From contig KV748228.1 in NCBI GenBank assembly GCA_001692895.1, positions 497,344 through 561,343 of the forward strand: a stretch of DNA of 64,000 nucleotides, given 5' to 3'. The DNA is from Cenococcum geophilum 1.58 (lineage: Eukaryota; Ascomycota; Dothideomycetes; Gloniales; Gloniaceae). Shown here one piece after another: positions 1 through 64,000 of this stretch. The position numbers were made by a program, and so were the translations under genes. Within the stretch, counting starts at the first letter, position 1. The number at the start of each line of letters is the position of its first letter. Under the pieces are notes generated by a model. That model was not told the origin of the DNA and made no database searches. It was given only the letters and a program-made list of their open reading frames with translations.

Positions 1-613
1 GAGCCATTGAAGGCGTAAAGGGGATTCATCTATTCTAACCACCGTAATACTAATAAGCGAGCGGGATATTATGTGTATTTAGGTATCTTTTATACCTAAG
101 CCCCAGCTAGGCCCTCTCTAAGGGTCACTACTCCGTTAAAAGGAGATAGGGAAAACCGTAGGTCGCAATCCAAGCTGCTAGGTAGTATTTGGTAGTTAAA
201 AACGGCGAGTAACCGTATACTCCGTGGGCGACTGCCTTAGGGGTTAGAAGGGGCCGTATATTTGCTCGTTCGTTCGTTTACTTATACGCTTATTTGTTTA
301 TTAATATAAGGTCGTTAATACTTTCTATTGGGGGCTAGGGGATGCTTTTAAAAGCTATTTATCCACGTTAGATTATATAGGTGCTTGGTAGGAGAACTAG
401 TGGCTGTATTATAAAGGGGTACCGTTAGTAGTGGTTTTCGAGATCTCACCATCCCATGTGAAAACTTTTCACTACGCCCCACGACGTATACAACTACCAG
501 GTCCTACTTGCACGCGCTGTGCAACGTCTCTACGTTGGCTTTAGGTCTGAACTTCGAAGACCTAGGTTTGTAGCTGTCACCACGTATAAGTGCAGAATCC
601 GTTTTTAACGGCC
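1..613. other. unassigned AT-moderate sequence
   Basis: No reading frame, tRNA, rRNA or repeat relation to the rest of the window could be recognised here. Base composition is less extreme than in the neighbouring RIP-mutated elements, especially at about 420-600. The right edge is set by the abrupt start of similarity to the Copia A/B/C interior near position 614. Confidence 0.5.
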
Positions 614-1145
614 TGATAGATTATTTATAAATAATAAAGATTTTAGCTCCTAGCTAGGATATAAGATTATTATTATAAACAAATCTACTAGAGAGAGTAA
701 TTTTACGATCTACGGTAACCTTATCTATTAGAGCTTAACTAAAAGTAAGCGCGTTACTTAAAGCGTTTTAGTGTTAGAGATATATAGAATAGTCAGCGGA
801 GTTAATATAGCAATTGTAATTAAAACTACCTTAAAGATGATTATAGATTGACTTAAACTCCCTATTATCTCTATAATTATATACACCAACTTATATTCCC
901 TCTATAAGTATTTAGTTAAGCTTAATACTATAAAGGAGAAGCGCCTTATAATTAATATTATGGTACTATAGCAATCTTATAAGCGTTAAGAACTCTTTAA
1001 GATTTAATAAATTACTAGCTAAAATAACCTAGTAGATGCGATAATAAAGGTAAACCTAAATAAGGCACTAGAGATGTTTATTAATATAAATACTCTATAT
1101 ATGCGAGTTAAAGGTTAGGTTAAGAGGGAGTAAAAGATACGGCGA

Positions 1146-1220
1146 GGGCCGCTAAGGCGCTAGTGGTAAGTAAGCTAATAGCAATTTTCTATCCTAGGGA
1201 TAGAAAATTATAATTGGCTA
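1146..1220. repeat. palindromic module in Copia fragment
   Basis: Flank GGGCCGCTAAGGCGCTAG, then an AT-mutated version of the palindrome (ATTTTCTATCCTAGGGATAG...). Relative to the sense of the surrounding fragment it is inverted compared with Copia A, B, C and D. Confidence 0.7.
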
Positions 1221-1347
1221 GTAGAAGTCCGGGTTAGTAAAATAAGACGTATTACCTACTAAAGTCTGCTATATTCTACCTACTATTATATTATTATATA
1301 CGGTCTGTTTATATATAGATAGTAACTATAAAAAGAAAAGTTGCTAG

Positions 1348-1501
1348 TGTTAGGAATAAGGCAACTTGCCGTCATATACCGTTGTGGTACTAGCGTAGTA
1401 AGGAACCTTAAGTTTCTTACCCGCCCCTATCTAATATAACAAGCTTTTCTATCACTATATCTACTTAAGTAGTATTGGTAATTCACCCTGTGTTACTAAC
1501 A
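1348..1501 (+). repeat. 3' LTR of truncated Copia
   Basis: Begins TGTTAGGAATAAGGC and ends ACTAACA. Its inner part matches the LTR of Copia C (TACTTAAGTAGTATTGGT beside TACTCGAGTAGCATTGGT). At 154 bp it is shorter than the LTRs of the complete copies because it has fewer internal CACGTGACGGCAA-type repeats. Confidence 0.8.
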
Positions 1502-2930
1502 ATAGTTAATAGTATATTTAACTCTAACGCGGATATTAAATATCCGCGTATACTAGTAGTTGATATTCTCCTTTATAGAAGGACAGAGTATATAACTCTA
1601 GGACCTATTTTAGATAGTGAGGCTTCTATTAACGGCAACTATTGTATAATAGAGAATATCTTCCTAAAATAACTACAGTATAATTACGAAACCGCTTTTA
1701 ATAACTGGCTTTTCCTAGTATATAGAGATTAGAAAACCGTAAAGCTTATTTAATTATATAAAGAGGAGCGGGTTAAGGCGGAAGATGCGTATAATAGCTA
1801 TAAGTGGGTGTTGCCTATTCTAGGGCTATAGTATATGCGATTAAACTTCCTATATATAGTTATGCGTACGTTCTATAGGGGTAAGGAAGCCGCGTAGTAG
1901 TTTTTAGCGCTTTACGCCTATATAAACTACTTAGGACGGCGTAGTATTCCTAGGGAAAAAGCCCTATTTTATTATATGGAAGAGCTAATCCTCTAAAGCT
2001 TTAACGCTTATATTATTGCGTTATTCCTACTCTATATCCGCAATAAGTGCAATATTAAGGTAGATAGTAAGGCTAAGCGATATATACGAAACCTATCTCT
2101 ATAGCAATTTCTAGAGCATATTAAGGATATCCGCACAGCGGCTTTTTTAAGAGATATATGCCGCAATCCAAATTAGCGTATGTTTAATTATTTAGAGCTA
2201 CCTGCTAACGTATATTAGCTAGCAGCAACGTTATCCTTTACGGGTACATTAAACTTTGCCGCTAATAACTACAATATAGAGTTCTTTAATTATATCCGGT
2301 TTTTATAGGTTATTAATACTTATAAGCTTTTAAAATACGCTATTAAGCATACGGATATCGGACTACTAAAGCGTATAATCCCTTACCTTTGCTTATACTT
2401 TACTAAAAGCTTATTAAAGAACTATATATATAATATACTGATCCTATAGTAACTAGTTAGAATAAGTGCTTTAACGGGCTATTCTTACTAATAGTTTAGT
2501 TAACCTTTAAGGGCGGCTAGATAGCTTCTTTAAGACGGATTGCCTTAATAAACTGCTAAATCTTTAACTTAAGGAGTTGCTCTAAATATATGGGAATTTA
2601 ACGTTTAGTATAGACGAGCTGTTTAAATAGAGTGTTCTTATAATAAGTTATACTAGCGCGCTCCGCGATATTTTTAAGCGTATAAACAGCGAACGTATAA
2701 ACAGCGAATATATAACTAAGTCTCTAGCGCTAGATATCCGCTATCTTATAGATTAGATTAGGAAGGATTTAATTATACAATATAGGCGGCGCTTAGCAGA
2801 TTTTAAGGCTCCTTTACTTCTATAGCGCGGATATAAGAAACTTATAAAGGATAGCGTAAATATATTTAACGCCTTTCTATTAACTGCAGCTGGTTTGCTA
2901 TTTAATCCCCTTATATATAGCTTTGGTAAT
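1502..2930 (+). pseudogene. DUF6589-like gene remnant, first part
   Basis: A plus-strand frame runs from about 1520 to beyond 2400, broken mainly by TAG/TAA. Readable pieces include LGPILDSEASINGNY, VYRD-stop-KTVKLI (a YGDQKT-like motif), KWVLPILGL and INTYKLLKYAIKHTDIGLL. From memory of the family these resemble fungal DUF6589 proteins, large proteins of unknown function usually found in repeated, transposon-like contexts. The frame fades after about 2550. The left end abuts the LTR of the Copia fragment and the right end is cut by Copia A at the GTAAT target site, continuing at 15292. No function is assigned. The family call is tentative; the coding nature is well supported by the long interrupted frame. 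Confidence 0.5.
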
Positions 2931-3138
2931 TGTTAGTCACATAAGGTGACTTACTAATAACGACTACTCGAGTAGGGTTACAGTGATGTTGGTTAATAAA
3001 GCTTATTAATTAAAATGAGGAAGGGCGAGGAACGTAAGGCTCCTCGCCACGCTAGTGCCGCGGCGACACGTGATAGCAACTTGCCATCACGTAACGGCAG
3101 TTTGCCGTACGTGACGGCAACTTGCCTTATTCCCGACA
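2931..3138 (-). repeat. Copia A 3' LTR (208 bp)
   Basis: Left-hand LTR, from TGTTAGTCACATAAGG to TTATTCCCGACA. It contains two extra CACGTAACGGCA-type repeats that are absent from its partner at 15125-15291, which explains the 41-bp length difference. Confidence 0.88.
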
Positions 3139-3299
3139 CTAGCAACTCTTCTTTTATAGTTGCTATCTATAGATAAATACTGCTTAACTATTATAACAAA
3201 TATAAATTCTCCTTACTTACTATTGCTATTATAATATAAGTCTCGCTGTCCTAAAATTTGCCTTTTAGCACGTAGCTCTCTTACTTAGGAGTCGTAGGT

Positions 3300-6200
3300 A
3301 GGCATCTTATTTAGAGGGCCGTTAAGGCGCTAGTAATAAGCAAGCTAATAGCGATTTTCTATCCCGGGGATGGAAAATCCTAATTAGCTAGGTTAAGTCA
3401 GGGTCTATAAAATCCCCCCTCTTAAAAAGTCTTAGTAAGAGAATCTAACTAATTAAATAACTTTAACCGCTGGTTAAAGTTCCTAGATATCTTAAGACCT
3501 TATATAACTAAGAAATTTTTAGGGACTCCCTTTTAACCTAACCTTTAACTTATATATATAGAGTATTTATATTAATAAACGTCTTTAGTGCCTTATTTAG
3601 GTTCGCCTTTATTATTATATCTACTAGGTTATCTTAGCTATTAATTTATTAAATCTTAAAGAGTTTTTAACGCTTATAGGATTGCTAAAGTGCTATAATA
3701 TTAATTATAAGGCGCTTCTTCTTTATAGTACTAAGCTTAACTAAACACTCGTAGAGGGAATATAAGTTGGTATATATAATTATAGGAATAACGGGAAGTT
3801 TAAGTTAATCTATAATTATCTTTAGGGTAGTTCTAATTATAATTGCTATATTAACTCCGCTAACTATTCTATATATCTCTAATACTAAAATACTTTAGGT
3901 AACGCGCTTGCTCTTAGTTAAGCTCTAATAGATAAGATTACTATAGATTATAAAGTTATTCTCTCCTATAAATTCGTTTATAATAATAATCTTATATCCT
4001 AACTAGAAGCTAAAATCTTTATTATTTATAAACGATCTATTAATAAATATAAAGAGCTTAGCGGTAGGAAGATTAATAGGCACATAGAGTAGTCCCTAAT
4101 TAAGATAGTTTATTTACTAGGAAAGACGTTTATTTAGGGTAAGAACGTTATCTTTAGTTAGTTCCTAGTATTAGGCGGTAACGGAGAGATTAAATAAAGC
4201 CTTAAGTTAATAGATAGAAGCAATATAAGCTCCGCAAGCGCGTTGCTCTATATATCCTTACTTTAGGGAATTAACGTTAATAACGTTAATCTTTTTACCT
4301 TAACCTTTCTGGCGTAAAGCAATAGAATTCTTATTTAGGGAGAGGATGCATCTATTAAAAAGTAATAGTGTTATTAAATTAAGCTTTTCCTTTAGCTTTG
4401 CTATAAGATTTACCTTTACTAGCTTATCCTCTTTAAGAGCTAAAAATTAGTCGTCTCCTAAGATAATTATATTATTAGTTTATATACTAATAATTCTAAA
4501 TAGGGTTCCTATAGTTATAATAAGGAAGCAGGGATTAAATATAGAAGTAATTATTAAAAGCTTCTCTTTATGGTGCTTACTATAGGTAGCCTACTAGTGA
4601 GTTCCTACCTCTATAATTCTATATAATGGCTTAAGTATAACTATAATTATATCATTAGGATACTGGTAGCGAATTTGCTTTAGAAGGTATGCTAATATTA
4701 AGCGCTAAAGGTGCGTCTTTAATTGGGTATAGACTTAAGTAATATCTTATAAATAAACCGCTATTCTATTCTTTATTAAGGAGGGAGCTAATATAATAAT
4801 AACTCGCTAACTAGCTCGTTAAATTATAGGAGATTATATAAGAATTATCTCTTTGCTATTATTGTTATAACCTTAGATAATAAGCCTTAATTTCTTAAAT
4901 AGGGCATTAGTAGCTTTACCCTTAATCTTATTAACCATCCTTAACTTAAAGATGCGAACTTTATTAAACTTAGTAGGGTTATACTTCTTAAATTTAAAGA
5001 CTCCTCTTATAATAAGACTATCAATCTCCTACTTATTAGATACTTAGAAAGGAGCTCCTAAAATTATAATACAACCTTCCTTTTAGAGCTGTTTTATAAG
5101 TTTAAAGTTAGCCTTCTCCTTAGCTATTATAAAGGCTATTAATAGCTTAACTCTATTCTTAATAGCGGCAATAAATTGCTCTTTAAAATTAACAAAATGT
5201 TAGTAATTTTATAATCCCTTTAGGCGATCTCTACCGCGTTATAGTTGCGGCGCATCTACTATAATTATATTAGAATTATAGTCGCCTTCTAGAGTATATT
5301 AATTATAGTTCTTCTTTAGGGCCTCTTTTAGGGTATTCTATAAAGGCTCAGAACTATTATCTTTATAGTAAGGCTTAATAATAGTTAAATGGAATTAAGT
5401 AGGTTTGTAAAGCATTTAAATAGTATAAGTTTAACTATTAATTATAATAAGTTAATATAGGCCTAACTACCCTCCCTTTTTACGCTATACGCGTACCTTA
5501 GACTAAAGTGGCAGATTAAGCATAGTTAAGGTGTTTAAGCCATTTCTTATTCCTAGTACGTTGTTAACCTGGTATATAGCGTAAAGACGTCGCACCTCCT
5601 TCGTTGCCTTATAAATAGCCTTAGCTTATTACACGATGGAGGGAGATAGTAGAGAATTGTTAGTTATTTAAGGGTAGGCGCTAAAGACTAGTAATATGGG
5701 TATAAGTCTATCTAGGTTAGCGGAATTGTTAATAGCTTTAACAGCCATTTATAAGGTAAGTTCTTCGCTAGCATCCTCTAGTTTTAAAGAGATAATCTTA
5801 TATACGCGGCATAATAGCGTGTAATATTACTCTACTTTTTTAACGCTATTATATGCCTTAACAGGGACTTCCTTAACCTTAATTACTATTGCCTTTATCT
5901 ATTATTAAAACTCTATAGATAAGAAGTTCTTTCCTATATTATGGACGATTTAATTAGGGGGTCCTAGGTAGACATTAATTTAGTATAATTAAAGGGTATC
6001 CTATATATTCTTAGCTAATATATCCTTTAAGAATTGTGCGGCTTAGAAGGAGGTTAAGAAGTTAATAACTTAGAGTACTAGCTTGCCGCTAAGATATATA
6101 ACGTTAATAATAATACAGAAGTTAAAGTTGTAGTTATCTTTAAGGGTGAACTTAAATTGGCTAGGGGACTTTTGGTTTATTTAGTAGTAATAGCAGTACT

Positions 6201-7371
6201 TTATAAAATACTTAACTGCCTTAACCTTAACTTTATAGCCTACTTATTAAAGAACTCTAAGTAATTAATAAATAGATAGGTGGCTAAAACAATAGTGTAG
6301 TTAACGTAACTCTAACTTAGTTAGGTAGCTCTAAGCAATACTTTTTTCTAGTTAATAAAGGAGCAACTAAGGGTAACCCTACTTGCGCATAACGGGCACC
6401 TAATTATCTCCCTAAATAAGTATATCCTTAAGGTTATTAAGCTTAATGCCTAATTTATCTATATCTTTAATGCAAAATAGAAATAGGATGTTTATAGAAA
6501 TAATGTAAAAGGTAATGTACCCTAAGGGGGTTTGGACCCTAATTGTGCTAAGAGAGATTATAGTACCCTTGCCAAAACGAATCGTGTGTTGGCCTGCTAT
6601 TAAATAGTTAATCTAAATAGAGCTATTAAGCTGCTAAAGGGCTTAAACTTAAGGTTCTCCTGCTATAGATACTCCTATAGCTTTAGTATCTAGTATAATA
6701 CTATAAAAGATGTTTACTAAGTATCTATTATTAAAAAAGAACGCGGAACTCTCCCTTAGCTTATTAAAGATATTTAACTTTATAGTAAAATAGAGCGTAG
6801 ATTGGTTATTAAGAATAGTAATAGTTTATATACTATCTACCTTACTATATTTAGTGAAGTATTGGTTAGGTAAGTACTCTTTAATTTCTATATCTATAAG
6901 GAGCTATTTAGCCTTATTAACCTTACCCTTAAGATCTTCTACGCCTTTATATTAAACTAGGAAGCTTTAAAAGTAGGCCGTAGTAACCTTATAATTTCTA
7001 ACATTTCTTACACTCTAGCGAAACTTATTATATGCCTTCTTTTACTTATTAAAAGAATACCTAGTTAACTAGTAATTTGGTTTCTTATAAACGTAGCACT
7101 TCTTTTAGCAATTACTTTAAAATAAACCTCTATAAGGGCCTCCACCTTTACCTTATAGTCGTTAATTATACCCTCTACCGTATTGCCTACCCCGGCCACT
7201 ATATGTTTGATTAGTCCAGTTATAATTATATTGGTTAGGCGGGTTAATTAAAGTAGGTTAGAGTTAGGCGTTAAATTACTATACTTCTTAAAAGCGTAGA
7301 GCGGTGCTAATAGAAGATCTTAATTAAGTATATATTCCTTTATAAGTATTTATAGGATTAAAGAAAGTAAG
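3300..7371 (-). pseudogene. Copia A pol and C-terminal gag, degenerate
   Basis: Minus-strand relic parallel to 53300-57130 of Copia C. The reverse transcriptase tail reads like LGDDQFLALKEDKL near 4330-4500 and the gag zinc-knuckle region lies near 7070-7160. Cleaves, copies and integrates the element RNA in living relatives; here the frame is saturated with TAA/TAG and the catalytic Asp codons are mutated. Broken at 7371 by Copia D and resumed at 13620. Confidence 0.75.
3316..3392. repeat. palindromic module in Copia A 3' UTR
   Basis: Contains GATTTTCTATCCCGGGGATG then GAAAATC, flanked by AGGGCCGTTAAGGCGCTAG. Lies between the end of pol and the 3' LTR. Confidence 0.8.
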
Positions 7372-7618
7372 TGTATAATTACAGCACCTGCTGTACCAAC
7401 CGCATACGCGTTTACGCGTTCAGTGCACCAACCACTCGCTTACGCGTCTAGTGCACTTATAAAGCACTAACTAATTAGGGGGGAGGCGCATTAGTATATA
7501 GACCACGTAGTCTGCTTTATACAATTAACAGTCACCATCATTTAAAAGAGTATACGATACTACACGTATTTCGTGCCCCTGGATCTAACTCATTTATGCT
7601 ATTAAGTTAGTACGAACA
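7372..7618 (+). repeat. Copia D 5' LTR (247 bp)
   Basis: Starts TGTATAATTACAGCACC and ends TTAGTACGAACA. Contains paired ACGCGTTTACGCGTT and CAGTGCACCAACCACT-type subrepeats, likely part of the promoter region. Confidence 0.9.
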
Positions 7619-7998
7619 CTAATTAGTAAGCGCGCATAGATCAGCAATTACTTGATACCTCCCCCCAAGCGATATATACGACAGCAACTACCCGTTTAGA
7701 CTCCTAGTACGACCTACTAGAAGGTCGGAAGTTAGGGATTACGGACTTATCTCTAACTCTATATACTTATTTAAGTCTTAGTATAGTTTATTAGAAGTTA
7801 TAGACGCGAATATAGACCTATATGGAACCCCTATCCTTAACCCCCTTAAACCTTAAACCTCTTCAGACCTTTTACGGAAAACCCCTACCCTCCTACGAAC
7901 TATTACAGACCCGTTAATTAATTTTACGGACCGTTATAAGACCTCCCCCACCCGTTATAAGCTGCTACTACCTACTACGCACTATACTATACTATAGT

Positions 7999-10900
7999 AT
8001 GGCAGATATCAGTAAGCAAGTTAGTAAAGGTTAAAAGAAGTAGAGACAAGGAGTTAACGTTATATCTATAAATAACGTTAACAACTATATTAGTTTCAAA
8101 ATCCTTAAATACAAATACTTTAAGCTTATAAATAACGACCTATGGGAGCAATACTAGAAAGACTTTGTGGACTTTACGGAAGCTATTCTTAAGGCCTATG
8201 ACCCTATTACTATCTGTAAACTATAAACCCTTTTACGTAACTAAGGTATATAGGTTAAAAGGAATAAACGAGTTACTATTGTACAGTCCTTATACAATAC
8301 AATACATAAAAAGGATTAAACGGAATAGACTAAAGAGGAAATCCTAGACTAGTTCTAAGAAACTAAGGAACTCTTTACTTCTTCCAAACTTAATATAATT
8401 GCTAGCCTTATACCTAACCCACTTAACCAAATTCGTCCCATAAACCTAAGTGGCTTTAGACTTAACCTTATTAGCCAAAATACACCCTACTCTTAAGTTA
8501 TAAATTACAATACCCCTATAAACCAAAATACGGACTAAACTACCCCTGCTATTTAAGTTATAGACCCGTAAGCTATATATCCGCAAGCCACAGATCTATA
8601 AGTTATAGATCCGTAACCTATCTAAGTAAAGACTTATAGTAAGGAGCTAGCTAACCTAGCCAAGCTCTATACCAATAAATCTAAGTACAGCAGTAAAAAT
8701 AATAATTTTAAATTTAAACTAACTATTTTTACGGACCTCTACTAGAAGGCCAATATTCCTAAACAAGAGTTTAGCCAAGCCTACTCTACTATGCTGCGCG
8801 GCCTAGCACTTAACCACTACTACACTAACCTCAAGAGCAACCTCCTTAGTGTCCCCTTTAATAAGTTATACGAAGCTACCTGCAACTACTTTAAAGAACC
8901 GGAATATAGGCGTAATATCCTTACCTAATAGAATGCAACTAAGCTACGGACCGTAATCGACAAGAATACTAAAAAATCGACTATAAAGTGCCTATAAATT
9001 CTCATTAAAGACCTCCAGCACCTATAGCACGGCCTTAACGCTAAGCTTCGAACAGACAACTTCCTGCATAATAAACTTATTACGGCCTACTAGGAAGTAA
9101 AGCCCTATAAGTACACCTACTACAAGCCTATAGATACCTTAGCTAGCCTTATTAATAATCTACGCTCCTCTATTATAACCTATAAAGTCTTAAACCCACT
9201 AGGTAGCACTTACGCCTTTATTACGGATATTTAATATCCGTAAATAGACTTAGACGTCTACTTTACGGACCGCCGCTATTGCTAGCAGCACCCGTACCGA
9301 CCAAGTCCTACCTATAACCCCCGCAGCAACCCCTATATAAAAGTATACCCCCATAGACAAATAAGCCAGAAATGCTTTATATATAGCAAGGAAGGATGTT
9401 AGTCTATAAGGTATACCTAGGAAGAACATAACAGGTCTAAGAAAAGATTTAATAAACGGATTAGCCAGTTTATCTTAGAATATAAAGGAGAGGAAGAAGA
9501 GAAGCCCCCTAATAAGTTAATAGAAGCCCTTATAATTAACTTTAACCTAAACAACTAAAAATAGGAGACCCTAGAGACGTTCCTAACTACTTTTAGACCT
9601 TTTACGGACAGCTAAGCCTTTAATATTACAACCGTATTAGCCGACCGTTCCTTTATACACTTAGTTACGCCTAAAAACCATTCCACAAGCACCCCTATTA
9701 CGGATGTTATAGATTATAAGCAGGACCTATTTACATATATTACTACAAAACGCTATACCCCTAAGGAATTCTACGGTGTTATAATTGACATAGGCGCCTC
9801 TAAGAAGTCTACTATAGGCTACGGACAATACCTTGTATATAGGACCACCGCAAATAACAATATGGACATTAATATTACGCAAACTAGGGCCGTAAACGTC
9901 CAATTCGGCATTAGCTCAACTGCATTAATTAGATTAGTTATAGTTAAGACCCTAATTAGCCTAGTTAACTTCTATATAGTAAAAGCAGACACCCCTTTCT
10001 TACTTTGCCTTACGGACATAAATTGGTTATAGGTTTACTATAATAATATTACGGACACCTTAATCGGCCCTATAACTGCCCTAGGAAGCAAGCATATTAC
10101 CCTACTAATTATATAACAATTTGGACACCCGTTCCTTATATAAGGAGAGACTTTACAGACCTATATTTAGGAATCTTTTAACTATAACCCGTGCTACCTT
10201 ACTAGTATGGAGATCCACCGTCTACACTGCCGTTTCGGCCACCTATTAGCCGAAAAGCTATATAGAGTCCTTAAACGCTCTAGACATAACAACGTTAATA
10301 GAAAGGCAGTTAATTACCTAACTAAATACTGCTCCTTTTGCTAGAAATACGGACGTTCCCTAGGCCAATTTAAGTTTACCCTTTATAAGAACCTTAACTT
10401 TAACCACTTAGTATATATAGATATTATATACATTAACGGCAGCCTAGTATTACATATAATTAACAAGGCAACCCGCTACTAAGCCGCCTATTAGTTGCAA
10501 AATATATCCGTAAAGCACACTTGGGATATTTTACGGACCTGCTAGATTAACACGTACGTTAGACCTCCTAAGTATATCACCCACAACACCGGTAGGAACT
10601 TCATTAGTAAGAAATTCTAGCAGTATGCTATGGCCATGGCTATATTAACAAAAGCTGTTCTAGTTAAGGCGTATTAGTCTATTAGGCTTATTAAGTAAGC
10701 TTACCTAGCTTTATAGAGAGCTTATTAAATCATTACGGACGAATATAAGGACATCTAAAAGGAACTGGCTCTGCAGATAGCCGTAAAAGCCGTTAATAAT
10801 ACCGCTGGCCCGGACGGACTAGTACCTACCCTCTTAGTTTACGGAGCCTACCTAAGGATAAGTAACCTAGATCCTCCTGCCCCGTCTATTACGGAACAAG

Positions 10901-13017
10901 CAGCTGCAATACAGAAGGTAATAGCCGAGATAGTTAAGCTACGGGCCAAATAAACTGTTAATAACGCCCTATACTACCGTAACGGACCTAACACGACCTT
11001 AGTACACGACCTCCCGCTTAACTCTAAAGTCCTTATATAGCGTAAAAGCGGCAAGTAGACCGGACCCTACCGTTTACTAGCCGTAGAAAATAAGACGTGC
11101 TACGTACAACTTCCTAACGGGCCAACTAGGTTTAGAAGCACGTCCGTAAAACCCTACTTTCGGCCTAAAGACACCTATAACGTTAAGCTAGACGAACTAA
11201 AAACAACTACCAAACTAAACAAACCAGAAGCGACCGCCAAATTAAACAAACTAGAAGCACCCTTGCCTACCCTAGAAGTCCCCTAGAAACCTACTAAACC
11301 CGCTATACTAACTATAAAGCGCGGTTAAGGACGCCCCTAAAAGCACCCTATAACTAAGAATACTATAACGGAGATTTACCTAACCTCCGCAGGAATATCC
11401 GCAAAGCAATATCCGCCTGCGGATATATTAGTTCTAATATAGGAAACCCCGTTTACGGACTTATAACGTAAAGAGATTAACGGACTACTTAAAAAGGGCG
11501 TCTTTACGGTTATAACGGAAAGAGACGTTCCGTAAGGCGTCCGTATATTTAACTTACGCTTTATTAATGAAATTAAGCACCCTAGTACTAATAGAGCTTT
11601 TAAAAAATTAAGGCTTGTTATATAAGCCTATAACAACCAAGGAAAGGACTTAATCCTTATATAATCGCCTATAATTTAATAAGTCAGCTAACGGATTATA
11701 CTTGCACTTATACCCAGCCTATAGCAAAGCAAACCTATAGCTCTTTACCTACGGGATATCTCGCAAGCCTACGTGCAGTCTAATATCTACCTAAACAGGG
11801 ATATCTTTATACAACCACCCTACGAGCTTAACCTATAACTAGGAACAATTCTACGGGTTGTAAAACCCCTATACGGAGTACTAGAAGCTAGAAACCATTA
11901 GTTTAAGACGTACTACTAGCATTACATTAGTAAGCTTAAAATGGAACAGTCGACCTATAACCCCTGCCTCCTATACAGCCTATTAAACGGCCTTGGTATC
12001 GTCGGGCTCTAAATAAACAATACCCTCTTCCTAGCAGACTAGACCTTTACGGACGCTAAAGAAACCAAACTACAAAAGGCTAAGTTCTTAGCAAAGCTGT
12101 GAGAGCAGTTAACTAAGCAGAATCCGATTAGGTTTAACGGAGGCCTAATTATATAAAAGGGTAACCTAATTAAGCTAACTTAGGAGCGCCAAGCTTAAAA
12201 CCTAAAGCCTATTATAGTAAAGCCTACGGACCTTACTAGCTCCCGCGGAGAGACCTATAAGACTATAAATATAAAGGACCAATACGCCGCCTAGCGCGTA
12301 AGAGGCGCCTATATTACTATAGTCTACCAACCCAAATCTGCCTACGATTTATCCTTTACGGCCTAGGTAGTAGATCTGCAAGAAGAAAATATCAAGCAGC
12401 TTAATAAGCGCATCTAGTAGTAAATTAACAATGCAGCAAGGGGACTTACCTTTATACCACTAGACTTAAAATCCTTTAGCCTACTAGTATTTACGGACGC
12501 CTCCTTTACTAATAATAGGGACCTATTATCACAAATCGGCTTTATACTTGTACTTACGGACCATAATTAGGACGCAAACATCCTATACTAGTCCTCAATT
12601 AAATGCAAATAAGTAACCCGCAGTGTACTAGCTTCTAAACTATACGCACTAGGTTATAGCTTTAATATAACAGCCGCAATTAAATTAACAATCTAAAAGA
12701 TCCTATAGCTGGGGCGGTTACCCCTAGTTCTATACACTAATTTAAAATCCCTCTACGACTGCCTAGTTAAACTAGGCACAATATAAGAGAAGAGGCTTAT
12801 AGTCGACCTAATATGCCTACGTTAGGCCTATAAACGACATAAGATTACGGAGGTCAAATAGATCAGCGGCGGAAACAACCTAGTAGACGCCATAACTAAG
12901 GCAAAGCCATATTAAGCCCTCAAAACCCTAATTAACACGAATAAGCTTAACCTAAAAGTTATAGAATGGGTAAAACGGGACTAACGGAGTACCTATGGTA
13001 CGCCTACGGCCCGTTAA
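7999..13017 (+). pseudogene. Copia D gag-pol polyprotein, RIP-nonsense but indel-free
   Basis: From the ATG at 7999 (MADISKQVSKG) to TAA at 13015 one single frame can be followed for 1672 codons: checks at 12001 and 12961 are exactly in phase. Order: gag; CCHC knuckle with one Cys changed to Tyr (KCFIYSKEGC, about 9370); aspartic protease (DIGASKKSTIG, about 9787); GAG-pre-integrase HHCC zinc region (LHCRFGHLLAEKL, about 10225, to CSFC near 10330); integrase core (LVYIDIIYING; THNTGRNF near 10575); reverse transcriptase with the DD motif read as INNTLFLAD at about 12014; RNase H (VFTDASFTNN, about 12489). Dozens of in-frame TAA/TAG replace Gln or Trp. No frameshift was seen. It cannot be expressed as a full protein. 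Confidence 0.92.
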
Positions 13018-13144
13018 AAGGCCGTACGGCTTATTATACGGCCTATTCTACGGACCGTAAGCTATTAGGTAGAAAACGGTAGAAAGCTACAGTGGAACTT
13101 AGTGGACTTATATAACCTACCGAATTCTACAGGGTAGTTAAACT

Positions 13145-13218
13145 AACCAATTACGATTTTCCATCCCCGGGATAGAAAATCGCCATTGGCTCGCTTAGCA
13201 CTAGCGCCTTAGCGGCCC
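13145..13218. repeat. palindromic 3'-UTR module, Copia D copy
   Basis: Core GATTTTCCATCCCCGGGAT followed by AGAAAATC is a near-perfect palindrome. Outer arms CCAATT / ATTGGC and the flank GCACTAGCGCCTTAGCGGCC are also found in the modules at 1146-1220, 3316-3392, 36955-37029 and 53105-53170, although Copia D is a different family. Confidence 0.8.
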
Positions 13219-13367
13219 TTAAGGATCCGACTTACGACCCGTTTAGAAAGCAGCCTAGACGGCACCTTAGGGGAGATTTCCTATGTATTTTCTTTTGTAT
13301 TTTACAGTTCTATTAAAGCAATTACGGAGGCTGTACATAGGTGGTTTTATTTTTCAAGTACCGCCAG

Positions 13368-13614
13368 TATATAATTACAGCACCTGCTATACTAACCGCG
13401 TACGCGTTTACGCGTTTAGTGCACCAACCACTTACTTACGCGTCTAGTGCACTTATGAAGCACTAACTAATTAGGGGGGAGGCGCATCAGTATATAGATC
13501 ACGTAGTCTACTTCATACAATCGACAGTTACCATTATCCAAAAGAGCATACAATACTACATATATTTCGTGCCCCTGGATCTAACTCACTCGTGCTATTA
13601 AGTTAGTACGAACA
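13368..13614 (+). repeat. Copia D 3' LTR (247 bp)
   Basis: Starts TATATAATTACAGCACC (TG changed to TA) and ends TTAGTACGAACA. Same length as the 5' LTR and differs from it by scattered transitions, as expected after RIP. Confidence 0.9.
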
Positions 13615-13619
13615 GTAAG

Positions 13620-15124
13620 GTTATATTCTTTAACACCTTAGCATACGCTAATAACTTAATTACGTAGGCTAAAGTCCTCTTAATATAATTCGGATAATCT
13701 ACGCTAAATCGTTTAAAGTTAATTAAAGAGCTTTTAAAGACAATTAAGCCGAGGGATATCTAGGTTTGTAGCAATAATTCTTAAAAAGGTAGTCTCTCTC
13801 TATTCTAATATATACTGCTACTTATTCTCTTCTATTTTAAAGTAGTATTTTAACTTATATATTATACGGTTAAAATTATATCCTTTTCCTACCAAATGAT
13901 TATAATAGAAGGTACTAGCTTGGCCCTTAAGCATAACGGAATAGGTATTGTGGTATTAATTAGACTCTATTCCCACCTTTTAGTAATAGTTATAAAAGAT
14001 ATATAGTTTCGAATTAAGAACATTATATAATTCCCCGCTAAACTTCTTCTCCTAATCTAAATAGAGCTTCGTAAGCTCTATAAGCAATTTTAAACTGCCT
14101 CTGATTTAAGATTAAGATAGAGGAGATAGGGGTTACATTATAGGCTGCAGTGGGGACGTAGGTCTAGTCGGTGGAGTCTAAAGGTCATTAAATCACAAAG
14201 TAATGGGATCCTATGCCTGCTCTTATTAGGGTATAGTATCTAACGTTAAGGTTATAGGTTAAATTGGATATAGAGGAGTTAAAGGCGGAGGTAGGTTCGT
14301 CTCTAGAGGTATATTACTTAGGTTTTATTGTAAGTTAAGCTTCCTTATAGTGCGTAGTTAGTGCTTAATCTTTTATAGAGTCTATTTATACTCTTTTTTT
14401 ACGTTAATAACCTGCTCCTAAATATTGTCTTTAATAGTACCCCCATCCTTAGGGATAAATACTCTATTCTCCTAAAGGAAGTTATGGAAGTTTTATATAA
14501 TATCCTTATTTATAGGGGCCTATATTTCCTTTATTTATCTAATAAAGTCCTCCTTTATACATTCCTATAGCGCGGTATTATTATATTTACTGTCCTTGTA
14601 ATATACTATATAGTGTAATAAAAATCCATTTAAGTCTTATTTATTAGCATTTGTAAGGTTAATTATAGCTTTATTCTATATCTTTAGGTTAATATCTTCC
14701 TTATACTTCTTTAGGTAGGTTAATACTATAGTAGGTATAGAATTAATGAGGTGTCGTATATTAAAGGTAAGTAGGATTTTCGGTTTTATAGGATCTTATA
14801 GGTTTACTATTAAGAGGTAAGCAATTTGAGATGTTATTTAACGCGTTTTAGACGTTAACTTAGGACCCTAGGTTTAGTGACACTTTTGACCTAAAGTACT
14901 CGACTAAATCTTCGTAAACGCGGTTATTCTGCGTATTAGACGCAACTTGGTATCTCCTAGTACTTAGTAATACTTCTATTACTAGTTTTTCGTAAGTCTA
15001 AGGTAGTATAATATCGCCGGGATCTATTCCATATAAGCGTATATAGTACCCCTATACGAGACTATCTCTTCTATTTAAAAACCTAGCTACTTTATAGTTA
15101 ACTATATATTTAACCACTAATTAG
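13620..15124 (-). pseudogene. Copia A 5' leader and N-terminal gag, degenerate
   Basis: Continues the Copia A interior after the Copia D insertion; it matches 57148-58750 of Copia C. The N-terminal gag part is recognisable only by that comparison. The stretch next to the 5' LTR (15090-15124) is shared with Copia B and C and holds the putative primer-binding region, which starts CTAATTAGT on the sense strand. No open reading frame remains. Confidence 0.65.
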
Positions 15125-15291
15125 TATTAGTTATATAGGGTGACTTACTAATAACGACTACTCGAGTAGGGTTATAGTAATGTTGGTTAATAAAGCTTAT
15201 TAATTGGAATGAGGAAGGGCGAGGAATGTAAGGCTCCTCGCCACGCTAGTACCGCGGCGACACGTGATAGCAACTTGCCTTATTCCTAATA
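15125..15291 (-). repeat. Copia A 5' LTR (167 bp)
   Basis: Right-hand LTR, from TATTAGTTATATAGGG to TTATTCCTAATA. The canonical TG...CA ends have become TA...TA by RIP-type transitions. Followed directly by the duplication GTAAT at 15292-15296. Confidence 0.85.
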
Positions 15292-15780
15292 GTAATATTA
15301 ATAAGAATATAGAGGTACTAGGAAAAGCTACTAAATATATTTATATAGTTTATTGTCCTAATATTATACCTATACCTCTGCTAATGTATATAATAGTTAG
15401 TATATAATTTACTTAATTAATACTAAGAGTAATAGTAATGTATTGTTTTAATTGCGGATATACTTCTATTATACGTTAGTATATATAGGATATTAGGTTT
15501 AAGGCACCTGCTATTCTTTAACTTAGATTAAAGCGGCTCTTATAGGGCGGTATTACTGATTTTAATATGCGGATGTCTTATATTAGCGGTTTACTATACA
15601 ACTTTTATAAGGACGGATTTAATAAGGCTATAGATAATATGCTGAAAGACTTTTAAATACTAGGGCTTATGGTACGTTTCCGTCTTAATATATTAAGCGA
15701 GTTCTTTTTATTAATATTAATTTTAGCCAGTATATAATCTTCTTAGTGCGTAGTATATAACGTAGCAGTTAGCCGTTTTG
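15292..15780 (+). pseudogene. DUF6589-like gene remnant, second part (low certainty)
   Basis: This stretch directly follows the GTAAT duplication of Copia A and therefore joined 2930 before that insertion. A short plus-strand frame around 15545-15700 (TDFNMRMSYISGLLYNFY, with few stops) could be C-terminal coding sequence. The rest is too AT-rich to read. Identity with the 1502-2930 gene is inferred from position only. Confidence 0.4.
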
Positions 15781-16452
15781 TGGTATAGATATATAAATAT
15801 CTTTATCTTAGCTTATACGGATATCTTTACCTTAGCTTATATAGATATTATAATATTAATTAAGTATATCTATTAAATATAAGGCGGAGACTTAATTCCT
15901 ACGTATATAGTAGTAAAAAGGTAAAAGCTACTATTTTATTATTATAAACCCGTAATAATAGCCAACCCGCAGTAATAGCTAACTTATATTTACTTATTTA
16001 ATATTTAGTAGCCTAGCATTATATATAAGTGTAATAATACCACACCTTAGGAATACAAGCTTATCCTTTATCTTACTTAGAGAATCTCTAAACTTATTTA
16101 ACCGGCGATCTATAGCTTAAACATCTTTTGCTATATTAGTTATCTATTTATAAACTATATTAACGCGCGTAGAAATAGTAATTGCTAAATACACCCTAAT
16201 AGATCCTATGCTAGCGGAGGTAGTAGCAGTAATAGCAGTACCTAGCGTGCTAGTAATTGGGAAAAGAGGTAGAGGAGCAGTAGTAGAGCGGGTGCCTCTA
16301 CGGCCGCACGTACTACTGTAAGTAGAAGTCTTAGTAGGGGGGGAGGTCTTAGTGGGGGGGAGGGGCGTAGTAGCGTGGGCGGGGATGGTGCGAGTGCGAA
16401 GCTATACGGATATTAGCAATATCCGTATTATTAAGATGTGGATATTATACCT
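15781..16452 (-). repeat. tandem unit 1, distal part (unrecognised gene)
   Basis: Matches 19891-20480 of unit 2. On the minus strand it reads as a Ser/Thr/Pro-rich stretch (TRSTAAPP, PLIPSTRSTASGTTTAL in the unit-2 copy) followed by a charged helix-like part (AKDARAINCRLSKLKDSLSK). No family recognised. It is cut off at 16452 by the LINE insertion and its other part lies at 18561-19890. Confidence 0.7.
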
Positions 16453-18560
16453 AAAAACCTTTCACCACACATGCAACCTTACCAAAAGGTAGCGCCACAC
16501 TTCAAAACTTACGCATACCCATCTTACCATCAAAAACAATCGATTTTCCAAGTTTCAAGACCTAATTCCTACTGCCTAGCGAGCTAGAGGTGGATTTATT
16601 TGTCATTTTACCCCCTTATCCCAACAGAAAATTTTCTCTAGGGGTGGTCCTAGCTTNTAANCGAGGCACNNACAGGAANACNAAAACTACTACCACTACC
16701 ACCAATACNAATACNAACACTAATAGGGGCTAGTCTTTCTANTGCCTTTTAGCCTAATCTCCCCAGAAATCTTCTAGTAGGATTAGTAAGGAGAAAGGGT
16801 ATAAGGATAGTAAAAACTAGGAAACCCCCCTATAAGATGCCAAAGTCTAATAGGCATAAAAAAAACCTCCTATAGAAATAAGTGATAATGAGTCTACGAC
16901 TACATTCACTTTTTCTGCCCCTTCTCCTTCTCCTGGCCTATTTGGGACAGGAGAAAAAAGAGGACATCCTCAGTCTTCTACTGAAAAAGAAAACCAAAAA
17001 CCTGCAAAAAAGACAACAAAATTAATGACTTTTACGGCTGGTATACCTAGTATATCTTTCCCTCCCCTTTCTCCTAAACAACACCTACAAAAGGCCCTAG
17101 AAAGCCTAATACAGGCCTATAAAGGGCTAGAAGAAGAAGAAAAAGAAGAAGAAAAAGAACAAGTTAAACAGCTAGAGGACTATACACGGAGTATTCTAGT
17201 AGGAGAAAATCCCTTTATGGAAGGAAAAGAAAAGGCAAAAGATATCCTACAAGGATTAGTCGAAGAAGTAAGAGCTCTCCGTAAGGAGGTAGCTCCTACT
17301 AAGGAAACCTACGCAGAGAGACTAAAGAAGAACCTCCCTTCCTCGTCCCCTCTACCCTCCTTACCAATACCATCTCCTACCCTTTCTACTTCTACTAGAA
17401 GTAAGAAAAAGCAGCTATAAGAAAGGAAGCTAGTCCTTATTACAGACCAAAAGGACTAACCTCTAGATACTTTCTCTATACGAAACAAAGTTAATTAACT
17501 ATTTACATCAAAACTGCAAGTAGAAAAGCCAGTTCTAGGGTCTATAGGAAGAACTAAAGGAAAACAAAATATCCTTCTTACAACTACAGAAGAGTATAAT
17601 GCAGATTTCCTAGTCAAATATAAGGAAATATGGCATAACTGCTTTACCTTTCAAAGAGAACAAAAACTAGAACCATGGGTTCAAATTATAGCCCATGGGG
17701 TTCCTACCCTACCTTTCCTAGGAGAAGGAGGCTCTAAGCTTCTAAAAGAAGAAATTGAGACCTTTAATCCTATAAGGATACAAGGACTACCTAGATGGAT
17801 NTNATCTAGTGNAAAAAGACACNATNNANAGACNAGATTNGGCTCTATAGTTTTTACTATAGANAACGAAGAAAAAAGACAAGAAATCCTTAAGTAAAAA
17901 GAGATATTAATTGTAGGTACAGCTACTAAGGTAGTAAAATACCTCGAAGTCTCTCCTACTACGCAGTGTACGAGCTGCCAAAAATTTGGCCATATAGGAG
18001 ACAGGTGCTCTACTAGAGCCTGTAGATACTGTGCAGCTGCACATTTATCTAAAGACCATTCCTGTTCTACCTGTATAATAACAGGCAAACCTTGCCAGCA
18101 TACCACCCCTCTTTGCATTAATTGTAAAGAAAAACACTTTGCTAATAGTAAAGACTNCGAGACTCTNAAAGCAGCTAGACTAGTATGTNATNGAGATTCT
18201 ATGGAAGAATAAAACAGATAGGATTCTAGAAGGAGGCAACTCCTACTAGGCTCTTAAAAAGATATTAGAGAGCAAAAGGACAGAAATAAATCGCAAAAGG
18301 ACAGGGACAGGTGTTAGGATTTCCTATGGTTTTTCCTACCGTTTTCTTATTCCCTAGTAGTTGCAGCACCTTAGTATTTTATTAAGGAGCTATAAACCCT
18401 TAGGGGTTTATAAACTACNAGGACATAGCTACTAGTANATNTTAAGCTGCCTANAAAGGATTCATGTATATAGAACTATAGCGCCATAGCCTAGAGGCTG
18501 CATGCGCAGTATTGTACGTAGTATAATACAATCGGATATAAAATAAAAAAAAATAAAAAA
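16453..18560 (+). mobile_element. ORF1-only Tad-like LINE insertion
   Basis: An 11-bp duplication ATATTATACCT flanks it (16442-16452 and 18560-18570) and its 3' end is an A-rich tail (AAATAAAAAAAAATAAAAAA, 18541-18560). Both are typical of target-primed reverse transcription. Only ORF1 is present: after ORF1 there are about 330 bp of 3' sequence and no endonuclease or reverse transcriptase ORF. It is less RIP-mutated than its surroundings. Isolated ambiguous bases (n) cluster here. It split unit 1 of the tandem duplication, so it is younger than that duplication. Confidence 0.82.
16837..18212 (+). pseudogene. LINE ORF1 protein with three zinc knuckles
   Basis: RNA-binding ORF1 (gag-like) protein of a Tad/I-type non-LTR element, which in living elements coats the template RNA. 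Likely start ATG at 16837; a run of eight A at 16858-16865 puts the following PPIEISDNES out of phase by one base, so a frameshift or sequencing indel lies there. From 17025 the frame is clean to 17417, with an acidic, coiled-coil-like LEEEEKEEEKEQ stretch, and continues past four in-frame TAA/TAG to TAA at 18210. The C-terminal part holds CTSCQKFGHIGDRC, CRYCAAAHLSKDHSC and CINCKEKHFANSKD, three CCHC-type knuckles. Several codons contain n. Family identification is strong; activity is excluded by the stops. Confidence 0.85.
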
Positions 18561-19890
18561 TATTATACCTTCTTAGTAGGTATTCTAGCCGGACTACTAG
18601 CAGAAGCTAATTACGCACGTTTTTTACGCTAAGGTATAACTAGCTTTAGATTTAGTAAGCTTTTCTATATGCGTATTAGCTAATAGAATAATAGTATACT
18701 ATTAGCGCATACCGTTCTGTACGACCTACTACTAAAACGACATCTTAAATATGTATCTCTAAAATAAGGCCTAGAGTTCTGCTTATAAACGCGATATTTA
18801 TAGCTATGCTTCTTATATAAAGCGTATAGCGGATTGCGCAGCTTACTAAAGCTACCCTTAATATTCTAAATGTGTGTTAATATCCGCTGGCGACTTTCCT
18901 TTATACTTTCCTAACTACTAGCTTTTAGAGTGTACTATTTATTCGCTAACGGCACTTAGATAGGAAGGCGCTTATTTATATTAGGAGTACTGTAGAGATT
19001 ATAAGGGCTGTAGGAATTGTGAGGGCTGCGGAGATTGCAAGGGCTGCGGAGATTATAAGAGTTAGCGTTATTAAGGTCTTTATCTTTGTTGCTGTTTAGA
19101 GATTCGCTATCCAAAGGAACCTTATATATAGTGTTTAGGTCACTATAAGAGGTAAATTAGTAGATAAGACGCTAAAATAGTATAACTAATATATACGATT
19201 TAATAGCTATTTTAAGCTTTATATTTATATCAGCAGCCTTTTTAGCCCGCTTTTTAAGAAAAGAAGATAAACGAGCCTTATTAAGCCTCTTTTTAGAAGT
19301 ATTAGGTAGCGGCAGTAGGGAGGCAGACGGTGAAGTAGTGGATAGTAAAGTAGCCTATGGTAAAGATATAGGTAGCGGAAAGGCATCTAGTAAAAAGGTA
19401 AGTGGGTTTTTAGCGGATTTCGCTCTATCCTTATTATTGTCGCCTACTAAACTTTATAAAGAGCGCTTTGGTATATATTTCCTAAAATTATATTAGCTAT
19501 AGGCATAATTTAGTATTAGAAAGCTTACTCTTTAGGAATAAAATCTAAAGGCTTAGTAAGAGCATCTATAGCGTACTTAATAGTATTAAACTCCTTATTA
19601 TTAACGTCGCGTATATTAAGTTCCTTAACCGCCTAGTTACTATTATTTGCATTAATATTATTTATAGATGTAAATATAGGTATTATAGATAGTAGTATTC
19701 TAAAGGACAGTATATAAAACAACAATGATAAAGTTCGCGGTGTGGTACTATAAGGTAGAAGGTTAGTAGAGGAAGAAGAGGTACAGAAGTTAATTAAAGG
19801 TAAATATCTACGCTACCGATTTTATTAAATTAGCTTACTAATAAATAATCGCTGCTATAGTAACTTACTTTAGTAAATATTAACGGTGCG
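18561..19890 (-). repeat. tandem unit 1, proximal part (unrecognised gene)
   Basis: Matches 20471-21770 of unit 2. The minus strand reads KNPLTFLLDAFPLPISLP, a Ser/Pro-rich part, a KRLNKARLSSFLKKRAKKAA basic stretch, Asn/Ser/Pro-Tyr repeats (NLRSPCNLRSPHNSYSPYN) and a conserved LRNPLYALYKKHSYKYRVYK block. No known domain was recognised. Joined to 15781-16452 before the LINE inserted. Confidence 0.7.
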
Positions 19891-21770
19891 GATATATAAA
19901 TATCTCTATCTTAGCTTATACGGATATCCTTATCCTAACCTATACGGATATTATAATATTAATTAAGTATATCTATTAAATATAAGGCAGAGACTTAATT
20001 CCTATATACGCAGTAGCAGAGAGGTAAGAGCTACTATTTTATTACTTTAAACCCATAATAACAGCCAACCTATATTTACTTAAATTCTATATCCGGCAAC
20101 CTAGCGTTGCGTATAAGTGTAGTAATACTACGCCTTATAAACGCAAGTTTATCCTTTATCTTACTTAGAGAATCTTTAAGCTTACTTAACCGGCAATTTA
20201 TAGCCCGAGCATCTTTTGCTACCTTAGTTACCTATTTATAAACTATATTAACGCGCGCGGAAATAGTAATTGCTAAATACGCTCTAATATTTTCTGTGGT
20301 AGTAAGAGCGGTAGTAGTACCAGAGGCAGTACTACGTGTGCTAGGAATTAGTGGAAGAGTAGGAGGAGCAGCAGTAGAACGGGTGCCTCTATAGCTGCGT
20401 ATATTACTATAAGTGGGAGTCTTAGGGAGAGGGGAGGTTTTTAGAGGGGGGATAATGTAGGTATAAAGCTATACGGATATTATACTTTCTTAGTAGGTGT
20501 TTTAACCGGACTACTGGTAGAAGCTAATTACGTATATTTTTTATGCTAAGGTATAACCGGCTTTAGTCTTAGCAAACTATCCTATATACGTATTAGCTAA
20601 TGGAATGGTAGTATACTATTAGTATATACCTTTTTATATAACCTGCTACTTAAGCGATATCTTAAGCATATACCTCTAAAATATAGCCTAGAGTTCTGCT
20701 TGTAAACGCAATATTTATAATCTTGCTTAACGTATAGAGTGTATAGCGGATTACGCAGTATACTAGAGCTACCCTTAATATTCTAGATATAGGTATATAT
20801 CCGCTAGCGAGCTTCCTTTATATTCTCCTAAGTACTAGCTTTTAGGGTATACCATTTATTTACTAACGGCACTTAAATAGAAAGGCGCTCGTTTATATTA
20901 ATATCTAATATTATAGCTTAGGCTATCTACGTACTGTAGAGCTTACGAGGGCTATAGAGATTATAAGAGAATAGAGGAGGGCTTTTAGGAGAGTCGGCGT
21001 CATTAAGATTAATCTCTTTATCGTTATTTAAAATCTCTAACATTTCTATTAGGTTACTATAAGAGGTAAATTAGTAGATAAGACACTAAAAGAGTATAGC
21101 TAATATATACGATTTAAAGGCTATCTTATACTAAACATTTTACGCAGCAATTTTATTAGCTTGCCTTTTAAGAGAAGTAGAAGTATAATAAGGATTAAAC
21201 TTTTTAAAAGTAGTAGGCGATGAAGAAATAGGCGGCTTAAAGGTAGGCGATAAAAAGGTAAGCGGTAAAGAGGTAAGTAGTAAAGAGGTAAGCGGATTTC
21301 TAGCGGATTTCGCAATAACCTTATTATGGTGCTCTGCTACATCCGATAAAGAGTGCTTTAGTATATATTTCCTAAAATTATATTAGCTATAGGCATAATT
21401 TAGTATTAGAAAGCTTACTCTCTAGGTAAAGATTCTAAAGGATTAGTGAAAAAAAGAGCGTTTTTAAAAGCGTCCTTAATTATTTTATTATTAATATCGC
21501 GTGTATTAAGTTCCTTAACTAAATAGCTATCGGACGTATTTAGAGGTGTAAAAAAAGGCATTATAGATAGTAGTATACTAATTAATAGTAGATAAAATAA
21601 TAATAATAAAGTTTGCGGTGCGTTATTGTAAGGTAAAAGGTTAGTAAAAGAAGAGGTGTAAAGATTAATTAAAGGTGAATATCCGCGCTAAGATTTTATC
21701 GAATTAGCTTACTAATAAATAATTACTATTATGGTGATTTACCTTAGTAAATATTAACTACCTCTTTAAC
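19891..21770 (-). repeat. tandem unit 2 of the unrecognised 1.9-kb gene-like repeat
   Basis: A full second copy of 15781-16452 plus 18561-19890, in the same orientation, uninterrupted. The two copies share sequence along their whole length but differ by many transitions, as expected if RIP acted on both. Position 21240-21300 has a short internal GGTAAGCGGTAAAGA-like repeat. Coding strand is probably minus. Function unknown. Confidence 0.7.
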
Positions 21771-21789
21771 CTGCTAAAGCTGCGTTGTA

Positions 21790-22360
21790 TCTAAACCTAA
21801 GGGCGGAGATTAAGCACTAGGCTATAGGTTCTAAGCTGTGCTTAGTTTAGAGAGTGGAGATCGAATATTAGGCTGTAAATTCTAAGCCGCACCTAATTTA
21901 GAAGATGGGGATTAAGTATTAGTACGCGAATTCTAAACTGCGTCTAGTTTAGAGGGTGGAGATTAAGTATTAGCCTGTAAACCCTAAGCCTTAAAGTTCC
22001 TTAGGAGCGAAGATCTAGTATTATAACTTAAATCTTAAGCCTTAGGATTTTCTAGGAGCGGAGATCTAATACTATATTATAAACTCTAAATTTCCGGATT
22101 TCCTACTACCTAGGAACTAGTGCTACGCCACTAATATTAAACTTTGGAATTTTTTATGGTTGGAGATTTGGTATTATATTGCGAATATTAAACCTTAAGC
22201 TTATCTAAAAGTTAAGACTTAGTGTTGTACTGTAAGCTCTAACACTTAGGCTGCCGTAAGGATTTGGATTTAATGCTGCGCTAAAAGCTTTAATATCTAG
22301 ATTGCTCTAAGGGCTAAGACCTAATACTATGCTATAAGATCTAATATCTAGCGCTTTAGC
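21790..22360. repeat. degenerate ~51-bp tandem repeat, about ten units
   Basis: Units begin with GCGGAGATTAAGCACTAG-like motifs near 21805, 21855, 21905, 21957, 22007 and 22058, then with looser spacing to about 22310 (GGGCTAAGACCTAATACTAT). Spacing is 50-52 bp. 51 bp would be 17 codons, so an ancestral repeat protein is possible, but all frames are broken. Confidence 0.7.
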
Positions 22361-23489
22361 TGCGGCCTATTTATATTTATATTGCTACTAATATTAGTAA
22401 ATAGACGTCTCTATATTCTTTTTAAGGTTATACTGCTAGCTAATATAGTACTAGAGGGGAGAATTGGCTAGAGAGACTAGCTTAGAGTTATATTAATACT
22501 AGCTATATAAGCAGATATAGTACTTCTTACTTAAGTAGAGCGGCGGGAAGTGCTAGATTTACCTTTAGTTAATTCTGCCGGCTAAAAGGGAGCTAACTCT
22601 ATAGTGGCTAATATATTAGCCCGTAAGTCTATATATTAAAATAAGCTTTTTAACCGTACTAGCGAGCCACTAGGTAAAGTATATAGTTGTTAAGCACTAA
22701 TATATAATTAATCGGACGAACTATTTAAAAGCCGCTGTAAGCGACGAGCCTAGGTTAATAGATAAGCTACTAAACCACTATACTAACCTTATAGATATCC
22801 GTCTATACCCGCTATATAGGCTAATTCCCTTCTAGTATCCTATTGCTGAGTTGCTGTAGAGGGTGCTATAATGCGGCAGTTTGCCGTTGCCGCTAATACT
22901 AGATTGCCGTAAATTGCTACCAACGATAGACTATTACTAGTAGGATTATTAATAAGGCTACGTTAATTTGCAATAACCGTATATAGAGATTACTGCGGAG
23001 ATTAAACACTACGCTATAGACTAGCGCTACCTATATTTAAGCTAACAATACTATTAGACTTCTACTGTGGAGCTTAAAGGCTATACTACGGACTAATACC
23101 TAGGTTGTTCCGAGATATAAACTAAGGTAGCGGAGAATTGTAAGAAGCTATATTAAGAAGCTATTAAGAAAAATAGAGGCGCTATAGGGAGTTATTAGGA
23201 TGCTAAAGGCTAAGTTAAGGGTACTGCGGATATATACCAGATGATTTTTAAGCGGGTAGCCGTATATCTAGAGTATACGGATATTAAATATCTAGTTGTT
23301 AAGATAACTGCGATAGAGTAGTATGCGTAGTCTAGAACTAGTTCGCCTATAAGTTTTAGGTTAATATAAGCTAAGATATTTAAGATTTGGTTATATCCGT
23401 TTATAAGCTAGATGCTAATAATAGCTATAAGGGCGGTAATACTTTAGTTTATAATAGTTAATTAGAGCTAGCACTCCTTATAGCTAATA
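22361..23489. other. unassigned RIP-mutated sequence
   Basis: AT-rich with TAA/TAG in every frame. Some minus-strand stretches are open for 20-30 codons but nothing was recognised. It lies downstream of the helicase on the minus strand and may be the 3' part of that element. Confidence 0.45.
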
Positions 23490-24501
23490 CACTAATAGGT
23501 CCCTATTAACCCGCTAATAGTAGAGGTATTTATAACGAGCTTCTAGATATAGTAATACGTTTACTAGATTGCGACGCAACCTATAAGACACTAATACTAA
23601 AGTATCGCGTTTCTTCCTTATAAATAAAGCGAATAAGCGCGTCTACTTTATTTCCTAGGAAGCTGTAATCCTATTTAGGTAATATCCGCTTAAGACCTTC
23701 GCGAGTTAGTAGAGGTTGGATATAGAGTATATAAATTTAATTATTGGATATAATATAACTGGAAATTGGACTTTAAACTATATCCTAGTATATTATATTA
23801 AGCTATCCTTTAATCCACTTCTTAATACTTATAAATAGATCCTTTAAGTACTTACTCTTCGCAATATTCCTAGTATATAGTGTAATAATATTATACTCCT
23901 TATAAGCCTATAATGAATTATCGTAATTAGAGCAATAGCGTAAACCTCTAAATAATAGACTCGTCTCCTTATATGGCTTAAGTAGAATATTACGTAGATA
24001 TCTAGTAGCTTTATTTATAAGCTCGTATAATATATCTAGAAGTACCGCCCATTTCTCTATATTAGTCTTCGCCCTCTTCTATTTTTCTATATACTTAATT
24101 AGTAGGGCTAATAATATTATATTCTTATTAAGTATTTAATCCTCTTCTTCCTAAGTAGATACCTGCGAGATAATATTACTATTAATTATAACAAATAAAG
24201 CTAGATCGCTAGCGAAATCCGCTGCCCTATCCTCTTATATCGCCATCCTAGTAGTAATAAAGTTACGGCCGAGTCGGGTAGATAGAGGGGCTGTAGGTTT
24301 TTAAGACTTTTACTTTAGCGGTGTAATATCCGCAAGAGCACCCTTATACTAGTCTTTAATAAGGATAATTATATATCCGGTAATACTATTACATTAGGCG
24401 GCCCGTTTAAATCGCTGCAGTATTATATTTAGGCTTTTGTTAGGATAATAACTATATATAATAAAATGGATAATATCTAGAATATCTATACTATAGGCTA
24501 G
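23490..24501 (-). pseudogene. RecQ-like helicase 1, C-terminal part
   Basis: Minus-strand continuation of the helicase at 30353-31750, separated by the Gypsy insertion (GCTAG duplication). Motif V/VI region reads NKSLNIILQRFKRAA at about 24397-24440, where the Gly-Arg of a QRxGRAxR motif is partly mutated. It is followed by a long C-terminal region with CSNYDNSL (about 23890), a likely relic of the Cys-containing region found after the helicase core in this family. Many TAA/TAG interrupt it. In living relatives the protein would be an ATP-driven 3'-5' DNA helicase. Confidence 0.7.
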
Positions 24502-24702
24502 TGTTACGGCACTGGCAGAACTTGGCAGAACTTCGTGGTTACGTGACTAGAGGACCGTATAAAAGAACCCTACTTTAACCGGCGCTGCTCTTCTTCTCCT
24601 TTTCTTTCTCTAGCTTTAGATCCTCGTTTATAGACTACTAATCGTATAGGCTTGCGCGTCCCTCTTACCGTGCTCGTGCTTTAATTAACTAAGTCACTAA
24701 TA
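24502..24702 (+). repeat. Gypsy 5' LTR (201 bp)
   Basis: Starts TGTTACGGCACTGGCAG and ends AAGTCACTAATA, where the terminal CA has become TA. Contains a duplicated GGCAGAACTT near its start. Confidence 0.92.
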
Positions 24703-24719
24703 TTATCTAAAGCTTAACT

Positions 24720-26110
24720 ACCCTTTCTTTCTAAGAAGGAACTTAAATATATTTACGGACTACAAACTAGAATAGAATATAGAATTAGACCTAAAGAATA
24801 TTACCAGAACTAGAAGAATAGAAAAGAATAATAAGACCTATAGAATATGCACAGACCAGAACCCCTATAGAATCCTATTAGAGGTTACCCTAACAACTAT
24901 ACTATAATGCTAAGAAATATAGCAGCTAGCAAAGTAGCTATAGGACCCTTAAATACCTCTAATAGTAAAATAGTAACTAACTTAAACTTTTAAGTAGAGC
25001 TTGCAGTAGCTAATGCCGAAATTAAATAACTTTAAGAGCTACTTAAAGCTAGAGAACCCCCTACACCTAGTAAGAAATTATTAGACACCTAGAGACTTGC
25101 TATAGTCCTTAAGGCTCTAGCCTAACGTATAGTATTAGTATTATTACGGTCCGTAAAGGTTATAGACCCCCTATTACTTACAGACGGAACTAACCCTATA
25201 TTTAATAATTAGAAGCTTTAATTACAGAATAAGCTTAAAGTTAATACGGACTACTTCCCTACTACTTAAGCTAAAATAGCCTACGTCTTCGGCCGTACCA
25301 GCAGGGACGTATAGACGCACCTACGTCTATAGTACGTATAGGACTTAGCAAAGCCCTTCCTCTCTAAAGAAGAAATAATTGTTTACCTGTCTTCTATTTA
25401 TAAGGACCCCTTTAAAGTATAGAACGCCCAACTTAATTATAAAAGCCTAAATATAAAAATAATAAAGACCTTCTTAGCCTTTTAGACCCGCTTTCTATAC
25501 CTAGCCGGCTAGGCTTAAATTCCCTAGGAAGATTTAATGCTAAACCTATTTAACAAGCTTACCCTAGACCTACAGCGAGCCGTACTACTAGTTTTTACTA
25601 CTATATAGACGCTAAAGGAACTTACGGACTAGTGCTTGGCTACTAACTAAGGCCTTTACTAAATTAAGGTACGCGCCAAACAGTATAAAGCCAGAAACCC
25701 TTTAAATTAGACTATAAGCAATATAAAAACAGCCTATAATGCCCTAGCACGATTAGCAACCCCTATAGTACTACCCATACAGCCCACCACTAATTTAACA
25801 GCTAGCCGTGCGGCTAGCCCTGCCATAGGTCCGGCAAATGCTCGGCCTATATATAGCAACCCCTATATATAGGCCCTTAGTAATTAAGGAGCTTACTTCT
25901 TTTACGGATAGAAAGGTTACCGTATAAAGGATTGCCTAATAAATGCGAAAGTGGATAAAGTTCTATTAATCTAGGAGAATAGCACGGAGTTAGAAAAAGA
26001 GGAACCCTAGAGGAAGACTCCTCTTTAGGGTTAAAAGGGATTAATATATTAGATATTAATCTAGGTCGGCTAGTTAGTAAAAGAAGCTGCACTATCCCTT
26101 ATACTTTATT
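24720..26110 (+). pseudogene. Gypsy gag, degenerate
   Basis: Structural polyprotein that packages element RNA. Frame 1 (codons starting at positions such as 24847 and 25933) can be followed through DGTNPIFNN, KPFLSKEEIIVYLSSIYKDP and LMLNLFNKLTLDLQRAVL to the CCHC zinc knuckle at about 25891-25936, which now reads YFFYGQKGYRIKDC: two ligands are Tyr through Cys-to-Tyr and His-to-Tyr changes. Many in-frame TAG/TAA. It is in a different frame from pol. The N-terminal start was not fixed. Confidence 0.8.
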
Positions 26111-29100
26111 CCGTAATAGATACTAAGTTTTAACCTCTACTTTAGCTAACTCTAGAGTAAATGCCTTTGCCTTAATAGACACCTAATATGCCGTAAAGCT
26201 AGCTAACTTCCTAAATGCACCTATTAAAGAACTGCCTAAACTAATTTCTATCTGTAGGTACAATGGGCGGATAGGACTACCTATTATAACTATTCTATGG
26301 ATTTACCTCTGTGTTAACGGATAAAGGCAATATAACGCCCCCTTCCTTATTATAGACCTAGGTAGCTATAATATAATCTTAGAGCGAAAATAGCTAGCCT
26401 ATTTAGGCTTATAGCTTAATATATAGAGTAGACGGCTTACTTAGCCCGAAACCCTACCCCTAACCCCTTCCTTTATAAAAAAAATTAGTATTATAATAGA
26501 AAATCTTATACGGCCCTAGATTAATACTATTTACTAAGCTAATACTGTGCGTAGGGACTAGGCCTTTAAGAAAGATATATAGCTTAATTCGCAACGGATC
26601 CGTATACTACGTCGCCCCTAAACTACCTATATTACACCACCCATATTAAAGACCTAGGAAGTTAGTAGTAACCTAAAAAAGCCCCCTATAAAGAGCTTAG
26701 GCCCTATATAGCCACAAAGAACAGTAAGGGACATTAGACGTTATACTAAACTAATAAATTAAAGGGATAACCTACGGAAGATAGAATAGGAGCTAAAAAA
26801 GATTATAAACCCTAAACCGTAAAATACGGTCCGGAAAACGGCTGTAAGGAAACCAGCAGACCTCCTACCAGTTAATATCTGCTATATTAATACTATAGGA
26901 TTCTACTAGAACTTAGTTTAGCTTAATACTATTACCTTTATAACAAACTTATACGAAATTAATTAAATAATTAAGGAAAAGGAAAATAAGCTTAGTGGAT
27001 AAAAAAGTAAGCTTATAGATAAGGAACTAGTAGAATAAAAGCTGCCCTATTAACACCAGAAATTTAAGGACGTATTTTTTAAAGCAGCGTCTAATATACT
27101 TCTACCTTACCGACTATATAACTATAAGATTAAGATTAAGCAGGGTAAAGAAAATACCCTTAGCTTTAACCCCCTTTACAAGCAGTCTATTACCGAATTA
27201 TAGGCTATAAAGTAGTATTTTATTAATAACCTAAATAAGGGCTTTATTAAGCCTAGCTAAGCCCCTTTCGCCTTACCTATTCTCTTTATTAAAAAGCCAA
27301 ATAGAAAACTCTACTTCTGTATTAACTACTATAAACTAAATAATATAACCCGCAAGGATCGCTATCCGCTGCCTCTACTTAATAAGACTTTAGCCCGAAT
27401 AAGTAGAGCTAAGGTCTTTACAAAGCTTAATATCCGCCAGGCCTTCTACCGAATTAGAATAGACCCTAGGTCTAAAGATCTTACTATATTTTAGACCCGT
27501 TACAAAACGTATAAATATAAAGTGCTCCCTTTTAGACTAACCAACGGACCAGCTACGTACTAGCGGTATATAAATAATATACTCTTTAACTACCTTAACG
27601 ATTTCTGTACGGCCTATTTAGATAATATTATAATTTACTCTAAGAACAAGCTAGAATATAAGGAGCATATCTATAAAGTCCTATAATAGCTCCGCAAGGC
27701 TAGCCTCTAGGTTAATATTAAGAAGTTAAAGTTTAGTATTAAGCGTATAAAGTACTTAGGTTTTATTATTAGTATAGATAGAATTAAAACCAACCTAGAA
27801 AAAACGGCCGTAATTAACTAATAGGCACCCTTATGGACCGTAAAAGGGGTATAATCCTTTTTAGGGTTTTATAACTTCTACTAACGCTTTATTAAGGACT
27901 ATAGCAGGATTACCTAGCCTCTTAACCGTCTTACTAGAAAAGACTAGCCCTTCTACTTTAACGCCATATATAGGCAGGCCTTTAATAAGCTTAAGAAACG
28001 GCTAGTATTAGCTCCCCTACTTGCCTATTTTAACCTAAAATAGCCCTTAATACTAGAAACTAATACCTTAAATAGCGCAATAGCTGGTTTTTTTTCCTAG
28101 AAGTAACCGGACGGAAAATGGCACCCTATTATATACTATTTAAAGACTATAATAGATGCTAAGCTAAATTACCACATCCATAATAAAGAAATGCTGGCTA
28201 TTATCTCTAGCTTTTAGCACTGGTGTATACAGCTAAAGGGGACCCCTAAGCCAATTAAGGTAGTTTTAGATTATAAGGCCCTAAAATACTTTATAATAAC
28301 TAAGGCCCTTATAGCCCGGCAGGCACGCTAGGCGGATACCCTATCTTAGTTTAACTTCTTAATTATATATAGACTAGGCGCTATAAATTGTGTAAACGCT
28401 CTTATAAGGTATAAGCAAGACCTAGATAACTAGACGGCTATAAAGATCTTACTATAGACCTAGACGCTACTATAACTAAAATACCTTAACCCCTAGATAT
28501 GGGCAGAACTAAGTACGGACTCCTTAGGCGCCAAAATATATCCTATTAACTCCTCTAAACTTAACCTTATTAATAAACTACTATAGGCTAACCGAACAAC
28601 CCCCTCTCTATAGGAATACCGTAAAAAGGTAAAGAATGTTACTAGCCTATAGTCCCTTAAAAACGGACTACTTAAGCACTAGGAACGGCTAGTAGTAGTT
28701 AAGGAATAGAACTTACGGACCCGGCTTATTACTAAAGCTTATACCTAGGTCTCTATGGCCTACCCTAGAAAAAATAAGACCCGTAAGATTATTGGTAACC
28801 GCTACTACTGGCCTAGAATAGTTATAGATATTAACCGTTATATACGGAACTGCAATAGCTGCTATAAATCTATAATTCTATAAGATAAGACCCTAGGACT
28901 ATTAAAACCTCTTCTAATACCTGACCGCCCCTAGCAGTATATCTCTATAGACTTCTATAAGCTACTAATAGACCACGACGGATATAATATGGTTATAATT
29001 CTAGTTAACCGCTTTAGCAAGCGCCCGTTCTTAATTCCCTATTATAAGAATATTAATACTAAGGAGGCGGCCTAATTATATATTTATTATATCTACCACA

Positions 29101-30099
29101 TTTACGGACTACTAGATACTATTATATCCAATTACAGCCTATAATTTATATTAGCCTTCTAGAACAAGTTTACCCAAATTCTAAGTATTAGGCTAAAGCT
29201 CTCTATAGTATACCACCCCTAAATAAACGGCTAGATGGAGATTATAAATTAATATTTAGATTAGAGACTCTGGCCTTTTATTAACTACTTTTAGGATAAC
29301 TAGGGCGAACTACTACCCCTAATAGACTACGCCTAGGCGACCCTACCCTATAACTTTACGGGATTTGCACCTATCTAACTAGAAATGGGGTATTTACCCT
29401 AAATAAGCTTTAACTGGGATAGACTAGAAGGACTACGGACTATACGTAAGAAACTGTCTTATAAGGAAGCCTAGCAGTACGCTAAGCGCTTAGAGGAAGC
29501 CTAGACGGTAGCCTGTATAAATCTAGAAAAGGCCCAAAAATTAATAGAATAGTAGGCAAATAAGCGTAGGCGCGAACTTAACTTTACCGTAGGCGATATG
29601 GTCTAGGTTGCGATAAAGAACTAAAAGATAGAACGGCCTAGCTGTAAGCTAGACTATTAGATAACAGGACCGTATAAGGTCCTTAAGAAGATAGGTAACT
29701 TATATAAAGTAAAGCTCCCGGATTTAATTAAGGTTTACCCTATTTTCTTACTAGATAAACTATAGAAAGCTATAAATAACCTATTACCTAGATAAAAGAA
29801 TAAACCTCCCCTACTAATTTAAGTTAATGGCGATAACGAATGGGAAATTAAAGAAGTACTAGCCTATAAACTAGTAAGGAAAACGCTAAAGTACCGCGTT
29901 AGTTGGAAAGGCTATAACCTAAATCCTACCTAGTACCCTATGTGGAACTTTATTGGCAGTCCCTATAAGCTTTAAGAATTCTATAATCGCTACCCTAATA
30001 AACTAGAACCCCTAAAGTACCTAGACAAGTAGATAAAGTGCTAGTATAGTAAAGACAATAAGCTACCGGAAGAACATAAAGATAAGAACGCCCTATAAG
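26111..30099 (+). pseudogene. Gypsy pol with C-terminal chromodomain, degenerate
   Basis: Frame 0 from the protease (ALIDTQYAVKLANF, about 26170) to the chromodomain (WEIKEVLAYKLVRKTLKYRV, 29841-29900), with RT and chromodomain exactly in phase (27621 and 29832). RT about 27060-27720 has AYLDNIIIYSK at about 27612, where the second catalytic Asp of YLDD is Asn. RNase H about 28030-28330 has LETNTLNSAIAGF. The integrase zinc region (about 28750-28870) keeps its paired Cys (NCNSC); the core follows with IDFYKLLIDHDG and TIISNYSLQF. The chromodomain would direct integration to marked chromatin. Not functional: dozens of stops and lost catalytic residues. Confidence 0.9.
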
Positions 30100-30151
30100 C
30101 ATAATACGGACTATAAAGCCTAAGGGCAGGCTTTTGCGGAGGGGGGGGTAA

Positions 30152-30352
30152 TGTTACGGCACTAGCAGAACTTGGCAGAACTTCGCGGTTACGTAACTAG
30201 AGGACCGCATAAAAGAACCCTACTTCGACTGGCGCTGCTCTTCTTCTCCTTTCCTTTCTCTAGCTTTAGATCCTCGTTTATAGACTACCAATCGTATAGG
30301 CTTGCGCGTCCCTCTTACCGTGCTCGTGCCTTGATTAACTAAGTCGCTAATA
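30152..30352 (+). repeat. Gypsy 3' LTR (201 bp)
   Basis: Same length as the 5' LTR and nearly the same sequence; starts TGTTACGGCACTAGCAG, ends AAGTCGCTAATA. Confidence 0.92.
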
Positions 30353-31750
30353 GCTAGGGCGTCTAACGTAATAAGAATACGGGTAGATAAGTCTTTTGTA
30401 TAGAAATTTTAATACTCCCTGCTTTTATTACGTTTAAATAATATTATATAATAACTCCGTATTGCTATTTTAGTCTACTTAATAGTATAGCCTTTAGTTA
30501 TAAGCTATAAACGGATAGTATTTATATACCTATAAATATAATTTTTAGTATAAAGAAAGATAATTATCTTAGGAATTAATTTAGGACTTAGAACCTTTTG
30601 TCCCTTTAGCTATATAGTACCTCCTATTAGATTTTAGATCCGCCCGACTAATTAATAAATAAAGGTAGTAGATATTTAACTAGAAGATGCGGATATCCTA
30701 CTAAGCGCTATAAGTGTTTAGCTAGATAATGCGGATATCTAGCTAAGGGTTACGGATGTATAATTCTCCTCTACTACCGCCTCCTTAAATGCCTTTTTAA
30801 TAACAAAGAATAGTGCCTTATAATTATTCTTATCCCTTCTCTTAATATAGCCCCTAATAATAGATAGGTTAGGCCGATTAATATCCGTTTATTTAAGATC
30901 TGTTATACTCTAATAAAACCCTACTAGCTTTATTACCTTTATATACGTCTCCTTATTAAGTATTACAGTATATATAAACCACGGCACTATTAGACTAAGT
31001 AGTAATTAGACCTTAAAGAGCTGTACATAATAGGGCCGGAAGCTCTTACCCTAGTTAGTAACTAAATAGCACTTATTAATTATAACTAAGGAAATATATA
31101 AGCGAAAAGCGGGCTAAGTAAGGATATAGTAGAACCGTTTACTTAATAGTAACTCTAGCGATACTAGAATATGCGTAAACTAACCCGCTTTAATATATTT
31201 TAGGATATCTATATATACTTTTATTACCTCTATATATATAAATACAGGATTTACTTTTAGGATAGCCTATATCTTTAATAGCTACTCCTCTCTAATTGCG
31301 TTTAAAGGTAATATAATAATAGCAACGGAAGCTTAAATTAGTAATAGAATCGCCTGTATTATTATACTTTTACCCTATAATATCTTCGCTGCTAAGAATA
31401 AGTCCCTCCGCCTATATATTACCCGTCTTAACACCTTAATTTAACTAGGTCGTCCGCTATACGGATATAGAAGCTTAATAGCTCTATCTATTAAGCTTAA
31501 CTATTTATCTTTGCTTGCCTCCTATAAGGCTAGAAGCTTATCTTATATATCTTATAACTACCTCTCTACTAGGGACGTAAGATCTTTTTATATATAATTA
31601 TCTAGCTCCTATAAGCTCTGTAAGACCTACTAGCGTTCCTATTTAACTATAGTCTTCTAACCCTAATAACTAGTGTTTTTCTTCTAAGCTATAGTGGGTT
31701 TTCTATATAGATATAGCGTCTAGTAGTAGTAGAGGCACTCTAGGCTAAGG
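30353..31750 (-). pseudogene. RecQ-like helicase 1, N-terminal and core part
   Basis: Minus-strand frame: YIKRSYVPSREV-like upstream region, a coiled part (LQDIQDKLLALQEASKDKQL), LLYPYSGRPSQIKVLRRVI, then Walker A (QGKSIIIQA, about 31360-31380), AIIILPLNAI, THILVSLELLLSKRF, motif II (VIINKCYLVTN, about 31065-31085) and motif III (VPWFIYTVIL, about 30980-31010). Motif II NKCY is three transitions from DECH. The gene is cut at 30353 by the Gypsy element between the motif III and V/VI regions and continues at 24501. Proteins of this kind are dispersed, often subtelomeric, multicopy genes in ascomycetes, and RIP fits a multicopy origin. Confidence 0.8.
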
Positions 31751-32293
31751 AAGGATATTTTTAAGGAAGGACCTAACTATAGTATTTACTAGGTGTTGTA
31801 ATAACTTTAAGTAGTAGATATCTATAGATCTGTATAGTTTTATCTATATTAGTAGACTATTTAATAAGATATAATATATGCTTATAATTTTAACAACGCG
31901 TTTTTTAACTTTAATGAAATTAATATTAGGACTAAGTAATAGCCATATAATAAAATTCATACTATTTAGAAGCCCTAAGTCTTAAAAAAAATGTAACTAT
32001 AGGGTTTAATAATAACGCGTTATGTAAATAAATGAATTAGATATCCGCAATATCCGCTTAGCGGATTTTAGTTATAATTTTAATAAAACGCGCCAAACGC
32101 TCTCAGACGTGATTTTGCAATTCGGAAGACGGCGTAGGTTATTCCAATGCTAGCTAAAAAATCGCGTCTGAGCTCGCTGAGGTAATGTGGGACGTGCGCG
32201 AGCCGTGCAAAGGCTAATTTATGGTATAAGCTCACGTGCACCGTCCTCATTTTGAGCTTTGCACAGCTCACATTATTAAGGTCGCAGCTCGGC
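31751..32293. other. upstream region of helicase 1, no gene supported
   Basis: 31751-32080 is RIP-mutated and may contain N-terminal helicase codons. 32080-32293 is GC-richer. On the minus strand it shows short matches to 43940-44200 (TTTTCCGTGACCTTG, ACATTA.CTCAG, CGTCTGAGAG). An 83-codon minus-strand ORF at 32080-32331 has no recognisable domain and is probably fortuitous. Confidence 0.5.
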
Positions 32294-32410
32294 AAGGTCA
32301 CGGAAAAGCTCGGCGAGGTTATAAAGTTCAACGGGGTCAGAACTTTAAGTTTGACTTTGTGACCCTGCTTAACTTCTGACCCTACTCAGCTTCCGACCCC
32401 GCTAAGTTTG
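32294..32410 (+). repeat. left inverted block flanking the MULE-like region
   Basis: AAGGTCACGGAAAAG (32294-32308) and AAAGTTCAACGGGGTCA match the reverse complement of 43900-43956. Several GGGGTC / GACCC modules follow, so it looks like subterminal repeats rather than one clean terminal repeat. Confidence 0.6.
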
Positions 32411-34199
32411 TGCATATACAGCGCATATACAAATAAAAAATTTAATATATAGAATTTAAAGTATTTAAAGTATTTAATAAATAACGAATATGATAAAACA
32501 CTTAATATGCATATACAGAGCATATGTATACCCTAGCTGCAGTATAAAATACGCGAGCTAAGTTATTAAAATATGGCCCGTATATACGCGTCGCATATCC
32601 ATAACAACAGCGGTCGCACTATAACTTCTTTATAATACCACTATAGCATACACCACGGGTATGTCCTATATAACCCATATATAAGCGTTATATATGCTAA
32701 TATAGTGCTAGTTAAATTTAATTACTGAACTTTATTCTTGTATACGCCTTACTTACGCTTACCATAAGCCTCTTAATTATTAATTTCGATAATCCGCAGG
32801 TGGCCGGCGCCAATAACCCTAGCACCTTTAGCTACTACTATGGTAAGTATATACTTTATATATGCCTATAAGAAGTATATAGGCCCAATCCCTAACCCTA
32901 ACCCTAACTAAGTAATACTAGGTTAGTTATAGAGAACATATATATAAGGTATATGCTTATAATAGATAAAGCACGTGCCGCAGCTTTAGTAGCTAGTAGA
33001 AGACATAAGTAAACTAAGCGCCGCATATCTATAGCATATACTAACCTTATATAGCCCTAGCTGTAACGGTATAGGATAATATAAGTAGGTGCCAAAAGAG
33101 CTTAACGTAAAGAGTGTGTATATACTAAGCGTAAACTAAATCTACCTAATCCCGCGTCTGTGTTATTTGCTATTAACTCTATAGTATAGGTTGTATATTT
33201 ATACCTTCTATATAGTATATACTAATAACAAACATAGCTGTGACATTGCGGTAAATAGCACGCAGATATACGGCCGGGTCTTTACCGCCTAGCTAAGCGT
33301 ATATTCCGCATACGTATAGCATCTACTTTATCCACTAATATAGTTATAGTACTACCGCTATATCCGCAACGAGCACAGCGGTGCCTATACTTATTCCCCC
33401 TAAGTTTAATTTCAAACCTAATAGTACTCGTAGGCCTAAGGGTAGCGTATATGAGGGACAACCACGGCTACCACTGGGACTACTGCCCGATTTGGAAACG
33501 AATACTCGTCTCTATATTTAGGATACTGGCAAAGTCCAACTTTATATAGGCCCTGCGCATACATTACTAATATTACTACTTAGTTATATTACTAGCTTAT
33601 ACGCGTATATATTACGTATATACAAACCCCTAATATCTTCTACTAACTATAGATCAACACATGCTTATACTAGGCGTATACTAATATAAGAGAAACAGCG
33701 TATTAGCCCGTCTACCCCTTCCACCAGCTTAAAGCGCAAGGTTAGTATTTTACCTATATATATTCGGTATATACTAACCATATACGCAGCGTAGCCTAAC
33801 CCCCCTAGGCGACCGCAAGGAGTCTCCCTCGCCATTCACCCGCCGCCAAAAGGGTAAGTTTTCCTTGCATATACCCTATATATATACTACTAATATTTAG
33901 TAGCAGGGGGCAGAAAACCAGCCGGCCGTTGTTGTGGTGGTAGTAAGAGCTCTAGTAAGTCTAGTTCCTTCTATTACGTATATTATGCTTATACTTTATA
34001 TAAGCTATAGGCGGAACCCGCTAGTCGTCCTACCTCTTCCGCACGATACAGGAAGCTAGTCTTAAACTTTAAGTCCTAGTATACGCTAGGCCTATACACT
34101 ATATGCGCAGTATGCAGTACATATAGTTAGACTTTTAGTAAAGTTTATTCGGCGGATAGGCTAGGTATATACCTAACATAGGGCACGGGCCGATAGGCC
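32411..34199. other. TA-rich region with no gene assigned, 3' side of the MULE-like gene
   Basis: Dominated by TATATAC / GTATATA words. 32890-32908 holds three CCCTAA units. 33400-33560 and 33760-33870 are GC-richer and open in short stretches on both strands (plus: YEGQPRLPLGLLPDLETNT) without a recognised domain. A plus-strand intron-like stretch GTAAGTATATACTTTATATA occurs at 32842. Confidence 0.5.
32890..32908. repeat. short interstitial telomere-type repeat (CCCTAA)3
   Basis: CCCTAACCCTAACCCTAAC: three units of the TTAGGG-type telomere repeat used by most filamentous ascomycetes. Too short to be a telomere; it may mark an old break repair or be chance. Confidence 0.6.
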
Positions 34200-35314
34200 T
34201 ATATTAATTAATTCTTTATTTATGGTTATAGAACTCTACGTAACATTTACTATATATATACCTTGCATATATACCTATATGCTAACACTATACTCCTACG
34301 CCTACTTCTTAAGCTCTGCTAGTTCCTTTACTTTATTATATACGTCTTTAGCCTATTTTAATTTGTTAATTTGTTGCTTTATATTTTCTATATATAGCGT
34401 ATATACCTCCTTTTCTAGCTCCTCTATAGATAGGTAAAACCTATACCTCTTACCCGCAGCCTAGGGTGTTTAACTTTAAGATATTGGTAGTAGCATATAC
34501 GCTATATATGCGGTAGACACGCGTAACATATCCAATACTAATGCAATATTATTATCTACTATACTTATCTATAATATATTCTGTCTACTAAATATAGTAG
34601 GTTTAGGGGTATTAAATAGGTTCTAAGGATTTTAGGGAAGATTTAGCCTAAGATTTCTAGCTTACCGCTTAGCTACTTTCCGCTATTTCTGCGCTACCTA
34701 AGCTTAGTATATACTTTATATTTGCATTATATATATATACATTATTTCCGTAGCTATACTACTATCCGCTTTAAATTACAATGATTTTTCTATATATTAT
34801 CTATTCCCGCCTCTTTATATAGCTCTTATATATTAAACATTTCTTATATATAGAGTTTAAGCCTTTACTAAAATATTAAAATATATAGTGCATATACAGA
34901 GCGTATACATTTACTATAGCACTGCGGTAAGCACGCATAACTTTTAACCGGTAAAGTTATTATTTTAAAAGTAACTACTTTTACTAATTTTAGTATGCTT
35001 CTGTATATATGCCTACCACTTATAAGGGACCTTTAACTTTTCCTTTATAAGCCTAACTAGTATCTATATTTTCTTCTTATTATTTATCTAAGACGTAAGC
35101 TCCAGATATAGTGTGCATATACTTTATATACGCGCAATTAGTGTCTGCTCTGTCTCTACTTCCTATATCTGCTCTATAATATATCTTACTTTATAAGTTA
35201 AAAAGCGCTTAGTAAAGTTCCGTTTAATGTATATTAGGCAGAATATAAGTATATACTAAAGGTATTCATCCTATTTACGAGATGGGTTAAGTATATATAG
35301 GTAGTCCCTAAAGC

Positions 35315-35372
35315 CTATATATTATAAGTATATGCTAGGTGTATATAAAGCGTATACCTAATATATACTTAC
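35315..35372 (-). other. predicted 58-bp intron, frame-validated
   Basis: Minus strand GTAAGTATATATTAGG ... TTATAATATATAG. Joining the exons gives NIYKK-stop-ASGFRDYLYI in one frame, with the Gly codon formed across the junction. Confidence 0.65.
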
Positions 35373-35552
35373 CGCTAGCTTATTTCTTATATATATTAAC
35401 AGTAGCTATATAAAGTCCGGTTCCGTAAATATGTGTAAATTATATAGATAATTAAGCAGTATTACCTAAAACCTTAAATACTAGCTTAAATATCTTTGCG
35501 TATACAGTACGTGTTTCTAGGTTAAGAAAGGCGTATACTTATACCTTAATTC

Positions 35553-35606
35553 CTATTATCGGTATTAGCGTATATATAGCATATGCGTAGTATAGGGCAT
35601 GCATAC
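35553..35606 (-). other. predicted 54-bp intron, frame-validated
   Basis: Minus strand GTATGCATGC ... ACGCTAATAC ... ATAATAG. Joining the flanking exons gives SKRIKV-stop-VYAFLNLETR in one frame, with the codon CGA formed across the junction. Confidence 0.65.
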
Positions 35607-36317
35607 GTTTGGAATTCTTATCCTATCCTGCAATTAAGAATAGATTTGTTTTGCCTTAAACCATCTTAAATAATAGGTCCATTTCTATATATATTACGCG
35701 TTAGAATGCCTTAGCTTGCGTGTACGTACAATATATAATAAGGAAATACTCGTTATTAAAGTTATAAATTGCCCAAATCTATTGCTTGGTATTCTCTTTA
35801 TATCGATTAATAGAGAACTTACGTAGTATACCTGCTCTACTTAGTCTTTATATATACTTAGTATGTATCTAACCTATACTTACCTATATATACTATCCCC
35901 TCTAGGAATTATACCATCCTCTCCTTTCTAATTAGAGCAGTAATTTAATCCTTAATATTAAGACTACTATACACTATATATAGTGTCTACGCCTTATACT
36001 TCCTATATAAAATATAGTACTGCGGTAATAGGATAAATCGACCTATATAATAGTAAGTGTTTTATTTATATATACTATGCATATACGGGGTATACGTATA
36101 GTAAGGCTTAGGACTTCTACCTACCTTATTGCCTTAACTACGTCATTAGCAAGGTTAATTAGTAGCTTTATTAGGTACGGTAGATAATATATATAAGAAT
36201 TCCGTGTAATAAGGCAAATATAAGGATATTATATTATATTAATAGGAATATAATAATCTAACTATGCATTATATACGCGGCCTACTACCCTACCTTGGCC
36301 TTATAGGTAGTTAAATC

Positions 36318-36369
36318 CTATATATACTTAGTATATGCATAGTATATGCAACATATATACATTACTTAC
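36318..36369 (-). other. predicted 52-bp intron of the MULE-like gene
   Basis: On the minus strand it starts GTAAGTAATG, has CATATACTAAG as branch region and ends TATATATAG. It shares the stretch ATACTAAGTATATATAG with the intron at 43565-43610. Confidence 0.55.
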
Positions 36370-36554
36370 CATAATATTTTCGCTTTAATATTATATGTCT
36401 AATATAGGTACATTCTTATTTAATTTCCTAAACTCTATATTTAATAAGTAGATGAAGGTATTAAATATCTACCTAGGTAGTCGTTGGTGATAAAGGCCAG
36501 GCAGTATGCTATACTTTAGTATTACTGCTGCTAGAACAACTAATAAACTCTACC

Positions 36555-36775
36555 TGTTAGACTCACAAGGGGATATCACGTAGCTACGGTTCGTAGATAG
36601 TATAATAATTGTTCTGTTCTATTTTCTTCTTAAAGAAAGGGGTGAGGAACTTAAGGTTCCTTACCACGCTAGTGCTATGGCGGCACGTAATAGCAACTTG
36701 CCGCACGTAACGGCAATTTACTATATATAACGGCAATATACCTTATATGGTAACCATTTGCCTTTATTCCCAACA
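36555..36775 (-). repeat. Copia B 3' LTR (221 bp)
   Basis: TGTTAGACTCACAAGGGG to TTTATTCCCAACA. Contains three CACGTAACGGCAA-like internal repeats that are partly AT-mutated. Confidence 0.92.
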
Positions 36776-36954
36776 CTGGCAACTCTTCTTTTATAGTTGC
36801 CATCTATATATATATACCGCTTAACTAGCAGAACAAAAATTAATCCTCCTTACTTACTATTACTATTATAATATAAGTCTTGCTGTCCTAAAATTTGCCT
36901 CTTAGCACGTGGTGCTTTCTTGCTTATAAGTTATAGGTAGGTATTTTATTAGTA

Positions 36955-37029
36955 GGGCCGCTAAGGCACTAGCGGTAAGCGAGCTAATAGCGATTTTCTA
37001 TCCCGGGGATAGAAAATCCTGATTGGCTG
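36955..37029. repeat. palindromic module in Copia B 3' UTR
   Basis: Best preserved copy: AGGGCCGCTAAGGCACTAG, then GATTTTCTATCCCGGGGATA and GAAAATC. Same position relative to pol and 3' LTR as in Copia A and C. Confidence 0.8.
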
Positions 37030-40000
37030 GTTTAAGTTAGGGTCTATAGAATCTAACCAATTAGACAACTTTAACCGCCGGTTAAAGTTCCTAGACATCT
37101 TAAGACCTTACGTAACTAAGAAATTTCTAGGGACTCCCTTTTAACCTAACCTTTAACTCGTATATGCAGAGTATTTATATTAATAAACGTCTTTAGTGCC
37201 TTGTTTAGGTTCGCCTTTATTATTACATCTACCGGGTTATCTTAGCTATTAATTTATTAAATTTTAAAGAGTTCTTAACGCTCGTAGGATTACTAAAGTG
37301 CTATAATATTAATTATAAGGCGCTTTTTCTTTGTGGTACCGAGCTTAACTAAACACTTATAAAAAGAAAATGAATTAGTGTATACAATTATAGGGATAAT
37401 AGGAAGTTTAAGTTAATCTATAATTATCTTTAGGGTAGTTCCAATTGTAATTGCTATATTAACTCTGCTAACTATTCTATATATTTTTAACGCTAAAACA
37501 CTTTAGGTAACGTGCTTGCTTTTAGTTAAGCTCTAATAGATAAGATTGCTATAGATTATAAAGTTATTCTCTCTAGTAAATTCGTTCGCGATAATAATCT
37601 TATATCCTAACTAGGAGCTAAAATCTTTATTATTTATAAATAATCTATTAATAAATATAAAGAGCTTAGTAGTAGGAAGATTAATAAGCACGTAGAGTAG
37701 TCCCCAATTAAGATGGTTTATTTACCAGAAAAGACGTTTATTTAGGGTAAGAACGTCGTCCTTGGTTGGTTTCTAGTATTAGACGGTAATAGAGAGATTA
37801 AATAAAGCCTTAAGTTAATAGATAAAAGTAATATAAGCTTCGCAAGCGCGTTACTCTATATATCCTTACTTTAGGGAATTAACGTTAATAACGTTAATCT
37901 TCTTACCTTAACCCTTCTAGCGTAAAGCAATGGAATCCTTGTTTAGGGAGAGGATGCATTTATTAAAGAGTAATAGTGTTATTAAGTTAAGCTTTTCCTT
38001 TAGCTTTGCTATAAGATTTATTTTTACTAGCTTATCCTCTTTAAGAGCTAAGAATTGGTCGTCTCCTAAGATAATTATATTATTAGTTTGTATACCAATA
38101 ATTCTAAATAGGGTTCCTGTAGTTATAATAAGGAAGTAGGGATTAAATATAGAAGTAGTTATTAAAAGCTTCTCTTTATGGTGCTTGCTATAGGTAGCCC
38201 ACTAGTAAGTTCCTACCTCTACGATTTTATATAATGGCTTAAGCATAACCATAATCGTGTCTTTAGGATACTAGTAGCGAATTTACTCCGGAAGGTATGC
38301 TAATATTAAGCGCTAAAGGTGCGTCTCTAATTGGGTATAGGCTTAAGTAATATCTTATAAATAAACTGCTATTTTATTCTTTATTAAGGAGGGAGCTAAT
38401 ATAATAATAACTCGCTAACTAGCTCGTTAAATTATAGGAGATTATATAAGAATTATCTCTTTGCTATTATTATTGTAACCTTAGATAATAAGCCTTAATT
38501 TCTTAAATAGGGCGTTAGTAGCTTTACCCTTAATTTTATTAACCATTCTTAACTTAAAGATGCGAACTCCATCGAACTTAGTAGGGTTATATTTCTTAAA
38601 TTTAAAGACTCCTCTTACAATAAGACCGTTAATCTCCTGCTTATTAGATACTTGGAAAGGAGCTCCTAGGGTTATAATATAACCTTTCTTTTAGAGCTGT
38701 TTTACGAGCTTAAAGTTAGCCTTCTCTTTAGCTATTATAAAGGCCATTAATAACTCAACTTTATTCTTAATGGCGGCAATAAATTATTCTTTAAAATTAA
38801 TAAGGTGTTGGCGATTTCGTGATCCCTTTAGGCGACCTCTACCGCGTTATAGTTATAGCGTATCTACTATAATTATATTAGGATTATAGTTGCCTTCTAG
38901 AGTATATTAATCGTAGTTCTCTTCTAGGGCATCTTCTAGGGCATCCTATAAAGGCTCAGAATTGTTATCTTTATAGTAAGGCTTAATAATAGTTAAACGG
39001 AATTAGGTGGGTCCATAAGGCATCTAAATAGTATAAGTTTAACTATTAATTATAATAAGTTAATATGGGCCTAACTATTTTCTCCTTTTACGCTATACGC
39101 GTACTTTAGACTAGAGTGGCAGATTAAGCACAGTTAAGGTATTTAGGCTATTTCTTATTTCTAGTACGTTATTAACCTGGCGTATAGCATAGAGGCGTCG
39201 CACCTTCTTTATTACCTTGTGAATTGCTTTAGCTTATTATATAACGGAGGGAGATAGTAAAGAATTATTAGTTATTCGTAGGTAGGCGCTAAAGACTAGT
39301 AATATAGGTATAAGTCTATCTAGGCTAGCGGAATTATTAATAGCTTTAACAGCTATTTATAAGGTAAGTTCTTTACTAGCGTCCTTTAGTTTTAAAGAGA
39401 TAATCTTATATACGCGGCGTAATGGCGCGTAATATCGCTTTACTTTTCTAATACTATTATATGCCTTAATAGGGACTTCCTTAACCTTAATTGCCATTAC
39501 CTTTATTTATTATTGAAACTCTATAGATAAAAAGTTCTTTTCTGCGTCATAGACAATTTAATTAGGGGGTCCTAGGTAGATATTAATCTAGTATAACTAA
39601 AGGGTATCTTATGCGTTCCTAGCTAATATATCCTTTAAGAATTATGCGGCTTAGAAGGAGGTTAAGAAGTTAATAACTTGGAATACTAGCTTACCACTAA
39701 GGTATATAACGTTAACAATAATACAGAAGTTAAAGTTGTAGTTATCTTTAAGGGTAAACTTAAATCGGCTAGGGGACCTCTGGTTTATTTAGTAGTAGTA
39801 GCAGTATTTTATAAGATGCTTAATTACCTTAACCTTGACTTTATGGCCTACTCGCTAAAGAACCCTAAGTAATTAGTAAATTAATAGGTAACTAAAACAA
39901 CGGTGTAGTTGGCGTAACTCTAATTTAGTTAAATGGCTCTAAGCAACACTCTTTTCTAGTTATTAAAGGAGCAGCTAAAGGTAACCCTATTTACGTACAA

Positions 40001-42000
40001 TAGGCACCTAATTATCTCCCTATATAAGCATATTCTTAAGGTTATTAAGCTTAACGCCTAGTTTATCTATATCTCTAATGCAAAATAAAAATGGGATGTT
40101 TGTGGGAATAACGTAAAAAGTAATATACCCTAAGGGGGTTTAAACCCTAATTATACTAAGAGAGATTATAGTACCTTTGCTAAAACGAATCGTGTGTTGG
40201 CCTACTGTTAAATAGTTAATCTAAATAGAGCTATTAAGCTACTAAAGGGCTTAAACTTAAGGTTCTCCTACTATAGATACTCCTGCGGCTCTAGTATCCG
40301 GTATAATACTATAGAAGACGTTCGCCGAGTATCTATTGTTAAAGGAAAACGCGGAGCTCTCCTTTGGCTTATTAAAGATATCTAACTTTATAATAAAATG
40401 GAGCGTAGATTGGTTATTAAAAATAGTAATGGTTTGTATACTATTTACCTTACCGTACTTAGTAAAGTATTAGTTAGGTAAGTAGTCCTTAATTTCTATA
40501 TCTATAAGGAGCTGTTTGGTCTTATTAACCTTACCCTTAAGATCTTTTACGCCTTTATATTAAACTAGGAAGCTTTAGAAGTAGGCCATAGTAACCTTAT
40601 AATTTCTAACGTTTTTTGCACTTTAACGGAACTTGTTATATGCCTTTTTTCGCTTATTAAGGGAGTGTCTAGTTAACTAGTAATTTGGCTTCTTATAAAC
40701 GTAGCACTTTTTCTAGCAATTACTTCGAAATAAACCTCTATAAGGACCTCCATAATTACCTTATAGTTAACGTTAATCGTACCCTTTGCCGTATTCCCTA
40801 CTACGGCCGCTATATATTCGATCAGTCTAGTTATAATTATATTAGTTGGGAATGCTTAGTTAGGTAGGGCTTTTGGTATAGAGCTATTAAGATTCTTATA
40901 TTTATATTGCAGTACCTATAGCGGAGCGTAGCTTAGTATATACTCCTTTAAACGTATCTATAGGTTTATATAGCGCTAAGTTACACTTAGGAACGCTATA
41001 GTATACTAAGATAACCTAGTCCCTTAGGCTGTTCTTGTTTTAGTAAGTTTTAGTAAGTCCGCGTTAGATTTTCTAGAGTTTATTAAAGAGTAGTTAAAGG
41101 CACTCTAAATAAGTCTTTATTAGGTTAAAAGTAATAACTCTCTAAAATATAGTCTCTCGCTATTTAGATATATAAAGTTGGCAATTCTTATTAGTCTTAA
41201 AGTGGGCTCTAGTAAGCTAAAGCATTATATTAAAGCTATAGTTTTTACCTATAATATAGTTGTAATAGAATATTACTGCCCGTCCCTTTAATATAATAGA
41301 GAAAGCGTAGTAGTACTAGTGGCATTAAATTTTAACCTTATTATAATAGTTATAAAAGACCTATAGTTTTACTCCAAGTATATTATATAATTCTCCTCTA
41401 AACTTCTTCTCTTCGTTTAAATATACCTTTATTAGATTTGTAACTTCTTATAGTAAAGGGTTACCGGTTAGCTAGAGTAGAGAAGCTAAAGGCGGCGGAG
41501 GTAGAGGACGAGTACCTCTAGGTAGGAGAGTACCTTTAGGTAGGAGAGTAGTATTCTGGGGGTTTCGTTCTAAATTAAAGTTACTTTTTAAAGAATATAG
41601 GTTGGTTCTGGGTTTCCGTAGTTAACGTATAATCTTAGCTTCCGTCTATACTGGTTCTTTTATACTAGTAATAACGGCCTAAATATTACTAGTAATTGGG
41701 TTACTATTCTTAGCAACGTATACCCTATTCCTATAGAGGAAGTCTTAAAAATCCTAAATAATATTAATATTGCTAAGTGCCTAGGTATTAGCGGTCCATC
41801 CTATAAAATCCTCCCTAAAATATTCCCACAGCTATATATTAGCGTAGTGTCTACTTTAGTAGAATATAATATGGTGTAGAAGAAAGCTATTAACTTATTT
41901 TGCGGTATAAGTTATTATATTAAAGGTAAATTTATCCTAATTTTTATTAATAAGTTTCGCGTATAAAGTTACCCCTAGTAGTAAGGAGTCTTCCTAGTCG
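37030..42000 (-). pseudogene. Copia B gag-pol, degenerate
   Basis: Minus strand. RT segment reverse-complement of 37930-38140 reads IIGIQTNNIIILGDDQFLAL, where the QTDD catalytic pair is NN. The gag zinc-knuckle region is at about 40680-40760 and the N-terminal gag with a short duplicated QRYSPTQRYSP motif at about 41510-41550. The interior runs parallel to Copia A and C. Filled with TAA/TAG; not functional. Confidence 0.8.
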
Positions 42001-42130
42001 TTTAAAGTAGGNNTAGCCATGTTTTTAGAGGGAGGGAAGTGTTATTGGTATAGGGATTATCGTTTAGTACGTGTTTGTAATGTATATTTGTTGTTTAGTA
42101 CGCATTTATAACGTATATTTATAATTATAG

Positions 42131-42304
42131 GGCTTAAGACTAGTTCTAGCCTTAAATCGCGAAAACTTATAAAGTATGTTATTCTGCGTAATGGATGTAA
42201 GAATCTATAATCTTAGAAAGGCTTAGGACTAGTTCTGGCCTTTAGATCCTTAGATTTGTAGAAAAGTTCTATTTAGGGTTTAGGACTAGTTCTAACCTTA
42301 AAAG
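42131..42304 (-). repeat. three-fold 23-bp repeat in the Copia B 5' leader
   Basis: GGCTTAAGACTAGTTCTAGCC at 42132, GGCTTAGGACTAGTTCTGGC at 42220 and GGTTTAGGACTAGTTCTAAC at 42279. Each unit is nearly self-complementary around GACTAGTTC. Not seen in the leaders of Copia A or C. Confidence 0.7.
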
Positions 42305-42407
42305 ACAGCTTCCTTTAGTATAAGTAGCACTAGTATAGTGGCTTATCTCTTCTTAGTGGAATACCTAGCTACTCTATAGTATAACAGTAAAGTTAACCAC
42401 TAATTAG

Positions 42408-42628
42408 TGTTGGACTTATAAGGGGATATTACGTAGCTACGGTTCGTAGATAGTATGATAATTATTCTGTTCTGTTTTCTTCTTAAAGAAAGGGGTAAGG
42501 AACTTAAGGTTCTTTACTACGCTAGTGCCGCGGCGGCACGTGATGGCAACTTACCGCACGTAATGGCAACTTGCCACACGTGACGGCAATATGCCTCATA
42601 TGGTGACCATTTGCCTTTATTCCTAACA
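42408..42628 (-). repeat. Copia B 5' LTR (221 bp)
   Basis: TGTTGGACTTATAAGGGG to TTTATTCCTAACA. It keeps clearer CACGTGATGGCAACTT repeats than the other LTR. Confidence 0.92.
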
Positions 42629-42633
42629 CTACC

Positions 42634-43700
42634 TGTATATAATAAGTATATATTATATATACGCTGGCCATATATATACTCTATACCAAAAAAACATTAT
42701 TAGTCTGCTTTTACTATATATACGTTCTTATATACTAGGGTATATATACTACCGCCATAATTATAGAATACTATAGTAGTAGCTATATATTATAAGCATA
42801 TACCTAATATATATAGATAACGCTTACTTCTCTATACTTTGCTTAAGCTTTTTATTAATCTCTACTGCCTAGTATAAACAACTACTACGCTTTTAGAGGT
42901 TGTTAATTAATTTAAGCTTAACCTAATTATATACCGAGTATATACGGAGTATATTCTTATAGGCGTACTCGCAGTGTCTAATACCGCTATATTTAAATGC
43001 TTAATAAAATGCTTTTCCGCTCTCCTAATTATTGGTTTTTCTAAGGAGTTATAGTTATATAATCTTAGTATTACTAGTTTAATAGAATAAAAATTAAATC
43101 TACTAGAGGTATAAATATGGCATATGCCTAGCATATATATAGCTTACCTTTAATATATACTACTTAATAATATCGTATACTATCTCTTTATCTATATTTA
43201 TAGATAGTAAAGGTGTTACTTTATAAATAAAGTATATAATTCCTTCTTTTCTAGTTGCTAGATATTCTAGCATTATAATATAGTCTATTACCTCTTAAAT
43301 AATAACTTAATACTTGCTATTAAAGCTAATAAGTGCTTTATAGTCTTGGAGTATACTCTAGCTATTCTAAGCATATACATAGCCTATACATAGTATTATA
43401 TATAGTCTTACCTTAGAGAGACCTATATAAAATAGAAGCCGCTATTATATACTATCTTAACCCTTACCCTCCTTAGCTTCCTTATCTTTAATTCTCTCTC
43501 TATTAATTATATTATCTTAAGAACTATTATCTTTATATTTAATATTAGGTACGCTCTAGAGTACCTATATATACTTAGTATATATATAGCATATAGTAAT
43601 ACAAACTTACTAGTAAGCCGTTTAGCCACGCTACTATACTCTCGTTTGCTTTAGTATTGTTTTTAGTTATTATTGATATAGTAAGGCGTATATAAATGCG
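42634..43700 (-). pseudogene. MULE-like transposase gene, N-terminal exons
   Basis: Minus strand, upstream of 36554 before Copia B inserted. Predicted introns at 43565-43610 (GTAAGTTTGT ... TATACTAAGTATATATAG, 46 bp) and 43362-43411 (GTAAGACTATATA ... CTTAGAATAG, 50 bp). Exons between them read VPNIKYKDNSS, REKIKDKEAKEGKG-like charged sequence and LLFYIGLSK, and then ATRKEGIIYFIYKVTPLLSI and KEIVYDIIK. The start codon was not fixed. Confidence 0.5.
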
Positions 43701-43711
43701 CGTTTATATAC

Positions 43712-43790
43712 GTGTGTGTGTATGTGTATATTTGTATATCTATGTGTCTGCGTATCTGCGTGTCTGCGTGCGTATGCGTAGCATATGCCC
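43712..43790. repeat. TG/CG-rich microsatellite
   Basis: GTGTGTGTATGTGTATATTT followed by repeated GTGTCTGCGTATCTGCGT units up to about 43785. Simple sequence next to the right inverted block. Confidence 0.75.
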
Positions 43791-43839
43791 TAGGTATTTA
43801 GTTTGTGCGGTCGCTTAAGTTAAATGTGGCTACCGATGC

Positions 43840-43956
43840 GCGTTCTGTATGGGTAAAAGTGTAACCCCGCCGACCTTTTGCCGGTGGTTCCATCGGTAAC
43901 CCCATTCAACTTTCGCCGACCCCATTGGTGACCTTGTTCAACTTTTCCGTGACCTT
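43840..43956 (-). repeat. right inverted block flanking the MULE-like region
   Basis: Reverse complement reads AAGGTCACGGAAAAGTTGAA, then AATGGGGTCGGCGAAAGTTG and GAATGGGGTTACC. Same modules as the left block at 32294-32410 but in slightly different order. Confidence 0.6.
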
Positions 43957-44560
43957 GGTTAGCTGCACCCCGCACATTATCTCAGGTGCCTCAGCCGCTT
44001 CTCCAAGGAATTTATGGCGTTGCATGGCCCCACTCTCTTGCCACAGCCCCACCCTGCCAACTCGTGCGAACTCCTGAGCCAATCAGCGGCGCGCACTAGC
44101 TCCTGCGGACTCCTAAGCCAATAAAACGTCGCGCTACCCCCTAGCCCCCCTACAACCCCTAAATTCCTCTGCGAAGCGTCTGAGAGATTATGGACGCGTG
44201 TTTAGTGCAACTCGTATGCCATTTCCAATATGTGTTAAATTTAAATAGCTATACCAGGGCCAATTTAGCAGCTATTGCTACAGTTCGCGATGCATTTACA
44301 TTATAACCTCTCCTTCTAATATATTCTAATTAATTAAACTAGCTAACTAACGTATTAGGGGGCGAAGTACAGCCTTAAAGTTTAAAGATGTGTTTTTGAA
44401 CCCGTATTCACCTAACCACCCCTATTAATACGGCGACCGTACTCTACCACCACAACTCTATTTACTATTAAACTTTATAAGGTACCTCTTGTACCCTATT
44501 ATAAACAGCTCACCTAATTATACTATGCCTAACTGTCGTGCTGCGGGGGCTGCTTCGCAG
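43957..44560 (+). promoter_or_regulatory. leader block shared with helicase element 2, little mutated
   Basis: Aligns along its length with 58936-59530, the sequence in front of helicase 2: for example GCGTCTGAGAGATTATGGACGC beside GTGTCTAAGAGATTATGGGC, and TTAGGGGGCGAAGTACAGCC beside TTAGGGGGCAAGATACAGCC. Here it is GC-rich; there it is RIP-mutated. It contains two GCGAACTCCTGAGCCAAT-type units at about 44066 and 44105. No helicase follows; tandem repeats do. Interpretation as upstream or subterminal region is inferred from its position in copy 2. Confidence 0.7.
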
Positions 44561-44574
44561 TAGGGGGGAAGCTT

Positions 44575-45345
44575 TAGGCAGAGGCTCGTGCAGAGCTTCG
44601 AGCAGAGCTTCGTGCAGAGCTTCGAGCAGAGCTTCGTGCAGAGCTTCGAGCAGAGCTTCGTGCAGAGCTTCGAGCAGAGCTTCGTGCAGAGCTTCGTGCA
44701 GAGCTTCGTGCAGAGCCTTGTGCAGAGCTTCGTGCAGGCGTGCAGACGTGTAGATTGCAGACGTGCAGACGTGCAGACATTCGTACGGGCGTTTGGTTGA
44801 TTGATCGTATAGACGTTTATAGAGCCGTTCGTGTAGACGATTATAGAGTCTTCCTAGTATATCAGTGCTGCGTATTAGGAGAGATTTGGAGCTCCGTATT
44901 AAGCTTTGAGTAGAGCTTCGAGCAGAGCCTCGCGTAGAGCTTTTAAGCAGAGCTTTTGAGCAGAGCTCCGTGCAGAGCTTTGAGTAGAGCTTCGAGCAGA
45001 GCGTCGTGCAGAGCTCCGTGCAGAGCCTTAAGTAGAGCTTCGAGCAGAGCGTCGTGCAGAGCTTCGAGCAGGGCTTTGATAGAGCTTTGAGTAGAGTCTC
45101 GTGCGGAGCTTTGAGCAGAGCTTTGATAGAGCTTCGAGCAGAGCCTTGTGTAGAGCCTTGAGTAGAGCTTCGAGCAGAGCGTCGTGCAGAGCGTCGTGCA
45201 GAGCTTCGAGCAGAGCTTTGATAGAGCTTTAAGTGGAGCTTTGATAGAGCTTTGAGTAGAGCCTCGTGTAGAGCTTCGAGTAGAGCTTNAAGCAGAGCTT
45301 CAAGCAGAGCAGAGCTTTGAGCAGAGAGCTTCTCTATATAGACCT
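44575..45345. repeat. 12-bp minisatellite (GAGCTTCGTGCA / GAGCTTCGAGCA)
   Basis: Alternating units GAGCTTCGTGCA and GAGCTTCGAGCA are almost perfect at 44585-44735, then more variable (GAGCTTTGAGTA, GAGCGTCGTGCA) to about 45345. All six frames stay open for some distance simply because the unit is a multiple of three, so the predicted Ser/Arg-, Gln/Ser/Phe- or Ala-Arg-type peptides are not evidence for genes. Confidence 0.92.
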
Positions 45346-45414
45346 TGTATTTAGGCTTGTTTTTGAAGGCCTTGTAAACGGCTTTGTATTAGAGCTTTGA
45401 GCAAGCTTTGTATG

Positions 45415-45530
45415 GTTCGTGCAGGCGTTCGTGCAGGCGTTCGTGCAGGCGTTTGTGCAGGCGTTTGTGCAGGCGTTTGTGCAGGCGTTCGTACAGGCGT
45501 TCGTACAGGCGTTCGTACAGACGTTTGTAG
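45415..45530. repeat. 12-bp minisatellite (GTGCAGGCGTTC)
   Basis: About nine units of GTGCAGGCGTTC with variants GTGCAGGCGTTT and GTACAGGCGTTC. Same unit length as the preceding array; a common origin is plausible. Confidence 0.9.
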
Positions 45531-45715
45531 AGATATTAGGGGCATAATCAGGCTCCATTGCGGATGGATTCTACAGAGCAAGAGAAGGGCTTTCGAATGG
45601 AGGTATCGGCGAGTTGAGCGGTGGTATATTAGGGGGCGATATACGGCGTTGAAGGCAAAACAGCAGTCGTCTACTAGCAAGAGTGGCACACTCTTACAAA
45701 ACGCGACTATAATCC

Positions 45716-45934
45716 CTCAGACCCTCGGAGAGGAATCCACCTCGGCGTTCTGTAATTGGCTGCTAAAGCTAGCGTAAGCACTAACGCCTGCGGCGTACGT
45801 TAGGCTGCGGCGCCGGTCGCTAATTGGCTTAGGAGTTTGCAGGAGTCACAGGGGTTACAGAGGTGTGGCGGTGCCAGCCGTTGACCGGCTCAGGAGTTTG
45901 CAGGTGAGGTGGATTTTCTCTCCGAGGGTCTGAG
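45716..45934. mobile_element. 219-bp inverted-repeat (MITE-like) element
   Basis: Arms CTCAGACCCTCGGAGAG (45716) and the reverse complement of CTCTCCGAGGGTCTGAG (ending 45934), extending through AATCCACCTC on both sides to about 29 bp with an indel. The interior holds two GGCTTAGGAGTTTGCAGG / GGCTCAGGAGTTTGCAGG units like those in the helicase leader blocks. No clear target duplication was seen. Confidence 0.7.
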
Positions 45935-46291
45935 TCAACTGGCTTGCTTGTTAGCAAGCCCGACTTGGCTTCGTCTGGGCGATCTTGGTCTTCACAGTAT
46001 CAAACAGATCTATCCCCATGTCGTTCTCTACCTCTATCAATCTTAAGAGTTTTTTTTGAAGTAACTAAATCCTGTCGGCATCACTCCGAATATTGGTCGA
46101 ACGACTGGAAAGTACTCCGTGACTTGAAACCGTATGCTAAGGCGAACGTAATGCAAGATACGATGAATGTAAGACCATTATTAAGTGTGCAGCGAGTGCA
46201 TAAGACCAGTAATATTATACATATCCTTAGAAAAACTTCCACAATAGCACGTACATGGGACCAAGCAGGCCGAAACACTGCACGCGCTTCT
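45935..46291. other. intergenic, downstream of COQ4
   Basis: GC-balanced sequence. Several overlapping ORFs exist on both strands but none shows a domain, and one overlaps the COQ4 3' end in antisense. Probably 3' UTR and spacer. Confidence 0.6.
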
Positions 46292-47270
46292 TTAAAACCG
46301 ATTAACTCGGGTAGCACCACTCCCCCCAGCCTCTTTGGCTCTCTTCATGGCCTCTCTTTCAAATTTCCTTATCGCTCTTAAATCCGGCGGTTTTTCAATC
46401 CCTAGCCTATTCCGTAGCTCGTTAACATCAGTTTCCAATTCCTCTTCCCAATAAACATTAATCACGTTATCCGCCAGCAACCCATTTCGAAACGCCCACG
46501 GGCCATATATCTCCCAAAACCGTTGCCATTCCTTCTTCTTTAGCGTCAGAGCAGCAAATACGCTCATCCCTGTCATTGGAAGCCCAGTGTTTGCAAACTC
46601 AAAAGCTTTAAGCGCGACTTCGCCCTCTCGGAACACAGGTAGTCCAACGAGAGCATGGTAAAAATCGTGACATTCTCGATACCTTTGCATGACGTAGGCA
46701 CATTCAGGGTCGTCAATGTAGCGCACCGCAGCGCGGGTATCAGGGGAGACACCTTCGCGGTCTAGCCAGGCCGCGTAGGCATAGCCAACAGTATTAGAGG
46801 GTAGAGAACGCAGGCGAGGAATGGAGAGAGATGTGGATGTAATGCGAGGACGGTCGTGGAGGATTCGCCGACCGGTAGGTGAGAGAAGCATGCGGTTACG
46901 AAGGTGATCGATAAAGAAGGGTTGGGCAGTGGCTTCGCCTAGAGCGGCTATGAGGTCTAGGAAGATGATTTAGCATACTTTAATTAATGGCGCACGACCA
47001 TATATAGGTGGATTGCGGGTTAGAATATAGTAAATAGGGCATACCTCCACGGCGCGGGTCTCTAAAACATAATAGAGCGGATCCTATTGCCAGAGCTCCG
47101 CGCTCAATCTTAGTAAGAGGAATGTGGCCCTCATAATTGGGCGGAGGGCGGTTAAGAAGGGAGAAGAATCTATAGCTTGCAGGGAGTACGAGGATGCGAG
47201 AAACAGTACAAGATGGGGAGGGTGAATGGATAAGAGGCCTGGCTAGCGAATGTTTTAAGAAGCTAGCCAT
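46292..47270 (-). CDS. COQ4: COQ4, ubiquinone biosynthesis protein, mitochondrial
   Basis: Coq4 is required for coenzyme Q synthesis on the matrix side of the mitochondrial inner membrane, where it organises the CoQ synthome. Two exons: 47270-47045 and 46956-46292, joined over an 88-bp intron (GTATGC ... CTTCCTAG). The junction gives [20 protein letters not shown] without a break, so the intron is certain. Product 296 aa, usual family size. Residues 1-40 are basic and Ser-rich ([16 protein letters not shown]), a mitochondrial presequence. The family metal-binding motif HDxxHx11E is intact (HDFYH at 172-176, Glu 188), as are LKAFEF, TGLPMT and VYWEEELE. An in-frame ATG 12 codons upstream (47306) is less likely because it would precede the presequence. 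No stops: this gene escaped RIP despite standing between damaged repeats. Confidence 0.95.
46957..47044 (-). other. COQ4 intron (88 bp)
   Basis: Minus strand GTATGCCCTATTTAC ... TATGCTAAATCATCTTCCTAG: 5' splice site GTATGC, branch-like GCTAAAT and 3' CTAG. Phase 1; the Asp codon GAC is split across it. Confidence 0.93.
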
Positions 47271-47420
47271 TGCAACATGGAGACGGCTCGGTGGTGGGTA
47301 GATCAATAGCTAGTGGAGGTCGTAGACCTAAAGTGCGGTTATCTCGGGGTAACGCACGGGCCACACACTACCTCTTGCGAACTCCTTGACCATACTTCAG
47401 GGGTAGGCTAGTTGCATTCT

Positions 47421-47464
47421 ACAAGGGTGTGGCCAGAGCGGGTCGGCACCCTCCCTACTAGCGC
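47421..47464 (+). repeat. left 44-bp terminal inverted repeat
   Basis: ACAAGGGTGTGGCCAGAGCG, GGTCGGCACCCTCCCTACTA, GCGC. Preceded by T, giving TA at the outer border. Confidence 0.85.
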
Positions 47465-47610
47465 GCTTAAGTAGCGCTAGCCCGTACGGGATATCCTACA
47501 TTCCTATAGTGAAGATATTAATCTTGCGGAAGTAACTTTAAGAGAGGTTTTAAAGCAAGCTTCTTATCTAACCTTAGCGCGAATATTATTTAGCAGAAGA
47601 TTATAAAGTA

Positions 47611-47698
47611 GAAGATTCCTAAGTAGAGTATTTCTAAGCATTATATTCCTACACAGCGCATTTTTAAGCAGTGCATTTCTAAGCAGTATATTTGTAAG
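47611..47698. repeat. short 15-bp imperfect tandem repeat
   Basis: Units like TTTCTAAGCAGTGCA, TTTTTAAGCAGTGCA and TTCCTAAGTAGAGTA, about six copies. Located between the left terminal repeat and the NLR 3' end. Confidence 0.65.
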
Positions 47699-47997
47699 CT
47701 TTGCAGTGTGTGGGAATTGAACGAGCGACTTGATTGTAAATCTATGGAAATCAAGTGGTATAAATACATGAAAGTAGACCCCGAACTCCGAAGCCCATGA
47801 CTCATTTCCAACGTATCTGAGACATACGAGGGTAGTGCTGACGCAGGTGAAACAGGGTAATATGCAAGGTCCGGTAGTCGGTTACAATATTTCTAAGCAC
47901 ATCTCCAAAGCTGAAAGCGTACTCTATATAAAAAAGTATATAAAGTAAGCAAGCAGGAATGGTAGTGGGCGGGGAGGTGGTATACCAGAGGAGACTA

Positions 47998-50894
47998 TTA
48001 AATGCTCCATCGTAGCAGCTTGACCACGGCCTCGTGCCCTCCCACCGCCGCCCACGATAGCGGCGTCCGACCGTACCCCTCGTCCTTCGACTCGACGTCG
48101 ACCTTGCCTGTCTCGAGCAGCAGCTTGACCACGGCCTCGTGCCCTCCCTCCGCCGCCCGCGATAGCGGCGTCCGACCGTACACGGTGTCCTTCGACTCGA
48201 CGTCGACCTTGCCCGTCTCGAGCAGCAGCTTGACCACGGCCTCGTGCCCTCNNNNNNNNNNNNNNNNNNNNNNNNNNNNNNNNNNNNNNNNNNNNNNNNN
48301 NNNNNNNNNNNNNNNNNNNNNNNNNNNNNNNNNNNNNNNNNNNNNNNNNNNNNNNNNNNNNNNNNNNNNNNNNNNNNNNNNNNNNNNNNNNNNNNNNNNN
48401 NNNNNNNNNNNNNNNNNNNNNNNNNNGTTGTCCTTCGACTCGACGTCGACCTTGCCCGTCTCGAGCAGCAGCTTGACCACGGCCTCGTGCCCTCTCTCCG
48501 CCGCCCACGATAGCGGCGTCCGACCGTAGGTGTCCTTCGACTCGACGTCGACCTTCGGACTCTCGAATAGTAATTTGATTATATCCATTAACCCAAAATA
48601 TGCGGCATAATGTACACCCTGAAAATCTTTGGGAAAGCCCTGGCTATATTTACGAAACTGCCATACTTTAGGAACAATAAATAAGGCTTGGCTTGCGCAT
48701 GATACTTTGCGCTTGTCCAGTAGAAACTTTAATGCCAGATCATGGAGATTGCGTCCGGTTTCTTTATGGATATAATTCCCCACGTTTCGAGCGGCATAGT
48801 CAAGTAGTGTATTTTCCCTCAGTCGACATTCGAATAGTTTATCGGTAGAGCAGTAGCCCTTACTAAACACATCAAGCGATAAATACTTGAGACATGCTAT
48901 TCCAATATCCCGTCGTGCATCTGGGAAATGTTCTGCGCCGCTTCATTCGAGGTATTCTTGAGTGGTTTTATGAACCAAGCCAATAACATTCCTTTCTTCG
49001 TCGATTTTTACCATCCCCGCACAGGCGTTGACGATTACGCTCTGGGGTGTTAAAATCTCCTCAGAAATAGATCGATCATCAGGTTCAAGGTCATCGACAG
49101 CTATGGCATGTAGGACTTCCTCGAGTTGGAGAGGCCTAACGGCGTACACGATCCAAGATAAAGCCCGCATGGCAAGTATTTTAGTAGGCTGTTGCTTAAT
49201 TCTCTCCATAGTTTCGTTATAATTATCATCGAGTGTCGCTGGTAATTCACGTAACGCCTTTTTAACAGCTCTAAGATTGGTCTTTGAAGCTAGAGACTCG
49301 ACATAAAGTCGCGCGGCCAGAAACCTTTAGATATGTCAGTACTCTAAATAAAGGGAAATACGAATAAAGTAGTACAGAACTTACATCCCCCTAGCTTTCA
49401 ATACAACTACTTGCAGAATATCGTTTTGGAGGTTAGAATCTAGTCGACAAAATCCTAATAAAAGATGTTTAGACTTGACCTGCGCTTAAACGTAGGATCT
49501 GATGTCCGCCTCGCTAGCACGTATTTCGATGCGAGTCGATCCCGCTAAGATTCCTGCAATGTCGTCGATATGCCTTGATGTATATAGCAGACGCAGATTG
49601 GAGACAAAATCCTTTAGCTTGGTAAGAAGGTCGTTCCAAATAATCTCCCCTTTTCTATTGATGCATTCATCTAACGCATCAATAATAATATACACCTCGG
49701 AGCATTCTTTAGTTAAAGATTGAAGCAACTTCAAATACTCCGCACAGGTGGGTGTTGTCCCCTTCCCACGGTGCTTTTTATAAAGAGTGCGTACGTCCCC
49801 TGGAATGGCCTGCCTTCGCTCTACTAACTGCCGGACGATTGCGCTGATAAAGTATTCAATTGTTTATAACAGATTCTCTTTGTGGTTACAGTAGATGAAT
49901 GTAAGCCCTATGTCTTGGACGGGCAAATCGTTTTCAAGAAATTCGACCACAGCCGACCTTAATGGTCAATCTTATTGCTCATGCTTGTTAATATAAAGGT
50001 TCTACTTACGCGAGCACAGTCTTGCCAACACCAGCTGACATCTGGTTAGTTTTTAATTGATACAGCTTTGAGATTAGACTGATGCAAGCATAACTCACGG
50101 CTTCCTAGGCACCAAACGGTCTCTTTGTTTCCCTTCGCCCACTCAAGAAAGTCTAGATGTTCAAGCAGCCATTGCCCAGTTCCAGTTTGTTTTTAATTAG
50201 ACACATCCGCCTGCTTTAACCAGAAATTTACCGATAATAACCAACCAAATATGCTTTAAGTTTCTTCGTCTTAACTGCTCGTTAGTTATTTGTGTTGGAA
50301 GAAAGCCAAGAAATTATCTGGAATAACTAGTACCTTTTTGCCAGCGTACAAGCAAATTAACTTCGTAGCGAATATCTGAGATACCGCCGCTAGACATTTG
50401 AATTAGCTTAATCTTTACGGAACATCACCAACAAATCTTAGGTATACGAACACTTGTAGGACTTGTAAAGCTAGATAAAGGTTTGAACGAGCCTCAGAAA
50501 CAACTCGTTGGATTTTGCTTAGCGTTTCTTCTCTAAACGGATACAACGCTCTCCGTACATGGCGTCGCATTACGGATCGCGCACCTAGCTTAGGTGATTC
50601 TGTGCCCTGTACTTTTCTTAATTCGTCTTTAAGCTTCTCTAAAGCCCCATTAATACGGTCAACATTTTTCTCCACGCTATCCTTTATACTCATATCAAAC
50701 GTGGCGGGTGGTTAGATAGTCTTCGATAGGATCGTTAAAGTTCTCTGCAGGCTATCGAGCGATGCACACATATCTAAGATATCACTATCTTGGTCCTTCC
50801 AGGATCCATAGTACTTCAGAAGTCCCTGCGTTAACTGTATGCCGAGCGAAACAATGCCAACAACACTGCCCGCTACACCTAAAGCCTCAGCCAT
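47998..50894 (-). pseudogene. NACHT-ankyrin NLR (STAND) protein gene with RIP-type nonsense mutations
   Basis: Fungal NLR-type receptor: an N-terminal signalling domain, a nucleotide-switch NACHT, and ankyrin repeats as sensor, used in non-self recognition and programmed cell death. N-terminus MAEALGVAGSVVGIVSLGIQ belongs to the domain common at the start of fungal STAND proteins; then a helical part (50693-50430). Introns fixed by frame and motif: 50098-50035, giving CLGSPGVGKTVLA (Walker A); 50009-49958, giving ASAVVEFLE; 49384-49325, giving MFLAARLYVESL; one more near 50440-50385 is uncertain. Walker B is YIIIDALDEC (about 49680). A winged-helix-like region follows (49209-48946), then ankyrins with 35-residue units ([20 protein letters not shown]). 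175 N fall inside the ankyrins. In-frame stops at 50714-50712, 50258-50256, 50195-50193, 49866-49864, 49488-49486 (TAA) and 48945-48943 (TGA) each need only one C-to-T change on the coding strand. Confidence 0.88.
48021..48540 (-). repeat. near-identical 105-bp ankyrin-coding tandem repeats with assembly gap
   Basis: Units spaced exactly 105 bp (35 codons) such as CTCGAGCAGCAGCTTGACCA are almost identical and GC-rich. The N run at 48252-48426 interrupts them, so the true copy number is unknown. Near-identity implies recent amplification or concerted exchange, as reported for other fungal NLR sensor repeats. Confidence 0.9.
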
Positions 50895-51436
50895 AGTTAA
50901 ACCCCAAACCGAGCGGATAGAGAGGATGTAAAGAATAAGAGTTTTGCCAGGTGGATCTAAAGAATGCAGTTTTGCGGTCTCTCTTCCGTTAAGATCGCCA
51001 AATGACAGGTTATAAGCGCGCAGACCGCCCCGCCTTCGCTGGGCAGTTTCGATGATTTATGCAGCCTTGACCACGTCAGCGGTGCAGGCAACCAATGATA
51101 GCTGACTGATCTAACCCTCCTATTTTCTGATTCTCTTCTTCGCTAGTTGGACCCTAGCAATAAAAGTATACTGAAAGGGCGGATATGTGCGAGATCAGGA
51201 AGGTCTAGACGCGTAACTGCATATGGGCTAGTTCAGCAGGTAACTGTGTTAATAACTGGTGGGGAAAGTTTTTAGGCAACACTTAGGGCGGAAGCCGATT
51301 CCGCTAGTAACTGTACTCTACTTTCAGTAACTGATTCTCTACACTCTTCTGGTTATCGAGGTATACATTTACAATAAGTATTGATTAGTGATCACACTTC
51401 TGGCTTTGCCGCCCTTGCAAGCTGAGAATTTTGGCA
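50895..51436. other. upstream region of the NLR gene
   Basis: Presumed promoter and 5' UTR of the NLR gene inside the TIR-bounded segment. Normal base composition. No further ORF or motif was recognised. Confidence 0.5.
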
Positions 51437-51480
51437 GCGCTAGCAGGGAGGGTGCCGACCCGCTCTGGCCACACCATTGT
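51437..51480 (-). repeat. right 44-bp terminal inverted repeat
   Basis: Reverse complement ACAATGGTGTGGCCAGAGCG, GGTCGGCACCCTCCCTGCTA, GCGC. Followed by A, giving TA at the outer border. Confidence 0.85.
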
Positions 51481-51481
51481 A

Positions 51482-52782
51482 AGCGCAGCTAATCGTTGTT
51501 TCCGCAGGTGGTAGGTCTACCCGAGTTGTTCTCCAGCCATACGCAATGGTAGATCCTGTGTCAGTGGTATACCGTTTGACGTGGTGGTAAGAATCATACG
51601 GTTTATTTAAGAGATCTAATCCCTTAACCCGCTGGCGTCCACGGAGTAGATGGTTCGTGCAGAACACCAAATCCAAACAACGCAGTCGATTGCATTGATC
51701 TAATTGGCTGATTCTTATCGATAATGCGTGGGTTAAGGGATGAAAGCTGTTTGGTTTCGAAAGTCCATACTAATTGTGAGTAAATACCTGGTAGAAGAAT
51801 TAAACAGATTCATGCTGTACCAGGTAGGAAAGGTATTTATTTGCAGCAGTGGCTTTCAAAACAAGATGGTACATTGTCCTTTTGACGTCTCCAAGTTTCA
51901 CCGTTACTGAATACAGATGCAAGTAAGAGCACGCAATTCTGGAAAGACCACTTACTCTCTTATTAAAATATTAAGATTGTAGCCGAATTGCCTAAGGAAA
52001 CTTTCCGGCCGCATGGATTATATGCTGCTCCGCTTGTCAAAACAACCCTTGACGGCTTGGCCGGACCGCAAAACTATCATACCCTGAGAGCCAAGCTTCA
52101 ATGACATGACAGGCCCATCTAAAAATGTTTATTTAACTTCTTTGCTGAAGCTGAAAATGGGCTTAGCGTACATTCTTGTCCTAATTTTTGGAGTGCAAGA
52201 TGAAAGTTATCGGGCGACATCTGATGTAGATTGCCTAGCACAGGTATAATTGGGGTCTATCGCTTCTCAGTAAATCTTGGCAGGAACGGGTTTTCATGCT
52301 TGCCCGGTGGGTATCCCTAGGGTCTCATGCCAGATCCTAGAGCCTTGAAGGTTATCACAATTACCAAGACGGCAACGTCGACAGCAAGCGTGGTATTGTC
52401 CACCATCCCGGATTTAGGCATGGAGATCTTGTATTTGTTCTTTGAGTTGGTTGACTGGCGGAGGCTTCGATACAGTAATACAACAGGCACTCAAGATCCG
52501 GAGTTTGCACCTAAGTGTGTCAATTCTAACTCGGAGTCCAGGCAGGCAAGTCAAGCTCTTCTCGAAGAGTGGAATTTCCTCGCATTTCGGGAAAGGCATT
52601 AGATGGCGTGAAATAGAAGCTTCTTACCAGGTATTCAGGCAGTAGTAATTGATAAGTGTTTATCACTTTCATTCGGCTTGCTGCTGTTAGCCCCATAGAT
52701 ATAAAGCTCAAATCAGGTCAACATGCAAAGTAGGTAACTTTCCACTGGGCAGGAAGATAGTTGCGATTACGGGAGCAGCTAC
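51482..52782. other. unassigned low-RIP sequence with short ORFs
   Basis: A minus-strand ORF at 51440-51676 (FCTNHLLRGRQRVKGLDLL) and a plus-strand ORF at 52327-52602 (IPDLGMEILYLFFELVDWR) have protein-like composition but no domain I recognise, and the second overlaps open frames on the other strand. The first runs into the right terminal repeat, so it could be an exon cut by the insertion. Ends at Copia C. Confidence 0.4.
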
Positions 52783-52955
52783 TGTTGGTGTCACAGGGTA
52801 ACTCACCAATGCTACTCGAGTAGACACAGTGAATGTTGGTTGTAAAGCTTGTTGTTGAGAATCAGGGGGTGGGTAAGGAACCTAAGGTTCCTCACCACGC
52901 TAGTGCCGCGGCGACACGTGACGACACGTGACGACCGCTTGCCTCATTCCCGACA
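52783..52955 (-). repeat. Copia C 3' LTR (173 bp)
   Basis: TGTTGGTGTCACAGGG to CATTCCCGACA. Contains the doublet ACACGTGACGACACGTGACG. Better preserved than its partner. Confidence 0.94.
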
Positions 52956-53104
52956 CTAGCAACTCTTCTTTTATAGTTACCATCTATATATACTTATAGA
53001 TTGCTACTATATAAAGATATAAAGCTAAGGAGAAGAAGAAGAAGAAATAAAGGGGAAAGGGTAGTGTAGGTATCTGTACAGGTTTATGCAAAGATGTTAG
53101 TTCC

Positions 53105-53170
53105 GCTTACCGCTCTTAGCCGAGCCAATAGCGATTTTTTATCCCGGGGATGGAAAATCCTAATTGGCTA
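53105..53170. repeat. palindromic module in Copia C 3' UTR
   Basis: GAGCCAATAGCGATTTTTTA then TCCCGGGGATGGAAAATCC and TAATTGGCT. The GGGCCGCTAAGG flank is reduced here to CGCTTACCGCTCTTAGC. Confidence 0.75.
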
Positions 53171-53299
53171 GCTTAACAAATAGCGTCAGTAGAATCCTAC
53201 ACCGCCACCTAAATTAATTAGGTGTGGCGCTCTTAGTAAGAATCTAACTAATTAGATAACTTTAACCGGCGGTTAAAGTTCTATAAAATCTTAACTTCT

Positions 53300-56200
53300 T
53301 TAAATTTCCCTCTTAACCTAACCTTTAACTTATATATATAGAGTATTTATATTAACAAACGTCTCTAATGCCTTATTTGGGTTTACCTTTATTATTATAT
53401 TTACTAGGTTATCTTAGCTATTAATCTATTAGATTTTAAAGAGTTCTTAACGCTTATAGGACTGCTAAAGTGCTATAATATTAATTATAAGGCGCTTCTC
53501 CTTTATGGTACTAAGCTTAACTAAATACTTATAGAGGGAATATAAGTTAGTGTATACGATTATAGGGATAGCAGAAAGTTTAAGTTAATCTATAATTATC
53601 TTAAGGGTAGTTCTAATTGCAATTACTATATTAACACCGCTAACTATTCTATATATCTCTAACACTAGAACGCTTTAAGTAACGCGCTTACTTTTAGTTA
53701 AGTTCTAATAAATAAGATTACCGTAGATTGTAAAGTTATTCTCTCTAGTAGATTTATTCGCAATAATAGTCTTATATCTTAGCTAGGAGCTAAAATCTTT
53801 ATTATTTATAAACGATTTATTAATAAATACGAAGAGCTTAGCGGTAGGAAGATTAATAGGCACGTAGAGTAGTCCTTAATTAAGATAGTTTATTTACCAG
53901 AAAAGACGCTTATTTAGGTTAAGAATATTATCCTTAGTTAGTTCCTAGTGTTAGGCGGTAATAAAGAGATTAAAGGAAGCTTTAGGTTAATAGATAGAAG
54001 TAATATAAGCTCCGCAAGCGCGTTACTCCACATATCCTTACTTTAAAAAATTAATATTAATAACGTTAATCTTCTTACCTTAACCCTTCTGGCGTAAAGT
54101 AATAGAATTCTTATTTAGGGAGAGGATGCATCTATTAAAGAGCAATAGTGTTATTAAATTAAGTCTTTCCTTTAGCTTTGCTATAAGGTTTACCTTTATT
54201 AGCTTATCCTCTTTAAGGGCTAAGAATTAGTCGTCTCCTAAGATAATTATATTATTAGTTTATATGCCAATAATTCTAAATAGAGTTCCTATAGTTATAA
54301 TAAGGAAGTAGGGATTAAACATAAAAGTGGTTATTAAAAGCTTCTCTTTATAGTGCTTACTATAAGTAGCCCACTAATAGGTTCCTGCCTCTATAATTCC
54401 GTATAATGGCTTAAAAACAACTATAATTATATCTTTAGGATATTAGTGGCGAATTTACTCTAGAAGATATACTAATATTAAGCGCTAAAGGTGCGTCTCT
54501 AATTAGGTGTAGGCTTAAGTAATATCTTATAAATAAACTACTATTCCACTCTTTATTAAGGAGGGAGCTAGTGTAATAATAACTTGCTAACTAGCTCGTT
54601 AAATTATAGGAGATTACGTAAGAATTACCTCCTTACTATTATTATTATAACCTTAGATAACAAGCCTTAATTTCTTAAATAGGGCGTTAGTAGCTTTACC
54701 CTTAATTTTATTAACCATTCTTAATTTAAAGATACGAACTCCATTAAACTTAATAGGGTTATATTTCTTAAATTTAAAGACTCCTCTTACAATAAAACCG
54801 TTAATCTCCTATTTATTAGATGCTTAGAAAGGAGCTCCTAGAGTTATAATACAGCCTTCTTTTTAGAGCTGTTTTGCAAGCTTAAAGTTATCCTTCTCTT
54901 TAGCTATTATAAAAGCTATTAATAACTTATCTCTACTCTTAATAGCGGTAATAAATTGCTCTTTAAAATCTATAAGATATTAGCAATTCCGTAATCCCTT
55001 TAGGCGACCTCTATTATATTATAGTTGTAGCACATCTACTACAATTATATTAGAATTGTTATCGCCTTCTAAAGCACATTAATTATAGTTCTTCTCTAGG
55101 GTATTCTCTAGGGCATCCTATAAAGGCTTAGAGCTATTATTCTTATAATAGGGCTTAATAATAGTTAAGTGGAATTAAGTGGGTCTATAGGGCATCTAGA
55201 GAGTATAAGTTTAACTATTAATTATAATAAGTTTATATAGGCCTAACTATTCTCCCTTTTTACGCTATACGCGTACCTTAGATTAGAGCGGTAGATTAAG
55301 CGTAGTTAAGGTATTTAGGCTATTTTTTATTCCTAGTACGTTATTAACCTAATACGTAGCGTAGAGACGTTGCACCTCCTTTATTACTTTATAGATAGCC
55401 TTAGCTTATTATATAATAGAGGGAGATAGTGGAGAATTATTAGTTATTTAAAGGTAGGCGCTAAAGACTAGCAATATAGGTACGAGCCTATCTAGACCAG
55501 TGGAATTATTAATAGCCTTAACAGCCATCTATAAGATAAGCTCTTCGCTAGTGTCCTCTAGTTCTAAAGAAATAATCTTATATACTTAGCGTAATGGCGT
55601 ATAGTATTATTCTACTTTTCTAACGTTATTATATGCCTTAATAGGGACTTCCTTAACCTTAATTTTTATTACCTTTGCCTATTATTAAAACTCTATAAAT
55701 AAGAAGTTCCTTCCCGCGTTATAAATGATTTAATTAGGGGGTCCTAGGTAGATATTAATCTAGTATAATTAAAGAGTATTCTATGCGTTCTTAGCTAATA
55801 TATTCTTTAGGAAGCGTGCGGCTTAAAAGGATATTAAGAAGTTAATAACTTAGAGTACTGGCTTACCGCTAAAATATATAATATTAATAATAATATAAAA
55901 GTTAAAGTTATAGTTATCTTTAAGGGTAAACTTAAATCGGCTAGGGGACTTCTAGTTTATTTAGTAGTAATAGTAGTACTTTATAAGATACTTAATTATC
56001 TTAACCTTAACTTTATAACCTACTCGCTAAAGAACCCTAAGTAGTTAGTAAACAGATAGGTAGCCAAAACGACGGTATAGTTAACGTAGCTCTAACTTAG
56101 TTAAGTGGCTTTAAGTAATACTCCTTTCTAGCTATTAAAGGAGTAACTAAGGGTAACCCTACTTACGTATAACGGGCACCCGATTATCTCCCTAAATAAG

Positions 56201-58250
56201 TATATTCTTAAGGTTATTAAGCTTAATACCTAATTTATTTATATCTTGGATATAGAATAGAAACGGGGTATTTACGGGAATAATATGGAAAATAATATAT
56301 CCTTATGGGGTTTAGACCTTAATTATATTAAGAGAGATTATAGTACCCTTGCTAAAGCAAATTATATATTAGCCTACCGTTAATTAGTTAATCTAAATAG
56401 AGCTATTAAGCTACTAAAGAGCTTATACTTAAGGTTCTCCTACTATAGATACTCCTGCGGCTCTAGTATCTAGTATAATACTATAGAAGATATTTACCAA
56501 GTATTTATTATTAAATAAAAACGCAGAACTCTCCTTTAGCTTATTAAAGATATCTAACTTCATAACAGAATAAAGCGTAGATTAGTTGTTAAAAATAGTA
56601 ATAGTTTATATACCATCTACCTTACTAAACTCGGTGAAGTATTGGTTAGAAGGGTAGTCCTTAATTTCCATATCTATAAGGAGTTATTTAGCCTTATTAA
56701 CCTTACCCTTAAGATCTTTTATACCTTTATATTAAACTAGGAAGCTTTAAAAGTAGGCCGTAGTAACCTTATAGTTTCTAACATTTCTTATACTCTAGTA
56801 AAACTTATTATATGCCTCTTTTCGTCTATTAAGAGGGTGCCTAGTTAACTAGTAATTTGGCTTCTTATAAATATAACACTTCTTCTAGCAATTACTTTAA
56901 AATGAACCTCTATAAGGACCTCTATAATTACCTTATAGTTGGCGTTAATTGTACCCTTTACCGTATCCCCTACTATAATATGTTTAATTAGTCCAGTTAT
57001 AGTCATATTAATTATCTAGGTTAATTAAAGTAGGTTAGGGTTAGGCGTTAAATTACTATACTTCTTAAGAATATAGAGCGGTGCTAATAGAGGATCTTAA
57101 TTAAGTATATACTCCTTTATAAGTATTTACAAAATTAAAGAGAGTAAGGTTGTATTCTTTAATACCTTAGTATATACTAATAACTTAATCGCGTAGGCTA
57201 AAGTCCTCTTAATATAATTTAGATAAACTATACTAAATTATCTAAAGTTAATTAAAGAGCTTTTAAAGACAATTAAGCCGAGAAATACCTAGGTTTATAG
57301 CAATGATTCTTAGGAAGGTAGTCTCTCTCTATTCCAATATATACTGTTACTTATTCTCTTCTATTTTAAAATAGTATCTTAACTTATATATTATACGGTT
57401 AAAATTATACCCTTTTCCTACTAAACAATTATAGTAGAAGGTGCTGGCGCGGCCTTTAAGCATAACGGAATAGGTATTATAATATTAGTTAGGTTCTAGT
57501 CCTACCTTCTAATAATAGTTATAGAAGATGCGTAGCTTTAAATTAAGGATATTATATAGCTCCCCGCTAAACTTCTTTTCCTAGTCTAAATAGAGCTTCG
57601 TAAGATCTATAAGTAACTTTAAGATGCCTCTAAGTGGCGCTAGGTTAAGTTAAGATTACATTAGAGATTAAGGAGGTGGGGATTATATTATAGGCTATAG
57701 TGGGGATATAGAGCTTAATAAAATAGAGTATAGTACTTAATCTTGCTATAGGAGAGTTTAAAGGTTATTAAGTCGCGAAGTAGGGGGTTTTAGAGTAATA
57801 GAACTAGAGCATATCTCTAGTGGCATATTACTTAGATTCCATCGTAAGTTAAGCTTCTTTATAGTGCGTAGTTAGTGCTTAATCTCTTATAGAGTCTATT
57901 TATATTCTTTTTTTACTTTAATAATATGCTCCTAAATATTATCTTTAATACTTTCCCTATCTATAGGGATAAATACTTTATACTCCTAAAGGAAGTTATA
58001 GAAGTCCCGTACGAGATCCTTATATATAGGAACCTATATTTTCTTTATCTATTTAATAAAGTCCTCCTTTATATAATACTATAGTATAGTATTATCGTAT
58101 TCGCTATCTTTATAGTATACCATACGGTATAATAAGAATCCATTTAACTCCTTTTGCTTAGCGGTTATAAAGTTAGTTATAGGTCTGTCCTATATCTCTA
58201 GGTTAATATCTTTTTTATACTTCTTTAAATAGGTTAACGCTATAATAATA
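53300..58250 (-). pseudogene. Copia C gag-pol, degenerate
   Basis: Minus strand, 5' to 3': gag (RPITNFITAKQKELNGFLLY, about 58150; YNTYSVMLKGRASTFYYNCL, about 57440), zinc knuckle (KKCYIYKKPNY, about 56870, one Cys changed to Tyr), integrase core (GPPN-stop-IIYNAGRNFLF at about 55720; ISLELEDTSEELILQMAVKA at about 55540), RT (IGIQTNNIIILGDDQFLAL, about 54250), and RNase H toward 53300. TAA/TAG at Gln and Trp positions throughout, and the RT catalytic Asp pair is Asn-Asn. Not expressible. Confidence 0.85.
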
Positions 58251-58750
58251 GTTATTTAATGTGTAGAGAGTGTTAAGAATGTAGGGATAGCGTACTAGTA
58301 GAACTTTAATAGTCTAGTAGAGCTAAAATTGTTATAAGGTAAGGGCGCGCTAGTACTGCCTTAGATGCTAATAGAGGAGTATAAGGGCCAGAGAGCGCGT
58401 TATTAACGTAATTTTAACGTGGTAGGGCCGCTAGGAACGTGGCAGAGTGTTAAGAGTATTATTTTTAACGCGTTTTAGACGTTAACTTAAGACCTTAGGT
58501 TTAGTAATACTTCTGACCTAAAGTACTTAACCAAATCTTCGTAAACGTGGTTGTTCTACGTAATAGACGCAACTTAGTATCTCTTAGTACTTAGTAACAC
58601 TTCTATTACTAGTTTTCCGTAAGTCTAAGGTAGTATAGTATCGCCGGGATCTATTCTATATAAGCGCATATAGCACCCCTACACGAGACTATCTCTTCTA
58701 TTAAAAACCTTGCTATTCTATAGTTGACTGTATATTTAACCACTGATTAG

Positions 58751-58923
58751 TGTTAGTGTTATAGGGTAACTCACCAATGCTACTTAAGTAGACATAGTGA
58801 ATGTTAGTTATAAAGCTTGTTGTTAAGAATTAGGGGGTAGGTGAGGAACCTAAGGTTCCTCACCACGCTAGTGCCGCGGCGACATGTGACGACACGTAAC
58901 GACCGCTTGCCTTATTCCCGACA
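58751..58923 (-). repeat. Copia C 5' LTR (173 bp)
   Basis: TGTTAGTGTTATAGGG to TATTCCCGACA. Differs from the 3' LTR mainly by C-to-T and G-to-A changes, e.g. TACTTAAGTAG where the partner has TACTCGAGTAG. Confidence 0.94.
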
Positions 58924-58935
58924 GCTACAGAAGGT

Positions 58936-59530
58936 TATCTTAGTTAACTCATCCGCTTCGCCGAGGAATTTGAGGAGGCGGCTACCCCCCTACTCCCGCC
59001 CTACTTTAGCGCCATAGGCCATCTTATGCAAACTTATAAGCCAATTAGATAGTCGCTCTAACTTATGGGTACTTATTAGCTAATAGAATGCCACGCTACC
59101 CTCTACCACCCCTACTACCCTAAAAATTCCTTAGCGTAGTGTCTAAGAGATTATGGGCGCACGTTTAGTATAAACTAGGTCCTTTTTCTAACGCGTGTTA
59201 ATTTTTAATAACTCTAGCAGCGTGAATATACTAGCTACAGTTTTAGTACGCGATATATTTAAATTGTAATCTCTTCTTCTATTTAATTATAATAATTATA
59301 ACTAGCTAACCACTGTATTAGGGGGCAAGATACAGCCTTAAAGTTTAAAGACGCGTTTTTAAAACTGGTCCCTCTCTACTAGCCGTATTAAAACAACGGT
59401 AGTACTCCACTACTAATACTCTGTTTCCTTCTAAATTTACAAAGGTACCTCTTTTATCCTATAATAACTAGCTTACCTAATTAAAGTATACCTATACTAC
59501 TATCGTGTTGTGTTCTAGCAGGCGACGCGG
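58936..59530 (+). promoter_or_regulatory. leader block of helicase element 2 (RIP-mutated twin of 43957-44560)
   Basis: Aligns with 43957-44560 along its length. The repeat unit GCGAACTCCTGAGCCAAT of that block appears here as GCAAACTTATAAGCCAATTA (59019) and GTACTTATTAGCTAATAG (59048). Directly precedes helicase 2. Confidence 0.7.
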
Positions 59531-59599
59531 TTGCTGTGGCACCTTTAGGGTACTTAGCCTACGTTAGAGTACTCTAGTAATGCCCTATAATATTTTAAT

Positions 59600-59660
59600 A
59601 ACTTATAGGAACTTATGCGAACTTATGCGAACTTATACGAACTTATTAGCTAATTAGAGG
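59600..59660. repeat. left subterminal repeats of helicase element 2
   Basis: Three tandem GAACTTATGC/ACGAACTTAT units followed by GAACTTATTAGCTAATTAG. The reverse complement CTAATTAGCTAATAAGTTCG recurs at 62738. Confidence 0.75.
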
Positions 59661-62600
59661 GTAGGAAATAGCAAGGTACGGGTTAAAATTAAAGAAGAAG
59701 TTAAAGAAGTTAGATACTTGGAGTCGCTGGTATAAAGCTTATATCGCGCCGCCACCTCTATTACCTCCACTAGCTACACACATGTTAGCTAACTATAGTT
59801 CTATCCCGGAGATACTTTAGTCTATTAAGAGGCTATACGTAAAGGAGTTACCATTGGTTATATAGTAGGCAGCGCGGTTAGAGAATATAGCATTCTAATA
59901 TAAAGTTATAGACCTTTATCTTTAGCGAATTATTCTCCAAACTAGTCCATTAGTTAAGGATTTTAAGCCGCGCTATAAGTAAGTGCGTACCTTGCGTTGG
60001 TTAATATTTAGGAAAGGCGATACCCTTCTAATTACTCGTACAGGCTTTAGTAAAAGCCTAATCTTCTATACGTATACGGTTTTAACGGGTAAGATTACTA
60101 TCTAGATTATTCCGCTTAATAAGCTGGGTAATAAGTAATTGGATAATATTAGGAAGATAGAAGGATGTAACCCGGTTCTTATTAATACTAAAACCTAGAG
60201 TTAGGAGAAGGGACTAATTACTTAAATTTGGGAGGGAGTATATACTTATATTCTGCTTAGTCCTAAACAGGCATTAACTAAGGCTTTTTAGGATACTCTA
60301 AAAGAACCAGAGTTATAGTCACGAATTAGGCTAGTTGCGATTAATAAGTGCTATCTTATTAAAGACTGGGAGAGCTTTTAACCGGCTTATATAATATTAG
60401 GCGAATTATAAATAATCCTCCGCCTAAATATAGTCTGGTTTACCTGCTCTGCGACTCTTAATAAAAAGGTAGAGAGGCTAATCCTATTAGAGGCCGGATT
60501 CCAAGCAGTCGGCCGTTATTCTTACTAAACTAAGATTATTAGGACTTCTATTAATCGTCCAGATGTATTAATATCTGTCTACCCCCTACCTAGGAAAAAG
60601 GTTAATTTATAAGAGCACCTATATTTCTTATTAAATAATTGCGTTAATAATAATAGGAAGCCTACTCCGGAAAGAATACCAAAGATAATAGTTTTTATTA
60701 ATAGGCGATTATCTATCTAGGCTATAGCTGTATACCTTTAGACTGCGTTACTACAAAAGGGGTATTTAATAGATACAGTAGACGAGGCTATCTATATTAG
60801 TACCATAGTCTAAAAGTTTACTGCTACTATATAGGAGTATAACCGCACTTAGCGGTATACTGAGTTTAAAACTGCTATGTCTAGCATTAGAATTATAATA
60901 GCTATAACCTTACTTAGCATAGGTGTAAACGTCCCAGATATTAAGCGCGTAATTATCTAAAAGATTTTTATTACTAAAAGCCTAGCTAATATATAGCAGT
61001 AAATCGGTTAAGGTAGATAATAAAAGGGTTGCACTAGTATAGGATATATTTTCCTTCTATACTAGGTCTTTAACACAGAGGGGGGAGATATACTAGGGAG
61101 GAAACCACTACTACCTAAGGTAAAGGCACTTACTTAGGCGCCTTAGAGGAATTATAATAGCTTACCGGCTAAGTATACCCGCAGCCAACTTATATAGAGC
61201 TTTACGCCTAGTAATATTAGCGATACTAAGAGCGTCGCTAAGAGTATTGCTAAGAGTATCGCCTCTAAGAAATTAACTATAAGCTATAATTCTGCAGTTA
61301 TAGCTACTAGAGAGGATAGCCGTCTATTCTAGATAAAGGCTAAAATAGCAAGCCGTAAGAAGTTACTAGTTAAGTAGAAAGAGATGGTAAATAGAGTATA
61401 TTATTAAAAGGCCTTTTTTTCCTTCTTAGGAGAGGACAGGTTGCCGCTAGCTATACTATAGCATATTATTCATGCCCCGGTAGATTAATGCTATAGTTAT
61501 TATAACCCCTTAATTGTACCTAAGCTTACATTACCCCCTACAGCTCTAGCGCCGCTTTATTAACTATAGGCCGGTATACAGTCTACTATTACGTTAGAGC
61601 TTCTTAATATATAGGTAGCCAAGTAGGCTGAATTAATATACGCCAGCCTATACCGACAATTCCCTATACCGTTAGCGGCGTTTCTAGGCAAGGAGTACTA
61701 CTAGTAGCTTTTATACTTATTCTATAGGGGCACAACCAACGCCTTCTAGGATAAACTTACAGCCAAATCTCTAGAAAGTGCGGCGCCCTTACTCGTCTTA
61801 TAGTAGCATCGCGAGGCCTATAGCAGTTAATTAGTTAAGTAGCTAAAGGGTATAGTTAAGCTAGTTAGATTAACTAATAAAGAGGCTCTAGTAAAGAAGT
61901 AATAGGTAAAGGCTGCTTAGTAAACTAGGGACTCTAAGGGTAAGGTTTTATTAATACGCTAGTTACTTAGATCGTCCACGCCAAAGGAGTACGCAGCATA
62001 CGTCTAAAGGTGGGATAATAGCCTTGCTATGCAGGTTGCTAGACAAAAGGCTATATAGGGTATAGTAAAACAGAGCGTAGTAGACGGGCCGTCTTCACCG
62101 CTTAGGACCTGGGTTACTAGTAGAATTAACAGATCTAGCCCATTATCCGCGTTACTAGGTATCCCGTATAGTATTAAGCGCGCGGCCTAGGTACTTAAAG
62201 AGGTCCAAAGGCTAATTTTAAGGCTAATAACGCCGATAACACCGCATGTTACGTCTATAGAGGGGAGCCATAATATTAATACGCCTGGCTCCTAAGATCC
62301 CGCAATTCTAAACTCCTAGGAGGCCACTACTTCCAATTTATATAACACTACAATTCCTAACTCCTAAGGTACGGTCGTTCTTAATTTATAGCTAGCTATC
62401 GTCCTAAATTTATAGGTAGATATTATCCTTAATTCCTAACCTATAGATATAGCTACCACCTAGCCGTATATAGCCTTAGTAGTAGGGGCTGTCTCTACGC
62501 TATTTTGGAAAAGACGAGGTAATACCTAAGGGGATTTACCTGCTAAACGTCGGACAGCCTTACAAGAACGGGATAGAAATATAGATATAGTACCGTAGGA

Positions 62601-62715
62601 GAGAGATATAACTATAGATATAGTGCTTATATTTACCTTAAGAATAAGGGCAGAATATATTAGAAAGGCAACGCCGAAGGGATAAAAAAAACTTCTTAAT
62701 AGAGCTATAGATAGA
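59661..62715 (+). pseudogene. RecQ-like helicase 2, degenerate
   Basis: Plus-strand frame with ATG at 59782 (MLANYSSIPEIL); in-frame sequence upstream (KKLKKLDTWSRWYKAYIAPP) suggests the true start or an earlier exon lies before it. Motif I RTGFSKSLIFYTYT (60022-60063; Gly-Lys-Ser is now Ser-Lys-Ser), motif Ia IIPLNKLGNKQL, motif II VAINKCYLIKD (about 60336), motif IV KIIVFINRR, motif V MSSIRIIIAITLLSIGVNVP, motif VI Q-stop-IG-stop-GR (about 60997). A long C-terminal region follows with LYRQFPIPLAAFLGKEYYQQ and a Gln/Ser/Thr-Pro-rich tail to about 62700. Would be an ATP-dependent DNA helicase of the dispersed RecQ-like fungal family. RIP stops throughout. Not the same length or C-terminus as helicase 1, so a separate subfamily is likely. 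Confidence 0.82.
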
Positions 62716-62734
62716 TAGGCTACTTAGCGTAACC

Positions 62735-62890
62735 TAATTAGCTAATAAGTTCGCATAAGTTACTAAAGGGGGGTTTAGGGATATTATAAGGCCCTATTAA
62801 GTAAATAAGCTATTAGTTCCTATTATAGCGGGTATTAATTAACCTATAGCGCATTCTAATTGGCTAATAAGTTTATATAAGTTGCTAGAG
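62735..62890. repeat. right subterminal repeats of helicase element 2
   Basis: CTAATTAGCTAATAAGTTCG at 62738 and CTAATTGGCTAATAAGTTTA at about 62857, each followed by ATATTATAAGG- or ATATCATAAGG-type sequence. Inverted relative to 59600-59660, so they bracket the helicase gene. Confidence 0.75.
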
Positions 62891-63095
62891 AGAGTGCTAA
62901 GGATATCATAAGGCCTATATAAGGAGGTAAAGGTCTATCCTAGCGTGGCGTAATTAGTCTATAAGATTGTATATATTAGGTTAGGTCTAGCGCCTTAGCT
63001 TATTAATAGTAAAGTAAATCCTATAATAGACCTTTACTTCTCTTTCTCTTCCTCTTTAGATATTTATAACACTATAATTTTTTTTAAAAGCCTTT
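62891..63095. other. spacer between helicase element 2 and the last ORF
   Basis: RIP-mutated; no gene seen. A CCTTTACTTCTCTTTCTCTT pyrimidine tract at about 63023 precedes the ATG at 63096 and could be a leader. Confidence 0.45.
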
Positions 63096-64000
63096 AATGT
63101 CTCCTCCTACTGCCTAGGTGCTTGCGTATTTACTAAACTTCCCACTCTAAAAGGAGTAAATCCTCCTCTTTACCGCCACCCTCTTATATAGCTAACTAAG
63201 GTTAGGGACTATCCGGCGTCCTTTATAAATATTAGCCTATCTAGTTCTTAACTATTTAAGCGTCTTAAGGAGTTAGTAACTATCCTAAGGAGCTAGGAGA
63301 TAAGCAGCTATACCTTCCTTCTATTTAGTAGACCTATATACTAACATTCTTCTTAGTCCTCCTCCTTGCCCATGCTGTCCTTACCCGCGCCGCCCTTACC
63401 TACGCGCCCTCCCTTCTCCTTCTCCTCCTCCTCTCCCACCTCCCGCCCCTTTCTTTGCGCCCGCTAGCCCCGTTACGCCCACCTTCCCCCTTAGCGGCAA
63501 TAATAATAATAATAATAGTATAGTTAGCCTCGCTAGGTATATATACTATAATGCCTATTATATTAATTATTAGCTTATATATGCGTAGACCTATAACTTA
63601 GCCGCCTACCCCCGCCGCTAGCGCTGCTTTAGGTCCTTCCCTTCCTCTTACCTAGGTAGGCTTTTATACCACCTAACTTGCCAACTAGCCGCGTCTGCCT
63701 TAAAATTGGCAACTTTAGGGCAAGATTACAGACGGCTATACCGCCGTCTGCCAGGGTAAGTGGTAGTCGTCTTTCTAAACGGCTAACAGCGAGAGGAACC
63801 TCTTCTATATTAGGAGGATTATAGAAACGGAGCTAGGTAAGTAGCTCTATAGTGAGGATCGGTGCCTAGCTTACTAGGAGGGTAGTTAGGAGTACTAGGT
63901 CTACTCTAGGGTAGGCGCCTAGTAGGTATATAAGCTTAAGGACGCTTATACCCGCTGCTATATAAGGGCCCGCCCTAGTAAATGCTTTATCTTAAAGCGG
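63096..64000 (+). pseudogene. unrecognised degenerate ORF with Pro-rich and Cys parts, runs off the window
   Basis: ATG at 63096 (MSPPTA-stop) starts a frame broken by TAA/TAG, with a Pro-rich stretch (SPSPPPLPPPAPFFAPASP, about 63410-63470) and six AAT codons (Asn6, about 63499). From about 63785 another frame is better: SERNLFYIRRIIETELGK, then DRCLAY and DAYTRCYIRARPSKCFILK, with Cys spacing that could be a zinc-binding remnant. A 34-bp GTAAGT...CTAACAG stretch at 63747-63780 may be an intron linking the two frames. No family recognised. Confidence 0.45.

What the first reader, a model, noticed from the sequence alone, without database searches (positions are those of the whole stretch)
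47421..51480. NLR gene inside a TIR-bounded, TA-flanked segment: possible mobile element with an immune-receptor cargo
Seen: 44-bp inverted repeats with two mismatches, both starting at a TA, 4060 bp apart, with a complete-length NACHT-ankyrin gene as the only gene between them. Known: TA duplication and terminal inverted repeats are the marks of Tc1/mariner-type transposition, and many small fungal elements are non-autonomous. The gene carries six C-to-T nonsense changes, whereas COQ4, only 700 bp outside the repeats, has none. RIP acts on duplicated DNA, so the segment (or the gene) was probably multicopy. Inference: a transposon-like unit that has carried an NLR around the genome.
Basis: partly seen in the sequence, partly recalled or inferred. 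Interest (0 to 1): 0.8.

Follow-up and report, generated by a model that had tools for sequence, protein, structure and literature searches.

The report
Fungal immune-receptor genes in shared inverted repeats
In this fungal genome a 43-base inverted repeat found at hundreds of places encloses, again and again, a different immune-receptor (NLR) gene, which suggests a family of small mobile cassettes that carries and reshuffles the fungus's self/non-self receptors.

Summary
The arms are real: 45 nt, 96% complementary, 47420-47464 / 51437-51481. They belong to a genome-wide family: 315 matches to the arm pattern, 0 to the reversed control. The family is tied to NLR genes. Of 122 listed arms, 18 have a listed NACHT hit within 10 kb inward and 1 outward; 1.03 per side expected. 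The best hits of six transposase or recombinase families show no such excess. Of 16 two-armed units read, 13 hold NLR domains or relics of several architectures. The window's unit shares its left part with one unlinked unit and its right part with another; both homologies stop at the arm.

Best reading: a non-autonomous TIR-bounded element family with NLR cargo. RIP is weak in this unit. No empty site could be tested and no mobilising enzyme was found.

The parts
47420..47464 (+). left inverted arm (core CAAGGGTGTGGCCAGAGCGGGTCGGCACCCTCCCTACTAGCGC), 43-45 bp; unit boundary at A|CAAGGG
   Evidence: homology with the C39 copy begins at 47421
51437..51481 (-). right inverted arm, 96% complementary to the left
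   Evidence: homology with the C8 copy (L035) ends here
48001..51056 (-). NLR gene (NACHT-winged helix-ankyrin), interrupted by in-frame stops, with at least one intron-like gap (GTAAGT...TACTGAC...AG, within about 49330-49390)
50715..51056 (-). N-terminal domain, weak PigL_N-like match (below cut-off); about 61% identical over 65 aa to a piece in the C8 unit L035
49489..49863 (-). NACHT (NPHP3_N, profile positions 68-164)
48946..49326 (-). winged-helix (GPIID_WHD) region
48001..48600 (-). ankyrin repeats, about 105-bp DNA units; contains the run of N (about 48252-48426)
47421..48579 (.). left part homologous to the unlinked C39:670646 unit (L042/L002): collinear blocks at 86% and 84%, ankyrin repeats beyond; one segment of about 187 bp is extra in the window
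50877..51478 (.). right part homologous (79-85%) to the unlinked C8 unit (L035:4550-5331)

Best explanation
The segment is one copy of a multi-copy family of small (about 1.8-13 kb) elements bounded by a shared 43-bp terminal inverted repeat. Their main cargo is NLR-type immune-receptor genes, in one case with an apparent executioner gene. SHOWN: the shared arms, their inward pairing, the repeated enclosure of diverse NLR genes, and homology between unlinked copies that stops at the arm. INFERRED: the whole arm-to-arm block is moved by an enzyme supplied from elsewhere that recognises the arms (cut-and-paste or a similar mechanism). Because receptors of different classes share the same arms while the window's unit has its left half from one lineage and its right half from another, arms and cargo appear to recombine between units. 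That would produce new receptor combinations and place them at new sites, here in the COQ4 promoter region.
For: 315 arms against 0 in the reversed-pattern control. Neighbouring listed arms within 16 kb face inward in 19 of 29 cases, against 3 ++, 3 -- and 4 -+; one overlapping head-to-head junction left out. Listed NACHT hits inward of 18 of 122 arms and outward of 1, expected 1.03 per side; shuffled positions for the 93 arms on contigs of known length: observed 14, mean 0.87, maximum 5 in 5000. NB-ARC inward of 3 arms, outward of 1, expected 0.23. 16 two-armed units (the window's included; in some the second arm was found only by looser matching, up to 8 mismatches in 28): 13 with NLR domains or relics, of which 9 with a detectable nucleotide-binding domain and 4 with other NLR parts only (C6 post-NACHT region and WD40, C104 TPR, C18 and C39b ANK); C4, C7 and C85 without. 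117 kb outside arms gave one NLR-type match, beside C7, plus kinase and HET matches. The arm match between different units is about 38-43 bp. Homology edges fall at the arms in two unlinked copies, with no left-flank match in any fetched locus.
Against: No consistent target-site duplication. No empty site could be tested. None of six transposase or recombinase families is enriched inside arms. Three of 16 units have no NLR, and at C7 a PNP/NB-ARC gene lies outside the arm. Of eight further loci read from one arm only, C8b, C1 and C11 gave no match, C45b only its own CHAT frame, and C8a a match to the window's N-terminal piece and a kinase; C89, C69 and C16 hold NLRs but were chosen for a nearby NACHT hit. 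Many arms are bordered outward by other shared repeats, some abutting CAAGGG exactly, so the true terminus may lie further out in those copies. Cargo is divergent, so no recent transposition is seen. The NACHT and transposase lists are capped at the best-scoring hits.
Confidence: 0.65

Rival explanations
1. Recombination cassettes, not transposons: the arms are repeated sites at which homologous recombination or gene conversion exchanges NLR cassettes between loci; no transposase is involved.
For: Arms are 87-98% alike among the best matches while the cargo ranges from unrelated to 65-73% DNA identity outside ankyrin repeats; the window's unit is a mosaic of two other units; no enzyme and no duplication found.
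Against: The unit sits beside COQ4 with no match of the left flank to any fetched locus, which exchange between existing sites would not explain; 43 bp is short for ordinary homologous recombination (recalled).
Confidence: 0.17
2. Independent MITE-like or solo insertions of the arm that prefer the neighbourhood of NLR genes; the pairs are coincidental.
For: Arms without a listed partner exist; 3 of 16 units lack an NLR.
Against: NACHT hits lie inward (18) rather than outward (1) of arms, and neighbours face inward in 19 of 29 cases; homology between unlinked copies includes the interior and stops at the arm.
Confidence: 0.07
3. Classic Tc1/mariner-type element with TA duplication.
For: TA at both outer ends in the window, C7, C18 and C24, 4 of 24 pairs.
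Against: TA before only 16 of 69 distinct arms; DDE_1 1 inward/1 outward (one and the same gene, beside C104) and DDE_3 0/2 of 122 arms, expected 1.03 per side.
Confidence: 0.06
4. The arm is an internal or one-sided end of larger nested elements that chain head to tail; the NLR units are what lies between two such heads.
For: Outward shared repeats abut CAAGGG exactly in several copies; the 4.2-kb repeat starting at the C4 arm is followed by a further arm in direct orientation; 10 of its 16 long copies begin 23-31 bases into the query and so seem to lack the arm.
Against: In the window and the C39 copy no homology extends outward of the arm; the Helitron replicase domain is not enriched (1/1 of 122).
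Confidence: 0.05

Closest known systems
Starship giant transposons (DUF3435 tyrosine recombinase captain)
   Same: [quoted passage not shown] PMC12134995 (passage) reports one putative NLR in a Starship.
   Different: Here 1.8-13 kb units, inverted arms of 43 bp, and no DUF3435 excess (one arm of 122, two hits 7.9 and 8.3 kb inward, expected 1.03).
Pack-TIR / Pack-MULE elements (non-autonomous TIR elements carrying host genes; recalled)
   Same: Shared TIRs, different flanks, host-gene cargo, no own transposase found.
   Different: Cargo here is largely one functional class (NLR) and in several units an apparently complete gene; duplication length and mobilising enzyme unknown.
ToxhAT-type cargo transposons of Pyrenophora/Parastagonospora (recalled; PMC9594970 seen only as a search listing)
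   Same: A TIR-bounded unit carrying a gene relevant to biotic interaction in Dothideomycetes.
   Different: Listed hAT domains not enriched (0 inward/1 outward of 122); many different cargo genes rather than one.
HET-S/NWD2-type NLR-effector gene pairs with amyloid signalling (recalled; PMC3321046 seen as a search listing with the start of its abstract)
   Same: The C39 unit holds a HeLo gene whose C-terminus matches Ses_B (E 1.7e-6, above cut-off) and a NACHT-ANK gene whose putative first exon gives a weak Ses_B match (E 0.012, 15.9 bits, below the 23.2 cut-off).
   Different: Here the pair lies between transposon-like arms.

Membership tests
Fungal NLR (window gene) | NACHT or NB-ARC domain followed by repeats | tested here: met
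   NPHP3_N 1.9e-12, WHD 4.2e-7, Ank 5.1e-30
TIR-bounded gene-carrying element | inverted arms shared by unlinked copies | tested here: met
   315 vs 0 control; 19 of 29 neighbours inward
TIR-bounded gene-carrying element | homology between copies stops at the arm, flanks unrelated | tested here: met
   for the window unit; left: C39 copy; right: C8 copy
TIR-bounded gene-carrying element | target-site duplication | tested here: inconclusive
   TA both ends 4 of 24, TTAA 1 of 24, otherwise none consistent
TIR-bounded gene-carrying element | autonomous relative with the same ends | tested here: inconclusive
   best hits of six enzyme families not enriched; most of the 315 arms not read
TIR-bounded gene-carrying element | empty site in another strain | not testable with these tools
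   no relatives of this genome are held
Tc1/mariner | TA duplication at each copy | tested here: not met
   TA before 16 of 69 distinct arms
Tc1/mariner | DDE_1 / DDE_3 transposase between arms | tested here: not met
   1 inward/1 outward and 0/2 of 122 arms for the 150 best hits of each
Starship | DUF3435 captain inside | tested here: not met
   one arm of 122, 150 listed hits of 165
Starship | tens to hundreds of kb | tested here: not met
   19 inward pairs 3.5-13.2 kb
Helitron | Rep/helicase domain linked to the ends | tested here: not met
   PF14214 1 inward/1 outward of 122, 150 best hits
MULE / hAT | transposase linked to the ends | tested here: not met
   MULE 0/0 (79 hits), hAT 0/1 (150 best hits) of 122

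The most novel reading that the evidence does not exclude
A dedicated NLR cassette system: one conserved 43-bp inverted end serves as a common mobility or recombination signal for receptors of unrelated architecture and for receptor-executioner pairs, so that a sizeable part of this fungus's recognition repertoire is spread and reassorted as interchangeable mobile units. It could work as a diversification mechanism in a genome where RIP restricts ordinary duplication.
Probability: 0.3. Interest if true: 0.92.

Novelty: new variant of a known kind. Interest (0 to 1): 0.78.

Why it matters
How fungal NLR repertoires become large and combinatorially diverse under RIP is open. [quoted passage not shown] A shared inverted end around many NLRs would link the two and give a directly testable route: look for presence/absence of arm-to-arm blocks between strains. 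In my eight literature searches (open-licence PMC full text only; listings seen) I saw no description of such a small TIR family with NLR cargo; Starships are the published vehicle that I found.

Tried and rejected
Tc1/mariner, hAT, MULE, Helitron and Starship assignments were tested by domain proximity and not supported. A target-site duplication was searched within 70 bp outward of both ends of 24 pairs: longest direct match 16 bp (C45, inside a TA-rich repeat), otherwise 9 bp or less at inconsistent offsets; no general duplication. Rfam and tRNA searches on the window unit gave nothing. The 4.2-kb repeat of C4/C8/C1 was considered as the autonomous copy: no long open frame (longest 129 codons), and most long copies seem to lack the arm, so it was dropped. 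Outer shared repeats were followed for several searches without a settled explanation. tblastn relics are weak in C14 (E 2.8e-13 TPR, 4.7e-6 NB-ARC) and partial in C6, C18, C39b and C104. A first outside-arm control was mis-specified: for arms on the minus strand it took inward sequence; one search replaces it. One search counted two arms twice; one search corrects it. Dropped rows: the overlapping C39:1118283/1118307 junction in the orientation count; the 4 NACHT matches beyond the 150 listed (of 154; 318 candidates, 150 scored); arms beyond the 100 listed of 315, to which the 40 and one further were added (122 distinct).
Full report
OBSERVATION. The window (G000:C53:497344-561343 of a 177.19-Mb, 162-contig assembly) contains inverted arms at 47420-47464 and 51437-51481, 45 nt, 96% complementary. 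Between them lies an NLR gene on the minus strand. Stops end its open pieces at 50712, 50415, 49486 and 48943, and a 175-base run of N lies in the ankyrin part. COQ4 starts at 47270, 150 bp from the left arm, and reads away from it. The host is probably Cenococcum geophilum: the closest named COQ4 relatives are Glonium stellatum (93%) and Lepidopterella palustris (90%), and the published C. geophilum genome is given as 178 Mb, 81% repeats (PMC5023957, passages). This identification is inference.

THE ARM IS A FAMILY. DNA search with 100 bases from the left end gave 40 scored matches of 62 candidates. A 31-nt pattern with up to 3 mismatches gave 16, control 0. A 26-nt IUPAC pattern with up to 2 mismatches gave 151 forward and 164 reverse, control 0 (the first 100 places are listed). 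The union of listed arms is 122. Among 29 neighbouring arm pairs within 16 kb (one overlapping junction left out), 19 face inward, 3 are ++, 3 -- and 4 -+.

THE FAMILY IS TIED TO NLR GENES. Independently of the arms I located NPHP3_N/NACHT domains (154 matches, 150 listed; 318 candidates, 150 scored) and NB-ARC domains (34). A listed NACHT hit lies within 10 kb inward of 18 of 122 arms and outward of 1; 1.03 per side is expected. These are 15 distinct NACHT hits of 150. Random relocation of the 93 arms on contigs of known length gave a mean of 0.87 and a maximum of 5 in 5000 trials, against 14 observed. Families that mark ordinary transposons behave as chance predicts (1.03 per side expected for 150 hits, 0.54 for MULE): Helitron 1 inward/1 outward, MULE 0/0, DDE_1 1/1 (one gene beside C104), hAT 0/1, DDE_3 0/2, DUF3435 1 arm/0. 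These lists too hold only the best-scoring hits (150 each, 79 for MULE). Within that limit the link is to NLRs and not to repeat-rich DNA in general.

WHAT THE UNITS HOLD. Of the 16 units with both arms read, 12 beside the window's hold NLR domains or relics: C57 NACHT-WD40 with an alpha/beta-hydrolase-like frame (below cut-off); C113 PNP-NACHT-ANK; C12 PNP-NACHT-ANK; C39 HeLo plus NACHT-ANK; C9 NB-ARC-TPR; C45 NB-ARC-TPR (52-64% identical to C9, decayed); C6 WD40 with a weak match to the region after NACHT; C17 NACHT-WD40 (decayed); C14 NB-ARC/TPR relic; C104 TPR relic; C18 and C39b ANK only. C4, C7 and C85 hold none. Nine of the 16 (window, C57, C113, C12, C39, C9, C45, C17, C14) show a nucleotide-binding domain. 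In several units (among them C45, C17, C39b, C6 and C85) the second arm was recognised only by looser matching. The units were chosen by arm similarity or by pairing, not by content. Eight more loci were read from one arm only: C89 (PNP-NACHT-ANK), C69 (PNP-NACHT) and C16 (NACHT-WD40) were chosen because a NACHT hit was near and are not counted; C8a matches the window's N-terminal piece and a kinase; C45b has a CHAT-domain frame; C8b, C1 and C11 gave nothing. In 117 kb outside arms, including 60 kb of the window, the same queries found one NLR-type match (PNP beside the C7 arm, where an NB-ARC hit also lies) plus fungal kinase and HET matches, two of which are the queries' own loci; 96 kb lie inside the 16 units. 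C7 is therefore a counter-example: its receptor is outside the arm.

BOUNDARIES. The window's unit matches the unlinked C39:670646 copy from its second base (47421): 86% over bases 2-280 and 84% over 468-832, with further ankyrin-repeat matches up to about base 1160; a segment of about 187 bp is present only in the window. Its right 0.6 kb matches a C8 copy at 79-85% up to the arm. Alignments show both homologies beginning or ending at the arm edge, A|CAAGGG on the left. The left flank 46000-47419 matched no fetched locus; the right flank (to 53500) gave one 58-bp match 1.76 kb away. The same ends with different flanks is what a mobile unit predicts. The two halves come from different relatives, so the unit is a mosaic.

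TARGET SITE. In 69 distinct arms the base before CAAGGG is A in 63, but the dinucleotide varies (AA 27, TA 16, CA 10, GA 10, other 6, correcting). Both ends show TA in 4 of 24 pairs (window, C7, C18, C24) and TTAA in one (C13). TA is therefore not a general duplication. In many copies other repeats abut the arm from outside, and in those the terminus is uncertain.

AGE AND RIP. Among the best matches the arms are 87-98% alike (one longer match 78%), whereas cargo ranges from unrelated to about 65-73% in DNA, more in ankyrin repeats. This suggests constraint on the arms or their homogenisation. The unit is one of the least RIP-affected parts of the window (composite index 0.13, NLR body -0.05; 0.88-1.53 in 14 of 16 4-kb blocks; index thresholds recalled). 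Several other units are strongly affected (C14 1.07, C104 0.85, C85 1.32).

RECEPTOR-EXECUTIONER PAIR. The C39 unit encodes a HeLo protein (E 1.1e-51) with a C-terminal Ses_B match (E 1.7e-6) and an NLR whose gene model P0123 maps at 100% to L041:5193-8885. Upstream, a short frame (L041:4915-5055) begins MAQNLSSYFKNTTNYGLEVGINLGNINLG and matches Ses_B weakly (E 0.012, below cut-off). By eye it resembles the partner's GSNNTGFQLGYNSGSISGF. That this is the NLR's first exon is inference. The closest named relatives of the receptor are from Orbilia (49%) and Trichoderma (47%) (7992 candidates scored).

VERDICT. Confident: a genome-wide inverted-end family encloses NLR genes far more often than chance. 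Likely (about 0.65): non-autonomous mobile units moved by an unidentified enzyme. Open: enzyme, duplication length, empty site, recent activity. Starships are the known NLR-carrying fungal transposons (PMC9815663 and PMC12134995, passages); these units lack the Starship hallmarks tested.

Noticed in passing
L017, L021, L035:5332, L036:5091, L037:5074 (outer side of arms): A repeat ending ...TTAAAAATTAAACGCCTYTTAAA (one base varies) abuts CAAGGG/TAAGGG exactly in five arms; in L005 the same end occurs about 180 bp out, followed by other sequence. Could be elements that insert at the arm, or part of longer ends.
   Followed up: partly
L022, L024, L038:9722, L043:2918, L048 (both arms), L050:5598, L032:791 (outer side): The end of another repeat (CCTCCTCTTT[C/T]...; one reverse frame looks by eye like a degenerate CCHC zinc knuckle, so possibly LINE-like) lies only about 15-50 bp outside the arm, in the same orientation to the arm in these eight arms.
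   Followed up: partly
L029:4685-5005: Direct-repeat units that each begin with the arm core (arm-like starts at 4685 and 5005, a further unit between them), i.e. a small tandem array of arm ends.
   Followed up: no
L070:308-309 (C39:1118283-1118332): Two arms head to head, overlapping by two bases (TA).
   Followed up: no
window 47700-47886 (approximate): About 187-bp segment present in the window unit but absent from the C39 copy; no Rfam or tRNA match; origin unknown.
   Followed up: partly
window 48252-48426 (approximate): 175-base run of N inside the ankyrin repeats: an assembly gap or a withheld stretch.
   Followed up: no
window 47270-47420: The unit begins 150 bp upstream of the COQ4 start codon and may affect COQ4 expression.
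   Followed up: no
L041:539-1417 and 4915-8885: HeLo/Ses_B gene and NACHT-ANK gene with a possible matching amyloid motif in one arm-bounded unit.
   Followed up: partly
L019/L050 (C7), outside the left arm: PNP and NB-ARC hits lie outside, not inside, the arm pair; a counter-example to the general pattern.
   Followed up: no
L027:1246-2085: Low-complexity open frame of repeated arginine/serine/threonine- and histidine/glutamate/alanine-rich words in a unit without intact NLR.
   Followed up: no
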